From Halomicroarcula saliterrae (lineage in GTDB: Archaea; Halobacteriota; Halobacteria; Halobacteriales; Haloarculaceae), in NCBI RefSeq assembly GCF_031624395.1, contig NZ_JAMQON010000002.1, positions 186,001 to 250,000 of the forward strand: a stretch of DNA of 64,000 nt, read 5' to 3'. Of this stretch, positions 1-64,000 are shown piece after piece. The first letter of the stretch is position 1. Each line of letters starts with the position of its first letter. The notes under the pieces were generated by a model, which saw only the letters and a program-made list of their open reading frames with translations, made no database searches and was not told where the DNA came from. The translations under genes were made by a program, and so were the position numbers.

Positions 1-1395
1 AACCCCGACCCCGAAATCGACTACGAGACGGCCAAACACGCCCGCGACGACACCGTCATCATGGCGACGGGACGCTCCGACTACCCGAATCAGGTGAACA
101 ACGTGCTGGGCTTTCCCTTCATCTTCCGGGGCGCACTGGACGTGCGGGCCACCGAAATCAACGAGGCGATGAAAGTCGCCGCGGCCGAGGCGCTGGCCGA
201 GCTGGCGCGCAAAGACGTGCCCGACGCCGTAGTCAAGGCCTACGGCGACCAGCCGCTGCAGTTCGGGCCGGAGTACATCATCCCTAAACCGCTCGATCCC
301 CGCGTCCTCTTCGAGGTGACGCCGGCCGTCGCGGAGGCGGCGATGGACAGCGGCGCGGCCCGGACGGAGCTTGACCACGACACCTACGTCGAGGAACTGG
401 AGGCCCGCCTCGGGAAGTCCCGCGAGATGATGCGCGTCGTGTTGAACAAGGCAAAGAGCGACCCCAAGCGCGTGGTGCTCGGCGAGGGCGACGACGAGAA
501 GATGATTCGCGCCGCATACCAGCTCGTCGAGCAGGGTATCGCGGAGCCGGTCCTTCTGGGCGACGCCGAGAAGATAGAGGCCACCCGCCGCCGGTTCGGC
601 CTCGAGTTCGACCCCGTCGTCGTCGACCCCGAGACGGCAGACATCGAAACCTACGCCGACCGCCTGTACGAACTGCGCCAGCGCAAGGGCGTCACCCGCC
701 GGGAGGCCGAGGAGCTGCTCCGGAACGGGAACTACCTCGGTAGCGTGATGGTCGAGATGGGCGACGCCGACGCGATGCTGACTGGGCTGACCCACCACTA
801 CCCGCGGGCGCTGCGCCCGCCGCTGCAGGTCATCGGCACCGCCGAGGACGCCGACTACGCGGCCGGCGTCTACATGCTGACGTTCAAAAACCAGGTCATC
901 TTCTGTGCCGACACCACGGTCAACCAGGACCCCGACGCCGACGTGCTGGCCGAAGTGACCCGCCACACGGCGGACCTGGCCCGCCGGTTCAACGTCGAGC
1001 CCCGCGCGGCGATGCTGTCGTACTCGAACTTCGGCAGCGTCGACAACTCGGGGACCCAGAAACCCCGCGACGCGGTCGCCAAACTGCAGGCCGACGACCG
1101 CGTCGACTTCCCGGTCGACGGGGAGATGCAGGCCGACACCGCGGTCGTCGAGGACATCCTCAACGGGACCTACGAGTTTTCCGAACTAGAGGACCCCGCG
1201 AACGTGCTCGTCTTCCCGAACCTCGAAGCCGGCAACATCGGCTACAAACTCCTCCAGCGACTGGGCGGCGCCGAGGCCATCGGGCCGATGCTCGTCGGGA
1301 TGGACAAACCGGTCCACGTCCTCCAGCGCGGCGACGAAGTGAAGGACATCGTCAATCTCGCCGGCGTGGCAGTCGTAGACGCACAACAGGAGTAG
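1..1395 (+). CDS. maeB: NADP-type malic enzyme with phosphotransacetylase-like domain, 5' truncated
   Basis: This is the C-terminal part of a malic enzyme, which decarboxylates malate to pyruvate and produces reduced cofactor in the cytoplasm. The frame is open from the first base of the window, so the start lies upstream. The first 90 or so visible residues are the end of the malic enzyme NAD-binding domain (motif [13 protein letters not shown]). From about residue 140 a phosphate acetyl/butyryl transferase-like domain follows ([15 protein letters not shown], then [20 protein letters not shown], then [23 protein letters not shown]). This domain order is that of MaeB-type enzymes. In that family the C-terminal domain is usually regulatory and binds acetyl-CoA rather than being catalytic, which is family knowledge and not visible here. 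The gene ends in TAG and converges on a small membrane protein gene. Confidence 0.93.
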
Positions 1396-1412
1396 CGTAC
1401 GCCGAGTAACGG

Positions 1413-1658
1413 TCACTTCAGCCGTTCAGTCGGGGGGTTCAGAAAGAGCGCGTCCGCGAGCACCGCGACACCGAGGACCGACCCCCCTGCGAGCGCGGTG
1501 GGCAGGGCCACGCCGAAGAGCCCGCTGGCGACAGCGGTCAGTAGGAACGCCATCGGGATAAGGGCCAGCACGATGTCGTAGCGCGAGACCTGCCAACGCC
1601 GCGCTCGCTGGTTTCGGTACTGTCCGTCGGGTCCGCGTGTTTGTCGTCCGGTACTCAT
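1413..1658 (-). CDS. Small membrane protein, unknown function
   Basis: This 81-residue protein has a charged, arginine-rich N-terminus of about 28 residues followed by two hydrophobic stretches (about residues 29-49 and 54-73), which predict a two-span membrane protein with a short C-terminal tail ending TERLK. I do not recognise the family. Proteins of this size and layout are common in haloarchaea. It is convergent with the malic enzyme gene, 17 bases away, and its ATG at 1656-1658 is preceded by a roughly 190-base AT-richer region shared with the divergent epimerase gene, where both promoters must lie. Confidence 0.7.
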   Translation of the reverse strand: MSTGRQTRGPDGQYRNQRARRWQVSRYDIVLALIPMAFLLTAVASGLFGVALPTALAGGSVLGVAVLADALFLNPPTERLK

Positions 1659-1845
1659 TTTCGACAGCTCTCACCGGAGAGTATGTATCTCCCCTCACTT
1701 AAAATTTGAGCTGTGTGACGTTTCGGGAACGTCCTCGAAGTCACAAACAATCATCGCCATAACTTATCGGTCGCGTCCACAGAGCGACGGCGCTCACGCT
1801 AGCGGACCGCAGGAACCTTTCAATCTACCGGATGTACGCCGGTAC

Positions 1846-2739
1846 ATGACAGAGACGGTCGCCGTCACAGGCGGGAACGGTCGCATCGGTGGGGCAGTGC
1901 TCGAACACCTGTCCGGCGAGGGGTTCCGGACGGTGAACCTCTCGCGCGGGTCCCGCGAGGAGTCACACGCGGACGCCTACCTCCGGACAGACCTGCTGGA
2001 GATGGGGGAGGTGTACGGCTCGCTCGCCAAGAGCGACGCCGACGCGGTCTGTCACCTCGGGATGATTCCGACGCCCGACGCCGGACCGGGGTTCCGGACC
2101 TTCGAGAGCAACGCGATGTCGACCTACCACGTGCTGGAGGCGGCGGGCGAACTGGGCGTCGAGACCGTCACCCTCGCGTCGAGTCTGAGCGCCATCGGGG
2201 GCGGCTTCGAGCCCGACCCGATCACCGTCGACTCGCTCCCGGTCGACGAGACCCATCGGCTCACGCCGTCGACGGCCTACGGCCTCGGGAAACAGACGCT
2301 AGAAGCGGTCGCCGACGGGTTCGCACGGCGGGCCGACGGCCCGCGGACCATCAGCTCACTCCGGTTTCCGTGGGTGGTCGACGACGAACTGGCCCGGGAG
2401 ACGTTCGTCGAACCGGACCGGCGCCTGGCTGCGTTGCGTGACTCGCCGCGGTTTCACACCCAGCGCAACACCCTCTTTGCCTACGTCCACGTCTCGGACA
2501 TGGTCGAACTGGTCACCGAAACGCTCACCGCTGGCTTCGACGGCCACGAGCGGTTCTGGGTATCGGCGCCGGACACGGTGACGGAGACGCCGACGGCAGC
2601 GGTTCTCGCGGCGGTGTACCCGGACGCCGAACGCCGTGACGGGTTCCCCGGGGACGAGTACGCGTCGCTCGTCGACACGGGGAAGGCACAGTCGCTGCTC
2701 GACTGGACACCGCAGTGGCAGTGGCGACACCACCGCTGA
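1846..2739 (+). CDS. NAD-dependent epimerase/dehydratase family protein
   Basis: This 297-residue short-chain dehydrogenase of the extended (epimerase) type acts on a sugar nucleotide or related substrate that cannot be predicted. The N-terminal Rossmann motif TGGNGRIG (about residues 8-15) binds the dinucleotide. The catalytic YxxxK is visible as YGLGK near residue 145, with a Ser/Thr-rich strand (TLASSLSAIG) about 25 residues before it. The length is normal for the family. It stands alone: the preceding gene is divergent and the next is convergent. The ATG at 1846 follows an AT-richer upstream region and no nearby Shine-Dalgarno is obvious. Confidence 0.88.
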   Translation: MTETVAVTGGNGRIGGAVLEHLSGEGFRTVNLSRGSREESHADAYLRTDLLEMGEVYGSLAKSDADAVCHLGMIPTPDAGPGFRTFESNAMSTYHVLEAAGELGVETVTLASSLSAIGGGFEPDPITVDSLPVDETHRLTPSTAYGLGKQTLEAVADGFARRADGPRTISSLRFPWVVDDELARETFVEPDRRLAALRDSPRFHTQRNTLFAYVHVSDMVELVTETLTAGFDGHERFWVSAPDTVTETPTAAVLAAVYPDAERRDGFPGDEYASLVDTGKAQSLLDWTPQWQWRHHR

Positions 2740-2757
2740 CGCCGAGTGGCCGGCCGC

Positions 2758-3420
2758 TCAGTTCGAGGCCTCGCCGCGGTCGGCCCGCGACGGCGGCGGG
2801 ACCCGTTCCTCACCGCTCGCCGACTCGGAGCGCAGACAGCGGTCCGGTTCGGCGTTGACGTGGTCGTACTGGTCCGGCGCGTTCGCCAGCGGATGGGCCG
2901 GGTTCCGGTCGCTCGATATGCGCGCGGCCCTCACTTCTCCGAAGCCGTTGATGCGGGCCTGAATGCCCCGCCAGTGGAGCCCGGTCGCCGGCGGCACGCT
3001 GACGCCGTGTGGCGGGTCGTAGGCGGAGCCGTGTGTCGCCAGCACCTCGGCGTTGACGTTCTCGGCCAGCTGGTCGTGGTCGATGAGCAAGCCGACGCGG
3101 GCGTCCGTCGGGGCCCGCGACGCTAACACGTCGAGTCCCAGATGGAGCGCCCGATACTCCGCGACGTTGTTGTCCGGGGCGCTGTCGGGCACCGACAGCC
3201 GGACGACGCGCTCGCCGTCGAGCGTCTCGATGACGACGCCGAGCCCGCCGGATTCGGTGGGCGTCCGGTCGCCGTTGACGGGCCCGCCGCTGTGCGGTCG
3301 AAACGAGCCATCCGTGGCGATGTAGAAGTCTCGATGGTGGCTACGAGGCGGGTGAGCGATATGCGGCGTCGGTGACTCATCGAACAGGTCTCGTAAGGTC
3401 GGCCGGCCATAAGCGGCCAT
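2758..3420 (-). CDS. Ribonuclease HI-like (RNase H fold) protein
   Basis: This 220-residue protein has an RNase H fold and probably cleaves the RNA strand of RNA-DNA hybrids. The four acidic residues of the active site can be placed: D37 in ATDGSF, E88 in NNVAEYRAL, D114 or D116 in LLIDHDQLAEN and D171 in DRNPAHPLANAP. The first 30 residues are an extra N-terminal segment. The last 30 residues or so are charged and look disordered. AEYRAL and DRNPAHPLAN are signatures of the archaeal/bacterial RNase HI-like group related to reverse-transcriptase RNase H domains. It is convergent with the epimerase gene, 18 bases away. Function as a true RNase HI is inferred from the motifs only. Confidence 0.82.
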   Translation of the reverse strand: MAAYGRPTLRDLFDESPTPHIAHPPRSHHRDFYIATDGSFRPHSGGPVNGDRTPTESGGLGVVIETLDGERVVRLSVPDSAPDNNVAEYRALHLGLDVLASRAPTDARVGLLIDHDQLAENVNAEVLATHGSAYDPPHGVSVPPATGLHWRGIQARINGFGEVRAARISSDRNPAHPLANAPDQYDHVNAEPDRCLRSESASGEERVPPPSRADRGEASN

Positions 3421-3521
3421 ACGACAGGTAAGTCAAGCGGGATATTAAATATGTGGCCCGTTCGACCGGACAGACCGGGCCAGAAACCGCTCGATACCGA
3501 TGGGTCCGTCGTGACTGTCGC

Positions 3522-3764
3522 TCACTCGCCGGCGTAGGAGTGACCGACGAGCAACGCGGCGACGTTCGCCAGCACCAGCAGACCGAACGCCGTCCGAACG
3601 GCGGACGACCCGAGACCTGTGGCGAGTAGCGGGACGTAGAGGAACGGGAGGGCGATGGCCATCCAGAAGGCGAAGCCCCGGACCGGTGCGACGACTGACC
3701 GGCCGAGGCTGGGGACAGCCTCGTCGACGAGCGCGAACAGTTCGTGTACTGACGAACTAGGCAT
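3522..3764 (-). CDS. Small membrane protein, unknown function
   Basis: This 80-residue protein has a soluble N-terminal stretch (about residues 1-28) and two hydrophobic segments (about 30-50 and 55-75), so it is predicted to span the membrane twice. The start ATG at 3762-3764 is followed by MPSSSVHELF. I do not recognise a family. It lies about 100 bases downstream of the RNase H-like gene start on the same strand and about 200 bases from the next gene on the other side, so it is probably transcribed alone. Confidence 0.6.
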   Translation of the reverse strand: MPSSSVHELFALVDEAVPSLGRSVVAPVRGFAFWMAIALPFLYVPLLATGLGSSAVRTAFGLLVLANVAALLVGHSYAGE

Positions 3765-3967
3765 GGTGGCAACTGCTACAATCTACAGGGGAGAGTGTCT
3801 TATAACCGAGAGAGGTTTCGCTATATTTCGGCCCGTTTCACGCTGCTAGGAGGCACATTGTGTACCTTTCATCACCGCCCCGTAGCAATCGAGAGCTTTT
3901 ATCGGCACCTCTGAGCGCGTGAGAAGGTATCTGCCCGCCTATATACCGCTCCCCCGTGCTCCGGAGG
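3765..3967. other. Intergenic spacer with promoter-like AT stretches
   Basis: This roughly 200-base gap contains AT-rich patches (for example around 3795-3830 and 3890-3905) but no ORF or RNA gene that I can support. The patches near 3790-3830 are suitably placed to hold the promoter of the minus-strand gene that starts at 3764. Confidence 0.4.
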
Positions 3968-4381
3968 CTATGGGCCGAGCACCGAGACGTCGATATCGCG
4001 GTCGAGAGCAGGAGGTGTCACGGTGTCGGTGACGTGGTCGAGTACTGTCTCCCGCCAGTCGTCGAGTCGCTGTTCGTGATACTCGCGGTGCCGGTCGACG
4101 GAGTAGGTCGCGTCGTCGGCCGAGCGGAGTTCGTCGGCCGTCTCGTCCGGCGTGGGATAGGGCGGCGCGTCGTCGTCGAGAAACGCCGCAGGCGGGACGT
4201 GTAACGTCGCGCTATCGGTCTCGTCCCGAACGACGTGCAACCGAGCGCGCATCCGCCCGCTGAACGGTGGGGTGACGCGCAGGACGGTCCGGGGACCCCC
4301 GCGAGCGTCGGCTTCCACTGCCGCGAGGAGGTCCTCGGCGCTGACGGCGAGCGACCGGAGCACCGACGGGTCGGTAGTCAT
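3968..4381 (-). CDS. Conserved haloarchaeal protein of unknown function
   Basis: This 137-residue acidic soluble protein has no membrane segment, signal peptide or recognisable catalytic motif. The N-terminal half (SAEDLLAAVEADARGG, then RVTPPFSGRMRARLHV) looks like a mixed alpha/beta domain. The C-terminal half carries a tyrosine- and histidine-containing helix (SVDRHREYHEQRLDDWRE). It lies 45 bases downstream of the pyridoxamine-phosphate-oxidase-like gene on the same strand, so the two may share a transcript. I cannot assign a function. Confidence 0.65.
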   Translation of the reverse strand: MTTDPSVLRSLAVSAEDLLAAVEADARGGPRTVLRVTPPFSGRMRARLHVVRDETDSATLHVPPAAFLDDDAPPYPTPDETADELRSADDATYSVDRHREYHEQRLDDWRETVLDHVTDTVTPPALDRDIDVSVLGP

Positions 4382-4426
4382 CGACCGACCGTACGGGCGG
4401 GCGGTACAAAGCGCCGACGAAACGAC

Positions 4427-4909
4427 TCACATTCGGTCACTGTAGTCCCACGAGTGGAGGCGGTCGGGCGCGATACTGACGCGGACCTCACTGCGGTCGG
4501 GCGAGAGCAGTTTCTCGGCGAACGGGCCGTCGGTGCCGCCGAGATATCGGTCCAGCAGCGCTCGAAGGACGGCTTTCTCCGGGTCGGGTTCGACCGTCGC
4601 CGTCCCGTTGCCCCGGACGCCGCGATAGGGCGGGTCGTTCGTCGACACCTCGAAGGAGACCGACGGGTCGTGGTCGAGATACGAGACGACGTCGGCGTCG
4701 GCGGCCGTCGCACACTGGAGGGCGCCGTCCCGGTACCGATACCACAGCGAGAGCATCCACGGGTCGCCGCCGGGCCGCCGGCAGCCGAGTCGGACCGGTA
4801 TCGTCTGTTCCTCGAGGAACGTGGCGACCTCCTCCCGTGACCACGCGCCAGTGACAGTCACCATGGGGAGTTCGTAGGGCGGCCGCCGGTATCTGTGCTG
4901 GGGTGGCAT
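4427..4909 (-). CDS. Pyridoxamine 5'-phosphate oxidase-like (FMN-binding split barrel) protein
   Basis: This 160-residue protein of the FMN-binding split-barrel superfamily probably binds flavin or a related cofactor. The pattern is an N-terminal helix (SREEVATFLEEQTI), then strands with the motif PWMLSLWYRYRDGAL, then VVSYLDHDPSVSFEVSTNDPPYRGVRGNGTATV, as in the small PNPOx-like enzymes. An AT-rich TATA-like stretch lies about 18-26 bases before the ATG at 4909, which favours this leaderless start. A shorter form starting at MVTVTG (4864) is also possible and would fit the domain better. It is divergent from the response regulator gene. Confidence 0.75.
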   Translation of the reverse strand: MPPQHRYRRPPYELPMVTVTGAWSREEVATFLEEQTIPVRLGCRRPGGDPWMLSLWYRYRDGALQCATAADADVVSYLDHDPSVSFEVSTNDPPYRGVRGNGTATVEPDPEKAVLRALLDRYLGGTDGPFAEKLLSPDRSEVRVSIAPDRLHSWDYSDRM

Positions 4910-5004
4910 CGAGGAGAATCAGTTCTGATAATTTTGAGGGTGGATTTATCATGGTGCTTATGTCATATATCGTACGCGGAGCCCAACCGAGCGGAGGTGA
5001 GAGC

Positions 5005-5580
5005 GTGCATTCAACAGCAACACAAGAGTCGGCGACTGTGCTCGTCGTCGACGACGAGCGCGACGTAGCGGAACTGTACATCACGTGGCTCGACGGGGCA
5101 CACGAGGTACAGAGTGCCTACGACGGGACCGAGGCACTCGAACTCGTCGACGAGACAGTCGACGTGGTGTTTCTGGACCGGCAGATGCCGGATATGAGCG
5201 GCGACGAGGTACTCGCGGAGATAGCCGAGCGGGGAATCGACTGTCGGGTCGTGATGGTGACGGCCGTCGACCCCGACTTCGACATCATCGAGATGCCGTT
5301 CGACGACTACCTCACGAAACCGGTGAGTCGGAGCGACCTGCTCGAGACGGTCGAGTCGATGCGCACCCGCGACTCCTACGACGAACAGCTCCAGGAGTTC
5401 TTCGCGATGGCCTCGAAGAAGGCCACGCTCGAATCGGAGAAGAACCCGGTCGAACTCGACGCCCACGAGGAGTACCGCGAAGTGAGTCAGCGAGTGGAGC
5501 GACTCCGCGAGGAGGCCGACACGGCCGTCTCTGAACTCGACGACTTCGAGTCCGCGTTCCGCGATTTTCCCAGCGGGTAG
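5005..5580 (+). CDS. Response regulator with C-terminal HalX domain
   Basis: This 191-residue protein consists of a receiver domain (about residues 12-125) and a haloarchaeal HalX domain (about 135-185). The phosphoacceptor is D58 in FLDRQMPDMSG, an acidic pair lies in VVDDERD and the conserved lysine is K105 in YLTKPVS. The HalX part is helical and charged, and its role is not established. I chose the GTG at 5005 because a strong Shine-Dalgarno (GGAGGTGA, 4993-5000) lies just before it. The frame is open further upstream, but the residues it would add (from 4903) do not resemble a receiver domain. No histidine kinase is adjacent, so the partner is unknown. Confidence 0.88.
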   Translation: MHSTATQESATVLVVDDERDVAELYITWLDGAHEVQSAYDGTEALELVDETVDVVFLDRQMPDMSGDEVLAEIAERGIDCRVVMVTAVDPDFDIIEMPFDDYLTKPVSRSDLLETVESMRTRDSYDEQLQEFFAMASKKATLESEKNPVELDAHEEYREVSQRVERLREEADTAVSELDDFESAFRDFPSG

Positions 5581-5584
5581 TGCC

Positions 5585-6811
5585 CTACTGCGTCGCCCTG
5601 ACCACGTCCTCGTCGGTCGGCCCCTGTCCGTCGTAGGCCGCGACGAGCTCGTCCAGTCGGTCGGGGTCGTCCGCGCCGGGCAGCCGTCGCGTCGCGGTCT
5701 CGCATTCGGCGTCGACGCCGAGCCGGTCGCAGACGAGGTCGGCGGTCGCCTCGGCCATCTGCCGGTAGGTCGTCAGCTTCCCGCCGACGACACTGACCAT
5801 GTTCGAGACCCCGTCGTCGGCGTGGTCGAGCGTGAAAAAGCCCCGAGAGATACCTCGTCGGTTACCGTCGCCCTCGTCGGGCGCGTACAGCGGTCTGACG
5901 CCCCACCACTTCCTGACGACCGGGGCATCGGCGACCGGCGGCAGCATGTCGGCACACTCCTCGATGGACTTCTCGACTTCCCAGTCGGCCGTCTCGTAGT
6001 CGTCGGGGTCCGAGACGGAGACGCTCGTCGTCCCCAGGACGGCCTCGTGCTCGTGTGGGACCACGATGTCGCCGTCGTCGGGGTTCCGACAGCGGTTGAG
6101 GACCGGCCCCAGCCGGTCGTACTCGACAGAGACCATCACGCCCCGCGAGGGCGCCATCTCGACGTCGAGACCCGCCAACGCCGCTACCTTGCCGGCCCAC
6201 GCGCCCGCCGCGTTGACGACGTATTCGGCCTCGACGGTGTCGTCGACGTCCCCGCCGAGTCGGGCGTGTGTGACCTGCCCGTCCTCCACGGTCAGCTCCT
6301 CGACCGGGCCGTGGGGATGGATGGTCGCGCCGTGGTCCTCGGCGTCGGCGGCGTTGGCCGCACCGAGCCGCGAGGGGTAGATGGCGCCGTCGGGGACCAG
6401 CATCGCCCGTACGACGTCGTCCGAGAGGTCCGGCACGCGCTCGCGGGCTTCGTCGCCGTCCATCACCTCGGTCTCGATACCGATCTCCTCGCAGGCGGCG
6501 TGTTTCTCGTCGAAGTAGTCGGCGTCGTCCGCCGCGAGCTGGACGAACAGCCCGCCCGTGTCGCGGATGCACGCCCCGGCGATGTCGCGGAGTATCTCGT
6601 TTTCCGCGATACACTCCTCGGCGCCCACACGGTCGGCCTCGGCGTACCGGGCACCGCTGTGGAGCAGCCCGTGCGAGCGGCCGGAGGTCCCACTGGATAT
6701 CCCCCCGCGTTCGGCGAGTGTCACGTCGACGCCGCGGAGCGCGAGGTCCCGCGCGATACCAGTGCCCGTTGCACCGCCGCCGATGACCAGAACCGTGGTA
6801 GTGGTTGCCAT
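5585..6811 (-). CDS. FAD-dependent oxidoreductase related to glycerol-3-phosphate dehydrogenase GlpA, short form
   Basis: This 408-residue flavoenzyme of the DAO/GlpA type would oxidise a polyol phosphate or hydroxy acid and pass electrons on. The N-terminal FAD motif is GGGATGTGIARDLALRG (about residues 11-27), followed by TSGRSHGLLHSGARYA, as in GlpA/GlpD. Near residue 355 the flavin-contact segment VSVVGGKLTTYRQMAE is present. Anaerobic GlpA is usually well over 500 residues because it carries a C-terminal BFD-like iron-sulfur domain, and this protein stops before it. No glpB, glpC or glpK lies nearby. It is 42 bases downstream of an alcohol dehydrogenase gene on the same strand, which suggests a joint pathway. 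The substrate is uncertain. Confidence 0.82.
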   Translation of the reverse strand: MATTTTVLVIGGGATGTGIARDLALRGVDVTLAERGGISSGTSGRSHGLLHSGARYAEADRVGAEECIAENEILRDIAGACIRDTGGLFVQLAADDADYFDEKHAACEEIGIETEVMDGDEARERVPDLSDDVVRAMLVPDGAIYPSRLGAANAADAEDHGATIHPHGPVEELTVEDGQVTHARLGGDVDDTVEAEYVVNAAGAWAGKVAALAGLDVEMAPSRGVMVSVEYDRLGPVLNRCRNPDDGDIVVPHEHEAVLGTTSVSVSDPDDYETADWEVEKSIEECADMLPPVADAPVVRKWWGVRPLYAPDEGDGNRRGISRGFFTLDHADDGVSNMVSVVGGKLTTYRQMAEATADLVCDRLGVDAECETATRRLPGADDPDRLDELVAAYDGQGPTDEDVVRATQ

Positions 6812-6853
6812 CGGTACACATTGGACTGTGTACGTATGTGTCTAACGCCGCCG

Positions 6854-7894
6854 TTACGGAGTGACGAGTACCTTGATAGCATCCCGCTCGTCCATCGCGC
6901 GATACCCTTCCGGGACCCCGTCGAGGTCCACTTCCTTCGTGAAGATAGGCGAGGGGTCGAGCGTCCCCTGTAACACGTCGGCCAGCAACTCGTCGGCGTA
7001 GGCCCGCACCGGCGCCACGCCGCCCCGGAGGGTCCTGTTCTCCCGGAACAGCCCGAACACGTCCAGCCCGGCCTCGTCGACCCCGTGTGGGACACCGACG
7101 TAGCCGACGGTCCCGCCGGGCCGGCAGACGTCGACGGCGGTGTCCATCGCCGACGCCGCGCCCACGCACTCCATGACGTGGTTCGCGCCGCCGTCCGTCA
7201 GTTCGGTCGCCGTCTCGACGGCCTCGTCACCGCGGGCGGCGACCGTCTCGGTCGCGCCGAACTGTTCGGCCAGTTCGAGTCTGTCCTCGTGGTGGCCCAT
7301 GGCGACGATGCGCTCCGCGCCCAGCCGCCGGGCCGCCAGCACGCCACACAGCCCGACGGCGCCGTCGCCCACGACGATACAGGTGTCGCCCTCGCCGACG
7401 CCCGAACTGACCGCAGCGTGGTGGCCCGTTCCCAGTACGTCGGTCAGCGGGAGCACCGACCGGAGGGTGTCCTCGTCGTCGGCGTGGCGCTCGGGAACCC
7501 GGACGAGCGTCCCGTCGGCGTGGGTCGCCCGGACGTACTCGCCCTGGCACCCGCCGTTCTCCCCGCCCCACGAGTCGCCGTTGACACAGGAGGTGTGCAG
7601 TCCCTTCCGGCAGAACTCGCAGTAGCCACAGCTGATGAGGAAGGGGGCGAAGACGCGGTCACCGGGTGCGACCGAGGTGACGTCGTCGCCCACCGCCTCG
7701 ACGATACCCATCGGTTCGTGGCCCACCCGGGACCCCGCCTCGCGGTCGCTCTCGCCGCGGTAGAACCACAGGTCAGAGCCACAGATTGCCGTGTGGGTGA
7801 CGCGGACGATGGCGTCGGTCGGTGCGTCGAGTGTCGGTCGAGGGACCTCTTCGACGGTGATGTCGCCGGGACCGTTGTAGATCGCTGCGCGCAT
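6854..7894 (-). CDS. Zinc-dependent alcohol dehydrogenase (MDR family)
   Basis: This 346-residue medium-chain dehydrogenase/reductase acts on an unidentified alcohol or polyol. Catalytic zinc ligands are visible in TAICGSDLWFYRG and VGHEPMG. The structural zinc site is the four-cysteine loop CGYCEFCRKGLHTSC. The nucleotide-binding motif VVGDGAVGLCGVLAARRLGA lies near the middle. I use the ATG at 7894 (MRAAIYNGPG), the normal MDR start. A longer frame reaches back over the divergent SnoaL-like gene and is unlikely. It precedes the GlpA-like gene by 42 bases, so both are probably in one transcript. Confidence 0.88.
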   Translation of the reverse strand: MRAAIYNGPGDITVEEVPRPTLDAPTDAIVRVTHTAICGSDLWFYRGESDREAGSRVGHEPMGIVEAVGDDVTSVAPGDRVFAPFLISCGYCEFCRKGLHTSCVNGDSWGGENGGCQGEYVRATHADGTLVRVPERHADDEDTLRSVLPLTDVLGTGHHAAVSSGVGEGDTCIVVGDGAVGLCGVLAARRLGAERIVAMGHHEDRLELAEQFGATETVAARGDEAVETATELTDGGANHVMECVGAASAMDTAVDVCRPGGTVGYVGVPHGVDEAGLDVFGLFRENRTLRGGVAPVRAYADELLADVLQGTLDPSPIFTKEVDLDGVPEGYRAMDERDAIKVLVTP

Positions 7895-7967
7895 GCCCCC
7901 GCTTGGGCCGGCCGCGCCTAATTCGTTCGCCCCATAGCGGTAAGTCCCTCCGGCCGAATTCTCCCGT

Positions 7968-8348
7968 ATGGACGCCCGGGCCACGATTCAGGACTACTAC
8001 GACTCGCTGCGCCACGGCGCACCGCTCGACACCTTCTTCGTCGACGACCGAGCCGCGGACGACCCCATCGTGAAGTTCGGCATCTCCGAGCGGCTGGTCG
8101 GTTCCGACAGCGTTCAGGCGGGGCTCCGCGACCAGACCGCCTCGACGAGCGACTGGACCGTCGAGAGCCGCGAACTGCGCGTCACCGAGCGCGACTCGGT
8201 GGCCTGGTTCAGCGACGCCGTCACGCTGGCGTGGGAGGAAGACGGGACACACCACGAGTTCGACACCCGCTGGAGCGGCGCCCTGGAACGCCGCAGCGGC
8301 GACTGGTCGTTCGTCGGGCTGCACGTCAGCGTGGCCACCGAGTTCTGA
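7968..8348 (+). CDS. SnoaL-like / NTF2-fold protein
   Basis: This 126-residue protein follows the SnoaL_3/NTF2 pattern: an N-terminal helix (ARATIQDYYDSLRHG), a mid-region with ADDPIVKFGISERLVGSDSV, and antiparallel strands ending in GDWSFVGLHVSVA. Members of this fold are often small enzymes or ligand-binding proteins, and some protect against reactive compounds. No catalytic residues can be assigned here. It is divergent from the alcohol dehydrogenase gene, with 73 bases between the starts, and is followed 61 bases later by the halocyanin gene. Confidence 0.78.
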   Translation: MDARATIQDYYDSLRHGAPLDTFFVDDRAADDPIVKFGISERLVGSDSVQAGLRDQTASTSDWTVESRELRVTERDSVAWFSDAVTLAWEEDGTHHEFDTRWSGALERRSGDWSFVGLHVSVATEF

Positions 8349-8409
8349 GGACGGGTTCGATTCAGCTTCAGGGCGCCGCATTTATCTTCCCGGCCCGTCA
8401 CCCCCAGTT

Positions 8410-9060
8410 ATGCCAGAGCGACGGACACGACGGCGAATCGTATCGCTACTCGGAGTGGTCGCGTCGGCGGGACTGGCCGGCTGTTTCAGCGACACGCAGT
8501 CGGAGTCGTCGGGTACCCCGACACCCACCGACGAGCGGACCAGTCCGACGGCGACCGAGGTCCCCACGCAGACCGAGGAGCCGACACGGACTGAGGAGCC
8601 GATGCAGACCGAGGAACCGACGCCGACCGTGACGGAGGAATCGGTGCCGCCCGAAACGGAGGGTCGACCGGCCGTGGACGCCCATCTCGCCGAGACCGAC
8701 AACTACGACGGAACGATAGTCGACGCGCGCGGCCGCGAGCGGACCACAGTCCGGGTCGGCGTCGAGGGCAACGGCGGCAGGTTCGGGTTCGGACCGCCCG
8801 CGGTCCACGTGGACAGCGGCACGACGGTGGAATGGGAGTGGACGGGCGACGGGAGCGGACACATCGTCAGGTCTGTCGGCGACGGCCCGCTCGATTCGGG
8901 CGACGCGCTCGCGGAGCCGGGCGTCAACTACGAGTTCACGTTCGAGGACGACGGCGTCTACAACTACTACTGCGACCCACACCAGGGGGTCGACATGAAG
9001 GGCAGCATCGTGGTCGGGACGGAGTATCCCACGACCGAGCGGACCGACAGCCGGTACTGA
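8410..9060 (+). CDS. Halocyanin-type blue copper lipoprotein
   Basis: This 216-residue secreted electron carrier has a twin-arginine signal region (ERRTRRRIVSLLG) and a lipobox LAGC (cysteine near residue 25), so it should be exported by Tat and lipid-anchored outside the membrane. Residues 30-85 are a Thr/Pro/Glu-rich linker with repeated TEEPT units. The C-terminal cupredoxin domain (about 100-205) has the type 1 copper ligands H151 (GHIVRS), C188 and H191 (YYCDPHQG) and M196 (VDMKG). Halocyanins carry electrons in haloarchaeal respiration. The domain matches others of the family, and the linker is variable. Confidence 0.92.
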   Translation: MPERRTRRRIVSLLGVVASAGLAGCFSDTQSESSGTPTPTDERTSPTATEVPTQTEEPTRTEEPMQTEEPTPTVTEESVPPETEGRPAVDAHLAETDNYDGTIVDARGRERTTVRVGVEGNGGRFGFGPPAVHVDSGTTVEWEWTGDGSGHIVRSVGDGPLDSGDALAEPGVNYEFTFEDDGVYNYYCDPHQGVDMKGSIVVGTEYPTTERTDSRY

Positions 9061-9078
9061 GAGCGGGCTCCGAACCAC

Positions 9079-9098
9079 GAGAAGAGCAAGCTCTTCTC
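9079..9098 (+). terminator. Perfect hairpin downstream of halocyanin gene
   Basis: A 9-base inverted repeat, GAGAAGAGC and GCTCTTCTC separated by AA, starts 19 bases after the halocyanin stop codon. A T tract is absent, so use as a transcription terminator or mRNA end-stabiliser is inferred from position alone. Confidence 0.4.
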
Positions 9099-9198
9099 TG
9101 CTCTCGGCTCGTTCCACTCGCCGAGACCCTACGGGTTCGTCGCCACCGGGACATTTCACGGCGTCACGACTCGCTGTCGCTCGTCGTTCCTTGGAAAA

Positions 9199-9343
9199 TG
9201 CCCGGGGAGGGCTCCGAACCCTCGATCTCCGCATAACCCAGGTCCGGGGTGTGACGAGCACCCCACGGGTCATGCCGGTGTGGTACCGCATGAGTCGTAA
9301 GACCCTATGAGTGCGGCGCTATGTCCAGCTAAGCCACCCGGGC
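9199..9343 (-). tRNA. Elongator tRNA-Met (CAT anticodon) with intron
   Basis: On the minus strand the acceptor stem GCCCGGG pairs with CCCGGGC and the discriminator base is A. The anticodon stem CCGCA/TGCGG closes the loop CTCATAA with anticodon CAT at 9309-9307. The T arm GAGGG TTCGGAG CCCTC is intact. The loop is interrupted after position 37 by an intron of about 71 bases (9235-9305), leaving a mature tRNA of about 74 bases. Haloarchaeal elongator tRNA-Met is known to carry an intron cut by the archaeal splicing endonuclease at a bulge-helix-bulge. CCA is not encoded. Confidence 0.93.
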
Positions 9344-9458
9344 TCAGTTGCACTCGGTCGTTGGCCGCTTGCCGTCTTGAAGGTTCTCATCTCCGGGGAC
9401 GCTGTGGCGCCCTCACACGGTCGGGGGATTTAAGCCACCGCGCTGGCATGCACCCTGC

Positions 9459-10406
9459 ATGGATATTCCAGACCTCGTCCAGCAGGAGCTGGGGGACGAG
9501 GAGATCCAGGCCGGCGTCACGCTCGGCGACGAGGACGCGGTCTGTTTCACACGGACCCGGACGCTCGTCTACCGCGGCGAAGGCCTGCTGAGCGACGAGA
9601 AAGTCGAGACCTACCCTTTCGACTTCGAGCGACTGACCATCTCGACCGGCCGCCGGAAGACGAAGTTCACGCTTGTCTACACCGACCAGAAACGGGAGTT
9701 CGGCGTCCCCGGCAGCCGGGCCGACGCGGTCCTCGAACGCCTCATCGAGGGGACGCTGCGGGGCTCGACCGTCATCGGCGCCGAGGAGAGCGTCACCGGC
9801 GTCTTCCGCTTCAGCGAGCTCACGCTCGTCGTCACCGACAACCGCCTGCTGAAACACCTCGGCAACGTGACCTGGGACAACGACTTCGAGTCCTACGAGT
9901 TCGACGCCGTCACCGGGCTGGAGTTCGAGGAGGGCAGCGTCGCGACGGCCATCGTGCTCGGCGTCAACGACCGGCCCGAGCGCATCAAAGCGCCCAGCGA
10001 GCAGGCCCCCGCGGTCCGCAAGACGTTACAAGAGGCGCTGTTTGCCTTCCACGAAGTCTCGTCGCTGGCCGACCTCAACGCCAAGGTCGCCTCGAAACCG
10101 GAGGCGGAGCCCGACGACAACGACGGGCTCGGTCTGGAGAGCGGTATCGACCCGCTGGTCAGCGACGGCGAAGACGAGGCGAGCGACCAGCCCGCGGAGC
10201 CGGACCCGACGACCGACACGACGACGTCGGCACCGGACCGAGGGCCCGGGGAACCGTCGCCCCACAGCGGCGACAGCGGGGACATCGCCGCCCTCGAACA
10301 GCAGGTCGCCCGCCTCACCGCCGCTATCGAACGACAGAACGAGCGCATCGAGGCCCAGGAAGAGACCATCAAGACGCTCATCAACGAACTGCGGCAGGGT
10401 CGCTAG
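9459..10406 (+). CDS. Haloarchaeal DUF7115-like protein with C-terminal coiled coil
   Basis: This 315-residue soluble protein has an N-terminal half (about 1-200) that appears to be two related beta-rich modules: one around FTRTRTLVYRGEGLLSDEKVETYPF and a second around ELTLVVTDNRLLKHLGNVTWDNDF. This resembles a duplicated PH-like or GRAM-like fold. Residues 205-275 are an acidic, low-complexity linker. Residues 275-310 (DIAALEQQVARLTAAIERQ and on) form a coiled coil. The family name is from memory, and the function is unknown. The gene is followed by a repeat-rich gap and is convergent with the next gene. Confidence 0.7.
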   Translation: MDIPDLVQQELGDEEIQAGVTLGDEDAVCFTRTRTLVYRGEGLLSDEKVETYPFDFERLTISTGRRKTKFTLVYTDQKREFGVPGSRADAVLERLIEGTLRGSTVIGAEESVTGVFRFSELTLVVTDNRLLKHLGNVTWDNDFESYEFDAVTGLEFEEGSVATAIVLGVNDRPERIKAPSEQAPAVRKTLQEALFAFHEVSSLADLNAKVASKPEAEPDDNDGLGLESGIDPLVSDGEDEASDQPAEPDPTTDTTTSAPDRGPGEPSPHSGDSGDIAALEQQVARLTAAIERQNERIEAQEETIKTLINELRQGR

Positions 10407-10443
10407 CCGTCGTCTTTTGCGAGCAGCCCTCCCGTCACTGCGT

Positions 10444-10564
10444 CTTCGCTCGCCGTTCCGCTTCGAGGCCTCCCTTCGGTCGGCCTCGCTATTCCTCGCT
10501 ACTGCTCCACGGCTCGCTTCGCTCGCCGTTCCGCTTCGAGGCCTCCCTTCGGTCGGCCTCGCTA
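10444..10564. repeat. 48-bp direct repeat in a convergent gap
   Basis: The 48 bases at 10444-10491 are repeated exactly at 10517-10564. Each copy contains the inverted repeat GAGGCC...GGCCTC, so each can form a hairpin. The second copy ends in the three bases that make the stop codon of the minus-strand gene (10562-10564). The location between two convergent genes fits a transcript-ending or repeat-derived spacer. Confidence 0.8.
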
Positions 10565-10930
10565 CTCCCTCCCGAGCACTTTCCGAACACACGTCGAGCC
10601 GAAGGGGCCGAGTTCGCCGCCGTCGAACTGGACGAAGTGGCCGGTGCTAATCGACGCGCCACAGCGCTCACAGGCGAACTCGCCCTCCCGGACCACCACG
10701 TCGGACTCGAAACTGACGTAGGTCCCGCCCGACCGGGGGCGGACGAGGCCGTCCTCGCGGTCGATGACGCCGCGCATCGCCGCCGTGTCGAGAATCTCCC
10801 GCTGGACGCCGGGGTTGGTCGTCACCGTCTCGATACGGTCCATCGCCTCGGCGACCGACAGCGACGCCGCTTCCAGATGGGCGAGTAGTTCCACCCCCAG
10901 TTCCACGGGGTCGCGCTCGTCGTCGGGCAC
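10562..10930 (-). CDS. DUF5830-like haloarchaeal protein with treble-clef-like zinc motif
   Basis: This 122-residue protein has an N-terminal helical half (VELGVELLAHLEAASLSVAEAMDRIETVT) that looks like a small winged-helix or helical domain. The C-terminal part has C-x2-C in FACERCGASI and one later cysteine in FGSTCVRKVLG, probably a small metal site. I chose the GTG at 10930 because GGAGGTG lies 5 bases before it on the minus strand. A longer ATG start at 11002 would add a low-quality segment. The family assignment is from memory. Nucleic-acid binding is possible but not shown. Confidence 0.65.
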   Translation of the reverse strand: MPDDERDPVELGVELLAHLEAASLSVAEAMDRIETVTTNPGVQREILDTAAMRGVIDREDGLVRPRSGGTYVSFESDVVVREGEFACERCGASISTGHFVQFDGGELGPFGSTCVRKVLGRE

Positions 10931-11055
10931 AGCAACACCTCCGGCTGCGACCGGATTAATTCTTCCCGCCGGCGGCGGGCACGCGAACAGTTCCCGTGAC
11001 ACCGGTTCGCAACTCGGTACCGGTCGAAGAGTAACTGATTATTACGATTGTGCAC

Positions 11056-11069
11056 ATATAGAACTATAT
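11056..11069. promoter_or_regulatory. AT-rich palindrome in divergent promoter region
   Basis: The inverted repeat ATATAG-AA-CTATAT lies in the AT-rich gap of about 230 bases between two divergent genes (starts at 10930 minus and 11165 plus). A second AT box, TTATAA, lies near 11132, about 30 bases before the plus-strand gene. The palindrome could be a regulator site or overlapping TATA boxes, inferred from position. Confidence 0.4.
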
Positions 11070-11164
11070 ATGGCGATAGTACGTGAATTAGCCAGACTTT
11101 TCGTGACATTTGTGTCGAATTCTGAACAAGAGTTATAACAATCGAAGCACTTTGTCCGAGTGCA

Positions 11165-11341
11165 ATGACGTACACACCACTCAGCGAGTCGGTCGAACTG
11201 TACCAGACCACGGAGCTGAGTCTCTCCCAGGTCGCGTCCCGTGCAGGGGTCGACGAGAGCGAACTCGCGTCGGAACTTCGCGCCAGCGGTATCGCCCTGC
11301 GGTCCGAAGACCAGGACGCCGTGACGACGACACGCTACTAA
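11165..11341 (+). CDS. Small helix-turn-helix protein (DUF7317-like)
   Basis: This 58-residue protein reads MTYTPLSESVELYQTTELSL at its start, then a helix-turn-helix pattern (SLSQVASRAGVDESELASEL, about residues 19-38) and a short C-terminal tail. It could bind DNA or act as a small antitoxin-like or accessory regulator. A TATA-like box about 30 bases upstream supports it as a real gene with a very short leader. It is divergent from the DUF5830-like gene and lies 87 bases before the TVP38-type gene. The family name is tentative. Confidence 0.7.
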   Translation: MTYTPLSESVELYQTTELSLSQVASRAGVDESELASELRASGIALRSEDQDAVTTTRY

Positions 11342-11428
11342 CACCGGACCCGTCCGGCCTTTTTATATACGTCCCCGCTGACGGCTGACCACAAGAGGTT
11401 TGCCCGCTGGTCCCACTGACACGTGTAG

Positions 11429-12091
11429 ATGGACCGTCTCGCCAGACAACAGCTGCTCGGTTCGGCTGTTCTCGTCGTCGCGGTGGCCGCCGTCGCGGCC
11501 GTCCTCTCTCCGGCGCGGCTCGTTCGCGAGGCCATGCATCTCGCCGACCACCCGGTGTATCTGGCCGGCGTCATCGTCACGCTGTATCTCGTCCGGCCCT
11601 TCTTCGCGTGGCCGACGATGCCCCTATCGGCGTTCGTCGGCTTCGTGCTGGGTATCGGCTACGGCATCCCGGTCGCGCTGATGGGCGCGCTGGTGACCTG
11701 TCTCATCCCCTACCGGTTCGCCGAGCGGGCCGGCGAGCAGGGCGGGATGTTCGGCTGGCTCGGCGAGTCGGGCCAGCGCATCATCGAGGTGACCGGCGAG
11801 ACCCGCGGGGTGCTGGCCGCGCGGCTCTCCCCGGTGCCCGCGGACCCGGTCTCCTACGGTGCGGGCTTTGCCGGCGTGTCGACCCGGGCGTTCGTGGTCG
11901 GCACCTTTTTCGGCGAGATTCCGTGGGTCGTCGTCGAAGTCGTCGCCGGCGCGTCGATGCGGTCGCTGACGCTCGAAGGACTCTCTATCGAGGCGCTGCC
12001 ACAGCTGCTCGTTTTGCTCGGGTCGCTTTCGATACTGGTGCTTGCGGGCCCGACCTACCGACACTTCAGCGGTCGGCCCGACTCGTCGTGA
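11429..12091 (+). CDS. TVP38/TMEM64 (VTT, DedA-like) family membrane protein
   Basis: This 220-residue integral membrane protein has about five or six hydrophobic segments. The VTT signature is visible: FFAWPTMPLSAFVGFVLGIG (about residues 54-75), then a loop with ARLSPVPADPVSYGAGFAGV, where R and P lie in a re-entrant segment, then GTFFGEIPWVVVEVVAG. VTT proteins in other organisms are lipid scramblases or transporters, and the role in haloarchaea is unproven. The 3' end overlaps the convergent kinase gene by 26 bases. Confidence 0.85.
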   Translation: MDRLARQQLLGSAVLVVAVAAVAAVLSPARLVREAMHLADHPVYLAGVIVTLYLVRPFFAWPTMPLSAFVGFVLGIGYGIPVALMGALVTCLIPYRFAERAGEQGGMFGWLGESGQRIIEVTGETRGVLAARLSPVPADPVSYGAGFAGVSTRAFVVGTFFGEIPWVVVEVVAGASMRSLTLEGLSIEALPQLLVLLGSLSILVLAGPTYRHFSGRPDSS

Positions 12092-14672
12092 ACTCGAAGC
12101 GGGCACCGCCGTCGGCGCTCTCGGTCGCCCGCACCGACCAGCCGTGCGCCGTGGCGATGTCCTCGACGATTGCGAGGCCGAACCCGGTTCCGCCCTCGGA
12201 GGTCGTGTAGCCGCGTTTGAACACTTTCTCGCGGTCAGCGGCTGGGATACCGGTGCCGTCGTCGGCGACGTAGAATCCGGTGGTGGTGTCGGCGGCCGTG
12301 GATATCGTGCCGACGGTTACCGTCAGCTCCCCGCGAAGCGTATCGTCGGGCGGTCGACGGGCGAAAGCGTCGTCGGTCACGCTGTCGAGCCCCCGGCGGT
12401 GCGGGCCGTGCTCGACGGCGTTTCGAAACAGGTTCTCCAGCAACTCCCGAAACCGGTCGGGGTCCGCATCGACGGTGTCGGTCCCGGCCAGTTCGAGCGT
12501 CGCGCCCACGGTGTCGACGTTCGCCCACGCCCCCTCGGCGGCCGTCGCGATGTCGATGGCCTCGACGCTTCCGACGGCGTCTCCCTGACGGGCGAGCGTC
12601 AGCAGGTCCTCGATGAGTTGCTCCATCCGGTCGGCGGCCGCCGACGCCGCGCCGAGGTGGTCCACGTCGCCGGTCTCCTGGGCCAGCGAGAGCCGCCCCT
12701 GAACGACGTTCAGCGGGTTCCGGAGGTCGTGGCTGACGACCGAGGCGAACTCCGAGAGCCGTTTCTCCCGGGCCTTGCGCTCGTGGATATCCCGGATGAC
12801 TCCGGCAGTGCCGACGAAGCCACCGTCCTCGGCCGGGAGCAGGGCGAGGTTGTTCTCCGAGGGGATTCGCTCGTCCCACCTCGTCACCACGTCCATCTCC
12901 AGCGTCCCGCTGTCGGTGTCGGGGTCAGCGAGCAGGTCCTGAATGAGTCGGTCGCCCTCCGCGACGTCGCTCTCGGTCATGATGCGCCCGATGTGCTCGC
13001 CGACGAGGTCGTCGGGACTGTATCCCGTCATCGGCTCGATGGCCTCGTTGACGAAGGTGAAGACGCCGTCCTCGTCGAGCGCGTACACGGGGTCGCCGAC
13101 GGCCTCGACGATGGCCTCGTACCGGCCCAGCTCCCGGTCGCGCTGTCGGCGCTCGGTCACGTCCCGCATCACGCCGACGGAGCCGGTGACGGAGCCGTCT
13201 GCGCCGACCAGTGGCGCGACCTTGTTCTCGGTCACCGTCCGGGCCCCATCGGCGTCGACGGTGCGCATCTCCACCGTCTCCCACGTCCGGCCGGGCGACT
13301 GCAGGAGCTCGGTGAGGGTCGCCGTCACCCGGTCGACGTCCGCCGTCGGGATGAACCGCTCGGGGTCGGCCCCGACGATCTCGTCGCGGTCGTACCCCAG
13401 ATGGTCGACCATCGCGTCGTTGGCCATCCGGACCGTCCCCTCGCTGTCCAGAATGTACATCGGGTCGCCGACGTTCTCGACGAGCGTCCGGTACTGTTCG
13501 AGCGTCCGCTCGCGGGCCCGCCGGTCGGTGATATCCCGGGCGATGCCGGCCACGCCGAGGATGTCGCCGGCCCCGTCCTCGATGAGCGAGCCGCGGAACT
13601 CGTGTCGGATGCGGTCGCCGTCGCTGGTCACCAGCGGCACCTCGAAGGTGGCCTGTCCGACCTGGACGGTCCGCTCGACGGTCTCTTCGACCGCCTCGTG
13701 GAACGCCTCGGGGACGAGGTCAAAGAGCGTCATCGTCGAGAGCGCCTCGTCGTCGTAGCCAAGCACCGCCGTCGTGGTGTCGTTCCAGCGCAGCAGTTCG
13801 CCCTCGAGGTTGACGAGGTAGAACACGTCGTCGAGCGTGTCCACGAGGTTCTCCGTGAACTCCCGCTCGCGTTCGAGTTCGCGCTCGCGTTCCTTGCGGG
13901 CGGTGATATCGGTGACGAACCCCTCGAGCAGTTCGACGCCGGCGTCGTCGGTCCCCACCACGCGCCCGCGTTCCCACAGCCACCGCCGTTCGCCCGATTT
14001 CGTCGTGACGCGGTAGCTCACCTCGAACGGCTCGTCGGCGGCGATGCTCGTCTGGACCTGCGAGCGTATCCGCGCTGCGTCCGCCTCGTCGATGAGCGAA
14101 CCCCACGTGACCGACCCGGACTCGATGGCGTCGGCGTCGTAGCCGACCAGCTGTGCCGCCCCGTCGCTGACGAACTCCATCGGCCACCCGCGTTCGTTTC
14201 GCGCCCGGTACACCATCCCCGGGAGATTCGAGATGAGCGTCGAGAGCTGCCGTTCGGACTCTTCGAGGGCCGACTTCGCCCGTTTCTCGCCGACGGCACG
14301 CCTGATGCGGTTCGCCAGAACCGTGTACTGGTCGGTCCCCACGTCCTTCTGGAGGTACTCCGTGACGCCGGCGCTGATGGCGTCGCTCGCTATCTCCTCG
14401 TTCCCCTTCCCGGTAAAGAGGACGAAGGGGAGCTCCGGATACTCCTCGCGGACGGCTTTCAGAAACTCCAGCCCGTCCATCCCGGGCATATCGTGGTCGC
14501 TGACGACGCAGTCGACCGGCGAGGTCCGAAGCGTCGAGAGTCCGTCCTGTGCGGAGAACTCGGTGACGACACTGAGACTCCCGTCGGCCCGTTCGAGATG
14601 CATCGCGGCGACCTCGGCGAACTCCCGCTCGTCGTCGACGTGGAGTACGCGGATGTCGCCCTGACTCCTCAT
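12066..14672 (-). CDS. Hybrid sensor: receiver domain, four PAS domains, histidine kinase
   Basis: This 868-residue soluble signalling protein begins with a receiver domain (about 1-125; phosphoacceptor in VVSDHDMPGMDGLE and lysine in TEYLQKDVG). Four PAS modules follow (about 140-630), with repeated linkers such as VGVMRDVTERRQRDREL. The HisKA box has its histidine near residue 647 in SHDLRNPLNVVQGRL, and the ATPase domain has LENLFRNAVEHG, DDGTGIP and GGTGFGLAIV. There is no membrane segment, so it senses a cytoplasmic signal, possibly redox or light through PAS cofactors. A receiver at the N-terminus is common in haloarchaeal kinases. No cognate regulator is adjacent. Confidence 0.93.
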   Translation of the reverse strand: MRSQGDIRVLHVDDEREFAEVAAMHLERADGSLSVVTEFSAQDGLSTLRTSPVDCVVSDHDMPGMDGLEFLKAVREEYPELPFVLFTGKGNEEIASDAISAGVTEYLQKDVGTDQYTVLANRIRRAVGEKRAKSALEESERQLSTLISNLPGMVYRARNERGWPMEFVSDGAAQLVGYDADAIESGSVTWGSLIDEADAARIRSQVQTSIAADEPFEVSYRVTTKSGERRWLWERGRVVGTDDAGVELLEGFVTDITARKERERELEREREFTENLVDTLDDVFYLVNLEGELLRWNDTTTAVLGYDDEALSTMTLFDLVPEAFHEAVEETVERTVQVGQATFEVPLVTSDGDRIRHEFRGSLIEDGAGDILGVAGIARDITDRRARERTLEQYRTLVENVGDPMYILDSEGTVRMANDAMVDHLGYDRDEIVGADPERFIPTADVDRVTATLTELLQSPGRTWETVEMRTVDADGARTVTENKVAPLVGADGSVTGSVGVMRDVTERRQRDRELGRYEAIVEAVGDPVYALDEDGVFTFVNEAIEPMTGYSPDDLVGEHIGRIMTESDVAEGDRLIQDLLADPDTDSGTLEMDVVTRWDERIPSENNLALLPAEDGGFVGTAGVIRDIHERKAREKRLSEFASVVSHDLRNPLNVVQGRLSLAQETGDVDHLGAASAAADRMEQLIEDLLTLARQGDAVGSVEAIDIATAAEGAWANVDTVGATLELAGTDTVDADPDRFRELLENLFRNAVEHGPHRRGLDSVTDDAFARRPPDDTLRGELTVTVGTISTAADTTTGFYVADDGTGIPAADREKVFKRGYTTSEGGTGFGLAIVEDIATAHGWSVRATESADGGARFEFTTSRADR

Positions 14673-14715
14673 TGCCTGATACTACGGGCCCAACCCTATA
14701 AATCCGTCAGCAGTC

Positions 14716-14838
14716 TCAGTAGAACGTATCAGCGCAGTCGTACACGACGCCGTGTTCCGGACAGACGTACTTGCAGTGGCGGTGGTACATCGCCCGGTCA
14801 CACAGCGGGCAGGGGCGCCCGCCGACTTCGTCACTCAT
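14716..14838 (-). CDS. Small zinc-finger protein (HVO_2523-like)
   Basis: This 40-residue protein has two CxxC-like knuckles: CPLCDRAMYHRHCKYVCPEH carries C-x2-C, then H and C, then C-x2-H, and a last cysteine lies in VVYDCADTFY. This fits a one-zinc mini-protein. I start at the ATG at 14838 (MSDEVGGRPC), since the longer frame adds unrelated residues. Proteins of this pattern are a known class of haloarchaeal micro-proteins. The HVO_2523 label is from memory. The gene is divergent from the molybdopterin enzyme and lies 43 bases upstream of the kinase gene start on the same strand. Confidence 0.75.
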   Translation of the reverse strand: MSDEVGGRPCPLCDRAMYHRHCKYVCPEHGVVYDCADTFY

Positions 14839-14934
14839 ACCGGCTCGGACACGCCGAGTACCCATCCGTCTTTGGGACGAAATTGGAACAGTGTTGGAAA
14901 AACACCTTTTGAGTAGTTCCGCCAACGATGAGGC

Positions 14935-16452
14935 ATGAAAGACGCACTGCTCGACAGTCGAGGCGGCCGGCTACTGGTCGGATTCGCCGCCGCTGGCGCG
15001 GGGGTCGCCGGCTCCTACGGCGCGACCGGCTACACGCCGACCTTCGTCGCCTCGCCCATCGAGCGGACGCTCTCACGGACGATGCCCGGCGAGGTGGTCT
15101 CCGTCGCCATCACGACGCTGGGAAGCCTCGGCCAGCAGCTGAACCTCCTCACGGCCATCCTCCTCACGTGGCTGTTGTTCGCCGCCGGTATCACCGGCGC
15201 ACTCCTCGCCGGTAGCGAGGCCAACAACCGACTGCTCCCGACCGTCGGCACGGCGGTGTTCTTGTGGGTAGTCACCGCCGCGCTCACCCGGGAGCTCGCC
15301 CTCTCGCTGGGACCGGTCGTCCCGGCGGTCGCCGTCGTCGGCCTCGCACAGGCCGTCGACGCCTATCGGGGCTCCGCGGACCCCATCTCCTCGAAGCGGC
15401 GGCGCGCCCTCTCGACGTTCGGCGTCGCCATCGGGGCCACCGCCGTCGGCTTCGCCGTCGGCGAGGGAAAGACCTCGATGGGCGAGGACGCCCCGCAGCT
15501 CGACGCCCCGGGCGCAGACACCGAAGACCTCCAGGCGAAACTGGACGCCGCCGAGGCCAACTCCCTCGACGTCAGCGGCATCGAACCGCTGGTCAGCGAG
15601 AACTTCTACGAGGTCGACATCAACTCCATCGACCCCAACACCAAGGCCGCGGACTGGTCGCTCTCGATCACCGGGGCCGTCGAATCGGAGGTCACCGTCG
15701 ACTACGAGGAGCTCCAGGGGATGGCGGCGGTCAACCAGTTCTCCACGCTTCGCTGTGTCGGGGACTCGCTCAACGGCAAGAAGATAGACACCGCGCTGTG
15801 GACCGGGGTCCCGCTCCAGCGCCTCGTCGAGCGGGCCGGCGTCCAGAGCGACTGCAACTGTGTCCTGCTCAAGGCCCAAGACGGCTACGAAGTCGAGTTC
15901 CCTCTGGAGGCGTTCAACCGCGGTATCGCGGTCTACGGCATGAACGGCAAGGTCCTCCCGCGGGGTCACGGCTACCCCGTCCGCGCCGTGATTCCGGGCC
16001 ACTGGGGCGAGGTCAACACGAAGTGGCTCACCGAAATCGAGCTGCTGAACAGCGAGGTGGACGGCTACTGGGAGCAGCGCGGTTGGGAGGGGACCGGCCC
16101 GGTCAAACCCACCGCGACGCTCAGGGCCGACACGATGCTCGACGACGGGACGCGACAGCTCGCCGGCCACGCCTACGGCGGGCTCCGGGGCGTCTCGACC
16201 GTCGAGGTGTCGACCGACGGCGGCTCGTCGTGGTCCGAGGCCACGCTCTCGGAGCCCCTGCCCGCCGTCGACGGCGAGGGCCCCGCCGAAGACGCGTGGC
16301 GCCAGTGGACGTACAGCTACGACCCGCCCGGCTCCAGTCACACGGCCGTCGTCCGGATGGTCACCCGCGACGGCACCGTCCAGACCATGGAAGAGACCGG
16401 GCCACGTCCGAGCGGGCCGTCGGGCTGGGTCCAGAAGGAGTTCCAGTCCTAG
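14935..16452 (+). CDS. Membrane-anchored molybdopterin-dependent oxidoreductase, sulfite-oxidase type
   Basis: This 505-residue protein has a membrane part (about residues 1-175) with about four hydrophobic spans, then a fifth hydrophobic segment directly after an arginine run (KRRRALSTFG, arginines at 155-157). The oxidoreductase domain (about 200-400) has the molybdenum-ligand cysteine C274 in LRCVGDSLNG and the Moco-pocket motif RGHGYPVRAVIPGHWGEVNTKWL. A C-terminal immunoglobulin-like dimerisation domain follows (VEVSTDGGSSWSEATL). Orientation predicts an extracellular catalytic domain. The physiological substrate is unknown. The arginine run looks like an internal Tat signal. Confidence 0.88.
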   Translation: MKDALLDSRGGRLLVGFAAAGAGVAGSYGATGYTPTFVASPIERTLSRTMPGEVVSVAITTLGSLGQQLNLLTAILLTWLLFAAGITGALLAGSEANNRLLPTVGTAVFLWVVTAALTRELALSLGPVVPAVAVVGLAQAVDAYRGSADPISSKRRRALSTFGVAIGATAVGFAVGEGKTSMGEDAPQLDAPGADTEDLQAKLDAAEANSLDVSGIEPLVSENFYEVDINSIDPNTKAADWSLSITGAVESEVTVDYEELQGMAAVNQFSTLRCVGDSLNGKKIDTALWTGVPLQRLVERAGVQSDCNCVLLKAQDGYEVEFPLEAFNRGIAVYGMNGKVLPRGHGYPVRAVIPGHWGEVNTKWLTEIELLNSEVDGYWEQRGWEGTGPVKPTATLRADTMLDDGTRQLAGHAYGGLRGVSTVEVSTDGGSSWSEATLSEPLPAVDGEGPAEDAWRQWTYSYDPPGSSHTAVVRMVTRDGTVQTMEETGPRPSGPSGWVQKEFQS

Positions 16453-16557
16453 CAGCGGTCGTGTCCGATTCCCCTGTTCGCGGAGTGCTCGACGGAATAC
16501 AGCACAACAGCGACCCCAACAGGAAACACCCATCCGACTAGACGCCAATCAGCGCGT

Positions 16558-16848
16558 ATGCCCAGAGAGATAACGGGCGAGGTCATCCACGTCGTCCCGC
16601 CCGAAGAGCAGGGCGACTACGAACTCGACGGGACCGTCGCGGAGCTGGCGGAGTCCCGGTACCTCCTCGTCTGTCGGAAGGGGGGCGCACCGTCGTTCTT
16701 CGAGCGAGTGGTCGCCTTCTTCAAGCGCGACCCCATCAGGCCGGTCACGCTCGTCTCGGACGAGGGGGCCGAGGAAGGGACGGAAATCGAAGCGACGGTC
16801 GAGTTCACCACTGTCGACGACGTCTACGAAGTCATCGAATTCGAGTGA
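16558..16848 (+). CDS. Conserved hypothetical small protein
   Basis: This 96-residue acidic soluble protein begins MPREITGEVIHVVPPEEQGD and has predicted beta strands (YLLVCRKGG, PVTLVSDEG, IEATVEFTTVDDVYEVIEFE), which suggests a small all-beta fold such as an OB-like barrel. No catalytic or metal motif is seen. It lies about 100 bases after the molybdopterin enzyme on the same strand and is convergent with the ribonucleotide reductase gene. I do not recognise the family. Confidence 0.6.
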   Translation: MPREITGEVIHVVPPEEQGDYELDGTVAELAESRYLLVCRKGGAPSFFERVVAFFKRDPIRPVTLVSDEGAEEGTEIEATVEFTTVDDVYEVIEFE

Positions 16849-16915
16849 AAACGGGCAGCGAAGACGGCTCCGGTGTCACACGCTCCGTCCGGCCACGGAT
16901 TAGTTTTTCAGCGAT

Positions 16916-19900
16916 TCAGCACTCGGACCAGCCACAGGACTCGCACGTCTTGCAGCCTTCGGAGTAGTACAGCGACATCGAGCCACAGTCGGGACACTCG
17001 GGGCTCTCGCCCGCGTCGATGAGTTCCTGCTGGTCGCCGGTCTCCGTACCGGCGTCGGCCTGCGGGCCGGCGTCGACGCTCGTATCGGCAGTCTGTGGCC
17101 CACCGTCGGTCTTGTGAGAGGCGGACTGCTCACGAGCCTCCTCCTCCTCGGCGGTCTCTTCGAGGGTGACCTGCTGTGGGTAGGCCTTGTCGACGTCGCC
17201 GTCGAGGTAGCGACGCAGGGCCGTGCCGATGGCGTCCGGGATGGACTGGATCTGCTCGCCCTTGTCCCAGGCGACCTTCGGCGACCGGATGCCCTGCAGC
17301 TCGTCGGCGATTTCGCTGGGGTCGACACCCGAGCGCAGCGCCGTCGAGATGGTCTTTGCCAGCGCCTCGGTGAAGGAGGCGGTGAAGCCACCGGAGTTCC
17401 CGATGTTGGCGAAGAGTTCGAACGGTCGCTCGGCCTCGGGGTCCTCGTTGATGTTGACGTAGAGCTTCCCGTAGCCGGTGTCGATGCGCTGAGTGACACC
17501 GTGGAGCACGTCGGGTCGGCTGCGCTTGCGGGCGAACTCGCTCTCCTCGCCGTCGGCGGCCGACAGCATGCCCTCGACGGACGTCTGCAGCGCGTCCTGC
17601 ACGGCGTCGTCTTCGAGGAATCCCTCGATGCCGCCGAAGACCTCCTCGATCTGGGCGACGAGCTCCTCGGTGTCCATATCGGCGAACTCGGCGTTCTGGG
17701 CCCGCGTGGTCAGCACCTGCTTGCTGCGGGTGCCGTCGCGGTAGTAGGTGACGCCCTTGCCGCCGTGGTCGTAGATGTACTGGAACACCTCGGCGGCGTC
17801 CTCGATGGTCGAGTCGTTGGGGGCGTTGACGGTCTTCGAGATGGCGGAGTCGACGCCCTCCTGACAGGCGACCTGGATGCCGGCGTGGTCGCGGGCCGAG
17901 AGGTCGCCGGTGGTGACGAACAGCTCACCGATGGCGTCGGGCACCGTCGTCAGGCCGTCGACGCCGTCGAACTCGTTGTTGGCCATCTGCTCCTGGGCCT
18001 CTTCTTTCACCGCGTCGACGTCGATGTCGTTGTCCTCCAGCGCGCGGAGGAAGTAGTCGTCGAACTCGACGAGCATCTCGTCGCCCTGGACGTCGTCGGA
18101 GACGTTCTTGTAGTAGGCGACGTTGTAGATGGGCTCACAGCCGCCGGTGGTGTTGCCGATCATCGACGTGGTGCCCGTCGGCGCGATGGTCGTCGTGTTG
18201 TGGTTGCGGATGGGGAAGCCCTCGGCCCAGTCGTCGGCGTCCTCGCCGGTCTGTTTCTCGAACCACTCGCGGTACTCGGTGGGGCTCGCGTACTTGGAGT
18301 TGTCCCACTCGTCGAAGACGCCACGGGATTCGGCGAGCTGGCGGCTCGCTCGTTTGGACCCGTGGTTGATGTGGCGCATCACCTGACGGGCGATCTCGTT
18401 GGCCTCGGGCGAGCCGTACTCGACGCCGAGCTGGATGTACAGCTGGGCGAGCCCCATGATGCCCAGTCCGATCTTTCGCATTTCCCGGACCTTCTCCTCG
18501 ATTTTCTCGACCGGGAAGTCGGACATCGTGACGACGTTTTCGAGGAAGCGGGTGCCGAGCTCGATGCGGTGGTCGAGCTCGTCTATGTCCAGCGCTTCTT
18601 CCAGGAAGGCGTCGATAGCGGCCTCCTGAGAGTCGTACTCGTCGGCGTGTTCGTCGGCCCAGACGCGGTAGTCCGGGGCGTCGAGCGCGGCGAGCGTCGA
18701 GAGGTTGATGTGACCGAGGTTACAGGCCTCGTACTCCTCCAGTGGCTGCTCGCCACACGGGTTCGTCGCGAGAATCTGGTGGTCGGGGTGTTCCTCGACG
18801 TCGAAGGAGTGTTCCTTGTTGACGCGTTCGAGATAGATGACGCCCGGTTCGCCGTTCTCGTGGGCGCCCTGAACGATGCGCTCGAACAGCTTTTCGGCCG
18901 GAATCGAGAGCTCTTCGCCGACCTCGACGTGCTCGCCGAGGTCGAACATCGAGTACAGCTCCTTGGTCTCGGCGGTGGCGATGTGGGGCTCTTCGGTGCG
19001 CGGGTTGGTGAAGGTGAACTCCTCGCCGTTCTTGTACGCCTCCATGAAGTCGTCGGTGATGCCGACGGAGATGTTGAAATTCGAGAGGTGACCCTCGACG
19101 GCGTTGCGGAGGTGTTTGGGCACCTTGCCGTCCTCGTCGATGAGCTCGCGGGCCTCTTCGAGGGCTTCGGCGAAGGAGTTGTGCGTGAAGTCGTCGGGGT
19201 CGTTCAGGCGCAGCGTCTCGGCCAGCGAGACGTCCTTGTTCTTGGCGTGGATGAACTGGATGACGTCCGGGTGGGAGACGCGCATGACGCCCATCTGGGC
19301 GCCTCGTCGGGCACCGCCCTGGGCGATGGTCTCGCACATCTGGTCGTAGGTCCGCATGAACGTGATGGGGCCCGAGGCGATGCCGCCGGTGGAGCCGACG
19401 GGGTCGCCGTAGGGGCGGAGCTTCCAGAACGCGTAGCCCATCCCGCCGCCGGACTGGAACACCTGTGCGGCCTCCTTTGCGGTCTGGTGGATGTCGTCGA
19501 TGTCGTCGCCGGGCGAGTCGACGAAACAGGCCGAGAGCTGCTGGAGCTCGTCGCCGGCGTTCATCAGCGTCGGCGAGTTCGGCATGAAGGAGAGCCGCTC
19601 CATCTGCTCCTGGAACGAGTCGGCCGTCTCCTCGACGTGGTCGCGGACCGAGTCGGGCAGCTCCGGAACGACGGTGTCGTAGGCGAACTTGTTGACGTTG
19701 TAGACAGAGAGCGTCGTCTCGGCGTCGTCCGTCGCCGTGGTCCCGGCGCCGAAGACCTCGGCGGCGAGTTCGTCACGGCGCGGGTGGCCCGGCTTCAGCT
19801 GGTCGGGCGTGACCGTGACCTCGATGTCCCGCTTGTCGGCCTCGAAGACGGCCTCGGCGAGGGCGATGTTCTTCGCCACGCGCTCGAAGAGGTCCTCGGG

Positions 19901-20056
19901 CGATTCGACGAGGTCCCCGTTCGCGTCCTTGCGGAGGTACCGCGCCGGCAGGATGTTGTGATAGGCGTTGCCTGTCAGTCGGTCTTCGAGGGTGTCTCCC
20001 TCGGTGCGCTTGATGGGTAGGGTGAGGTCGTCGGCGGTGAGCTCCGCGTCACTCAT
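16916..20056 (-). CDS. nrdJ: Adenosylcobalamin-dependent (class II) ribonucleoside-diphosphate reductase
   Basis: This 1046-residue enzyme makes deoxyribonucleotides using coenzyme B12. Visible signatures are LSACFVDSPGDDIDDI, the glycine-rich GGGMGYAFWKLRP, the catalytic NPCGEQPLEEYEACNLGHINLS segment (near residue 434) and the later PTGTTSMIGNTTGGCEP. Residues 840-950 form a domain similar to the TSCPD region of archaeal RNRs. The C-terminus has paired cysteines (CPDCGSMSLYYSEGC and CESCGWSEC), the redox-active or zinc-ribbon tail. No intein interrupts it. It stands alone, divergent from the region that holds the candidate RNA, and makes the cell dependent on B12. Confidence 0.95.
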   Translation of the reverse strand: MSDAELTADDLTLPIKRTEGDTLEDRLTGNAYHNILPARYLRKDANGDLVESPEDLFERVAKNIALAEAVFEADKRDIEVTVTPDQLKPGHPRRDELAAEVFGAGTTATDDAETTLSVYNVNKFAYDTVVPELPDSVRDHVEETADSFQEQMERLSFMPNSPTLMNAGDELQQLSACFVDSPGDDIDDIHQTAKEAAQVFQSGGGMGYAFWKLRPYGDPVGSTGGIASGPITFMRTYDQMCETIAQGGARRGAQMGVMRVSHPDVIQFIHAKNKDVSLAETLRLNDPDDFTHNSFAEALEEARELIDEDGKVPKHLRNAVEGHLSNFNISVGITDDFMEAYKNGEEFTFTNPRTEEPHIATAETKELYSMFDLGEHVEVGEELSIPAEKLFERIVQGAHENGEPGVIYLERVNKEHSFDVEEHPDHQILATNPCGEQPLEEYEACNLGHINLSTLAALDAPDYRVWADEHADEYDSQEAAIDAFLEEALDIDELDHRIELGTRFLENVVTMSDFPVEKIEEKVREMRKIGLGIMGLAQLYIQLGVEYGSPEANEIARQVMRHINHGSKRASRQLAESRGVFDEWDNSKYASPTEYREWFEKQTGEDADDWAEGFPIRNHNTTTIAPTGTTSMIGNTTGGCEPIYNVAYYKNVSDDVQGDEMLVEFDDYFLRALEDNDIDVDAVKEEAQEQMANNEFDGVDGLTTVPDAIGELFVTTGDLSARDHAGIQVACQEGVDSAISKTVNAPNDSTIEDAAEVFQYIYDHGGKGVTYYRDGTRSKQVLTTRAQNAEFADMDTEELVAQIEEVFGGIEGFLEDDAVQDALQTSVEGMLSAADGEESEFARKRSRPDVLHGVTQRIDTGYGKLYVNINEDPEAERPFELFANIGNSGGFTASFTEALAKTISTALRSGVDPSEIADELQGIRSPKVAWDKGEQIQSIPDAIGTALRRYLDGDVDKAYPQQVTLEETAEEEEAREQSASHKTDGGPQTADTSVDAGPQADAGTETGDQQELIDAGESPECPDCGSMSLYYSEGCKTCESCGWSEC

Positions 20057-20338
20057 CCGTCGTCCTCCCGACTGTAGCGGCCCGCTGATGGCCGTTTTTC
20101 CGTCGTAGTGTAGTCCGGGCTCCGGTCATTTCTGGCGGCGAATAGGTAATCATGGATGCGGTATAACGCTTGCTTTCTCAGTTTCGTGTCAGTTCCCGTA
20201 GCTGTCAGATAGTGGATACTACGGTGGTTGTGAGTCGATGCCGACGACACGATACGGACTGTTCGTGTACGACCACTAGCAACGTCGGTTTCTTATTAAT
20301 GGTATGTAGACCGCAGTGAAAGTGAAACGGACACCTCA
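20057..20338. other. Intergenic region upstream of nrdJ and of the candidate RNA
   Basis: This stretch holds the promoter side of the minus-strand reductase gene and ends with the TATA box of the plus-strand RNA candidate (20293-20300). I see no ORF or tRNA that can be supported in it. The region is less GC-rich than the flanking genes. Confidence 0.5.
20293..20300 (+). promoter_or_regulatory. TATA box for candidate structured RNA
   Basis: TTATTAAT sits about 39-46 bases before the first paired base of the RNA at 20339, which puts a transcription start near 20322-20328. This fits the usual archaeal distance of about 25 bases from TATA to start. No coding start lies at that point, which supports a non-coding or long-leader transcript. 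Confidence 0.5.
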
Positions 20339-20466
20339 CTAACCGCCTGATGGAAGCGGGAAATCCAGTGGAAACTGGCGGGGGTTTCAGGTGGAGATTT
20401 GCGTCGAATCAGCGCGGATTGTCCGGTCTGAAATCCGCGTCAGACGCGACGCCCTCTGGCGGTTAG
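20339..20466 (+). ncRNA. Candidate structured RNA with perfect 9-bp closing stem
   Basis: The two ends are exactly complementary over 9 bases: CTAACCGCC (20339-20347) and GGCGGTTAG (20458-20466). Inside are a 5-bp hairpin with a GNRA loop (CCAGT-GGAA-ACTGG, 20365-20378), a 6-bp helix GCGTCG/CGACGC (20401-20406 with 20447-20452) and, within it, a 9-bp helix GCGCGGATT/AATCCGCGT (20412-20420 with 20432-20440). One GU pair and the GNRA loop only work on the plus strand. A TATA box lies at the right distance upstream. It could be a free small RNA or the leader of the 62-residue protein gene at 20646. It does not match tRNA, SRP or RNase P RNA. Confidence 0.5.
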
Positions 20467-20645
20467 CTCGCGACACGGCCGCTGTCGGGCGATGCGCGAT
20501 AGCGGTGGTCGGTGGACCGGCGATGAGCGTGGGCCGACCTATCATTTCAGACATGTGTTGTCAGGTTCGTTTCACTGGTCAGGCAGTTATCACTACCGCG
20601 AACGCAGCCACGAAGTATTTGTGTCCGCTGTGTGTCATAGCTCGT

Positions 20646-20834
20646 ATGCTATCCCTGTTGCAACTCGGCGGCGGAATCGGGACGCTGCCGGCGGTGCTCG
20701 CTGGCCTGGTCGTCATCGCTATCGTCCTGCTCGTCGGTCGGCTCGTGATGAAAGTCGCGTGGCGACTCGTCGTTATCGCCATCATCGCGGTCTCCGTGCT
20801 GTGGGGTCTCGGACTGCTGGGTCTGGGGCTCTAG
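20646..20834 (+). CDS. Small hydrophobic membrane protein, unknown function
   Basis: This 62-residue protein is almost entirely hydrophobic: two segments (about 8-32 and 38-60) flank a short basic turn (GRLVMKVAWR). It has the size of a small membrane peptide and no catalytic residues. I start at the ATG at 20646, since the frame runs open further upstream only because of base composition. Its 3' end overlaps the trpG stop by 4 bases on the opposite strand. It lies 180 bases downstream of the structured RNA on the same strand and could be expressed from the same promoter. Confidence 0.65.
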   Translation: MLSLLQLGGGIGTLPAVLAGLVVIAIVLLVGRLVMKVAWRLVVIAIIAVSVLWGLGLLGLGL

Positions 20835-21472
20835 AGACCGGAGAGGAAGTTCTCGATGACGTCGTGGCCGACCGCCGTCAGCACCGACTCGGGGTGGAAC
20901 TGGACGGCTTCGATGGGGTATTCGCGGTGACGGACGCCCATCACCAGTTCGGTCTCACCGTCTGAGTCGGCCGGGTCCGACGGGCCCTCGGTCGTCGTCG
21001 CCGAGACCACGAACTCCTCGGGGACCTCCGTCGCGACCAGCGAGTGATAGCGCCCGCCCTGCAGCCCCTGTTCGAGCCCGGCGAAGACCCCCTCGCCGTC
21101 GTGGTCGATGGGGAACGCCTTCCCGTGAATGGGCTCGGGGGCGCGGCCGACCGTCCCGCCGTAGGCGTAGACGGCCGCTTCCAGCCCCAGACAGACGCCC
21201 AGCGTCGGCGTCTCGGGGCTCAGTTCGCGTAACACGTCCATCGTCACACCCACGTCCCGGTCGTTCTTCGGGTGACCCGGCCCGGGGGAGATGACGATGG
21301 CGTCCGGGTCGAACGCCCGGACCTCCTCCAGCGTGGCCGTGTTCCGAAGGACCTCGGTCTCCGCGTGTTCGGAGACGTACTCGACGAGGTTGTAGGTGAA
21401 CGAGTCGAAGTTGTCGACGAACAGGACGCGGGGCTGGTCCGCCGCCGTCTCGCTCGCAGGGCCGGCGCTCAT
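20831..21472 (-). CDS. trpG: Anthranilate synthase component II (glutamine amidotransferase)
   Basis: This 213-residue class I glutaminase supplies ammonia to TrpE for anthranilate formation. The active-site cysteine is in GVCLGLEAAVYAYGG, and the His-Glu pair is in AVQFHPESVLT. The N-terminus VLFVDNFDSFTYNLVEYVSE is typical of TrpG/PabA. It is the last gene of trpDFEG and its start overlaps the trpE stop by 4 bases, which suggests coupled translation. Because it is paired with trpE in a trp operon, trpG is preferred over pabA. Confidence 0.95.
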   Translation of the reverse strand: MSAGPASETAADQPRVLFVDNFDSFTYNLVEYVSEHAETEVLRNTATLEEVRAFDPDAIVISPGPGHPKNDRDVGVTMDVLRELSPETPTLGVCLGLEAAVYAYGGTVGRAPEPIHGKAFPIDHDGEGVFAGLEQGLQGGRYHSLVATEVPEEFVVSATTTEGPSDPADSDGETELVMGVRHREYPIEAVQFHPESVLTAVGHDVIENFLSGL

Positions 21473-23103
21473 CGGCGGACCTCCACTTCGTCCGCGGGCG
21501 ATTCGACCGCGTCGTCGCCCCGCGCTATCCGTTCGAGCGCCGCCAGCACGCCGTCCATCTTCTGTTCGGTCTCGACGTACTCGCTCTCGGGGTCGGAGTC
21601 GGCCACGATGCCGGCCCCGGCCTGCACCGTGATGCGGTCGTGGACCGGGTCACCGGTACCGTCCGGCAGCGAAACGCCTTCCTCGACGGTCGCCGAGCGG
21701 ATGACGATGGCGAAGTCGGTGTCACCGCCCCAGTCGAAGTAGCCGACACCGCCGCCGTACGGGCCCCGTGGCGAGCGTTCCAGTTCGTCGATTATCTCCA
21801 TCGCGCGAATCTTGGGTGCCCCCGAGAGCGTCCCCGCGGGGAACGTCGCCCGAGCGGCGTCGAAGGCGTCGCAGTCCGGCGAGAGCGTCCCAGTGACCGT
21901 CGACTCGATGTGCTGGACGTGGCTGTATTTGAGCACGTTCATGAACTCCTCGACGCGGACGGAGCCGGCCTCGGCGACGCGGCGCACGTCGTTTCGCGCC
22001 AGGTCGACCAGCATCGTGTGTTCGGCGCGCTCTTTCCCGTCGGCGAGCATCTCGCCGGCCAGCCGGCGGTCCTCGACGGGTGAGTTCCCCCGCGGGCAGG
22101 TGCCCGCGATGGGGTTCGAGACGACGCGGTCGCCGGCCACCGACACGAGCGTCTCGGGACTGGCGCCGACGATACTCAGGTCGTCGTAGCCCAGCAGATA
22201 CATGTACGGCGATGGGTTCACCTCGCGCAGCGCCGCGTACAGCCCCAGCGTGTCCACGTCGCCGTACAGCTCCCGGGTCCGGGAGATGACGCCCTGGTAG
22301 ATGTCCCCGGAGAGAACGTACTCCTTGGCCCGGGAAACGGCCTCTTCGTAGGCGTCCTGTGGCCCGGCCGTTTCGGCCTCGCGCGTGAACCCGCCGGTGT
22401 CGAGCGAGTCGGCGCCCGACAGGGCCGCCTCGACGCGCTCGGCTTCCGCGACGAGTTCGTCGTAGCGCTCGCCCGCGTCTTCGTGGGCGCGGACGACGGG
22501 CGTGAACACGAGTTCGACCGCCGCTTGGGCGTGGTCGAACCGCAGCGTCGAGGTCGTCAGGACGAACTGCGCGTCCGGGAACCGGGACTCCGGTCGGTCC
22601 ATCCCGACCTCGTCGAGCCAGAGGTCGTACACCGCGTCGTAGGAGAGGAACCCGACGAGCCCGCCGTCGAGGTGCTGGCGGTCCATCTCGGGGAAGGCCC
22701 GCAGTTCCACGTCGGGCATCGCCGCCCGGAGGTCGTCGACCACGTCGCCGCCGTCGGTGGTCACGAGGTCCGCGTAGCGGTCGTCGAACACCTCGACTGA
22801 GCTCTCGTCGCCCGTGACCGTGACGACCGCCCGCGGGTCGTAGCCCACGAAGGAAAACCGGGCGTGGCGGTCGTCGGTCTCCGGGGCGAAGGCGCCGTCG
22901 GGGTCGCTGGAGGCGACCTTCTCGGCGCTCTCTAGGAGGAAGGTGTAGTCGCTCTCGGCGGCGTCGCTGGTCCGGCCCGAAAGCGCCGCGTAGGCCGCGA
23001 GCGGTTCGATGTCCACGTCGACCTGTGCCGCGGCGCGGACCACGACCGGCCGGTCGGCCTCGGCGTGCTCGACGAACTGCTCGCGCGAGATGTCGAGCGT
23101 CAC
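21469..23103 (-). CDS. trpE: Anthranilate synthase component I
   Basis: This 544-residue chorismate-using enzyme makes anthranilate with TrpG. The C-terminal chorismate-binding domain shows SNPIAGTCPRGNSP, VDLARNDVRRVAEAGSVRV and FPAGTLSGAPKIRAMEIIDE, all hallmarks of TrpE. The N-terminal domain carries the region that normally binds feedback tryptophan. The start codon is GTG at 23103 and overlaps the trpF stop by 4 bases (GTGA). The length is normal for archaeal TrpE. Confidence 0.96.
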   Translation of the reverse strand: MTLDISREQFVEHAEADRPVVVRAAAQVDVDIEPLAAYAALSGRTSDAAESDYTFLLESAEKVASSDPDGAFAPETDDRHARFSFVGYDPRAVVTVTGDESSVEVFDDRYADLVTTDGGDVVDDLRAAMPDVELRAFPEMDRQHLDGGLVGFLSYDAVYDLWLDEVGMDRPESRFPDAQFVLTTSTLRFDHAQAAVELVFTPVVRAHEDAGERYDELVAEAERVEAALSGADSLDTGGFTREAETAGPQDAYEEAVSRAKEYVLSGDIYQGVISRTRELYGDVDTLGLYAALREVNPSPYMYLLGYDDLSIVGASPETLVSVAGDRVVSNPIAGTCPRGNSPVEDRRLAGEMLADGKERAEHTMLVDLARNDVRRVAEAGSVRVEEFMNVLKYSHVQHIESTVTGTLSPDCDAFDAARATFPAGTLSGAPKIRAMEIIDELERSPRGPYGGGVGYFDWGGDTDFAIVIRSATVEEGVSLPDGTGDPVHDRITVQAGAGIVADSDPESEYVETEQKMDGVLAALERIARGDDAVESPADEVEVRR

Positions 23104-23750
23104 GCCGACACCTCCGTCGCAGTCGCCGCGGTCGCGTTCGCGACGAACGCCCGGACGGCGTCGTGGTCTTTCACGCCGCCGTCCGACTCGACACCACTGG
23201 CCGTATCGACGGCGAACGGGCCGACTGTCTCGACGGCCTCGGCGACGTTGTCGGGGGTGAGCCCACCCGCCAGAATCACGGGGACGCCGAGCGAGTCGAC
23301 GACCTCGCGCGTGCGCTCCCAGTCGTGGGTCTCGCCGGTCCCGCCGGCGCCCTCGTCGTCCACCGAATCCACCAGCACGGCGTCGGCGTGGTTCGCGTAG
23401 TCGGCCAGGTCGTCGGCCGCGGCGTCGACCACGGCGATAATCTGCTGGTTCACGCGCCCGGAGAGCGCGCCCAGCTCTGCCGGGGTGAGCCCGTCGTGGA
23501 CCTGCACGACGTCGGGCTTGACGGCGTCGACCCGCTCGACTGCCGCCTGTACCGTCGTGGGCATCGTCACGAGCACGCTCGTCGCGAGCGGCGGGACGCC
23601 GGCCACGAGGTCGGCCGCGGTGGCCGCGTCGACCTCGCGGGGCGTGTCGACGGGGACCCCGTGGATGACGCCGACGGCGTCCGCGCCGGCCGCGACCACG
23701 GCGTCGCGGTCCCGAGCGGTGGTGACGCCACAGATTTTCACGCGCGTCAT
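23100..23750 (-). CDS. trpF: Phosphoribosylanthranilate isomerase
   Basis: This 216-residue TIM-barrel enzyme performs the third step of tryptophan synthesis, the isomerisation of phosphoribosylanthranilate to CdRP. The catalytic cysteine is in VKICGVTTARD at the N-terminus, and a general-acid aspartate lies in FAVDTASGVESDGGVKDHD. The phosphate loop is ILAGGLTPDNVAEA. It overlaps both neighbours by 4 bases. The remaining genes, trpC, trpB and trpA, are not in this window, as is usual for haloarchaea, which keep them in a separate operon. Confidence 0.95.
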   Translation of the reverse strand: MTRVKICGVTTARDRDAVVAAGADAVGVIHGVPVDTPREVDAATAADLVAGVPPLATSVLVTMPTTVQAAVERVDAVKPDVVQVHDGLTPAELGALSGRVNQQIIAVVDAAADDLADYANHADAVLVDSVDDEGAGGTGETHDWERTREVVDSLGVPVILAGGLTPDNVAEAVETVGPFAVDTASGVESDGGVKDHDAVRAFVANATAATATEVSA

Positions 23751-24742
23751 GCCCCGATCAGGTCCTCCAGCTTCGCGGCGGCGTCACCCGACTCGATGGC
23801 CTCGCGAGCGTGGTCGACACCCGCTTCGTGGCTCCCGGCGACGCCCGCGACGTATATCGCCGCGCCCGCGTTCGCGAGGATGATGTCCCGCTTCGCGCCG
23901 GTGACCTCGCCGGAGACGATTCCCCGGAGGTCCGCGGCGTTCTCCTCGGGCGAGCCGCCCGCGATAGCGCCGATGTCGTGCCGTTCGAGCCCCATGTCGG
24001 CGGGCGTGACGGTGTACTCCGAGATGGAGTCGCCGGTGACCTCGGCGACCGCCGTCTCGTCGTGGATGGCGATTTCGTCCAGCCCGCTCCCGTGGACGAC
24101 GAGCGCCCGCTCGGTGTCCAGCCGGGCCAGCGCCTCCGCGAGGACCGGGACGAGGTCGGGGTCGTACACCCCGAGCACCTGCGCGTGGGCGCCGGCGGGG
24201 TTCGTCAGCGGCCCGAGGATGTTGAACACGGTCCGCATCCCCAGCTCCTTGCGCGGGCCGATGACGGCCTTCATCGCCGGGTGGAACACCGGCGCGAGCA
24301 TGAAGCCGATACCGTCGCGTTCGATGCGTCGCTCGACGGCCGGCGGCTCGGCGTCCACGTCGACCCCGGCGACCTCCAGCACGTCGGCGCTGCCCGACGA
24401 CGAGGACACCGAGTAGTTGCCGTGCTTGGCGATGGGGACGCCGGCCCCCGCCGCGACGATGGCGCTGGTCGTCGAGACGTTGATGGTGTTGTAGTCGTCA
24501 CCGCCCGTGCCACACGTATCGACCAGCCCCGCCCGGTCGGGCTCGATGGTCCGGGCCGCGTCGCGCATCCCCTGTGCGAAGCCGGCGATTTCGGCCTCCG
24601 TCTCGCCTTTCGCCCGCAGCGACGACAGCAGTGCTCCGATCTGGGCCTCGGTGGCTTCCTCGAAGACGAGCGTCGCGACCTCGCGTGCCTCGTCCTGTGT
24701 CAGGTCCTCGCCGTCCGTGACGCGCTCGATGTAATCCTTCAT
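23747..24742 (-). CDS. trpD: Anthranilate phosphoribosyltransferase
   Basis: This 331-residue enzyme joins anthranilate to PRPP. The PRPP site is VDTCGTGGDDYNTINVSTTS, followed by PIAKHGNYSVSSSSGSADVLE and the metal-binding segment near VVHGSGLDEIAI. I start at the ATG at 24742 (MKDYIERVTDGEDL), which matches the family N-terminus. A longer frame adds 46 residues of unrelated sequence across the promoter. It is the first gene of trpDFEG, and a 13-base palindrome touches its start codon. Confidence 0.95.
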   Translation of the reverse strand: MKDYIERVTDGEDLTQDEAREVATLVFEEATEAQIGALLSSLRAKGETEAEIAGFAQGMRDAARTIEPDRAGLVDTCGTGGDDYNTINVSTTSAIVAAGAGVPIAKHGNYSVSSSSGSADVLEVAGVDVDAEPPAVERRIERDGIGFMLAPVFHPAMKAVIGPRKELGMRTVFNILGPLTNPAGAHAQVLGVYDPDLVPVLAEALARLDTERALVVHGSGLDEIAIHDETAVAEVTGDSISEYTVTPADMGLERHDIGAIAGGSPEENAADLRGIVSGEVTGAKRDIILANAGAAIYVAGVAGSHEAGVDHAREAIESGDAAAKLEDLIGA

Positions 24743-24755
24743 ATTGGTCACCAAT
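24743..24755. promoter_or_regulatory. 13-base palindrome at the trpD start, candidate operator
   Basis: ATTGGT-C-ACCAAT is a perfect inverted repeat that directly abuts the trpD start codon (24740-24742). A repressor bound here would cover the expected transcription start of a short-leader mRNA. The regulator is unknown, and the operator role is inferred from symmetry and position. Confidence 0.45.
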
Positions 24756-24919
24756 GGCCTCTTTCGTGTTGTAATGTACAAATCTGCACACTGACTTAAG
24801 CCTATCGGGCTGGGGGAACGAAGCGCAGGTGTGGGGCGAACCAACAGACGACGTGCGGGTCTCCAATCCGAAACCTTCAATTATACCCCCCGGCAAGGAT
24901 TGGTTGCACGAGGCAGCGA

Positions 24920-24994
24920 GGGTTCGTGGTCTAGGTCGGTTATGACACCTCCTTGACATGGAGGAGGCCGGCGGTTCAAATCCGCCCGAACCCA
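24920..24994 (+). tRNA. tRNA-Val (GAC anticodon)
   Basis: The acceptor stem GGGTTCG pairs with CGAACCC, with discriminator A. The anticodon stem CCTCC/GGAGG closes the loop TTGACAT with anticodon GAC. The T arm GGCGG TTCAAAT CCGCC is perfect. It has no intron, CCA is not encoded, and the length is 75 bases. Confidence 0.96.
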
Positions 24995-25274
24995 CTACTT
25001 CTGTCGCGAACATCACCGTGAGCGACGAAATCGTCCGCGAGTACCCACTCTTTGTCGGTATCGTCTCACTCTTTCACCGGTTCGCCGGGTGCGTCCGGTG
25101 GGTTCGACAAACCGCCACGAGATTCCGGAGTACATGAGCATCGTCTAGCGACGCGTCCCTGTCGCGGCGGTCCATCCCCGCGACGGGACTGGTTCCGCCC
25201 TCGCGTATACCGTTCAGTTGTCGAATCCGAGGGCGTTTCAGTAGTTTCTTGGACGGGCCAACGGGATTACACGT

Positions 25275-25625
25275 ATGGACGCCACCCTCGATTCGATTCA
25301 GTCGTTCGAACAGTTCGTGCTGCTCTCGGTCGTCGAGCTGTCGGCGGCGGGAGCGACGCCGGCCCACTCCTACGAGGTGACGGAGACCGCGAAGGCGCGC
25401 CTCGACGATATCGACCGCGACCCCTTCGGCGGCGTCGAGCGCCAGGAGGTCATCACCGCGCTGGGGGCGCTCGCCGACGCGGGGCTGCTCGCGAAGGCCG
25501 AGACGGAGTCGGCGACGGGGAAGGGACGGCCGGCCTACGAACTCGCGGCCGACAGCGAGGCCGTGCTGGCGTCGCTCTCCGGTAACGACGACGTCGGCTC
25601 GTACGCCCGGTCGCTGCGCGCGTAA
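25275..25625 (+). CDS. Stand-alone winged-helix protein resembling the Orc1/Cdc6 C-terminal domain
   Basis: This 116-residue protein follows the winged-helix pattern of archaeal Orc1/Cdc6: EQFVLLSVVELSAAGATPAH, then a helix with RLDDIDRDPFGG, then VERQEVITALGALADAGLLA and a basic wing (TGKGRPAYELA). Full-length Orc1/Cdc6 proteins also have an AAA+ domain, which is absent here, and no origin-like repeats are seen nearby. It could equally be a generic MarR/PadR-like regulator. The gene stands 280 bases after tRNA-Val and converges on the next gene with no gap. Confidence 0.6.
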   Translation: MDATLDSIQSFEQFVLLSVVELSAAGATPAHSYEVTETAKARLDDIDRDPFGGVERQEVITALGALADAGLLAKAETESATGKGRPAYELAADSEAVLASLSGNDDVGSYARSLRA

Positions 25626-26111
25626 TCAGACGAAACTCGCGCTGGTCGCTCGCTCTTCGAGGGCCGACGGCTCGCCCGCTTCAAGGCGCTCCAGCCGGTC
25701 GGTGATGGTGTGGACTTCCTCGCCCTCCGTGCAGGGCGCGACGTGCGTGAGCTCGTCCTCGTCGTACTCGGCCAGTCCCATCACCGGGAGGACCATCGCG
25801 TCGTACGCCGCCCCGGTGACCTCGGAGTCGACAGTGGTCCGCTGGTAGAACGACTCCAGCGAGACGTTGTTCGAGAGCGCCCACTGCTTGAACTCGGCGA
25901 CGCGATTGAGGATGTAGCGGCCCTCTTCGGTGGCGGCGGCCCCGGACTCGGGGGCGATCTGCTTGCCCCAGACGACGACGTTGTAGCCGGCTATCTCGTC
26001 GGTGCGGTCCAGTTCGTCGAGTTTGTCGATGACGCTCTCCTGGCGCTCTCCGGCGCCATCGGGCAACATGGACCTGACGTACAGTTCGATGTAGGGGGAT
26101 GGCTGATTCAT
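25626..26111 (-). CDS. Conserved haloarchaeal protein of unknown function
   Basis: This 161-residue acidic soluble protein starts MNQPSPYIELYVRSMLP and looks like an alpha/beta domain: ESVIDKLDELDR, then YNVVVWGKQIAPES, then a helix RYILNRVAEFKQWALSN. The first strand-helix-strand unit resembles a ferredoxin-like fold. No catalytic motif is visible. I start at the ATG at 26111 because the longer frame (from 26168) adds residues of different character. The gene is convergent with the winged-helix gene. Confidence 0.6.
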   Translation of the reverse strand: MNQPSPYIELYVRSMLPDGAGERQESVIDKLDELDRTDEIAGYNVVVWGKQIAPESGAAATEEGRYILNRVAEFKQWALSNNVSLESFYQRTTVDSEVTGAAYDAMVLPVMGLAEYDEDELTHVAPCTEGEEVHTITDRLERLEAGEPSALEERATSASFV

Positions 26112-26212
26112 GGGTGTCTCGGAGATGAAGACGAGTCTACAAATACGTTCCGTGGGGAATGTACCCATGCTCCAGTGGAATATATACTCCTAGAACCTGA
26201 TTTGGCCGGTCG

Positions 26213-26521
26213 TCAGCGTCGTTCGCACTCGTGAAGCGTCTCGTGAATCCCCACGATGAACGCCGGCACGACGACCATGAAGATGTGCTCCTCGATTGGG
26301 ATGCCGAGCAGGTCGACGCCCGTCCGCAGTTTGATAGCGAACACGCCGACTTGGAGCGTGTACCAGTCCCAGACGTAGGCGATCGGGTAGAGCGCGACGA
26401 TTGTCCGGCCGGCCCGTCCGAGCGCGTCGACCCGCCAGAGGAGCAAAAAAGCGAAAGTCCCGAAGACCACTTCCGTTACCAGATACGTGTAGGGGCCGAA
26501 CACACTGATGTCGGGGAGCAT
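26213..26521 (-). CDS. Single-domain lycopene cyclase-family membrane protein
   Basis: This 102-residue protein contains the lycopene cyclase domain signature GIPIEEHIFMVVVPAFIVG (about residues 70-90) with two acidic residues in a membrane-border motif, after two or three hydrophobic segments (YLVTEVVFGTFAFLLLW and TIVALYPIAYVWDW). Haloarchaeal CrtY-type cyclases usually carry two such domains in one protein. This one has only one and would need to pair with itself or a partner. No other carotenoid gene is nearby. Cyclase activity is therefore uncertain. Confidence 0.75.
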   Translation of the reverse strand: MLPDISVFGPYTYLVTEVVFGTFAFLLLWRVDALGRAGRTIVALYPIAYVWDWYTLQVGVFAIKLRTGVDLLGIPIEEHIFMVVVPAFIVGIHETLHECERR

Positions 26522-26628
26522 ATCCGACAGAGGGCGCGGACATCCTAAACGTTGTCCCAACCCCCACGAGGTGGGAATGTAACCAACCTTGATAACCCTT
26601 CACGTATAACCTCAGGTCGTGAAGCACG

Positions 26629-27765
26629 ATGGATATTTCTGACATCGCCACGAGAGAGTTTGTCGAAGTCGACGCCAGCAAGCGGCTCGGGAAGGTCCGC
26701 GCGATCTTCGAGCGGGAGAACCCGAAAGGCATCATCGTCACCGAGGACGGTGCCTACGCCGGCGTCATCACGCAGAAGCAGTTGGTTCAGTCCCACGTCG
26801 AGGACGACGCGAAAGCCGGGGCGATGACGCGCTCTGCGCCGAAGGTCGAGCGGACGGCCGACGTGCGCAAGGTCGCACGCGTGCTCGTCGAGGGCGGGAC
26901 GAAAGTCGCGCCGGTGTTTCAGGGCGAGGAGCTCTGGGGTATCATCACCGAGGACGCCATTCTCGAAGCGGTCATCGAGAACCTCGACGCCCTGACCATC
27001 GAGCAGATCTACACGGAGGACGTCATCACCGTCGACGAGGACACCAACGTCGGTCAGGTCGTCAACCTCCTGCGGAAACACAGCATCTCACGGCTCCCGG
27101 TGCTCGACGACACCGACGGCCTCACCGGGATGGTCACCCGCCACGACATCGTCGACGTGGTCGTCCGGGACATGGACAAGGCCACCCGCGGCGACCGCTC
27201 GGGCGAGATCGAGCGGGTGCTGGACCTGCCCGTCTACGACGTGATGAACAGCCCCGTCGAGACGGCCGAGCTGAGCGATTCGGTCCGGGACGCCGTCGAG
27301 CGCATGCTGGACCACGACTTCGCCGGGCTGGTCGTGACCGACGACGTGAACCACGTCATCGGCATCGTCACCAAGACGGACGTGCTCCGGGCGCTGACCT
27401 ACACCGAGGAGGACCACATGGACGTCCAGATCACCAACATCTCGCTGCTGGACACCATCTCCCGGGAGGACATCCGCGCCGACATCAGCAAGGTCGCGGA
27501 CAAGTACCAGGCGATGCAGGTCCAGCACGCCCACGTCCGGTTCCACGAGCACAAGGAGAAGCTCCGTGGCACCCCGCTCATCCAGTGTCAGATTCGCCTC
27601 CGGACCAACAAGGGTCAGGCCGCCGGCTCCGGCGAGGGGTACGGCGCCGAGATGGCGTTCAACGTCGCGCTCGACAAGCTAGAGCGCAACGTCCTCGAAC
27701 GGAAAGGCGTCCAAGCTGACGAGGAGTACCGCGGCCAGTTGCTCCGGAAGCTCGGCGAGCTGTAG
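26629..27765 (+). CDS. Four-CBS protein with C-terminal HPF/S30AE-like domain
   Basis: This 378-residue protein begins with four CBS modules in two pairs (about 1-125 and 130-260; for example GKVRAIFERENPKGIIVTED and ISRLPVLDDTDGLTGMVTRHD), which usually bind adenine nucleotides. The last 110 residues follow the pattern of ribosome hibernation factors (HPF/RaiA): ISKVADKYQAMQVQHAHVRF, then strands, then AGSGEGYGAEMAFNVALDKL. The closing helix pair with DKLERN is the S30AE hallmark. I infer a ribosome-associated factor gated by nucleotide levels. An alternative is a metabolic regulator. The gene is convergent with the next, 3 bases away. Confidence 0.82.
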   Translation: MDISDIATREFVEVDASKRLGKVRAIFERENPKGIIVTEDGAYAGVITQKQLVQSHVEDDAKAGAMTRSAPKVERTADVRKVARVLVEGGTKVAPVFQGEELWGIITEDAILEAVIENLDALTIEQIYTEDVITVDEDTNVGQVVNLLRKHSISRLPVLDDTDGLTGMVTRHDIVDVVVRDMDKATRGDRSGEIERVLDLPVYDVMNSPVETAELSDSVRDAVERMLDHDFAGLVVTDDVNHVIGIVTKTDVLRALTYTEEDHMDVQITNISLLDTISREDIRADISKVADKYQAMQVQHAHVRFHEHKEKLRGTPLIQCQIRLRTNKGQAAGSGEGYGAEMAFNVALDKLERNVLERKGVQADEEYRGQLLRKLGEL

Positions 27766-27768
27766 CGG

Positions 27769-28368
27769 TCAGTTCGCGGTGGTGTTGCCCGTCGGGGTCT
27801 CGTCGGTGACGCCACCGTTGCCGCCATCTGTCTCCTGCCACCAGTCCTGCGCATCGAGGAGGGCGTCCTCCTCGTCTTCCGCCAGCGGGCTGGCGTTGAT
27901 GGTAACGAGCCGCTCGTTGTCGCCGAAGGGCGTCCACTCCTGATTCACCTCGTACACCTGGGGCTGGTCCGAGTCGTCGTCCTCGTCCGGGATGAACCCG
28001 AGGTCCGAGTCGTACTGGCCGACAGGGGCGTCCTCGGCGACGAACAGCGGGACCACCTCGTCGGTGTCCAGCCACCGAATCTGATACGTGTTGTAGTCGG
28101 TGAAGAAGCTGTCCCGGACGTCGCCGTAGTTCGGGGTGAATTCGACCACGTCCGAGACGAAGACGAACCGGCCGTTGGGGTGGAAGTTCGAGATGAAGAT
28201 GAGCGCCTGCCACCCCTCGCCGAGGATGCCGCCGTCGTCCTCCTGCGCAGCGGCGGTCCCGGACGCCCCGAGCAAGAGCCCGCCCGAGGCGAGCGCGCCT
28301 TTCTTCATGAACTCCCGTCTGGAGTCGGCGATGCGATTGAGCAGTGTCTCGTTCGTGTCGTCGGTCAT
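27769..28368 (-). CDS. Secreted Tat-substrate protein of unknown function
   Basis: This 199-residue protein has a twin-arginine signal (DSRREFMKKGALASGGLLLG, about residues 15-35) ending near AAAQED, so it should be exported folded. The mature part (about 40-185) is acidic and rich in aromatic residues (NFHPNGRFVFVSDVVEFTPN, FFTDYNTYQIRWLDTDE), consistent with a beta-rich domain, and it ends in a Gly/Thr-rich tail. I start at the ATG at 28368; the longer frame lacks a signal peptide at its beginning. No family is recognised. Confidence 0.72.
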   Translation of the reverse strand: MTDDTNETLLNRIADSRREFMKKGALASGGLLLGASGTAAAQEDDGGILGEGWQALIFISNFHPNGRFVFVSDVVEFTPNYGDVRDSFFTDYNTYQIRWLDTDEVVPLFVAEDAPVGQYDSDLGFIPDEDDDSDQPQVYEVNQEWTPFGDNERLVTINASPLAEDEEDALLDAQDWWQETDGGNGGVTDETPTGNTTAN

Positions 28369-28553
28369 AACAATGGCCTCCGCCCTTAGTAGCCGGTGTA
28401 CGGGCCTAAGAACTGGGCCTGCGTACGCTGGCGGACGTGCGACGACGCCGCGTCCGGGACTGCGGGCGACGACCGGAGTGGGCGCGCTACGGAGCGGTCT
28501 GCCCGCCGTATGCCACCGGGAGCTATTTGCATTTGCCACAGGTGGAGCCACGC

Positions 28554-29855
28554 ATGGGTCGGTCTCACCACCGCGCTGTGCTCCCGTGTACCCTCCTGCT
28601 CGTCCTCCTCGGCATCGCGCCGGTCGTCGGCAGCGCCGCCCCGCCGCCGCGGCCGCTCTGTGACGCCTGTGGCGACTCCTTCGAGACGACCGCCGAACGG
28701 CACGGCGTCTCGCTGTCGGTCGAGCGGAGCACGGCGACAGTCACCGTCCACGGCGACGGGACGGCGACGTGGGTCGTCCGCAACCGGCTCGCGGCGGGGA
28801 CAGACCGCCTCCGGTCGAACGCGACGCTGCGACGGGCCATCGCCGAGCGGGCGATGTGGGACACCGAGTTGCGCGGGTCGACCGTCACCGCCGACAGCGT
28901 CATGCTCCGGTACCGCGAGCCCGGCTTCGCCGACCCCGCCCCCGGCGACACGCTCCACTCGGGCGAGTTCACCGCCGCCTACGGCTACCGGAACCTCGAC
29001 GGCCTCGGCGCGGACCGTCTCACCGTGGTCGCCCCGCCGGGGACCCGAATCGACCGAGCAGTGCCCGGTGCGACGGTCGCCGACGACGGGTCGCGGATGA
29101 CCCTGACGGCGCTGGACCGGGGTACCGTCGTCACGTTCGTCCCTCGTGACAGCGCCGTCGGCCCGCTGTGGAGCCTCGTCGCCCTGGCCTCCCTCGTCGG
29201 CCCCGTCGCGGTCGTAAACGCCGTCGTTCTGGTCGGACTGCCGGCGGTGGTCGCCGCGGCGACCGTCTCTGTCGTCGGGTACGGCCGCGACCGGGCCGAC
29301 GCGAGGCTGGTCCCGGAGCTCGACCCCGCCGGGCCGGGACTGGCAGTGTGGGGCGCTGCGCTGGTGGCGCTGTCGCTGGTCGGCGCCAGACTGAACGCCG
29401 GCGGACCGGCGATGACCGGGGTCGGTATCGGTGCCACCGTCGCCGGCCTCGGCGGTGTACTCGGCCGCCGCGGCGTCCGCGAGGTCGTTTCGTACCGCCT
29501 GCTCGTCGGTGTCGCCGCCCTCGGTGCCGGGCTGGCCGCCGCTGTCACGCTGGTCGCAACGACCCTTGTATCCGGGAACAGCCTCACGTGGTCGGCCGTC
29601 GGCAGCCTCCCACTGCTGGGGCCGCTGTTCGCGCTCCTCCCGGCGGGGTACGCGCTCGAACGGGGGCGGACGGACCGCGCCGTCCTCACCGCCGCCGCCG
29701 GGGTCGCGGTCGCGCTGTTGCCGGCCGTCCCGCTGTTCGGGCCGGTCACCGGTCTCGGGTGGCTCCTCGTCCCCTACGTGCTGGGCACGACTGGTCTGGG
29801 GCTGCTCCTCGGGTCGCCGCTACTCGCCGTCGGCGTCGCACTCGGTCGGCGGTGA
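28554..29855 (+). CDS. Secreted-N-terminus multispanning membrane protein, unknown function
   Basis: This 433-residue protein begins with a signal peptide (LPCTLLLVLLGIAPVVGSAA) followed by an extracellular domain (about 30-200) that contains CDACGDSF and beta-rich repeats. From about residue 205 it has around eight hydrophobic spans. I start at the ATG at 28554 because a Shine-Dalgarno-like GGTGGAG lies a few bases before it. The soluble domain plus multi-span membrane layout resembles DUF2207-like or exporter-associated proteins, but I cannot name a family. It is divergent from the Tat-substrate gene. Confidence 0.7.
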   Translation: MGRSHHRAVLPCTLLLVLLGIAPVVGSAAPPPRPLCDACGDSFETTAERHGVSLSVERSTATVTVHGDGTATWVVRNRLAAGTDRLRSNATLRRAIAERAMWDTELRGSTVTADSVMLRYREPGFADPAPGDTLHSGEFTAAYGYRNLDGLGADRLTVVAPPGTRIDRAVPGATVADDGSRMTLTALDRGTVVTFVPRDSAVGPLWSLVALASLVGPVAVVNAVVLVGLPAVVAAATVSVVGYGRDRADARLVPELDPAGPGLAVWGAALVALSLVGARLNAGGPAMTGVGIGATVAGLGGVLGRRGVREVVSYRLLVGVAALGAGLAAAVTLVATTLVSGNSLTWSAVGSLPLLGPLFALLPAGYALERGRTDRAVLTAAAGVAVALLPAVPLFGPVTGLGWLLVPYVLGTTGLGLLLGSPLLAVGVALGRR

Positions 29856-29960
29856 GAAGCGCGGGACGAGTAGCCGGTCGGTATGTCGAACGCACCCGGC
29901 CGCAGGTGGCACTACGCCTCTTTGAGTGACCGTGTTGTATGCTATCACTGGTGATCTGCA

Positions 29961-30347
29961 ATGCACACGACCAAACAGGAGCTCCCGACACTGATGGAGA
30001 CGCCGGACGCCGTCGTCCAGCAGCAGACCGACTTCGGCGAACTCCCCGCTGATACCACGCTGAGCGCCGAACACATGCAATTCACGGCCGGAACGGACAT
30101 CACCCCGCTGCTGGAGGGGCTGCCGGAGGACCACTGCCCGGTCCCACACTGGGGCTACGTCGTCGAGGGCGAGATAACCATCCGGTACGTCGACGGCAGC
30201 GAGGAGACCGACCGCGGCGGCGACGTGGTCTACTGGCCGCCGGGCCACACCGCCGTCGCGGAGCGGGACACCGAGGTCGTCCTCTTCAGTCCGCAGGACG
30301 ACCACCGAGAGGTGTTCGACCACATGGCGGCGAAGATGGAGGAGTGA
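29961..30347 (+). CDS. Cupin-domain protein
   Basis: This 128-residue single-cupin protein has its first cupin box around DHCPVPHWGYVVEGEITIRY (histidines in DHCPVPH) and the second around RGGDVVYWPPGHTAVAE, with the metal-binding residues spread over both. It may bind a metal and a small ligand, and the reaction is unknown. The ATG at 29961 lies about 30 bases after a TATG-rich patch. The following GNAT gene starts 51 bases after its stop, and the two may be cotranscribed. Confidence 0.82.
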   Translation: MHTTKQELPTLMETPDAVVQQQTDFGELPADTTLSAEHMQFTAGTDITPLLEGLPEDHCPVPHWGYVVEGEITIRYVDGSEETDRGGDVVYWPPGHTAVAERDTEVVLFSPQDDHREVFDHMAAKMEE

Positions 30348-30397
30348 GAGGGGGTCGGGAACCCGGAATTATACGTTCCGCTTCGGTAGGTCTCCGT

Positions 30398-30895
30398 ATG
30401 ACCGTCCGGCTTCGTGACGCGACGCCAGCGGACGTAGACAGGCTCTGTGAGGTCAACAGAGTCGCTATCGAAACGCTCGGGACCGAGCCATACGACGAGC
30501 ACCAGATTGCAGCGTGGAAGCGCGGCGTCGACCCGGAGCTGTATCCGATCGAGGCTGCCGAGACGCATTTTCTCGTCGCCGAAACGGACGAGCGAGTCGT
30601 CGGATTCGGCTGGATGAAACCCGAAGCTGACGAGTACTTCACGATCGACGTCAGCGGAGAGATCACCGGTATGTACGTGCATCCGACCGCCGCGAGGAAC
30701 GGGGTCGGAACGCGGCTCCTCGGTGAACTCGAACGGGCGGCAAGAGACCGCTCGGTGGAATCACTCGGCCTCTGGGCCTCGCTCAACGCGGTGTCGTTCT
30801 ATCGAAAACACGGCTACGAGACGATGGGCGAGCAAGCGCTCGAATACGACGACGGAACCGAACTGCCGGTCGAAGAGATGCGAAAGGTGCTTTAG
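30398..30895 (+). CDS. GNAT-family N-acetyltransferase
   Basis: This 165-residue acetyltransferase has the acetyl-CoA-binding motif A pattern MYVHPTAARNGVGTRLLGEL (about residues 90-110; R/Q-x-x-G-x-G/A type) and the C-terminal LWASLNAVSFYRKHGYETMG strand-helix. The acceptor is unknown. I use the ATG at 30398, which is preceded by an AT-rich box (around 30368-30374). Its base use is slightly less GC-rich than that of its neighbours. Confidence 0.87.
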   Translation: MTVRLRDATPADVDRLCEVNRVAIETLGTEPYDEHQIAAWKRGVDPELYPIEAAETHFLVAETDERVVGFGWMKPEADEYFTIDVSGEITGMYVHPTAARNGVGTRLLGELERAARDRSVESLGLWASLNAVSFYRKHGYETMGEQALEYDDGTELPVEEMRKVL

Positions 30896-30997
30896 CTGAC
30901 CAGCCGCGTGGCCGTGAGCGGCCTGTGTTTTTCCCCAGAGTGGCGTCCACAGGGCCTCGGAGCGGCCCGAGAACACCCGACGAAGTGAAAAGTGGGC

Positions 30998-33223
30998 TTA
31001 CTGGAAGCCGATGCGGCCGCTGCCGCCGGGCTGGCGCTGCGGGCTGGAGCCGCCCTTGAACTCCTCTTGCATCTGCTCGTAGTACTCCCGGATCTCGTCG
31101 TTGATGGTCGGGCGAACGCTCTCCATGGCCTGTCGGAAGTGGCGCATCTCGACCTCCTCCGCGTCGTCGGCCTCGCGCAGGGCCTCGATGGCCGCCTCGC
31201 GGGTGATGGACTCCAGATCGGAGCCGACGAACCCGCTACTGCGTTCGGCCAGCTCGCGCAGGCTCACGTCGGGGGCGAGCGGCGTGTCGTCGGTGTGGAT
31301 GCGCAGGATCTGTTCGCGGCCGTCCACGTCGGGCTCGCCGATCATCACGAGGCGGTCGAACCGGCCCGAGCGGATGAGCGCCGGGTCGATCATGTCGGGA
31401 CGGTTGGTCGCGCCGATGACCATCACGTCCTCCATCTCTTCTAACCCGTCGAGCTCCGTCAGGAGCTGGTTGACGACGCGCTCGGAGACGTTCGACCCCA
31501 TCTCCCCGCCCCGCCCCGGTGCCAGCGAGTCGAGCTCGTCGAAGAAGATGATAGTCGGGGCGACCTGCCGCGCCTTGCGGAAGGTCTGGCGGATGGCCTT
31601 CTCCGATTCGCCGACCCACTTCGAGAGCAGTTGCGGGCCACGGACGCTGATGAAGTTGGCGTCGGTCTCGTTGGCGACGGCCTTCGCCATCAGCGTCTTG
31701 CCGGTGCCGGGCGGGCCGTAGAGCAACACGCCCGAGGGCGGCGTCACGCCCATGCGCTCGAACTTCTCGGGGGAGCTCATCGGCCACTCGACGGCCTCCT
31801 GGACCTGCTCTTTGGCCTCGTTGAGGCCGCCGACGCTGTCCCAGGACATCTTCGGGAGCTCGACCAGCACCTCCCGCATCGCCGACGGGCTCACCTCGTT
31901 GAGCGCGCCCTTGAAGTCCTCCCGTTTGATTATCATCCGGTCGATGAGACTGGGCGGGATGTCCTCCTCGTCGAGGTCGATTTCGGGGAGGTACCGGCGC
32001 AGGGCTTTCATCGCGGCCTCCTTGGTCAGACTCTCGATGTCGGCGCCGACGAAGCCGTGGGTGTCGGTGGCGAGCTTCGAGAGGGTCACGTCGTCCGACA
32101 GCGGCATCCCGCGGGTGTGGATCTGGAGTATCTCCTCGCGGCCAACCTCGTCCGGAACGCCGATCTCGATCTCGCGGTCGAAGCGGCCCGGGCGACGCAG
32201 CGCCGGGTCGACGCTGTCGACGCGGTTCGTCGCCGCGATGACGATGACCTGCCCGCGCGATTCGAGGCCGTCCATCATCGTCAGGAGCTGGGCGACGACG
32301 CGGCGTTCGACCTCGCCGGTCACGTCCTCGCGTTTGGGCGCGATGGAGTCCAGTTCGTCGATGAAGATGATGGCGGGGGACTCCTCGCTGGCGTCCTCGA
32401 ATATCTCCCGCAGCTGCTGTTCGCTCTCCCCGTAGTACTTCGAGATGATCTCCGGCCCGGCGATAGAGAAGAAACTGGCGGATGTCTCGTTGGCGACGGC
32501 TTTCGCGAGCAGGGTCTTCCCCGTGCCCGGCGGGCCGTGCAGCAGGACCCCCTGTGGCGGCTCGATGCCGAGTTTCTTGAATATCTGGGGGTGTTTCATC
32601 GGCAGCTCGACCATCTCGCGGACCCGCTGAATCTCGTTTTGCAGCCCGCCGATGTCTTCGTAGGTGATGCCACCGCCCGTTTTTTCGAAGCCCGAGATGG
32701 GCTCCTCGCGAAGTTCCACTTCAGTGTCCTCGGTGATGAGACAGACGCCCTCCGGCTCGGTTTCGACGGCGATGAGCGGAATCGCTTGCCCGGGCGAGCG
32801 CATGAACGGGTGGTTCGTGGAGCTCATGACGGGGACGATGTCGCGCTCGACGACCGGCCGTTTCAGAATCTGCCGTTTGACCATGCCGGCCGCGTCGGAG
32901 CCAAACTGCACCGACGCCTCCTCGGGCGGAGCCAGCACGAGCTTGTCCGCCTTCTCCGCTTCCGCCTTGCGGATAGTCACGCGTTCGCCGATGCCGACGT
33001 CGGCGTTCTGTCGCGTGAACCCGTCGATGCGAACCGTGTCCGTGTTCCAGTCCTGCCGGTCCGCACGCCACACCTTCGCAGCCGTCGTATCGCTACCCTC
33101 GATTTCGATGATATCACCGGGCGAGAGCTTGAGATGCAACAACGTATCGGGGTCAAGACGGGCGATGCCACGACCCGAGTCGTTCGGGTACGCTTTCGCC
33201 ACTTCTAGTTGCACTTCGTTCAT
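30998..33223 (-). CDS. cdc48: AAA+ ATPase Cdc48 (p97/VAT family)
   Basis: This 741-residue hexameric unfoldase has an N-domain (about 1-185, starting [19 protein letters not shown]) and two AAA+ modules. Each module has Walker A GPPGTGKT; the Walker B motifs are [11 protein letters not shown] in the first and [15 protein letters not shown] in the second. Arginine-finger regions with [10 protein letters not shown] and [10 protein letters not shown] follow. The C-terminal tail is short and lacks obvious adaptor motifs. It unfolds proteins for degradation or remodelling, in archaea probably feeding the proteasome. It stands alone. Confidence 0.95.
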
Positions 33224-33402
33224 AGAGTGAGACTACCACGAACTCCGTCACGGCGGGAGATATGCTTTATGCTACCGGCGGGCGCGACGAGCAGCGACGG
33301 GTTTTTATGTTGACTGGTATCACACACCATGTCTTCGGCCCGAATCAGGTGAGTACGTCGCCCGTTTCCGCCGATTACTCGTGCGTGGACCGTTCCGAGA
33401 CC

Positions 33403-34056
33403 TCAATCGAGAGCCAGCGGCGCGGCCTGCTCGATTGCGGCTCCGGTGAGGTCACCCTGTCGGAGAATCGTCGCCGTCCCGGCCCCACCAGAGGCGAGCG
33501 AGAGGATGGTCGAAGCGCGGGTGGTGCCGTCCGGTTCGCCCCCGAGGATGTAGTCGACCGACCCGCCGACGTGGTCGGCCGCCAGTTCGACGTCGACCAG
33601 TCGGTCGTCGGGCACCGTCCCGGAGCGGTTCGCCGAGGTCATCGCGACGGGGCCACCGACGGCGTCGGCGAAGGCCCGCCACACCGGGTTCGAGAGACAG
33701 CCGACACTGACGGTCCCGTCCCGACAGCAACGGTCGTCCAGGTCGGGGGCGTCCCGTTCGAGCACCAGGTTCAGCGGTCCGGGCCAGAACGCCTCGGTCA
33801 GTGCGTCGACGACAGCGGGGTCGTCGTGGCGGGCGAACCGACGCCAGTCGTCCGGGTCGCGAACGAACAGCGTCAGCGGCTTGTCCCTCGGCCGGTCCTT
33901 GCTGTCGTAGACGCGCTCGATGGCGGTCGGGCTGTCGGGCACGACTGTCAGCGCCATGTTCGTGTCGCTGGGAGCCACGACGACACCGCCGTCGCGGACG
34001 CAGGCGGCCGCGAGCGAGATGTGCTCGTCCGACGGCGAGAGTATCTGCGCGGACAT
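33403..34056 (-). CDS. YrdC/Sua5-family protein, divergent
   Basis: This 217-residue protein has the YrdC fold used by TsaC/Sua5, which makes threonylcarbamoyl-AMP for tRNA t6A. The pattern includes VYDSKDRPRDKPLTLFV, FWPGPLNLVL and the later GGPVAMTSANRSGTVP. The segment near residue 35 reads VVVAPSDTNMALTVV, where canonical TsaC/Sua5 has a P-T-D-T-V-Y-G-L-type motif. The core aspartate is retained but the Tyr-Gly is missing. It may therefore be a paralogue with altered specificity. It is divergent from the UspA gene. Confidence 0.85.
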   Translation of the reverse strand: MSAQILSPSDEHISLAAACVRDGGVVVAPSDTNMALTVVPDSPTAIERVYDSKDRPRDKPLTLFVRDPDDWRRFARHDDPAVVDALTEAFWPGPLNLVLERDAPDLDDRCCRDGTVSVGCLSNPVWRAFADAVGGPVAMTSANRSGTVPDDRLVDVELAADHVGGSVDYILGGEPDGTTRASTILSLASGGAGTATILRQGDLTGAAIEQAAPLALD

Positions 34057-34213
34057 GTCAGGGGAGAGTTACGCCATCTTCAAAACAGTCCGGGTCTCCG
34101 GTCGGTGTCAGTGTGGCCCGTCCACCGACCGTCCGGCGTCGAGTGGGACTGAAAAGGCGACGCGGACTGCCGCCACCGCCGCGTTTGATAAGGCTGGACC
34201 CGGAATGCGCGGT

Positions 34214-34630
34214 ATGGTATTTCTCGTTCCCTTCGACGGGTCGCCGCTGGCCGACGCCGCCCTCGACCGCGCGGTCGACTACGCGGCCGCCATGGACGCC
34301 GAAGTCGTCGCCGTCAGTCTGGTCCCGACGGGCGCTGACTACGCCGTGCGCCGTCGCCGGGTCGACCCCCACGAGGACTTCGCCGCCGAGACCGCGGCCA
34401 GCGACCTCCGGCGGAAGATCGAGGAGGCGACCGACGACGCCGAGCTCAACTACGAGGACGTGAGCGCCTACTCGGCCAACGAGCTCTCCGACACCGTCCG
34501 GCAGGTCGCCCGGGACGTAGACGCCAGCGTGGTCTTCCTCGGCAGCGCCGACACCGACGACGTCGTCGTCCCGATCTCCGAACTCGACGACGAGGACGCC
34601 TACGACGTCCACATCGTTCGTCGAACCTAG
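34214..34630 (+). CDS. Universal stress protein UspA-like, single domain
   Basis: This 138-residue protein has a Usp-like start (MVFLVPFDGSPLADAALDRA) and an overall strand-helix pattern of the UspA fold. The C-terminal ATP-motif is weak (SVVFLGSADTDD), so nucleotide binding is uncertain. I start at the ATG at 34214. It is divergent from the YrdC-family gene, and 172 bases without a gene follow before larC. Confidence 0.8.
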   Translation: MVFLVPFDGSPLADAALDRAVDYAAAMDAEVVAVSLVPTGADYAVRRRRVDPHEDFAAETAASDLRRKIEEATDDAELNYEDVSAYSANELSDTVRQVARDVDASVVFLGSADTDDVVVPISELDDEDAYDVHIVRRT

Positions 34631-34802
34631 CGACGGCCGGAGCGAGTTGCGCGAGCGCGGTCCTGAACAGCCGGAAAGCCCCGCGGTCCGGGCTCCCGCA
34701 ACGAGTCCCGCGAGCGGTGCTTTCTGGCTGCTTGCGATCTCGTCCGCTGAACGATAGCCTGCGGTGTGGTAGCCTTTTGATTCTCCGGGGCGAGATGCGG
34801 GT

Positions 34803-36044
34803 ATGCGAACACTCGCTTTCGACGGCCGAATGGGGGCCGCCGGCGATATGATTCTCGCCGCGCTGCTCGACGCCGGCGCCGACCGGGACGCGCTCGACCC
34901 GGTCGAGCGAGCGCTGGACGTGGAGTACGTCGTCTCGACGGTCGACCGGAACGGCATCAGCGCAACCGGCGTCGAAGTGGTGCTGACAGACGCCGCGCCG
35001 GACGGCGGAAACGGCGACGAGAATCGCGACCACGGGGACCGCGCCGCCGAGGGCCACGGCCCACACCGCACGTATCCGGAGGTCGTCGACATCGTCGAGG
35101 GGATGGCCCTGCCCGACGCCGTCGCGTCGGACGCGCTCGGAATCTTCGAGATTCTCGGCGAAGCCGAGGCCGCGGTCCACGGCACCGACCTCGAAGAGAC
35201 GCACTTCCACGAGGTCGGGGCCGACGACGCCATCGCAGACGTCGTCGGCGCCGCCCTGTTACTCGCCGACCTCGACGTCGAGCGGGCGGTGACGACTCCG
35301 CTGTCGACCGGCGGCGGCACAGTCACGATGAGCCACGGGACCTACCCGGTGCCGACGCCCGCGGTCGTCGAAATCGCCGAGCGGGCCGACTGGGCGCTGC
35401 GGGGCGGTCCAGTCGACGCGGAACTGCTGACGCCGACCGGCGCGGCCATCCTCGCGGGCGTCGCCGACGGTGTCGAACACGTCCCGTCGCTGACCGTCGC
35501 GGGGTCGGGCTACGGCGCCGGGGCACGTGAGTTCGCGGAGCACCCGAACGTCCTCCGGGCGATGGTCGGCGAGCGCGAGGGTGGCCTGCGTCGCGACGAC
35601 ATCACGGTGCTCGAGACGAATCTCGACGACGCGCCGCCGGAAGTGCTGGGCGACCTCCACCGCTCGCTGAAGGCCGTCGGGGCGCGGGACGTGTCGGTTC
35701 TCCCGGTGACGATGAAGAAATCGCGCCCCGGCCACCTGGTGAAGGTCGTCTGCAAGCCCGACGACGCCGACCGGGTCGCCCGCCGTCTCGCCGAGGAGAC
35801 CGGCACGCTGGGCATCCGTGAACACGGCGCTGGCCACCGCTGGGTGGCCGACCGGGCCTTCGAGACGGTCGAGGTGGCGATCGACGGCGAGACGTACGAG
35901 GTGGCGGTGAAGATAGCGAGCGACACTGACGGGACCGTCTACGACGTGAGCTGCGAGTTCGACGACGCGGCGGCCGTGGCCGAGGCGACGGGCGCACCAG
36001 TCCGGCAGGTCATCGAGCGAGCCGAGCGGCTGGTCCGGGAGTGA
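34803..36044 (+). CDS. larC: Nickel-pincer cofactor biosynthesis protein LarC
   Basis: This 413-residue protein inserts nickel into the pincer nucleotide used by lactate racemase-type enzymes. Family signatures are MRTLAFDGRMGAAGDMILAA (start), HFHEVGADDAIADVVGAALL, LTPTGAAILAGVAD, ETNLDDAPPEVLG and MKKSRPGHLVKVVC. The C-terminal domain of about 100 residues is normal. larA and larB are not in the window, so the enzyme that uses the cofactor lies elsewhere. It may be cotranscribed with nothing, since the next gene is convergent. Confidence 0.92.
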   Translation: MRTLAFDGRMGAAGDMILAALLDAGADRDALDPVERALDVEYVVSTVDRNGISATGVEVVLTDAAPDGGNGDENRDHGDRAAEGHGPHRTYPEVVDIVEGMALPDAVASDALGIFEILGEAEAAVHGTDLEETHFHEVGADDAIADVVGAALLLADLDVERAVTTPLSTGGGTVTMSHGTYPVPTPAVVEIAERADWALRGGPVDAELLTPTGAAILAGVADGVEHVPSLTVAGSGYGAGAREFAEHPNVLRAMVGEREGGLRRDDITVLETNLDDAPPEVLGDLHRSLKAVGARDVSVLPVTMKKSRPGHLVKVVCKPDDADRVARRLAEETGTLGIREHGAGHRWVADRAFETVEVAIDGETYEVAVKIASDTDGTVYDVSCEFDDAAAVAEATGAPVRQVIERAERLVRE

Positions 36045-36062
36045 GACGCGGTCACAGCGCCG

Positions 36063-36848
36063 TCAGCGGTCGGTCGGGTCCGCCCCGTCGAGGGGTCCAC
36101 CGCGGTGTTCGACCAGCGCCTCCTCGATACTGAGTTCGCCCGCCGCGACCCGGCGAGCCAGCTCGGCGTCGATGGCCCGGTTAGTGTCGCTCGCCTCGCG
36201 CGAGCGGTCCTTGATACGCTGGAGTTCCCCCGCCGTGGGTTCGATATCCCGGCTGGTGATTTCCTCGCCCGCCCGACGGGCGATGTTCGCCGCCGCCAGC
36301 ACGTCGCCCATCCCGCGGGCGCCGCTTCCGAGATAGGGCGTCGTCCCCGTCTCGTCGACCAGTTCGACCGGGACGTCGTCGATGTCGTCGATGACGCGTG
36401 ACCCCACCAGCCGGGCGCCGTCGCCGATGCGCACGAGCGGGTCGGGGGCGTCCTCGACCTCGCGACGGACCGCCTCGGCGGCCTCTGTGGCCGGCACCTG
36501 AAACGCGGCTACGACCGTCTCGCCGTGGAGCACGGCGATGCCCGGCCGCTCGCCCGGGTCGATACCGACCACGGTGCGCCCGGGTTCGCCCCGGAGCGCC
36601 TCGATAGCGTCCTCGACCGCCCGCCGGGGGCGCTCGGGGTCGGCTCCCACGCGCTCGACGCCGTCGGGAATCTCCACGGCCTCGCCCGCCGCCACGACCG
36701 CGACCGCGGTGTCCTCGGGCCACTCGTCGCCGGGCTCGATGGTGGTAAAGTCGACGCCGCGGTCGCGCAGCTCCGTGACCACGCCGTGGTACACCTCGAA
36801 GTCGCCCGTGGCAACGACTATCACAGCCGAGCTTGGTCGGGAGTCCAC
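36063..36848 (-). CDS. RuvC-like RNase H-fold archaeal protein
   Basis: This 261-residue protein has a RuvC-type signature in the middle: TVVGIDPGERPGIAVLHGET (about residues 90-110), with further strands ending in VELVDETGTTPYLG and a late acidic segment GDVLAAANIARRAG, which would give the catalytic acids. The N-terminal 85 residues form an additional alpha/beta domain. The C-terminal segment is charged and helical. The family is archaeal and poorly described; nuclease or Holliday-junction-related activity is inferred. The gene is divergent from the membrane gene at 36916. Confidence 0.72.
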   Translation of the reverse strand: MDSRPSSAVIVVATGDFEVYHGVVTELRDRGVDFTTIEPGDEWPEDTAVAVVAAGEAVEIPDGVERVGADPERPRRAVEDAIEALRGEPGRTVVGIDPGERPGIAVLHGETVVAAFQVPATEAAEAVRREVEDAPDPLVRIGDGARLVGSRVIDDIDDVPVELVDETGTTPYLGSGARGMGDVLAAANIARRAGEEITSRDIEPTAGELQRIKDRSREASDTNRAIDAELARRVAAGELSIEEALVEHRGGPLDGADPTDR

Positions 36849-36915
36849 TTACGACTGCTGGCTCTCCCCGGCGGCGACGAACACAGTTTTGTTCCCCGGC
36901 CGAGAACTCGAACCG

Positions 36916-37737
36916 ATGTCGCCCTCCTCGCCAGCCAGTCGGTCCAGCGACTCGCTCTGGGGCGTCCTCGTCGGGACGTATCTCGGTCTGTTAGCCACGC
37001 CGCTGGCGCTGCTCGCGGTCGTTCGTCTCGGTGTGGAAAGCGCTGGCCTGCTGTATGGCGTCTCGCTCGCCGCGCTCACGGCCGTCCTCGGACTCGGCTG
37101 GTGGGCGACCGCACGCTGGGACGGGACGGCGGTCCGGCTGGGCGCGACGCGACTGCGCTGGCTGCCGGCCGCACTGCCCGTGCCGTACGCGGTCGGGGGC
37201 TTCGCCAGCCTGTCGGCCACCGGGGTCGTCGGGCTGCTCGCGTTCTTTTTCGGGCTGGGCGCGACTGTCCTCGGGCTCGTTCTCGGGGTGATGGCCCGGA
37301 CCCGATACACCGACGCGGTACTCGACGGGGTCGACATCGCGTGTGCGTTCCACGCCGGCTGGCCGGCCGCCGCCCGCCGCCGACTCGGCGTCGTCGCGGG
37401 CGCGGTAGTCGTCGTCGGGGGCGCCTGTTTCGTCGGAAGCCTGTTCACAGACGGAAGCCTCCTCCAGTTGGCAGGACAGCTGCTGTTCCCGGTCGGCTTC
37501 GTACTGTACACGTCGACCGAGAAACGGGAGTACACGGTCAGTCCCGCCGGGCTGGAACAGCGCATGCCCGTCGCCAGACGGCTCTCCCGATGGGACGCCT
37601 TCGAGAGCTATAGCCGGACAGCCGACGCGCTCGTTCTCCACCGGCCCTGCCGGCTGGACGCGCGGTTCGCCCTCTCGGACCTCGACGACCCGGACGCCGT
37701 CGAGGCCGCGGTCGCCCGGCATCTCCCGGCAGCCTGA
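36916..37737 (+). CDS. Membrane protein with C-terminal PH-like domain
   Basis: This 273-residue protein has about six or seven hydrophobic segments in its first 195 residues (for example WGVLVGTYLGLLATPLALLA and GVVGLLAFFFGLGATVLGLV). The last 75 residues (EKREYTVSPAGLEQRMP, then SRWDAFESYSRTADALVLHR) look like a bacterial PH-like domain. The start ATG at 36916 fits the beginning of the first span, whereas the much longer open frame upstream overlaps the divergent gene. Function is unknown. radB follows with only 46 bases between. Confidence 0.68.
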   Translation: MSPSSPASRSSDSLWGVLVGTYLGLLATPLALLAVVRLGVESAGLLYGVSLAALTAVLGLGWWATARWDGTAVRLGATRLRWLPAALPVPYAVGGFASLSATGVVGLLAFFFGLGATVLGLVLGVMARTRYTDAVLDGVDIACAFHAGWPAAARRRLGVVAGAVVVVGGACFVGSLFTDGSLLQLAGQLLFPVGFVLYTSTEKREYTVSPAGLEQRMPVARRLSRWDAFESYSRTADALVLHRPCRLDARFALSDLDDPDAVEAAVARHLPAA

Positions 37738-37753
37738 CGCCTCGGTGCGAGCG

Positions 37754-37760
37754 TTTTTAT
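37754..37760 (+). promoter_or_regulatory. TATA box of leaderless radB mRNA
   Basis: TTTTTAT is centred about 27 bases before the GTG at 37784. This is the archaeal TATA-to-start distance, so the transcript should begin at or next to the start codon, which also fixes radB to the GTG start. Confidence 0.6.
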
Positions 37761-37783
37761 CCGAATACGTCCAACTCGCGTTC

Positions 37784-38503
37784 GTGAGTGAGTACGTTCC
37801 GACCGGCTGTGGCCCGGTCGACGAGCTGCTGGGCGGGGGGCTCGAACGCGGCGCCGTCACGCAAGTGTACGGGCCGCCCGCCGCCGGCAAGACGAATCTG
37901 GCGCTGTCGGCGGCCATCGAGGTCGCGGCCGCGGGCGACGCCGCTCTCTACATCGACACCGAGGGGCTCTCGCCGGACCGGATGGCACAGATCGCCCGAG
38001 GCCGCGCCGACGGTACCGACCAGACCGTCGACGACCTGGCCGGTCGGCTCATCGTCTCCGAGGTGTACGACTACGACGAACAGACCGAGGCTGTGCAGGA
38101 CGCCGCCGAGTTCGCCGCCGAGGTAGAGCTCGTCGTGCTCGACAGCGCGACGGGACACTACCGACTGCGACGGGACGACGGCGACGGCGGCGAGACCCTG
38201 CGCGACGTCGCCCGCCAGATAACCCACCTGCTCTCGCTGGCCCGCAAACACGACATCGCGGTCGTGTTCACCAACCAGGTGTTCACGGACCCCGACAGCG
38301 ACCGCTCGACGGCGCTCGGCGGCCACACGCTGAACCACTGGTCCGGCGCTATCCTCCGGCTCGACCGCTTCCGCGGCGGGAACCGCCGCGCGACCCTGGA
38401 AAAGCATCGCGCGAAACCCGCCGGCGACACCGTGCAGTTCTCCATCACTGACGCGGGACTGGCCGGCGAGGAGACCGTCGAGCCGACGCGGAATCTGGAC
38501 TGA
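37784..38503 (+). CDS. radB: DNA repair and recombination protein RadB
   Basis: This 239-residue RecA-family ATPase is a paralogue of RadA. Walker A is GPPAAGKT (about residues 30-37) and Walker B-like VELVVLDSATGHYR. The C-terminal part ends in NHWSGAILRLDRFR, then ATLEKHRAKPAGDTVQFSIT. Unlike RadA it lacks the N-terminal helix-hairpin-helix domain, which defines RadB. It modulates homologous recombination, probably as a RadA mediator. The start GTG is fixed by the leaderless promoter. Confidence 0.93.
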   Translation: MSEYVPTGCGPVDELLGGGLERGAVTQVYGPPAAGKTNLALSAAIEVAAAGDAALYIDTEGLSPDRMAQIARGRADGTDQTVDDLAGRLIVSEVYDYDEQTEAVQDAAEFAAEVELVVLDSATGHYRLRRDDGDGGETLRDVARQITHLLSLARKHDIAVVFTNQVFTDPDSDRSTALGGHTLNHWSGAILRLDRFRGGNRRATLEKHRAKPAGDTVQFSITDAGLAGEETVEPTRNLD

Positions 38504-38683
38504 CGGGAAATCGCCGCGGTCGGCGCACACCCTCGCGGCGACGGCCGCGAGGTACGTATGAGGTCTTCGGGAGCAGCGCGACCGAAGGGAGCGTGAAGGG
38601 AGTTTTTAGCGTAGATTTCTGCAAGCGGAGGTGCCCGCAGCGAGCACCGCGAGCGAGGACACCTCCCGTAGTAAAAGGTACTC

Positions 38684-39364
38684 TTAGTAGATGAGCGCCG
38701 CGTCGTTCTCGACCATATAGAGGGTCCGTGCGGCGATGTTGACGGCGTGGTCGCCGACCCGTTCGATGTCCCGGATGGTCAACAGGAGCCGCGACACGTC
38801 GGCCATCAACTGCTCTATCTCCGCGTCGCTGGACTCGGTGTCCATCTCGCGTTCGATGAGGTCGCGCACGACCGCTTCGGAGGCGGCCTCACACCGCTCG
38901 TCGACCAGATCGTCGGTCTCGCTGATGGTGTAACACAGGTCGGGGTCCTCGCGGTCGTAGGCGTCCATCGACTCCTCGATCATCTCGATGACGACGGTGG
39001 CGATGTCCTGGATGTCGACCTCCGGGAAGACGTCGCGTTCGGCCTCCAGAGAGTACTCCCCGAGGTTCGTCGCCAGGTCGCCGATGCGTTCGAGGTCGGT
39101 GATTATCTTGAACGACGCGGCGATGAAACGCAGGTCCGAGGCGACCGGCTGTTGCAGCGCCAGCAGGTCGATGCAGTCCTGTTCGAGGTCGAGATACAGC
39201 TGGTTTATCTCGTCGTCGCCGTCGATGACCTCCCAGGCCAGCTCTTCGTCTTTCTGCTCGATGGCAGAGAGCCCCAGCCGCAGTCGGTCCAGAACGAGTT
39301 CGGACATGTAGAGTACGTCCTCCCGGAGTGACTCCAGGAGTTCCTGATAGGATTCGCGTGGCAT
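38684..39364 (-). CDS. PhoU-domain protein 1
   Basis: This 226-residue protein consists of two PhoU three-helix bundles. Each has the E/DxxxD-type helix: IINLERIGDLATNLGEY is represented here by TDLERIGDLATNLGEYSL in the first bundle and IRDIERVGDHAVNIAART in the second. PhoU proteins often bind metal and control phosphate transport. Here no pst or phoB homologue is near, while trkH and trkA precede it. The start ATG at 39364 gives MPRESYQELLES. It is the last of the four co-oriented genes, 272 bases after PhoU 2. Confidence 0.9.
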   Translation of the reverse strand: MPRESYQELLESLREDVLYMSELVLDRLRLGLSAIEQKDEELAWEVIDGDDEINQLYLDLEQDCIDLLALQQPVASDLRFIAASFKIITDLERIGDLATNLGEYSLEAERDVFPEVDIQDIATVVIEMIEESMDAYDREDPDLCYTISETDDLVDERCEAASEAVVRDLIEREMDTESSDAEIEQLMADVSRLLLTIRDIERVGDHAVNIAARTLYMVENDAALIY

Positions 39365-39500
39365 TGTCGGGACTCTCCGGGCCGGCCGTATCAGCCTTTC
39401 CCTTCTCCCAAAATACGCCGTCAGACGGGCGTTCGACGGTATTGTGGGGTATATAGCCCCGGGGACGGCTGGGGAGGGTGTGGCTGTGGTGAGGAGCATA

Positions 39501-39549
39501 CCGCGCCGGAGGCGCGGTTTCACCGGACGCGAGCACCGCGAGCGTCCGG
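39501..39549. repeat. Two hairpins between the PhoU genes
   Basis: CCGCGCC-GGA-GGCGCGG (39501-39517) is a perfect 7-bp hairpin. CCGGACGC...GCGTCCGG (39523-39530 and 39542-39549) encloses GAGCACCGCGA. The 16-base string GCGAGCACCGCGAGCG inside the second one recurs at 38640-38655 downstream of PhoU 1. Downstream T tracts are present, so they may act as terminators or processing sites. Confidence 0.55.
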
Positions 39550-39636
39550 CAGTTTTTCCCCAAGTTCTTGCGAGGAGCCCTCCCGCAGCGCGCTCTCTGA
39601 GCGCGCGAGGAAGGGCGACGAAATAAAAAGTGGGTG

Positions 39637-40299
39637 CTAATAGATGAGCGCCGCGTCGTTCTCGACCATATAGAGGGTGCGGGCGGCGATGTTGACGGCG
39701 TGGTCGCCGACGCGTTCGAGGTCCCGGACGGTCAGCAGATACCGTTTCGTGTCCGCCAGCGTCGCCGCCACGTCGTCGGGCGAACGGTTGACCAGCGAGC
39801 GGACCAGGTCGTTCGTGGCGGCGCCACACCGCTGGTCGAGGTCGGTGTCGGCCGCGGCGACGTCGTGACAGCGCCCCGGGTCGCCGGTCTCGTAAGCGGT
39901 CAGGGCCGCCTCCAGCTGTGCCAGGGCCATCTCGCCGATGTCGGTGATGGGCACCGACGGGACGGTGTCGCCGGCCATCGCGTCGACGGCGCCGCCGAGG
40001 TTGCTCGCGAGGTCGCCGACGCGTTCGAGGTCGGTGAGAATCTTGAACGACGCGACGACGAGCCGGAGGTCCGAAGCGAGCGGCTGGTGGAGCGCCAGCA
40101 GGTCGATGCACTCGCCTTCGAGGGCCAGATACCGCTCGTTGATATCCCCGTCGGTCGTGGCGACCGCGCGGCCCGCTGTCTGGTCACGCCGCTCGTACGC
40201 AGTTACCGCTCGTTCGAGCCGCGCGGTAACGGTCCGGCCCATCTCGCAGACGTCGGCCCGCAGCGCGTCCAGTCGCGCCTCGAACGTGTCATCGGGCAT
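39637..40299 (-). CDS. PhoU-domain protein 2
   Basis: This 220-residue protein has the same two-bundle layout: KILTDLERVGDLASNLGGAV and TVRDLERVGDHAVNIAARTL. Its last 20 residues are identical to those of PhoU 1, and the matching DNA is nearly identical too, while the rest differs clearly. This implies a tandem duplication or local gene conversion. The start ATG at 40299 lies 51 bases after the trkH stop, so it should be cotranscribed with trkH. Confidence 0.9.
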   Translation of the reverse strand: MPDDTFEARLDALRADVCEMGRTVTARLERAVTAYERRDQTAGRAVATTDGDINERYLALEGECIDLLALHQPLASDLRLVVASFKILTDLERVGDLASNLGGAVDAMAGDTVPSVPITDIGEMALAQLEAALTAYETGDPGRCHDVAAADTDLDQRCGAATNDLVRSLVNRSPDDVAATLADTKRYLLTVRDLERVGDHAVNIAARTLYMVENDAALIY

Positions 40300-40350
40300 G
40301 TAGGTGAACTGTGGGAGAGCGCTCGCAAAGGCGTGTCGGTGGTCGGGCGG

Positions 40351-41886
40351 CTACTCGTTCCAGAAGGCCCCGGTGAAGATGACGAAGACGGGGATTATCT
40401 CCAGCCGGCCGATCCACATCAGGAATATCATCAGGAGCTTGCTGGTCGCCGGGAACTCCAGGTAACTCCCGAACGGCCCGAGAAAGCCGAATCCGGGGCC
40501 GATGTTCCCGACGGTGGCGATGCTCGCACTCGCCGCCTCGAAAACGGTGAGTTCGAGCCCGACGCGGCCGGCGTCGAGCGCCAGCAGGACGGTCGCGAAG
40601 CCGAACACGAGGAAGTAGAGCATCGTGAAGCCGTAGATGGCCTGCACGACGTCCTCGTCGATGACCTGCCCGCCGAGCCGGACCGGCTTGACGGCGCTGG
40701 GGTGGGCAGTGGTAAAGAGCTGGCGGCGGATGCCCTTGAACACGACCAGCCAGCGGACGATTTTGATACCGCCGCCGGTCGACCCCGCGGAGCCGCCGAT
40801 GAACATCGCCAGCAGCAACACCGCCTTGGAGGTGTCGTCCCACTTGGCGAAGTTGCTGGTCGCGTAGCCGGTGGAGTTCAACAGCGAAGCGACCTGGAAC
40901 GTCGCCTGGCGCAGCGAGTTCTCGATGGCGCCCTGTGTCACGCCGCCGATGTCGAGCGGCGGGGCGGAGCCGGTAAAGAGGAGCCCCCAGAGCATGAGTG
41001 CGAGCCCGGCGTTGGCACCGAGATACACCTGGAACTCCCGGTCTTCGAGCACCGCCCCGAACTCGTCGCGCAACAGGAAGAAAAACAGCGCGAAGTTGGT
41101 CCCCGCGACGAGGATAAACGGGACGATGACCCACTGGACGGCCGGCGAGAACGCGGCGATGCTCTCGGACTGCGGGGAGAAGCCGCCGGTCGGCAGCGTC
41201 GAGAAGCCGTGGGCGACGGCGTTGTAGACGTTCATATTGGGGGCCAGTCCGGCGTAGTGCAGGGCGAGCAGGAGGACGACGAGCAGGACGGTAAACCCCA
41301 GATAGAACAGCCAGAGCAGCCGGGCGGTCTCGGCTATCTTCGGCGTCAGCTTCTGGAGCTCCGGGCCGGGCGCCTCGGAGTCGATGAGCTGGGCGCCGTT
41401 GACCGCGGCCTCCGGGAGGATAGCCACCATCAGGACGATGATACCCATCCCGCCGAGCCACTGGCTGAGCTGGCGCCACATGAGGATGGCGTGGGAGTGG
41501 CGGTCGAGCGATATCTCGCCGAGAACTGTCGCCCCGGTCGTCGTAAAGCCCGAGGTGGACTCGAAGAGGGCGTTTATCGGATGGCGCAGCGTCGACTCGG
41601 TGCCGTAACCCGCGATGAGGTAGGGGATGGCACCGATGATAGCGACAGCGCCCCAGGAGAGCGCGACCAGCAACAGCGCCTCCCGCGGGCCGAGCTGGGT
41701 GTCGTCGTCGAGGCGCTCCAGTACGAGACCGACGGTGACCGTAATGATGATAGACGCCAGAAAGGTGACGATGTCCTCGCCGTAGACGATACTGACCGCC
41801 AGCGGCACGAGCATGGCGACGGCGAGATACTTGATTACCGTGCCCGTAAACGCGACACTCTGTCGCCAGTCGACGCGGAGCGACAT
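40351..41886 (-). CDS. trkH: Potassium-uptake channel subunit TrkH
   Basis: This 511-residue membrane protein has four pore-loop repeats with the characteristic glycines: TSGFTTTGATVLGE, LPTGGFSPQ, LNSTGYATSNFA and GGSAGSTGGGIKIVR. Those loops form the potassium filter. About ten to twelve hydrophobic spans flank them. It works with TrkA, which is encoded upstream. I use the ATG at 41886; the frame opens at a GTG one codon earlier. It precedes PhoU 2. Confidence 0.94.
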   Translation of the reverse strand: MSLRVDWRQSVAFTGTVIKYLAVAMLVPLAVSIVYGEDIVTFLASIIITVTVGLVLERLDDDTQLGPREALLLVALSWGAVAIIGAIPYLIAGYGTESTLRHPINALFESTSGFTTTGATVLGEISLDRHSHAILMWRQLSQWLGGMGIIVLMVAILPEAAVNGAQLIDSEAPGPELQKLTPKIAETARLLWLFYLGFTVLLVVLLLALHYAGLAPNMNVYNAVAHGFSTLPTGGFSPQSESIAAFSPAVQWVIVPFILVAGTNFALFFFLLRDEFGAVLEDREFQVYLGANAGLALMLWGLLFTGSAPPLDIGGVTQGAIENSLRQATFQVASLLNSTGYATSNFAKWDDTSKAVLLLAMFIGGSAGSTGGGIKIVRWLVVFKGIRRQLFTTAHPSAVKPVRLGGQVIDEDVVQAIYGFTMLYFLVFGFATVLLALDAGRVGLELTVFEAASASIATVGNIGPGFGFLGPFGSYLEFPATSKLLMIFLMWIGRLEIIPVFVIFTGAFWNE

Positions 41887-41978
41887 CACCGAACACCGTC
41901 CATTGGCCTACGGTGCCACCCCGACCCGGAAAAACCCCCCGCTATGAGCGCGGTGTCCGGAAACCGGCGTGTCGTGGC

Positions 41979-43310
41979 CTAGAGCTGGCTGCTCGCCGCT
42001 TCGAGCACGTCGGTGTCGACGAAGACGACGACGTGGTCCCCGCGCTCGATGACGGTGTCACCGCGGGGGATGACCAGCTCGCCGTCGCGGGTGATGGCAC
42101 CGATGACGACCCCCTCGGGGAGGTTGGCGACCGACTCGCGGATGGGACGGTCGGCCAGCGTGCTGTCGCCGTCGATTTCGATCTCTAACACCTCGGCGCG
42201 GTCGGACTCGATGATGGCGACGTTCTCGGCCTGGTGTTCGCGGGTGAATCGAGTTATCTCCTCGGCGGTCGCCTCACGCGGGTTGACGGCCACGTCGACG
42301 CCGACCGCCTCGAACAGCTTGACGTACTCGCCCGAGTCGACGACGGCGACGGCCCGCTCGGCACCGAGTCGCTTCGCCAGCAGGCTCGCAAGCAGGTTCT
42401 TCTCGTCGTTGTCGAGCGTCGAGACCACGATGTCCACGTCCTCGACGTGTTCCCGTTCGAGGAACTCCCGGTCGGTGGCGTCGCTCTCGAGGACGGTCGT
42501 TCCGGGGAGGTCCTCGGCAAGCTCGCGGGCCCGGTCGTGGTCGCGCTCGATGAGCCGCGGTTTCAGGCCCCGTTCCTGGAGCAGGCGGGCCGTGTGGTAG
42601 CCGATGTCGCTGCCGCCGACGACGAGCACGTTCCGGACCCCCTCGACGCCGGGCGAGATCTCGTTTGCGAACGTGTGGACGCTCTCGGGACTGCCGATGA
42701 CGACGACGTCGTCGGCCGGTCGGAGCTCGGTCTCGCCGGTCGGGATGACGACGTCGTCCCCGCGAATCAGTGCGGCGAACGTGAGCGACTCGTAGCGGTC
42801 GGCCTCCCGGACCGTCTGGCCCGCTATCGGGCTCTCGGCCGGAATCTCGAACTCGGCCATCTGGACGGTGCCGTCGGCGAACGTCTCGACGTCGTGTGCC
42901 GCCGGCATCCCGACGACGCGGGAGATGGTCTCGGCGGTCAGCAGGTTCGTCGCGACCATGTGGTCGACGCCGAACGCCCGCGAGGACTGTTGCCAGGTCC
43001 GCAGGAACTTCGCGCTCTTGACGCGCGAGATGGTGAAGACGTCAGTCACGGTGTTTGCGGTGCCACAGGTGACGATGTTCGTCTCGTCGTCGTCCGTACT
43101 GGCGATGAGGATGTCGGCGTTTCTGACGTTCGCGTCCTCGAGCGTCTCGAGGTCGGCACCGTCGCCGGCGACACCCAGGATGTCGGTCTCGTACATCAGC
43201 TCCTCGACCCGCTGGCCGTCGATATCGATGACGGCGACCTCGTGCGTGTCAGCGAGGCTGGCCGCGATGGTCGACCCGACTTCGCCGGCGCCGACGATTA
43301 CGACGTACAT
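41979..43310 (-). CDS. trkA: Potassium-uptake regulator TrkA (two RCK modules)
   Basis: This 443-residue cytoplasmic protein forms the gating ring of the Trk channel. Two RCK-N modules are visible: MYVVIVGAGEVGSTIAASLA at the start, and VLVVGGSDIGYHTARLLQER near residue 235. Each is followed by an RCK-C domain; the first C domain ends near FANEISPGVEGV and the second at the C-terminus. They bind NAD(H)/ATP. I use the ATG at 43310, which gives the canonical N-terminus. It is the first gene of the co-oriented trkA-trkH-phoU-phoU cluster. Confidence 0.94.
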   Translation of the reverse strand: MYVVIVGAGEVGSTIAASLADTHEVAVIDIDGQRVEELMYETDILGVAGDGADLETLEDANVRNADILIASTDDDETNIVTCGTANTVTDVFTISRVKSAKFLRTWQQSSRAFGVDHMVATNLLTAETISRVVGMPAAHDVETFADGTVQMAEFEIPAESPIAGQTVREADRYESLTFAALIRGDDVVIPTGETELRPADDVVVIGSPESVHTFANEISPGVEGVRNVLVVGGSDIGYHTARLLQERGLKPRLIERDHDRARELAEDLPGTTVLESDATDREFLEREHVEDVDIVVSTLDNDEKNLLASLLAKRLGAERAVAVVDSGEYVKLFEAVGVDVAVNPREATAEEITRFTREHQAENVAIIESDRAEVLEIEIDGDSTLADRPIRESVANLPEGVVIGAITRDGELVIPRGDTVIERGDHVVVFVDTDVLEAASSQL

Positions 43311-43515
43311 CGGCGTCCCTCTGCCGTGTTCATAGCAGGTGCGTTCAGTCGGCCCGGTCAAGTGTATTACTATCTCCCAGCACGTCCCGAGGGTGAGTCT
43401 CGGCGCGCGAGGACTGGTTTCCGTCGGTCTCGGCGTCGCGGACCTCGCGCTGCGGGTAGCGACGAAGATGACGCGGCGCGGAAACGACCGACGGCCCTCT
43501 AGGATGCGGGATACA

Positions 43516-43547
43516 CACTCTTAACAGAGTGCGCACTCAGTGGAGTG
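43516..43547. promoter_or_regulatory. Tandem CACTC/GAGTG inverted repeats over the UspA promoter
   Basis: Four half-sites are arranged as CACTC (43516-43520), GAGTG (43527-43531), CACTC (43534-43538) and GAGTG (43543-43547). The first pair encloses the TTAACA TATA-like box, and the second reaches to 2 bases before the ATG. The two adjacent dyads suggest an operator for a dimer pair, inferred from symmetry. Confidence 0.55.
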
Positions 43548-43548
43548 T

Positions 43549-43992
43549 ATGAGCAGTAACCCCGAGGGGGCCACCGAGGACCTCCTCGACCACGTCCTCC
43601 TCCCAGTGGCCAACGAAGCGGACGCGTTGGCCACGGCGACCGCACTGAAACCGTACGGGCCGACTCGCGTGACAGCGCTCCACGTCGTCGAGAAGGGCGA
43701 GGGCGTCCCGGACAAGACTCCGGTCGAGCAGTCCGAGGAACTGGCCGAAGAATCGTACGCGGCCGTGCGGTCGGTGTTCCCCGACGCCGACGACCACACG
43801 GCCTACGACCGGCATATCGCCGAAGCCATCTTCGAGGCCGCCGACGCGGTCGGCGCCAGCGCCATCGCCTACCGCTCTCGCGGCGACGGCAGCCGGCTCA
43901 TGAAGTTTCTCTCCGGCGACATCTCCCTGAAACTCGTGACGAAAGCGAACATCCCCGTGATTGCACTTCCGCACGAGAACGACCATGAGTGA
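43549..43992 (+). CDS. UspA-domain protein, upstream of permease
   Basis: This 147-residue universal stress-type protein begins MSSNPEGATEDLLDHVLLPV and includes GASAIAYRSRGDGSRLMKFL near the C-terminus, corresponding to the ATP loop of UspA proteins in altered form. It overlaps the following permease gene by 8 bases, which points to coupled translation. The TATA-like TTAACA centred 26 bases before the ATG implies a leaderless mRNA. Confidence 0.86.
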   Translation: MSSNPEGATEDLLDHVLLPVANEADALATATALKPYGPTRVTALHVVEKGEGVPDKTPVEQSEELAEESYAAVRSVFPDADDHTAYDRHIAEAIFEAADAVGASAIAYRSRGDGSRLMKFLSGDISLKLVTKANIPVIALPHENDHE

Positions 43993-46225
43993 CGAGGAAC
44001 TCGCGAAAGACCTCGGCCCGCTTGCGGCGCTGACCATCGGTGTCGGGACGATGATCGGCGCGGGTATCTTCGTCCTGCCGGGCGAAGCCATCCTCAACGC
44101 CGGTTCGCTGGCGTCGGTGGCGTTCGTCCTCGGCGGCGTCATCGCGATGTTCACCGCGCTGTCGGCCAGCGAACTCGGGACGGCGATGCCCAAGTCCGGC
44201 GGGGCCTACTACTACGTCAACCACGCGCTCGGTCCGCTGTTTGGCTCGGTCGCCGGCTGGGCCAACTGGCTCGGGCTGGCCTTTGCGAGCGCGTTCTACA
44301 TGGTCGGCTTCGGCCGCTACATCGCCCGCATCTTCGGGCTGTCGGGGTCGGTCGGCGTGGGCCTCGTGTCGATGTCGGTCGTGAAACTGGTCGCGCTCGT
44401 CGGAGCGGCGCTGTTCGTGCTCATCAACTACGTCGGCGCGAAGGAGACCGGGCGGCTCCAGAACGTCATCGTGGTCGTGCTGGTCGCGATTCTCGCCGTG
44501 TTCACGTTCCTTGGGACCCTTCGGGCCCAGCCGGGGAACCTCCCGCCGGCGACGGACGTGGTCACGACGCTGGAGACGACGGGCCTCATCTTCGTCTCCT
44601 ATCTCGGCTTCGTCCAGATTACGAGCGTCGCCGAGGAGATCAAAGACCCCGGCAGGAACCTCCCGCGGGCGGTCATCGGCAGCGTCGTCATCGTGACGGT
44701 CATCTACGCGCTCGTACTCGTCATCATGAGCGCGGCGGTGCCGGAGGGGTTTATCGCGGACGTCATCACCGACCCCAGCACCGAGAACCCCATCGCCGTG
44801 GTCGAGGTCGGGCAGTATCTCCAGGGTGCACTGATGGGCGGTGCACTGCTGTTTGGCGGCCTGCTGGCGACGGCCTCCAGCGCGAACGCCTCCATCCTGG
44901 CCTCCTCGCGCATCAACTTCGCGATGGGGCGTGACCGCATCGTCACGCCGGCGCTCAACGAGATTCACCCGCGCTTTGGGACACCGTATCGCGCCATCGG
45001 TATCACCGGCGGGCTCATTCTCCTCTTTATCGTCGTCGGCGACCTGACGCTACTATCGGGCGCGGCCTCGGGCCTGCACCTCATCATCTACGGCCTCCTG
45101 AACCTCGCGCTCATCGTGATGCGCTACGTCAACCCCGAGGAGTACGCGCCCGACTTCGTCGTGCCGCTCTTTCCCCTCCTCCCGATTCTGGGCGCCGTCC
45201 TCTCCTTTGCCCTGCTGGTGTTTGTCGCCACCGACGCGCTCTTGCTCACCTTCGGCATCGCGGCCGCAGCGATAGTGTGGTACGGGCTCTACGCCCGCTC
45301 CCGAACGGAGAAACAGGGTATCCTCTCGAAACACATCCTCTCGCGCTCCGAGAATCTGCCGGACGCCGCCGTCAGCGCCGCCGCGGGCGTCCAGCCCGAC
45401 GGCGGGCAGTACCGCGTGATGGTGCCGCTGGCCAACCCCGAACACGAGAAGGAGCTCATCACGCTCGCAAGCGCCATCGCCAAGCAACGGGGCGGCACCG
45501 TCGTCGCCACCCACATCGTCACCGTTCCGGACCAGACGGCCCTGGCCGGCGCCGCCGAGAAGGCCGACGAGCTCGACGCCACCTCCGAGCGGCTCCTGCA
45601 GAGCGCCCGCGAAGACGCCGAGACCTTCGGCGTGGAGGTAGAGCAACACACCATCATCTCCCATAAGTCCTACGAGGCCATCTTCGACGCCGCCCGCAGC
45701 CACACCGCCGACCTCGTCGTGATGGGCTGGGGCCCCGACTCGCACGGCTCGCCCGGGCGGGCCGAGTCGGCGATGGACGAACTCACCGAAGCCGTCCCCT
45801 GTGACTTCCTCGTCCTTCGGGACCGCGGCTTCGACCCCTCGCGCATCCTGCTGCCGACCGCCGGCGGCCCGGACTCGGAGCTGTCCGCGGCGATTGCGAA
45901 GCTGCTCCAGGCCGAATACGACTCCGAGGTGACGCTGCTCAACGTCGCCGACGACGAGGAAAACGCCCAGCAGTTCCTCCAGGAGTGGGCGGTCGAACAC
46001 GGGCTCGAAGACGCCAGCCTCCGAATCGAGTCGGGCGACGTGGAGACGGCCATCGAGGACGCGGCCGCCGACCACACGCTCTTGCTCATCGGCGCGACCG
46101 AGGAGGGGCTGCTCCGGCGGCTCGTCTCTGGCTCGCTCGTGCTCGACGTGGTCGACGACGTGGACTGTTCAGTGCTACTTGCGGAGAAACACCGCGACCG
46201 CGGCCTGCTCGAACGGCTACTGTAG
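43985..46225 (+). CDS. APC-family amino acid permease with two C-terminal UspA domains
   Basis: This 746-residue protein has an N-terminal APC transporter domain (about 1-440) with twelve hydrophobic spans. The substrate-site signature near the start is GVGTMIGAGIFVLPGEA, and a later one reads SANASILASSRINFAMGRD. Two UspA domains follow (about 470-615 and 620-746), with VVMGWGPDSHGSPGR in the first and LLIGATEEGLLRRLVSGS in the second. The fusion suggests transport gated by nucleotide or stress signals. The substrate is probably an amino acid, not identified. Confidence 0.92.
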   Translation: MSDEELAKDLGPLAALTIGVGTMIGAGIFVLPGEAILNAGSLASVAFVLGGVIAMFTALSASELGTAMPKSGGAYYYVNHALGPLFGSVAGWANWLGLAFASAFYMVGFGRYIARIFGLSGSVGVGLVSMSVVKLVALVGAALFVLINYVGAKETGRLQNVIVVVLVAILAVFTFLGTLRAQPGNLPPATDVVTTLETTGLIFVSYLGFVQITSVAEEIKDPGRNLPRAVIGSVVIVTVIYALVLVIMSAAVPEGFIADVITDPSTENPIAVVEVGQYLQGALMGGALLFGGLLATASSANASILASSRINFAMGRDRIVTPALNEIHPRFGTPYRAIGITGGLILLFIVVGDLTLLSGAASGLHLIIYGLLNLALIVMRYVNPEEYAPDFVVPLFPLLPILGAVLSFALLVFVATDALLLTFGIAAAAIVWYGLYARSRTEKQGILSKHILSRSENLPDAAVSAAAGVQPDGGQYRVMVPLANPEHEKELITLASAIAKQRGGTVVATHIVTVPDQTALAGAAEKADELDATSERLLQSAREDAETFGVEVEQHTIISHKSYEAIFDAARSHTADLVVMGWGPDSHGSPGRAESAMDELTEAVPCDFLVLRDRGFDPSRILLPTAGGPDSELSAAIAKLLQAEYDSEVTLLNVADDEENAQQFLQEWAVEHGLEDASLRIESGDVETAIEDAAADHTLLLIGATEEGLLRRLVSGSLVLDVVDDVDCSVLLAEKHRDRGLLERLL

Positions 46226-46343
46226 CCGTCTGCGATTCGGCGGCGGGGACCGAACGCGGTGGGGGACGCCCTTTCCCGGCCGGGGCAGTTGACTCATCGC
46301 CGTTCGCCCCCGATTATTAATCTGTGAAATTTGGACGCGAGCC

Positions 46344-46349
46344 TTAAGA
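46344..46349 (+). promoter_or_regulatory. TATA box for the soluble transducer gene
   Basis: TTAAGA lies about 26 bases before the ATG at 46372, so the transcript should begin at the start codon. A further AT-rich box (TTATTAAT) lies 30 bases upstream of it. Confidence 0.5.
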
Positions 46350-46371
46350 CCACCATAATAGATGTACGAGT

Positions 46372-48912
46372 ATGCCGGACAATCGCAGCGGCCAGAACAC
46401 CCGTGACGAGGTGACCGCGGACGGCGGCGTGGTCGAGCCCAAATCGGACGGCGAGGAGGCGGTAGACATCGAGTCGCTGTCCGACAGCGAGCTCCGGGCC
46501 GCGTTCAGGGAAGTCGAGAACGAACGGGACCAGGCCCGGAACCGCGTCAGCGAACTCGAAGACACAGTCGACGACCAGCAACACCGGCTCTACGACCTCG
46601 AAGGGTCGCTGGCCGAGCTTCAGGGCGTCGTCGAGGCCAACGCGTCGGGCGACCTGACCCGCCGGGCCGACATCGACTCGAACGTCGACTCCGTCGTCGA
46701 TTTCGTCTCCAGCTACAACCGGATGCTCGACGAGTGGAACTCGATGCTCAAGCAGGTCAAGGAAGTCAGTACGTCCGTCGACGAGTCGACCTCCGAGGTC
46801 GAGGAGGAGGTCGCGAAGGTCGACGAAGAGGGCGAACAGGTGAGCCAGTCCATCGGCGAGATCGCCGACGGCGCCCACGAGCAAAACGAACACCTCCAGC
46901 AGGTCGGCGACGAGATGCGCTCTATCTCCGCGACCATCGAGGAGGTGGCCGCCTCCGCGACCGAGGTCGCGAACACCGCGGAAGACTCCGTCGAGAGCGG
47001 GGACAGCGCCCAGCAGGCCGCCACCAAGGCGATAAACGACCTGGAGTCCATGGAGGTAAAGACCGAGGAGATGGTCCAGCAGGTCGAACAGCTCTCCGAC
47101 CTGATGGAGGACATCGAGGAGATAACCGAGTTCATCAACGACGTCGCGGACGACACGAACATGCTCGCGCTGAACGCCAACATCGAGGCGGCGCGGGCCG
47201 GCGAGGCCGGCGCGGGATTCGCCGTCGTCGCCAACGAGGTCAAGGACCTGGCCAACGAGACGAAGGAGGCGACCGACGAGATAAGCTCGACCGTCTCGGA
47301 GGTGCGCGACCAGACCGAGACGACGGTCGAGAACATGTACGAGACACAGGAGGTCGTCTCGCAGGCCGGCAGCGCGGTCGATTCGACCATCGACGGGCTG
47401 GACGACGTGGTCCACATGATAGACCAGGTCAACTCCAGCATCAAGGAGATAGACACCGCGGTCGACGAGCAGGCCCAGACCACGCAGTCGGTGGTCTCGA
47501 TGGTAGACGAGGTGAGCGCCGTCAGCGAGGAGACGACGGCGGAAGCGGAGACCGTCGCCGACGCCGCCGAGAGCCAGGCCGAGTCACTCACCGACGTGAC
47601 TCAGGAGGTCGGCGAGATGTCCCGGAAGGCCGAGCAGCTGGGCTCGACGGCCTCGCAGTTCACGACCGGCGAACGACAGCACCACACCGTCTCGAAGGGC
47701 GATACCGTCATCGACTTCTGGCACGCGATGGGCGGCTCGAAGTCGCTCCTGTTGCACGACTTCGCGCGGGAGTTCGAGGAGCGACACGGCTCCGTCCACT
47801 TCCGGCTGTCCTCGCTGGGGAGTTACGACGGCGTCTTGGACGAGAGTCTGGCTGCGGCCGGGAGCGACGAGATGCCCGCCATCGCACAGATAAACGAGAT
47901 CGGTAGCATGAAAGCGCGGCTGAGCGGGGCGTTCAAACCCGCCGAGCGCGTCCTGCCGGGGGCGTCGAAAGCCTCCCTGACGGACTCCGTGTCGGACTAC
48001 TACACGGTCGAGGGGGAGCTCCAGTCGGTGCCGTTTAACTCCTCGAACCCAGTGCTGTGTATCAACAGGGACGCGTTCGAGGCCGCCGGGCTGGACCCGG
48101 AGAACCCGCCCGAGACCTTCGCTGGGGTCCGCGAGGCGAGTCAGCAACTCGTCGACGCCGGCGTCTGTGACTACGGCATCACCTTCGCGAACTACTCGTG
48201 GTTCGTCGAGCAGTGGTTCGCCGAGGCCGGCCAGGAACTCGTCAACGAGCAGAACGGCCGGGCCGGCGTGCCCGACAAGGCACACCTCGACAGCGACTTC
48301 GGCCGCGAGTTCTTCCAGTGGTGGACCGATATGGAGGCCGACGGCCTCTACCACAACAGCGGTATCAAGGCCCGCGGGAAGGCCAAGAAGGCGTTCCACG
48401 ACGGGCGTGCGGCCATGCTCGTCGGGTCGACCTCGTCGCTGGGAAGCATCCAGTCCGGCGCCGACTTCGAGCTGAAAACCGGCTATCTACCGGTGCTCGA
48501 CGAGCGCAACGGTGTCCTCGTCGGCGGCGCCTCGCTGTGGATCGGCGACGAGCTCGACCCGCAGGTCGAACAGGCCGCCGGCGAGTTCCTGGCGTGGCTG
48601 CTCGAACCGGAACAACAGGCACGCTGGCACCGCGAAACGGGGTACTTCCCCGTCTGTGACGGCGCGGCCGACCTGCTGCGAAGCGAGGGGTGGTTCGAGG
48701 AGAACCCGCACTTCGCCACCGCCTTCGACCAGTTCCAGCAGTCCTCGGACACGCCCGCGACCAACGGGGCCCAGATGGGGCCGTTCCCGGAGGTCCGGGG
48801 CATCATCGAACAGGCCCGGGCCGAGATGCCCGTCGGCGACGACGTCGACGACGCGCTCCGCGCGCTGAACAACGAGATAGAAGCGGAGCTGTACAGCTGG
48901 GAAGCGCGATAG
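46372..48912 (+). CDS. Soluble chemotaxis transducer fused to a UgpB-like solute-binding domain
   Basis: This 846-residue protein has no signal peptide, lipobox or membrane segment. Residues 40-130 are a coiled coil with a HAMP-like helix (VEANASGDLTRRADI). Residues 130-430 form the methyl-accepting signalling rod, with the highly conserved tip at about 263-285 (NMLALNANIEAARAGEAGAG). From about residue 445 a full periplasmic-type binding protein domain follows (DFWHAMGGSKSLLLHDF), closest in pattern to UgpB. Residues aligned with the glycerol-3-phosphate contacts of UgpB are kept: Y485, E509, S557/558, S689, G718/719, Y758 and R809. The domain is therefore predicted to sense a phosphorylated glycerol compound inside the cell and signal to CheA. 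Confidence 0.9.
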   Translation: MPDNRSGQNTRDEVTADGGVVEPKSDGEEAVDIESLSDSELRAAFREVENERDQARNRVSELEDTVDDQQHRLYDLEGSLAELQGVVEANASGDLTRRADIDSNVDSVVDFVSSYNRMLDEWNSMLKQVKEVSTSVDESTSEVEEEVAKVDEEGEQVSQSIGEIADGAHEQNEHLQQVGDEMRSISATIEEVAASATEVANTAEDSVESGDSAQQAATKAINDLESMEVKTEEMVQQVEQLSDLMEDIEEITEFINDVADDTNMLALNANIEAARAGEAGAGFAVVANEVKDLANETKEATDEISSTVSEVRDQTETTVENMYETQEVVSQAGSAVDSTIDGLDDVVHMIDQVNSSIKEIDTAVDEQAQTTQSVVSMVDEVSAVSEETTAEAETVADAAESQAESLTDVTQEVGEMSRKAEQLGSTASQFTTGERQHHTVSKGDTVIDFWHAMGGSKSLLLHDFAREFEERHGSVHFRLSSLGSYDGVLDESLAAAGSDEMPAIAQINEIGSMKARLSGAFKPAERVLPGASKASLTDSVSDYYTVEGELQSVPFNSSNPVLCINRDAFEAAGLDPENPPETFAGVREASQQLVDAGVCDYGITFANYSWFVEQWFAEAGQELVNEQNGRAGVPDKAHLDSDFGREFFQWWTDMEADGLYHNSGIKARGKAKKAFHDGRAAMLVGSTSSLGSIQSGADFELKTGYLPVLDERNGVLVGGASLWIGDELDPQVEQAAGEFLAWLLEPEQQARWHRETGYFPVCDGAADLLRSEGWFEENPHFATAFDQFQQSSDTPATNGAQMGPFPEVRGIIEQARAEMPVGDDVDDALRALNNEIEAELYSWEAR

Positions 48913-49007
48913 GTCGCGGGCCCGGTAGATACTGTCCGCCATCGCGTCGAGCGCTCGGGTTGTAGCTCGGCCACGAAGTCGAGCGGACCGGCGCGGCAAT
49001 CGATCGG

Positions 49008-49145
49008 TTAGAGGTCCCCGACCAGCCGTGCCTGTGTCAGAATCAGCTCGGCGTTGTCCGCCACCCACTCGGGGTCGCGGTGCTCACACATCGAATCGAG
49101 AATCCGCTGTTCATCGGCCGACCGCTCCGACGGTGTCTCACTCAT
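49008..49145 (-). CDS. Small acidic haloarchaeal protein
   Basis: This 45-residue protein (MSETPSERSADEQRILDSMC and on) is a short amphipathic helical protein with one cysteine and a C-terminal VGDL. I start at the ATG at 49145; the frame is open much further upstream, but the upstream part is basic and low in quality. No function is predicted. It faces the 3' end of the transducer gene, 95 bases away. Confidence 0.45.
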   Translation of the reverse strand: MSETPSERSADEQRILDSMCEHRDPEWVADNAELILTQARLVGDL

Positions 49146-49533
49146 TGGCACGTCTGTTCGGCTGCGTCGGTAATAACCGTTTCTCGGCCGCGGGCCACAG
49201 TCCGATGGGCACGTGGCTTCGGCAGCCGTCAGACGCGTACGCGGCAGTTTCTGTCTGCTCGTGTACCACGGTCGCGTCCATAGCCACCTCCCGCAGGTCC
49301 GCCTGACAGTCCTCACAGACCGACCCACTGTGTCAGCACAGACGCGCCGCTGGCGGGTCAGTGTGGACGAGAGAAATAGTACCGGTGAGCGGATTGTCGG
49401 CTGGCTCAGCCGAACATCTGGCACATTATACGCCAAGATTCAAACAGGATGTTACTATCGCGTTCCACACTATAGTGAAAAGGACCTAGCAGATAGCTAG
49501 AAATGATTGGATTGGTGCAGTATATTACAACGA
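49146..49533. other. Spacer with a small cysteine-pair remnant
   Basis: No supportable gene is present. On the minus strand the bases around 49306-49317 would encode C-E-D-C within a short open stretch, but a stop lies just before it and no start codon precedes the cysteines, so it looks like a remnant of a zinc-finger gene or chance. The right part (49391 onwards) holds the left flank of the islet repeat. Confidence 0.4.
49391..49429 (+). repeat. Left copy of the secY 3'-end repeat
   Basis: CCGAACATCTGGCACATTAT (49410-49429) matches 18 of 20 bases at 51029-51048, which is the very end of secY. Reading the minus strand, it would encode I-M-C-Q-M-F-G then stop, compared with M-M-R-Q-M-F-G in SecY. 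GGATTGT lies 12 bases before it, as it also does with a 4-base length difference in the right copy. Confidence 0.7.
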
Positions 49534-50124
49534 TTAGAGGTCGGGAATCTGTCTGGTACAAAACTGACGCATAGCACAGTAGTCGAAGTTTCCACGGGTC
49601 ATAATGTCAGATTCGACGAACAAGTCGGTGAGGTTCCGTTTTGACAGCCAATCTCGCCCATTCGCTATCTTACCCGTTTCTTCGCGCTTTTGTTGCTCTG
49701 TCAGTTGGCTATCTAAATATGTGAAAACCGAACTGACAACGTCGAACCTTGGGGGAGGGTAATTCAGTCGACCCATAACGTTCTTCATGTCACTGTCAAA
49801 AAACAACACAACTGCCACATCTTTGTCCCCATACATGATATAATCGTGGATACTCTGTTCACCTTTTGTGTCATCTCCACTGTCGTGAGCGACCCGGTGC
49901 TGCGTGAGTGCAGTATCGAAATCAACGTGTGAGTTCGCTCTGAGGCAGGATTCCACCTCTTGTGCAGCGGTTTTAGTATCGCTGTTGCTTTGCAGTCCGC
50001 AGATCTCTTCTTTTACCCCCGCCGTGATCCGGAGAGAGTTTGCCTTCTTTAAATAAAGCTGACCGACTCTCGAATATACGAGACCGAGGAGTGAATCTGT
50101 ATCGATAAGAACGACAGCACACAT
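49534..50124 (-). CDS. PIN-like nuclease (toxin candidate)
   Basis: This 196-residue protein follows the PIN-domain pattern. It starts MCAVVLIDTDSLLGLVYSRV with D8 and D10, an acidic residue E39 or E40 in GVKEEICGL, E89 in TKGEQSIHDYI and D110 or D112 in VVLFFDSDMKNVM. The PIN core occupies about residues 1-125, and the last 70 residues form an extra helical region. PIN toxins usually cleave tRNA or rRNA. The codon use is AT-richer than the flanking genes, as expected in a transferred islet. It sits 18 bases downstream of a small antitoxin-like gene. Confidence 0.75.
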   Translation of the reverse strand: MCAVVLIDTDSLLGLVYSRVGQLYLKKANSLRITAGVKEEICGLQSNSDTKTAAQEVESCLRANSHVDFDTALTQHRVAHDSGDDTKGEQSIHDYIMYGDKDVAVVLFFDSDMKNVMGRLNYPPPRFDVVSSVFTYLDSQLTEQQKREETGKIANGRDWLSKRNLTDLFVESDIMTRGNFDYCAMRQFCTRQIPDL

Positions 50125-50142
50125 TAAAGAGGAGAACCGATT

Positions 50143-50358
50143 CTACAACTCTACGCCTTCAGTCACCACATCAGCAACATCGTCTCGACTCTTCACGTTA
50201 GTCCGCTCTGCTTTGGCAACGGCGATAGAACGCTCAATACCCGGGACGTCCCCAAACTGGCGCATAATGAGTGATTCACCGATCGCGCCACTTTTGAAGG
50301 CGTCGAGAGCCACCTGAACGTCGTCGAACTGGTGATTCCGAGTGGCGTGTTCGCTCAT
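50143..50358 (-). CDS. Small protein upstream of PIN gene (antitoxin candidate)
   Basis: This 71-residue acidic protein has helices (QFDDVQVALDAFKSGAIGES and PGIERSIAVAKAERTN) and a C-terminal VTEGVEL. It lies immediately upstream of the PIN gene and has its own TATA-like box (minus-strand TATAATAA, 50379-50386, about 24 bases before the ATG), so the pair should be cotranscribed from a leaderless start. It is a plausible antitoxin by position and size, but no sequence family is recognised. Confidence 0.65.
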   Translation of the reverse strand: MSEHATRNHQFDDVQVALDAFKSGAIGESLIMRQFGDVPGIERSIAVAKAERTNVKSRDDVADVVTEGVEL

Positions 50359-50378
50359 ACGGTGGGGTAGTGCTGTGG

Positions 50379-50386
50379 TTATTATA
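50379..50386 (-). promoter_or_regulatory. TATA box for the antitoxin/PIN pair
   Basis: On the minus strand TATAATAA lies about 24 bases before the ATG at 50358, the spacing expected for a leaderless archaeal promoter. Confidence 0.5.
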
Positions 50387-51013
50387 GACTTTGGGGTTGC
50401 TTTGGTTCATAATCGCATAGTGGATTGCTCCAGAATCGCTAAGGGGCGGTAAATTTGGCCTTTTGCGAGTAGCCCGATCACAGTGGCGGTTTCGTGAGCT
50501 GTGGACACTTTATCGCTTCCCGGGTTCAAAATGAGTTTCATATTCGTAAGTGAGGAGTGGTCTCGATAGGTGTGACTGAAGGCTCCATCGGACCTACGAG
50601 TAACCCGGAGAGAAAACCCGAGTCCCGTTCGCCGACCCACTTCATTAGCGTGGGCGTCGAGGCCGACAACCCGACTCCGGTACCGATGTCGACATAGATG
50701 GGGTCCACGAGTGACTGAATAGCATCCAAGATGAGATGCGGGAGATGGCCGTACCACCGACGAGACCCAATCCTCGTTCGAAATGACGAGATAACCGATT
50801 ACACCCGAGATACGAACGCAGAGACGCACCGAGTGGATTGGCTTCGGGCCGTCGACTCGGGCGTGTCCGGTGAAGCAGAGCGGGAGCGCGTGGACGAACT
50901 CCTCGTGACGTAGGCCGGTTCGTGCGTCGGACGGGTGCTGCTGCTAGATAATTATGACGTTCGCAAAGAAGTGTACCGCCGGAGTTGGTGGATTCAAGCC
51001 ACCGATCGAAACA
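50387..51013. other. Islet interior with degenerate coding fragments
   Basis: Several short open frames overlap here on both strands (for example minus-strand 50407-50829 and plus-strand 50731-50913), but none has a clean start with promoter and full length, and frames interrupt one another. Fragments such as VDPIYVDIGTGVGLSASTP on the minus strand suggest decayed coding sequence that I cannot identify. No RNA gene is seen. Confidence 0.35.
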
Positions 51014-51048
51014 GGATTGTAATCCTATCCGAACATCTGGCGCATCAT
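51014..51048 (+). repeat. Right copy of the repeat, spanning the secY stop
   Basis: CCGAACATCTGGCGCATCAT (51029-51048) is the secY C-terminus and differs from 49410-49429 at two positions. GGATTGT at 51014-51020 also matches the left copy. The orientation is the same as the left copy. Confidence 0.7.
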
Positions 51049-52500
51049 CGGGTGCATCTCCATGAGCTGCTCCTCGGCGATCTCCTCGTACAGCTTGTAC
51101 GTGATGGAGACCGTCAGCAGCAGGCCCGTACCGGAGACGTTACCGATGGTGCCCATCATGTTCGCCATGACGGCCAGCAGTCCGACGAGGGCACCGCCGA
51201 TGACGGTGACCTGCGGAATGTAGCGTTCGAGCACCTTCTCGATGACGCCGACGTTCTGGCGGAAGCCGGGAATCTGCATCCCGGAGTTGTGAATCTGCTT
51301 CGCGGTGGCTTCCGGGCCCATGTCCGTGGTTTCGACCCAGAAGACGGCGAAGATGGCCCCACCGATCAGCATGAACGTCAGGTCCACGCCGATGCGGATG
51401 AGGATCTGCCAGACCGGGTTCGTCGTCGCGTCGAGGAACCACATCCAGTCACCGGGCGACTGGATGGGGTTCAGGTAGTAGAAGAACCCGCCCACTGGCT
51501 GTCCGTTGTTGTTGTAGACGCCCAGCCACGCCGGCAGGCTCCCGAGCTGGTCGTTGAGGATCTGGCCCAGGAACTGGATGTTCTGCTGGAGCGCCCGGAC
51601 GAGGATCATCGGCAGGACGCTCGCGTAGATGAGCTTCACCGGGAAGCGACCGCGCGCGCCTTTCACCCGGGCGTTCGAGAGCGGAATCTCGACGCGCACC
51701 GACTCGGCGTAGACGACGACTGCGAAGATGAGCAGCGTCGTCAGCAACGCGAGCAGTCGGCCGCCGCCGGGCGAGAGGAACAGCGTCTGCAGCCCGTCGA
51801 TTGCGAGCACCGGACCGGTCGCCTGCTGTCCCGTGATGTACAGATACCACGTGTAGAGGATCCCGTTCTGATTGCCGAGGAACGGGGTCGACAGCAGTCC
51901 GCCCAGCAGTCGCTGACTCACGCCGGCGACGATGAACAGGCCGATACCGGAGCCGACGCCCCACTTGGAGATGACCTCGTCCATGAAGAGGATGAGGACA
52001 CCGCCGACGAACATCTGGGCGAAGATGAGCGCCCGCACGCCGTCCGCACCGATGCCGAGCGACGACGCAACGGCCATGTTCGGCGGCAGGAAGTCCGCCG
52101 CGAACACCATCGGGATGCCGGTCAGGCAGATCATCACGAGCACCAGCAGCTTCTGGAGCCCCTGATAGAGGATCTGGTCGCGCGGGTCGTCCTGCGTATT
52201 CAAGCCGAGCAGGTTGGCCCCACCGAGCAACTGCAACACGATGGAGGCGGTGACGATGGGTCCGATACCCAGCTGCATGATACTCCCCTGCCCCGACGCC
52301 AGAATCGACGCGAACTGTCCGAAGACCTGCTGGCTCGCGTCGATATCGAGGCCGAACAGCTTCACGTTCGTCAGGAAGAAATACAGTATCAACACGCCGC
52401 CCGTCCAGGCCAGCTTCCGCTTGAACGGGACGTGTCCTTCCGGACGACGGACTGCGGGCATGCGGACGAGCAGCGGTTCGGCGGTGTCCTTCCAGCTCAT
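51025..52500 (-). CDS. secY: Preprotein translocase subunit SecY
   Basis: This 491-residue protein is the core of the Sec translocon. About ten hydrophobic spans are visible, with the family segments VKLFGLDIDASQQVFGQFAS near the start (plug region), IPLSNARVKGARGRFPVKLI and QIPGFRQNVGVIEKVLERYI. It is the last gene of the ribosomal cluster, in the usual archaeal position after rpl15. Its stop codon lies in the 20-base repeat that recurs at 49410. The length is normal. Confidence 0.95.
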   Translation of the reverse strand: MSWKDTAEPLLVRMPAVRRPEGHVPFKRKLAWTGGVLILYFFLTNVKLFGLDIDASQQVFGQFASILASGQGSIMQLGIGPIVTASIVLQLLGGANLLGLNTQDDPRDQILYQGLQKLLVLVMICLTGIPMVFAADFLPPNMAVASSLGIGADGVRALIFAQMFVGGVLILFMDEVISKWGVGSGIGLFIVAGVSQRLLGGLLSTPFLGNQNGILYTWYLYITGQQATGPVLAIDGLQTLFLSPGGGRLLALLTTLLIFAVVVYAESVRVEIPLSNARVKGARGRFPVKLIYASVLPMILVRALQQNIQFLGQILNDQLGSLPAWLGVYNNNGQPVGGFFYYLNPIQSPGDWMWFLDATTNPVWQILIRIGVDLTFMLIGGAIFAVFWVETTDMGPEATAKQIHNSGMQIPGFRQNVGVIEKVLERYIPQVTVIGGALVGLLAVMANMMGTIGNVSGTGLLLTVSITYKLYEEIAEEQLMEMHPMMRQMFG

Positions 52501-52506
52501 AATTCC

Positions 52507-53001
52507 TTACTCCTCGTCGTCCGCGTCGTCTTCGGTGTCGGCGCTCTCCTGGCGCTCCTCACCGAAGTCAGTCAGTTTCGTGGTGCCACCGGCGGCCTCG
52601 ACTTTCTCGACGGCGCCGTCGGAGAAGTCGTCGGCGATGACGGTGAGCTCGTTGCGAACCTGCCCCGACCCCAGCACCTTCACCAGGTCGGCGTCGTCGG
52701 ACTCGTCGACGACCTCGCGGGCGTCGATGATGTAGCCGTCGCCGGCGTCCTCTGCGAGCCCGTCGGCCACGAGCAGCGGAGCGTCCTCGTCGAGTTCGCG
52801 GACGTCGACCGTCGCGACCTCCTCTTGGACCTTCTGGGGACGCTTGAAGCCGCTCTTGCCGAGCGGTTCGTAGTTGTGGAACTCGTGTTTGTCGCGGCCA
52901 GCCGCACCGCGACCACCGCGGTGACCGGCACCGCGTCGGTTCTTGTGCGAGCCGCCACCGTGCGTACGCGAGCCGCGCTGTCGTCGTTTCTTGCTCGTCA
53001 T
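52507..53001 (-). CDS. rpl15: Ribosomal protein uL15
   Basis: This 164-residue large-subunit protein has a basic N-terminal arm (TSKKRRQRGSRTHGGGSHKN) and a globular C-terminal domain with VDVRELDEDAPLLVADGLAE, ending in an acidic tail. It lies between rpl30 and secY, 6 bases before secY, and its start overlaps the rpl30 stop. The order and size are those of the archaeal spc cluster. Confidence 0.95.
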   Translation of the reverse strand: MTSKKRRQRGSRTHGGGSHKNRRGAGHRGGRGAAGRDKHEFHNYEPLGKSGFKRPQKVQEEVATVDVRELDEDAPLLVADGLAEDAGDGYIIDAREVVDESDDADLVKVLGSGQVRNELTVIADDFSDGAVEKVEAAGGTTKLTDFGEERQESADTEDDADDEE

Positions 53002-53465
53002 TATCGCATCGCCTCCAGGAGCGCGTCGATGCCCTCGGTGTCGTGTCGACCGAGTTCACCGCCCTCCTTCGTTGGGTGTTTGATGCCGTCGTGGCCGCCA
53101 CGTGGCGGGTGCAGACGGAGTGTCGGGGAGAGACCCTGCTCTTGCAGCGTCGTCTCCTCGGAGACCAGCGCCCACGCCAGTCCCTCGATGTCGTCGAACT
53201 CGGTGTTCTCGGCGACCCACTCGTCGTCGACGTCGGCGTCGCCCTCGGCGGGCTCGGCGCGCGTCTCGATGAGCAGCTCGACCGTCTTCTGGCTGGGTTC
53301 ACCGAAGGCGACGAAGTCGTTGACCTTCGTCACCATCCCGCTGTACGTGTCCGTATCGGGGACGAACGTACAGTGGTTGACGTGGTGGACGTTCAGCATC
53401 TTCAGCGTGTCGTGGATGTCCGTATCCATGTTCACGTCGCCGCGGATCTGGACGAGTGCGTGCAT
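53001..53465 (-). CDS. rpl30: Ribosomal protein uL30
   Basis: This 154-residue large-subunit protein begins [20 protein letters not shown], the family signature, with HHVNHCTFVPDTDTYSGMV and a long C-terminal acidic-then-basic extension ending EGIDALLEAMR. The ATG at 53465 is preferred; the frame opens one codon earlier at GTG. It overlaps rps5 by 1 base and rpl15 by 1 base. Confidence 0.94.
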   Translation of the reverse strand: MHALVQIRGDVNMDTDIHDTLKMLNVHHVNHCTFVPDTDTYSGMVTKVNDFVAFGEPSQKTVELLIETRAEPAEGDADVDDEWVAENTEFDDIEGLAWALVSEETTLQEQGLSPTLRLHPPRGGHDGIKHPTKEGGELGRHDTEGIDALLEAMR

Positions 53466-54103
53466 CACTCGATCACCTCTCGCTTCTCGAAGGTGCGCTC
53501 GGGGACGCGGGCCTCGGCCGTGTTCTGCAGGGCGTTGAACGTCGCCTTCGCGAAGTTGACCGTGGTTCGCGTGTTACCCGACGAGCGGGTCCAGATGTCC
53601 TCGATACCGGCGAGTTCGAGCACCTTGCGGACGGTCTCCCCGCCCGCGAGACCCAGACCGCGCGGGGCGGGCTGGAGCTCGACCTCGACGCTCCCGGCCT
53701 TGCCCTCGGTGCGCAGCGCGACCGTGTGTGGACGGCCACAGCCACACTCCCAGGACCCGCAGCCGCGGGAGACGTCGATGATGTTCAGTTTGGCCACGTC
53801 GATGGCCTTCTGGATGGCACCGCCGACCTGGTCGTCACGCCCTTCTGCGTAGCCGACCAGCCCGTCGCGGTTGCCGACTGCGACGACACAGCGGAACTTC
53901 ACCCGCCGGCCGGAGTCGGTCATCCGCTGGACCATGTTGATGTCCAGCACTTCGTCTTCCAGATCGGGAACGAGCTGGTCGACGACTTCCGATTCTTTCA
54001 GGGGAAGACCCGAGTTCAGCGCCTCCGTCATGGAGTCGATTTCGCCCTCGACAACCTGCTTGCCGAGGCGTGTCCGGGGTTCCCAGCCGTTGTTACCACT
54101 CAT
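53465..54103 (-). CDS. rps5: Ribosomal protein uS5
   Basis: This 212-residue small-subunit protein has the S5 signature [20 protein letters not shown] and [20 protein letters not shown]. The archaeal insertion [21 protein letters not shown] has three cysteines. The C-terminal domain has [20 protein letters not shown]. It sits between rpl18 and rpl30, overlapping rpl18 by 4 bases. Confidence 0.96.
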
Positions 54104-54663
54104 AGTTCGATGTCACCTTCCAGTAGGGTCTCCCGGACATCGTCGAAATGCTCCGGGAGGTCTGCTGCGTCGAAGTCACCGCTGTACAGCGGTTCGTCCA
54201 GCTGCTCGGCGTACTCGGCGATGTGGCTACCGCGCGTGCGCTGCCAGTCGGCGAGCACGTCGTCGTTGTGCGGGACTTCGAGGCCGGCGTCGATTGCGCC
54301 TTCCTGTATTGCGAACACTTTGCTTCCGGGGGTCGGTGTGTTGAGGCCGATGTCGAGCACCGCTTCCTCGACGCCCGCGTCCAGCGCGCGGAGCCCGGCG
54401 AGCAGGCCGGTGAGGTAGGCCGCGGGCATGTTGCCCGTCGGCGCCTCCCAGCCGTACTCCGCCAGGTCACCGGACTGTGCGGCCGCCAGCGTGCGGTCGC
54501 CCTCGGGCCCGAGGGTCACCAGCTGCGCCCTGGTGTGCTTGTTGCTCTTTCGAGCGACGAGACGGGGCTTGCCGGATTTCAGCAGGCGCAACCGCTGATG
54601 GTAATCTGTTCGGGCCTCGCGGCGTCGCCGCATCGGCACCTTGTATCGTGGTCCTGTCGCCAT
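54100..54663 (-). CDS. rpl18: Ribosomal protein uL18
   Basis: This 187-residue protein binds 5S rRNA and begins [20 protein letters not shown]; the family core is [20 protein letters not shown] and [17 protein letters not shown]. The C-terminal half is the usual archaeal extension (ISTPTPGSK-like segment seen as [20 protein letters not shown]). It overlaps rps5 by 4 bases and rpl19e by 1. Confidence 0.95.
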
Positions 54664-55112
54664 TATTCGTCACCGTGGTTTGCGTCGATGTATCGTTCGA
54701 GATCGGCGACACTGTCGAACTCGCCACCGCCGGCCTTGTCGTACAGGTCGCGGTAGACGGACTTCGACAGCGTGCCGTCGTCACGCAGTTCGCGCAGCTT
54801 CGACCGCTGTGCGCGAATGCGGGACTCCCAGTCTTTCTTCTTGTTCTGTCGGGCACCGGCCTTCCCCTTCCGGGAACCGGCTCCCTTCTGGTGGCCGTAG
54901 GCCTGTTTCTCCTTGCGTTCGCGAGCGCGACCGCGGGAGTTGCCCTTCTTGTCTTTGGCCGTGATAGCGCCTTCGTCGACCAGCTCGCGAACGTCCTCGC
55001 GAGTGATGGCGTCGGCGATGTCTCCCTGACGCTCGGGGTTGAACCAGACGCGGTTCTTCCCGACGTCGAGGATGTCCGATGCGAGTCGCTTCTGTGCGGA
55101 GAGATCCGTCAT
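54663..55112 (-). CDS. rpl19e: Ribosomal protein eL19
   Basis: This 149-residue eukaryotic-type protein begins [20 protein letters not shown] and contains [20 protein letters not shown]. The basic middle [20 protein letters not shown] and [20 protein letters not shown] are hallmarks of eL19. It lies between rpl32e and rpl18 and overlaps rpl32e by 4 bases. Confidence 0.95.
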
Positions 55113-55837
55113 TCCTCGGTCACCTCGACTTCGACGTAGGTGGGGTTGAGCACGCGGACGCCCGCGTCCTCGGCCTCTTCTTCGATGCGCTCGCGCTTGC
55201 GGGCGCCGACCTTCGAGGCGATTCGGACGGCTTCGACGTCGCCGTCGACGCCCTCCAGATCGTCCACGTTGTGGACGCGGACTTCCTCGAAGCCCGAGGG
55301 GTGTTTGCCGCGGGCCGCCTTCGGCGTTCGGAAGCCGGCTTCGACGGTGGCACCCTTGCCTTTGATACCGCGGCGCTGTTTCGAGAGTTGGCCGCGCGGG
55401 CGCCGCCAGGACGTCGAAACGCGCTTTTTCTTGTGGTGGTCCTGTCGGTTGAACTGCGGGCCGCCGACGCGGTGTCGCTGGGCCAGCAGTCGGGCCGTCT
55501 CGTCGTCGAGGTCCGGCGTCTTCTCGGTGAGACCGCGGGGCTGGAGTTCCGTCTCCACGTCCGCCCCTGCCTCGGCCTCCTCCTCGCCTTCCTCTTCGAC
55601 CTCGGCCTCGGTCTCGGTCTCGACTTCGAGACCGCCGACGTCGGCCTTGATTCGGGCGGCGAGAGCGTTCCCGACGCCGTCGGCCTCGGCCAGTTCGGAC
55701 TGGTCCGCGGCGCGGACGTCGTCGACCGTCTCGAAGCCCGCCTCGCGAAGCGACTCGGCCTTGGCGTCGCCGACGCCGCTGATGTCGGTCAGTTCCTGGG
55801 CCTCGACTGCCTCGTCGTTGGATTCGTCATCTGCCAT
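55109..55837 (-). CDS. rpl32e: Ribosomal protein eL32 with N-terminal helix-hairpin-helix extension
   Basis: This 242-residue protein is longer than typical eL32 (about 130 residues) because of an N-terminal extension: helix-hairpin-helix units (about residues 15-70, [20 protein letters not shown] and [20 protein letters not shown]) plus an acidic stretch (70-100). The eL32 core follows ([20 protein letters not shown], then [19 protein letters not shown]). Such long eL32 proteins are normal in haloarchaea. It overlaps rpl6 by 1 base. Confidence 0.94.
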
Positions 55838-56373
55838 CAGGCGTCACCTCGGTTCGGTTTCTGGGTGATGTACACCCCGTCCTGGAACACACGCACGTCC
55901 TTGTCGTTGATGCGTGTGAGCTGTTCGATGTCCGCGGCGGTCTGACCGACGGCCTCGATGTCGGGGCCGGTGACGGTCAGTTCCTCGCCGTCGACCGACA
56001 CGTCGGTCGCACCGTGGACGGTGGTCCGACGGGCGGCCTTCTCGCCGAGGAAGTTCTCGATGACGACTTCGTCACCCTCGACGTTGACCTGCATCGGGAA
56101 GTGAGAGTAGAAGACTTCCATCTCGTACTCCCATCCCTCGGTCACGCCGTGGAACATGTTCTCGATGTGGCTCTCGAAGGTCCCGATGGTCGACATCGTC
56201 TTGGCATCGTCCTCGCTGGACTCGACCGCAACGGCGTCGTCCTCGACTGTGACGTCGATGTCGGGATACCAGAGCCGACGTGTGACGCTCCCCTGGGGAC
56301 CCTCGACCGTGAGGTCGAGATGGTCCTGGGAGACGGACACGTCCTCCGGAATCTCCAGTTCTACTCGTGGCAT
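55837..56373 (-). CDS. rpl6: Ribosomal protein uL6
   Basis: This 178-residue protein has two related L6 domains: [20 protein letters not shown] with [20 protein letters not shown], and [20 protein letters not shown] with a last domain [20 protein letters not shown]. It sits between rps8 and rpl32e, 2 bases from the rps8 stop codon. Confidence 0.95.
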
Positions 56374-56375
56374 TG

Positions 56376-56768
56376 TTAGTACACGTACGCGATTACTTGG
56401 CCACCGACGCCTTCCTCACGAGCCTCGTAGTGGCTCATGATTCCGTGGCTGGTCGTCACGACGAGGGTCCCGTAGTCACGGGCGGGGAGGAACCGCTTCT
56501 CCCACTTCTCGAACTCGTCTGCGCCCGCAGAGTAGCGGGGCTTGACCGGGCCACACTCGTTGATGGCACCTTTCAGTTCGACCTCGAACTCACCGGCTTT
56601 GCCGTCGTCGACGAAACTGAATCCGTCGATGTACCCGCGGTCGTAGAAGACCTCGAGCACGCTACCGATTTCGTTCGAGGCGGGCGCTACCGTCTGCTCC
56701 AGATGCCCGACGCTCTCGGCGTTGTCGAGTGCCGACAGTGCGTTGGCGAATGGGTCGTTTCCTGTCAT
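56376..56768 (-). CDS. rps8: Ribosomal protein uS8
   Basis: This 130-residue small-subunit protein has the S8 pattern: NDPFANALSALDNAESVGH at the start and later KRFLPARDYGTLVVTTSHGI, then MSHYEAREEGVGGQVIAYVY at the end. I use the ATG at 56768 (MTGNDPFANALSA), which is the normal start. The frame extends upstream into the S14 gene, but that extension is not related to S8. Confidence 0.95.
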   Translation of the reverse strand: MTGNDPFANALSALDNAESVGHLEQTVAPASNEIGSVLEVFYDRGYIDGFSFVDDGKAGEFEVELKGAINECGPVKPRYSAGADEFEKWEKRFLPARDYGTLVVTTSHGIMSHYEAREEGVGGQVIAYVY

Positions 56769-56770
56769 TG

Positions 56771-56932
56771 TTAGCTGTACTTCTTGAAGCCCATGCCCCG
56801 GGAGATCTCCCGGAAGCACTGGCGACACAGCCAGATGTCGTACTTGCCGACGAGACCCTGCTCGCGCCCGCAGCGCTGGCAGGACTCCAGCTGGCCGGTC
56901 CGGTCTGCTGTTTGGGTTTCACTTTCGCTCAT
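56771..56932 (-). CDS. rps14: Ribosomal protein uS14, zinc-binding form
   Basis: This 53-residue protein reads [20 protein letters not shown] at its start and then C-x2-C...C-x2-C (CQRCGREQG and LCRQCFREI), the zinc ribbon of the archaeal/bacterial Zn+ S14. It lies in the canonical place between rpl5 and rps8. The start ATG at 56932 overlaps the rpl5 stop by 4 bases. Confidence 0.95.
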
Positions 56933-57459
56933 TCGCTCACCTCGACGTCGAAGGTCGACTCGATGAAGGCGACGGCGTCGTCGGGGTTGAGTCGATGGTT
57001 GGACGGAATCGAGCGGGACGCCTTGTCCCGCTTTGCGACGCGGTAGCCGGGGCGGACGAGGTTGACCGTCACGTCCAGCCCGTAGATTCCGATGGACGGG
57101 TCGTACTCCTGGCTCGGGAACTCCGTGTGTTCCTCGACGCCGAAGCTGAAGTTGCCGGTGTCGTCGAACTGCGACGACGAGAGCTCGGCAAGTCCCAGCG
57201 CGGTCTCGAGGAACTCGGCGGCGGTCTCGTCACGCAGCGTGACCTTCGCGCCGATTGGGTCGCCCTCGCGGATCTCGAACTCGCCGACAGTCCGCTTGGC
57301 TCGCGTCCGAACGGGGCTCTGGCCGGTAATCTCGCCGAGGATGTCCTCGGCGTTGGCCAGGTCCTGGCCACCGTGGCCGATACCCATGTGGACGACGACC
57401 TTCTCGATGCTCGGTTCGCGCATCTCGTGGAAGTCGGCCGAGTCGGCGTCGCTACTCAT
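56929..57459 (-). CDS. rpl5: Ribosomal protein uL5
   Basis: This 176-residue protein binds 5S rRNA. Family signatures are [40 protein letters not shown] and [21 protein letters not shown] use the ATG at 57459 ([12 protein letters not shown]); two earlier in-frame starts exist within 9 bases. The start overlaps the rps4e stop by 8 bases (ATGAGTAG), a typical coupled arrangement. Confidence 0.95.
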
Positions 57460-58159
57460 CGTCATCACCCGTGAAGTTCTCGTCGATGACGACGACGTAC
57501 TCTTCGACCGTCTCGAAGCCGTCGCCGTCCTCTTGCGAGACCAGCACGTTGTTCTGTGCCGAGCCGGGCGTCACCTGAATCTCGTCGATCTGGCCGATTT
57601 CGCCGGCGTGTGCGCCGTCGACGGCCGTGACGAGTGCGCCCTCTTCGTACTCGAAGTGGGCGATGACCTCGCTGGTCTCGTTGTCGACGACGACGGAGTC
57701 GCCGCCGGAGTAGTCGTCGGCGTCCTCGACGACGAGCGTCTCGCCGTCGTGGAGACCGAGCTGGACGTCGCCACCGGGAACCTGCGTCTTGTTGACGATC
57801 TTCCCGAGCTTGGACTCGGCGGCGTCGGGCTCGATAGCCGTCAGCGCCAGCCGACCGCCCTCGCCGGGGAAGACACGGTAGTACTCCTCTCGCTGGGTGA
57901 ACGCGAGGATGTCGAACATCCCGACGGGGCGTTCCTCGTCGGAGACCGCCTTCCCGTTGATGAGGACGTTGTCCTCGTTGAGCGCGTAGCGCGCTTCCTT
58001 CCGGTTGTCGGCGTAGCCCAGCACGTCCCGCAGGACGATGAGCAGGGGGACCCCCGACTCACCGTGCGGGCCGGCGCCGGCCTTGACCGTAAACGTTGCC
58101 GTCTTGCGCTCGACGGGCCAGCTGTTTGGCACCGACAGGCGCTTTTGATGCTTGCTCAT
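57452..58159 (-). CDS. rps4e: Ribosomal protein eS4
   Basis: This 235-residue eukaryotic/archaeal-type small-subunit protein starts [20 protein letters not shown], followed by the S4e core ([20 protein letters not shown], then [20 protein letters not shown]) and a KOW-like C-terminal segment ([20 protein letters not shown]). It overlaps rpl24 by 4 bases. Bacteria lack this protein, which supports an archaeal source. Confidence 0.95.
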
Positions 58160-58518
58160 GCGGAATCATCCTCCGATTCGAGACGCGCTTCCCGGCGGTC
58201 GTCCTCGAGGTTCAGGTCCGTGACCCGGACGTTCGAGGTGTCGAGCGGGCGGGGGACCTCTTCACCGTCGGTGGTCTCCAGGGTGACGTCTTCCACGTGG
58301 ATGACGGCGTCCTGCAGGTCGACAGTGAGGACTTCCCCGTCCTCGCCGGCGTAGTCGCCACGGAGCACCTCGACGGTGTCCCCTGAGTTGACGCGGACGT
58401 TGCGCTGGCCGTACTCCTCGCGGAGGTCGGCCGACAGCGTGGCCCGCACCTGCTTGTGTCGCTCGTGCAGCGGGGCGTCTCGTTGACTCGTTCGCTGTTT
58501 GTCTGGTTGTGTTGTCAT
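58156..58518 (-). CDS. rpl24: Ribosomal protein uL24
   Basis: This 120-residue protein has the KOW motif [20 protein letters not shown] and the following [15 protein letters not shown]-like strand seen as [20 protein letters not shown]. The N-terminus [20 protein letters not shown] is the archaeal form. The C-terminus is acidic. It lies 4 bases after rpl14. Confidence 0.94.
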
Positions 58519-58522
58519 GGTT

Positions 58523-58921
58523 CTATACGATCATCGTCGCTGCGGAGGCGACACTCCCGAACCGTTCCGCGACTTCCCGCGAGATGGGCCCTTTCAGCTC
58601 GGTCCCGCGCGGGTCCTCGTTCTCGTCGACGATGACAGCCGCGTTGTCCTCGAACTTGACGCGGGTGCCGTCGGGACGGCGGATCGGCTTTCGCTGGCGG
58701 ACGACGACGGCTTCGAGCACCTGACGACGCATTTCGGGCGTCCCCTTGGTGACCGAGACCGTGATCTTGTCGCCCAGCCCCGCCTTCGGATGGCGGTTCT
58801 TCGTCCCCGAGTAGCCGTGGACGGAGATGACTTTCAGCTGGCGTGCGCCCGTGTTGTCGGCACACGTTATCAGCGAGCCCTTCTCCAGGCCCTGGGTGAC
58901 GTCAGCGTTGAGCGCCTCCAT
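58523..58921 (-). CDS. rpl14: Ribosomal protein uL14
   Basis: This 132-residue protein starts [20 protein letters not shown] and carries the family segment [20 protein letters not shown] and the C-terminal [20 protein letters not shown]. The small beta-barrel is complete. It overlaps rps17 by 1 base. Confidence 0.96.
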
Positions 58922-59247
58922 TATTGCTCACCGTCCTCGATCGCCACGACGACGTGGCTCTTGGTCTTCGAGAGCGGTCGACACTCTGCTATCGTGACCG
59001 TGTCACCGACCGCGAGGTCGAGACAGTCCGGTGCGTGAGCCGGAACGCGGCTCCGCCGCTTCATAAAGCGGTCGTATTTCGGCACCTTCACGTCGTACTC
59101 GCGTTCGACGACGACGGTCTTCTCCATGTCAGTGGAAGCGACCGTTCCGTCCAGTGTCTGACCGCGCACGGAGAGCTCTCCGTGGAACGGGCAGTTAGGG
59201 TCGGAACAGGTCGTCTCCGGTTCCTGTACGTTCAGTCCTAGCGCCAT
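58921..59247 (-). CDS. rps17: Ribosomal protein uS17
   Basis: This 108-residue small-subunit protein begins [20 protein letters not shown] with a cysteine pair, then the S17 core [20 protein letters not shown] and [20 protein letters not shown], and ends [13 protein letters not shown]. It overlaps the rnp1 gene by 10 bases. Confidence 0.95.
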
Positions 59248-59525
59248 TTGGAATCACCTGCGTTCGCTGTGCGTCGAGCGGGACGGGCGACGAGTCGCTC
59301 GCCGTCGACGCGGACCCGCTGTCCGCCGTCGAGGGTGAACGCGAACGTCGCGTCCGCCTTCGGCACGTGCCACACCCGAGTGTCTCGCTCGACGGACAGC
59401 AGCTGGGTCGTCTCCATGACGACCGAGCCGCTGATACCGATCGCGTCCGGGTTGGACGCAGCGACGACCTCGACGTCGAGGCCGACGAGTTCGTGTCGTG
59501 TGAGCGTCTCGGGTGTCAGTGGCAT
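59238..59525 (-). CDS. rnp1: Ribonuclease P protein component 1 (Rpp29-like)
   Basis: This 95-residue protein is the Pop4/Rpp29 subunit of archaeal RNase P, which trims tRNA 5' ends. It begins [20 protein letters not shown] and has the Sm-like barrel with [20 protein letters not shown] and [20 protein letters not shown]. Its position between rpl29 and rps17 is normal in archaea. I use the ATG at 59525; an open frame runs further upstream into rpl29 and is not coding. Confidence 0.93.
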
Positions 59526-59743
59526 TATTCGTCCTCCGACTGGAGGTCGCCTTCTTCGCCCTGAATCGTCTTGATTCGGGCGATGGCCTTCTTCAGTTCC
59601 TTGATGCGGCCCGGGTTCTCCGGGGCGCCACCCGCGGCCTGCACGGCCCGGGCGTTGAGCAGTTCCGTCTTGAGCTCGTCGAGTTCCCCCTCTCGCTCGG
59701 CGGGGGTCATGTCGCGGATCTCCTGGACGTGGAGGACGGCCAT
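59525..59743 (-). CDS. rpl29: Ribosomal protein uL29
   Basis: This 72-residue helical protein begins [20 protein letters not shown], with [20 protein letters not shown] and the closing [20 protein letters not shown]. It shares a base with the rnp1 start. It is complete and of normal size. Confidence 0.95.
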
Positions 59744-60654
59744 TATTCGTCAGCCTCCTCGTCGTCCTCGGTGTCCGCGTCGTCCATCTCGTCCATGAGC
59801 TCCTCGGCTTCCGCTTCGACGTCCTCGTCGAGCTCTTCGTCGACGGCGTCTTCGAGTTCGTCGACGTCGACGTCCTCGACATCGTCGTCGGTCGGGACGT
59901 CGACCTCCTCCTCGATGACCTCTTCGTCGGGAGCGGTCTCGTCGGCGTCGGCGGCTTCGACAGCCGCCTCGTCGGCCTCGTCGGCCTCCTCCGGCTCGCC
60001 TTCGAGGAGTTCCTCGACGCTCTCGCCGTCCGTGTCGGCGACGTAGTCCTCGACCTCGACGTCGTCGTAGATCTCGAAGTCGTCGGGGAGTTCCGCGTTC
60101 GGCGGGATAATCTTCACGCGCACGCCGATGGTCCCGAGCTTCATCACGGCGACGCCGACACCGCTGTCGACGATGTCCTCGGCGGGCTCACCGTTGTGCT
60201 TGATGTAGCCGCGGTTGAACTTCTCGACGCGCGAGCGAGCACCGGTGACCTTCCCGGAGAGGACGATTTCGGCGCCCTTCGCGCCGGCCTCCATGATTCG
60301 GTCGATGGTGGTGTGACCGGCCTTCCGGAAGTACCAGCCGCGTTCGAGGGCGTTGCCCAGACGGTCCGCGACGATGCGGGCGTTGAGGTCCGGCTCCTCG
60401 ACTTCCTGGACGTCGATCTGTGGGTCGTCGAGGTTGAACCGCTCCTCGAGTTCCGTCGTGATCTTGCGGATGTTCTTCCCGCCCTTGCCGATGACCATCC
60501 CGGGCTTCTCGGCTTTCAGGACGATCTGGGTCCCCATCGGCGTCTTGGCGACATCCATGCCGCCGTAGCCGGCGCGACCGAGTTCGTCCGCGAAGAACTC
60601 GTCGATCTGGGTCCGCTGGAGTCCGTCCTCGATGAACTGCTGTTCGTCGGCCAT
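59743..60654 (-). CDS. rps3: Ribosomal protein uS3 with acidic C-terminal tail
   Basis: This 303-residue protein has a KH domain (about residues 20-95; [20 protein letters not shown]) and the C-terminal S3 domain ([20 protein letters not shown], then [19 protein letters not shown]). About 90 further residues form a strongly acidic tail (from about 215), as in other haloarchaea. It overlaps rpl29 by 1 base. Confidence 0.95.
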
Positions 60655-61115
60655 TAGCTGTCGACCTCCTCGAGGACGAGTTCGACGTCGACCAGCGTGG
60701 AGTTCCAGGCGGATGCCCGGCCCATCGCACGCGGTTTGCGACCCTGCGACTCGCCGACCTTGTGGGCGGCGACGTGCATGATCTCCATGGCTTCACCGTC
60801 GAAGCCCTGGTGGTCGGCGTTCCCGATTGCGTTCTCCAGCAGGTCGATGAAGGCCTCGCTGGCCTTCTGCGGGTAGCGCCCCGCGTCCCAGCCGTCGACC
60901 TTCGATTTGTGGCCGACGCCGGAGTTGTGCTGTTTGAACGCGACCGGCTGGTCGCCCTCGATGACCGCTTCGAGGAACTCGACGGCCTCGCCGGCCGTCT
61001 TGCCCTTGATCTCGCGGGCGATGGCCTTGCTGTGCTTGTTGCTCATCTGCCGCTCTCGGAGCATCGCTTTCGCGGTGGTGTCCGGGTCGGCGTCGACTGA
61101 GTAGCTGATTCCCAT
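60654..61115 (-). CDS. rpl22: Ribosomal protein uL22
   Basis: This 153-residue protein begins MGISYSVDADPDTTAKAMLR and has the family beta-hairpin region with VAFKQHNSGVGHKSKVDGWD and RYPQKASEAFIDLLENAIGN. The end MGRASAWNSTLVDVELVLEE is typical. It lies between rps19 and rps3. Confidence 0.95.
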   Translation of the reverse strand: MGISYSVDADPDTTAKAMLRERQMSNKHSKAIAREIKGKTAGEAVEFLEAVIEGDQPVAFKQHNSGVGHKSKVDGWDAGRYPQKASEAFIDLLENAIGNADHQGFDGEAMEIMHVAAHKVGESQGRKPRAMGRASAWNSTLVDVELVLEEVDS

Positions 61116-61117
61116 GA

Positions 61118-61540
61118 TTACTTGAGCGGTACGAATTTCGAGGAGCGTGTCGCCCCGATACCGGCCTGACCGTGTTCGACCGAGTTGCGGGTGAGCTGGA
61201 ACTCACCGAGGTAGTGGCCGAGCATCTCGGGCTCGACTCGCACGCGCTCGAACGACTGGCCGTTGTGGACGGCGAAGGTCAGGTCGACCATCACCGGCAG
61301 CACCGGCATGTCGCGCAGGTGCGTGCGGATGGGGTCGTTGGCCGTCGCCTCCTCCTCGGCGCCACGGGCCTTTTCGAGGAGCTTCTGCTTTTCCTCGGTC
61401 AGACCGCGCTGGATACTTCGCCGCTGGCGTGCGGGGAGCAGTTCCGCGACTTCCTCGAGCTCCATGTCCTGCAGCTCGTCGAGCGTGTGGCCTCGGAAGG
61501 AGAACTCCCCTTCGTGGCCGATTTGATACTCTGAACTCAT
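61118..61540 (-). CDS. rps19: Ribosomal protein uS19
   Basis: This 140-residue protein has the archaeal N-terminal helical extension ([20 protein letters not shown]) and the S19 core [20 protein letters not shown], ending [20 protein letters not shown]. The start overlaps the rpl2 stop by 4 bases. Confidence 0.95.
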
Positions 61541-62259
61541 TCGTTACCACCTCGACCGGTCCGCTTCGAGGCGATGTCCCCGACTTTGCGGCCCGGTGGG
61601 GCGTTGCGGGAGATGGACTTTGGCTTGCCGGGGTGCTGTCGGCCACCGCCACCGAAGGGGTGGTCGACGGCGTTCATCGCGACACCACGGACGCGTGGGT
61701 ACTTCGTCCCGCGGGCTTTCATCTTGTGATGCTTCTTGCCGGCCTTGACGAACGGCTTGTCCGTTCGGCCGCCACCGGCGACGACGCCGATGGTCGCGCG
61801 ACACTGCGGGTCCAGTCGCTTCATCTCCCCGGAGGGGAGTTTGACGACTGCCACGTTGCGGTCGTGGGTCAGCAGCGTCGCGTTGACGCCCGACGAGCGG
61901 GCAAAGCGCCCACCGTCGCCGGGGCTGGACTCGACGTTACACACCGGCACACCCTCGGGAATCTCCGCGAGTGGGAGCGTGTTCCCGGGGGCGATTTCGG
62001 CGCTGACGCCGACCTGCAGTTCGTCGCCCACGCCCACGCCTTCCGGCGCGAGCACGAGGCGGTGGTCGTCGTCCTCGAACTCGACGGCGGCGATGGGTGC
62101 CGAGCGGGCCGGGTCGTGTTCGATGTCGACCACGGTGCCGGAGATGACGTCGCCGTCTTCGACTTTTCGGTGCTCCAGGTCTGCTTTGTAGCGGTGGGAG
62201 GGCGCCCGGAACGTGGACGTCCCGCGACCGCGTCGTTGTCCCTGAATTCGTCGTCCCAT
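61537..62259 (-). CDS. rpl2: Ribosomal protein uL2
   Basis: This 240-residue protein is near the peptidyl-transferase centre. It begins [20 protein letters not shown] and has the C-terminal signature [20 protein letters not shown], which contains the histidine important for activity, and [21 protein letters not shown] use the ATG at 62259, which gives the normal start. The open frame upstream overlaps rpl23. Confidence 0.96.
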
Positions 62260-62261
62260 CG

Positions 62262-62519
62262 TTAGAACACCCCGATTCTGGAGGCGACTTCCTGGGCGTC
62301 GTCGTCCTCGGAGAGGCGAACGACGGCCTTCTTTTCGCCGTCCATCGTGTTCTGCGTGTTCACGTTGATGACGGTCACGTCGTACTGGGTCTCGACGGCC
62401 TCCGCGACCTCGGGCTTCCCAGCGTTGTCGTCGACGACGAACTGGAGCTTGTTCTGGAAGTCCATGTCGTTCATCGCCTTCTCGGTGACGTGTGGGTACT
62501 TGATGACGTCCCAGCTCAT
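62262..62519 (-). CDS. rpl23: Ribosomal protein uL23
   Basis: This 85-residue protein lies at the exit tunnel and begins MSWDVIKYPHVTEKAMNDMD with the L23 core KLQFVVDDNAGKPEVAEAVE and VTVINVNTQNTMDGEKKAVV. A hairpin that includes its Shine-Dalgarno precedes the start. It lies 58 bases after rpl4, the largest gap in this part of the cluster. Confidence 0.96.
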   Translation of the reverse strand: MSWDVIKYPHVTEKAMNDMDFQNKLQFVVDDNAGKPEVAEAVETQYDVTVINVNTQNTMDGEKKAVVRLSEDDDAQEVASRIGVF

Positions 62520-62523
62520 TTGT

Positions 62524-62540
62524 TCTCACCTCTGGTGAGA
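62524..62540 (-). promoter_or_regulatory. 7-bp hairpin occluding the rpl23 Shine-Dalgarno
   Basis: On the minus strand TCTCACC-AGA-GGTGAGA is a perfect inverted repeat, and its right arm holds GGTGAG, the likely ribosome-binding site five bases before the rpl23 ATG. A second, imperfect 9-bp hairpin (62552-62572) lies just upstream. The stem could tune rpl23 translation; this is inferred. Confidence 0.5.
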
Positions 62541-62577
62541 CCAATGAGGTTGTTGCGCGCGAAGCGTGCAACAGAAC

Positions 62578-63318
62578 TCATCGGGAACCGACCTCCTCGA
62601 TGGCGGACTCGGTGAAGACAGTGAGTCGACCGGGCGCGGCGCCGGGCGCGAGGTCTTCCGTGTTGACCTCCCGGGCCGTGGCCACGTCGACGCCCGCGAG
62701 GTTGCGGGCGGCCTTCGAGGGCTCGTCGCTGGTCACGAACAGGATCGACGATGGGCGGCGGTACTTCCGGCCGCGCATCGAACCCTTGCCAGCTTTGATC
62801 TTCGTGTCGTCGGCGCGCTCGATGTCGGCGTCGACGTCGAGCGCTTCGAGCAGTCCGAGCACCTCCTGCGTCTTGACCAGGTCCTCGAAGTCGTCGGAGA
62901 CGACGACGGGGACCTCGTCGCGGTCGAACTCGTGGCCGCGCTCGGCGACGAGTTCGGCGTCCGTCGTGGCGGCGAGTGCCGACCGGACGGCCAGCTGGCG
63001 CTCCTTGTCGTTGATGTCGACGGAGCGGTCTTTCTCGGCTTTCGGCGGGTGGGCCGCGCGGCCCTTGACCGCCTGTGGGACGCGGCGGGCACGACCGTCC
63101 TGCTGTGGGACGTGTGCCTGACCGCGACCGCTACCGAACGACTCTGCGGGCGTTCGGAGGCCGGCGTACTCGTCGGCCCCGTAGTCCTGCTTTCGGTTTG
63201 CCTGGGCGGCGTGTACGGCCTTGGCGATGAGGTCCGAGCGCACCGGTGTCTCGAAGACATCGGGGAGCTCGACCTCGCCGTCGGCCTCGCCGTCCAGATT
63301 GTAGATAGTTGCCTGCAT
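62578..63318 (-). CDS. rpl4: Ribosomal protein uL4
   Basis: This 246-residue protein begins MQATIYNLDGEADGEVELPD and has the archaeal extended loop RTPAESFGSGRGQAHVPQQD, then KGRAAHPPKAEKDRSVDIND. The C-terminus has the SSILFVTSDEPSKAARNLAG region. It follows rpl3 by 3 bases. Confidence 0.95.
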   Translation of the reverse strand: MQATIYNLDGEADGEVELPDVFETPVRSDLIAKAVHAAQANRKQDYGADEYAGLRTPAESFGSGRGQAHVPQQDGRARRVPQAVKGRAAHPPKAEKDRSVDINDKERQLAVRSALAATTDAELVAERGHEFDRDEVPVVVSDDFEDLVKTQEVLGLLEALDVDADIERADDTKIKAGKGSMRGRKYRRPSSILFVTSDEPSKAARNLAGVDVATAREVNTEDLAPGAAPGRLTVFTESAIEEVGSR

Positions 63319-63321
63319 GGA

Positions 63322-64000
63322 TTATCCCTGATTCGATTCCGTGGAGACGAAGCGCACCTCGGGGTCGAGGCGCGGCTGGTCGTTGGGCCGTACTGCGGGC
63401 CGGAACCGGACCAGACGCTTGTCCGGACCGGGCACCGAGCCCTTCACGAGCGTGTACGGACCGTCGACCTCGCCGTAGTTGACGAAGCCGCCGTCGACGG
63501 AGGCGTCGTCGCCCTCGCCGATGTCGATGAGGCGCTTGTTCAGTTCGGTGCGCTGGTGGTAGCCGGTCTGCCCCTGCTGGGGGACCGTCGAGCGCACGCG
63601 AGATGGGTTCCACGGGCCGAGGTTACCGATTCGGCGCCGCCAGCCCTGACGGGCGTGTTTCCCCTTCCGCTTCTGGACGCCCCAGCGCTTGACGGGACCC
63701 TGTGTCCCCTTGCCCTTGGTGACGCCCGCGATGTCGGTGTACTCACCGGCGCGGAAGACGTCGTTCATCGAGTGCTCGCCACCGTCGTCGACGAGTTCGA
63801 GGGCGTGACTGAGGCGGTCCTCGAGGGACCCACCGCCGACGCGAGTCTCCATCACGTCGGGCTTTTTCTTCGGGACGCTCGGGACGGCGTCAGGGACGGT
63901 GTGCGTAATCAGTCGCACGTCCCCGAGAGTGCCGGCTTCGAGAGCGTCTCGTACCTGTTCCTCAGCAGCGTCCGGGTCGTGGTCCTCCGGCAGGTTCAGG
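63322..64000 (-). CDS. rpl3: Ribosomal protein uL3, 5' truncated by the window edge
   Basis: Only the C-terminal 225 residues or so are present; the frame runs off the right edge, where it reads LNLPEDHDPDAAEEQVRDAL. Signatures of uL3 are visible: GVTKGKGTQGPVKRWGVQKR, KGKHARQGWRRRIGNLGPWN and PGPDKRLVRFRPAVRPNDQP. It is the first ribosomal gene in the window, and its start lies beyond position 64000. Confidence 0.96.
   Translation of the reverse strand, partial: LNLPEDHDPDAAEEQVRDALEAGTLGDVRLITHTVPDAVPSVPKKKPDVMETRVGGGSLEDRLSHALELVDDGGEHSMNDVFRAGEYTDIAGVTKGKGTQGPVKRWGVQKRKGKHARQGWRRRIGNLGPWNPSRVRSTVPQQGQTGYHQRTELNKRLIDIGEGDDASVDGGFVNYGEVDGPYTLVKGSVPGPDKRLVRFRPAVRPNDQPRLDPEVRFVSTESNQG

Follow-up and report, generated by a model that had tools for sequence, protein, structure and literature searches.

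A cytoplasmic haloarchaeal chemotaxis transducer with a C-terminal UgpB-type domain, its gene linked in many relatives to glycerol catabolic genes

Haloarchaeal taxis assisted by solute-binding proteins (SBPs) is known from the BasB/BasT and CosB/CosT pairs, in which a separate extracellular SBP lipoprotein docks on a membrane transducer. A soluble transducer that senses an internal metabolite is likewise on record in haloarchaea, since Car of Halobacterium salinarum is said to be a cytoplasmic arginine transducer (Storch 1999, as cited in PMC3648572); its sensor region and its ligand differ from those of the protein described here. Cytoplasmic chemoreceptors in which the sensor follows the MCP rod and which have no membrane span include Helicobacter TlpD and archaeal class V receptors with a C-terminal ligand-binding domain (PMC9680633); none is known to have a UgpB domain linked to glycerol genes. 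A 2022 survey notes C-terminal cytoplasmic ligand-binding domains in archaeal receptors and names SBP_bac among the receptor domains, its main text giving no further detail (PMC9680633). Receptors located in the cytoplasm, sensors placed at the C-terminus and haloarchaeal taxis aided by an SBP are all known kinds. Here we describe a protein encoded in a 64,000-nucleotide stretch of Halomicroarcula saliterrae DNA (the window; contig NZ_JAMQON010000002.1, positions 186,001 to 250,000), which, like the Bas and Cos pairs, brings together an SBP and a transducer but does so in a single cytoplasmic polypeptide. No prior description of a UgpB-MCP fusion, or of its link to glycerol genes, was found in the open-licence literature.

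Domain order and cellular location

The gene encodes an MCP rod followed in the same frame by a solute-binding domain (Table 1), as a sequence-only reading of the window had proposed. Indeed, Pfam places MCPsignal (PF00015) at residues 212-384 (E 7e-42, above cutoff) and SBP_bac_8 at residues 465-783 (E 2e-35), and the top NCBIfam model is UgpB (E 1.3e-61). The latter score, 208 bits against a cutoff of 411, marks the domain as UgpB-like and not as a UgpB equivalog. The hairpin tip NMLALNANIEAARAGEAGAGFAVVANEVK of the rod is kept in the aligned orthologues. AF2 models N-terminal helices at residues 38-91, 106-164 and 171-275, and the stretch GDLTRRAD in this region can be read as HAMP-like.

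The same reading had found neither a signal peptide nor a membrane span, and this holds. The open frame comprises 854 codons and is closed 8 codons upstream of the ATG, which leaves no room for an overlooked N-terminal signal peptide or membrane span, and the highest Kyte-Doolittle 19-residue mean anywhere in the protein is 0.77, which argues against a span. No signal sequence is present in the fusion, and no ABC permease genes adjoin it in the window. An MCP has to face the cytoplasm to meet CheA/CheW, and no hydrophobic span lies between the rod and the SBP in any fusion checked; the SBP would therefore be cytoplasmic in all of these. Judged by its sequence, the window protein is a soluble cytoplasmic MCP-SBP fusion with its ligand domain C-terminal to the rod. 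Fusions from Halohasta and Halonotius (L046, L052, L054, L060) carry hydrophobic N-terminal segments, which suggest membrane-anchored variants.

Table 1. Features of the fusion gene and its upstream region (window coordinates)
Feature	Position	Strand	Basis
Putative promoter region	46312..46349	+	palindrome GATTATTAATC at 46312-46322 and TATA-like CTTAAGA at 46343-46349
MCP-UgpB fusion transducer gene, 846 aa	46372..48912	+	ATG start; ORF list, Pfam/NCBIfam, full-length orthologues
N-terminal helical region with HAMP-like stretch, residues 38-211, without membrane span	46483..47004	+	AF2 helices, hydropathy
MCP signalling domain, residues 212-384, conserved hairpin tip NMLALNANIEAARAGEAGAGFAVVANEVK	47005..47523	+	PF00015, tip alignment
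Low-confidence linker from rod to binding domain, residues ~420-444	47629..47703	+	pLDDT < 50 at 420-441
UgpB-type solute-binding domain, residues 445-846	47704..48909	+	SBP_bac_8, AF2, Foldseek
Tyr485 = UgpB Tyr64, phosphate contact	47824..47826	+	alignment
Glu509 = UgpB Glu88, glycerol hydroxyl contact	47896..47898	+	alignment
Ser558 = UgpB Ser143, phosphate contact	48043..48045	+	alignment
Asn607 at UgpB Trp188 position, clamp Trp lost	48190..48192	+	alignment
Trp610 = UgpB Trp191, second clamp Trp retained	48199..48201	+	alignment
Ser686 = UgpB Ser266, phosphate contact	48427..48429	+	alignment
Gly719 = UgpB Gly303, glycerol hydroxyl contact	48526..48528	+	alignment
Tyr758 = UgpB Tyr342, phosphate contact	48643..48645	+	alignment
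Arg809 = UgpB Arg393, glycerol hydroxyl contact	48796..48798	+	alignment

Predicted structure and ligand pocket

The AlphaFold model of the SBP domain, built with 42 relatives (pLDDT 95, pTM 0.92), has the fold of UgpB, the sn-glycerol-3-phosphate-binding protein. The top four PDB chains retrieved by Foldseek are all UgpB, ahead of sugar and dinucleotide binders, with TM scores by query of 0.92-0.93 (6x84), 0.87 (9lff) and 0.86 (4aq4); the closest PDB match is a W169S/W172S mutant entry. In a single-chain AF2 model of the full-length protein (pLDDT 66), residues 420-441 are unstructured, and the connection between the rod and the SBP is predicted to be flexible.

In Phaeobacter UgpB (PDB 9lff), Tyr64, Ser143, Ser266 and Tyr342 contact the phosphate, Glu88, Gly303 and Arg393 contact the glycerol hydroxyls, and Trp188 and Trp191 form a clamp; the Kd is 0.80 uM for sn-glycerol-3-phosphate (G3P) and 2.36 uM for sn-glycerol-1-phosphate (G1P) (PMC12718374). 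The same paper associates the emergence of the clamp with shrinkage of the pocket from glycerophosphodiester-type ligands (PMC12718374). We assigned the equivalent residues of the window protein by alignment to PDB 9lff/4aq4 and to these published contacts, with pocket geometry judged from the alignment. The sequence-only reading had listed residues at all the positions that it took as glycerol-3-phosphate contacts in E. coli UgpB. Y485, E509, S558, G719, Y758 and R809 stand as listed, but S689 does not, the phosphate serine being S686, one turn away. The seven polar contacts and W610 are thus in place; the clamp tryptophans were absent from that list, however, and Trp188 corresponds to Asn607.

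In 54 fusions, pairs of which share as little as 43% identity, the seven polar contacts and W191 are invariant, which amounts to 8 of the 9 contact sites versus 65 of 407 columns overall (hypergeometric P 2e-6). The position of W188 is held by Asn in 44 fusions and by Thr in 10, leaving the two-Trp clamp incomplete in every one. This change could alter the affinity, the specificity or the size of ligand accepted. The predicted fold and the polar contacts are common to UgpB and the fusion, but UgpB is an exported protein that works with an ABC importer, whereas the fusion domain stays in the cytoplasm, attached to an MCP.

The closest relatives of the domain belong to haloarchaeal UgpBAEC importers (L072, L085, L115) and have the same pocket, including Asn at Trp188; this Asn is therefore typical of haloarchaea and does not set the cytoplasmic version apart. 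These importers differ in having a Tat-type lipoprotein signal, permease and ATPase genes, and no MCP. Indeed, stand-alone haloarchaeal relatives carry Tat-type lipoprotein signals and lie in ugpB-ugpA-ugpE-ugpC operons, several of them with a glycerophosphodiester phosphodiesterase-like gene, and one exported relative (genome G016) adjoins glpABC and glpK. This context assigns the entire lineage of the pocket to glycerophosphate metabolism, and glycerophosphodiesters stay among the possible ligands. Two exported relatives, L029 and L030, have Ser in place of E88 and Gln in place of R393, and their ligand has probably changed.

Distribution and gene order

The same MCP-UgpB domain order, whose spread the sequence-only reading had left to a database search, occurs in about 50 haloarchaeal species from several families. 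Among 116 genomes from the family of the window's genome, a search recovered about two dozen fusions of full length, mostly 46-74% identical to that of the window, and 20 of them were aligned end to end. In a scan of genome contigs, named fusion loci came from Haloarcula, Halomicroarcula, Halomicrobium, Halapricum, Halorubrum, Halonotius, Halohasta, Haloferax and Halobiforma, as well as several MAGs; the window fusion is most similar to that of Haloarcula rara SHR3 (91% for the binding domain). With about 50 orthologous loci and 20 or more full-length orthologues, a frameshift, an assembly artefact or a chance fusion is ruled out. A tree of the SBP domain groups 48 fusion rows with one contig-cut row in a clade (92/88), places six Haloferax fusions outside it and gathers the exported stand-alone haloarchaeal relatives in another group (91/89); the fusion may thus have arisen in one event or in two. 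Extra fused frames in genomes G010 and G012 proved to be stand-alone exported SBPs, and L035 was tagged as an SBP alone only because its contig ends within the gene.

Gene order provides the strongest evidence on the function of the fusion. Genes of the glp set lie within 10 kb of it in at least 20 of 51 named loci, including those of Haloarcula, Halomicrobium, Halohasta and Halonotius, the count being a lower bound because several contigs end within the flank. The identities of GlpK, GlpA, GlpC and DhaL are borne out by NCBIfam. The usual place of a linked fusion is between glpABC and glpK, and there are at least three arrangements. In Haloarcula, Halomicroarcula, Halomicrobium and others, glpC-glpB-glpA is divergent from a run of fusion, glpK, membrane protein gene and orc; in Halohasta, Halonotius and A07HN63, glpABC is divergent from glpK, membrane protein gene, orc and fusion, followed by HPr/ptsI and, in Halohasta, by dhaL/dhaM; in SHR40, fusion, orc and glpK adjoin glpABC. 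The linkage was first revealed by a 2402-codon frame in L045 that seemed to fuse the transducer with glycerol kinase, a frame that in fact spans a masked N stretch over separate genes. Mere co-occurrence with glpK is weak as evidence, since glpK is present in 95 of the 116 genomes of the family.

Two neighbours of glpK recur. The conserved membrane protein encoded directly 3′ of glpK (L046 6038-7027 and equivalents) has no NCBIfam match and is glycerol facilitator-like by position, and an Orc1/Cdc6-like ATPase gene recurs beside haloarchaeal glpK (L046 7189-8355, L037 from 14077, L109 3340-4509).

The fusion lies away from glp genes in the clade of the window and in Halapricum, Halorubrum, Haloferax and Halobiforma. 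In the window's clade it adjoins a K+ uptake/APC-transporter region and a ribosomal protein cluster (gene names read from the sequences). The genome of the window has glpABC-glpK on contig C1 and a further copy of glpK on C2, together with one CheA (H-kinase_dim) and five MCPs, and a stand-alone UgpB gave no match in it; an endogenous ligand would fit this combination. No remnant of the fusion is found in the glpA-glpK gap of this genome. Congener G112 has a decayed copy between glpA and glpK (L111 10146-11591), its frame short and interrupted, with most of the MCP part gone and the C-terminus broken, and congener G109 is without a fusion copy in that gap. The two glpK-membrane protein-orc clusters of the window's genome lie at C1:737665 and C2:378706. 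The window itself encodes, about 40 kb from the fusion (5585-6811, minus strand), a 408-residue GlpA-like FAD protein, shorter than true GlpA and 50% identical to Halohasta GlpA over residues 9-423; a full glpABC set lies at another place in this genome.

Candidate ligands and signalling

We consider it probable that the window protein acts in the cytoplasm as a chemotaxis transducer, binding through its C-terminal UgpB-type domain an internally made glycerol phosphate, most likely G3P, and reporting to CheA. A sensor of an intracellular glycerol metabolite had already been proposed from the sequence, and linkage to the glp cluster, the polar pocket kept in 54 fusions and the predicted UgpB fold all support this interpretation. 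Incoming glycerol is phosphorylated to G3P by GlpK, and GlpABC oxidises the G3P, so that its pool tracks glycerol consumption. Binding of G3P to the cytoplasmic Venus-flytrap domain would close its two lobes. This domain connects to the MCP rod at the adaptation end, which closure would alter, presumably through the linker, thereby changing CheA activity and archaellum switching. The cell would then move according to its glycerol consumption, presumably with an attractant response, and haloarchaea with the fusion would probably steer by the amount of glycerol being digested. That a widespread class of haloarchaeal chemoreceptors steers in this manner by the cytoplasmic G3P pool, by means of an importer binding protein put to new use and with its gene built into the glycerol catabolic cluster, appears somewhat favoured by the evidence.

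Other ligands have to be weighed against G3P. The domain might instead sense cytoplasmic glycerophosphodiesters, lipid breakdown products that retain a headgroup, which we regard as unlikely: Asn or Thr at Trp188 would suit such ligands, as the two-Trp clamp is tied to shrinkage from a diester-type pocket (PMC12718374), and the phosphodiesterase-like gene occurs in operons of exported relatives that have this Asn, but the metabolite common to the linked glpK and glpABC is G3P and not a diester, and the phosphate and glycerol contacts are those of a UgpB that binds G3P and G1P. UgpB affinities for the latter two lie within threefold (PMC12718374), and G1P, the archaeal lipid precursor, is present in the archaeal cytoplasm. 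A domain that mainly reads G1P would couple motility to membrane synthesis, yet the conserved neighbours are catabolic glp genes and not those of the G1P pathway, and we find this distinctly improbable.

Members of the SBP family readily switch specificity, and a UgpB-like pocket could be a misleading inheritance in a domain that binds an unrelated sugar or polyol; the lost clamp Trp and the NCBIfam score under the equivalog cutoff would agree with this. All phosphate and glycerol contacts are nevertheless invariant in the 54 fusions, whereas L029 and L030 have changed two, which makes such a ligand very improbable. Least credible, and barely so, is a role in docking, for instance of a glycerol enzyme, instead of ligand sensing: the flexible linker and the glp linkage would fit, but strict conservation of ligand contacts would not be needed.

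Sensing of G3P by the fusion would provide a molecular link between catabolic flux and archaeal swimming, with a direct sensor of the metabolite built into the transducer, in organisms whose main food is considered to be algal glycerol. It would constitute taxis toward what is metabolised and not toward what is outside, would represent the re-use of a transporter binding protein as a cytoplasmic sensor, and would make metabolism-dependent taxis testable by single-gene deletions in archaea that are non-pathogenic.

No regulatory motif common to the fusion gene of the window and the glp promoters of the same genome was found. Upstream of the fusion, the TATA-like element, 23-29 bp 5′ of the ATG, and the palindrome GATTATTAATC form a putative promoter region. 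GATTANTAATC has a single match within the window, with 0.14 expected when one mismatch is allowed. The palindrome is perfect, occurs once in the window and is possibly a regulator site; L032 and L033 retain it, within a conserved upstream region, ahead of their orthologous genes.
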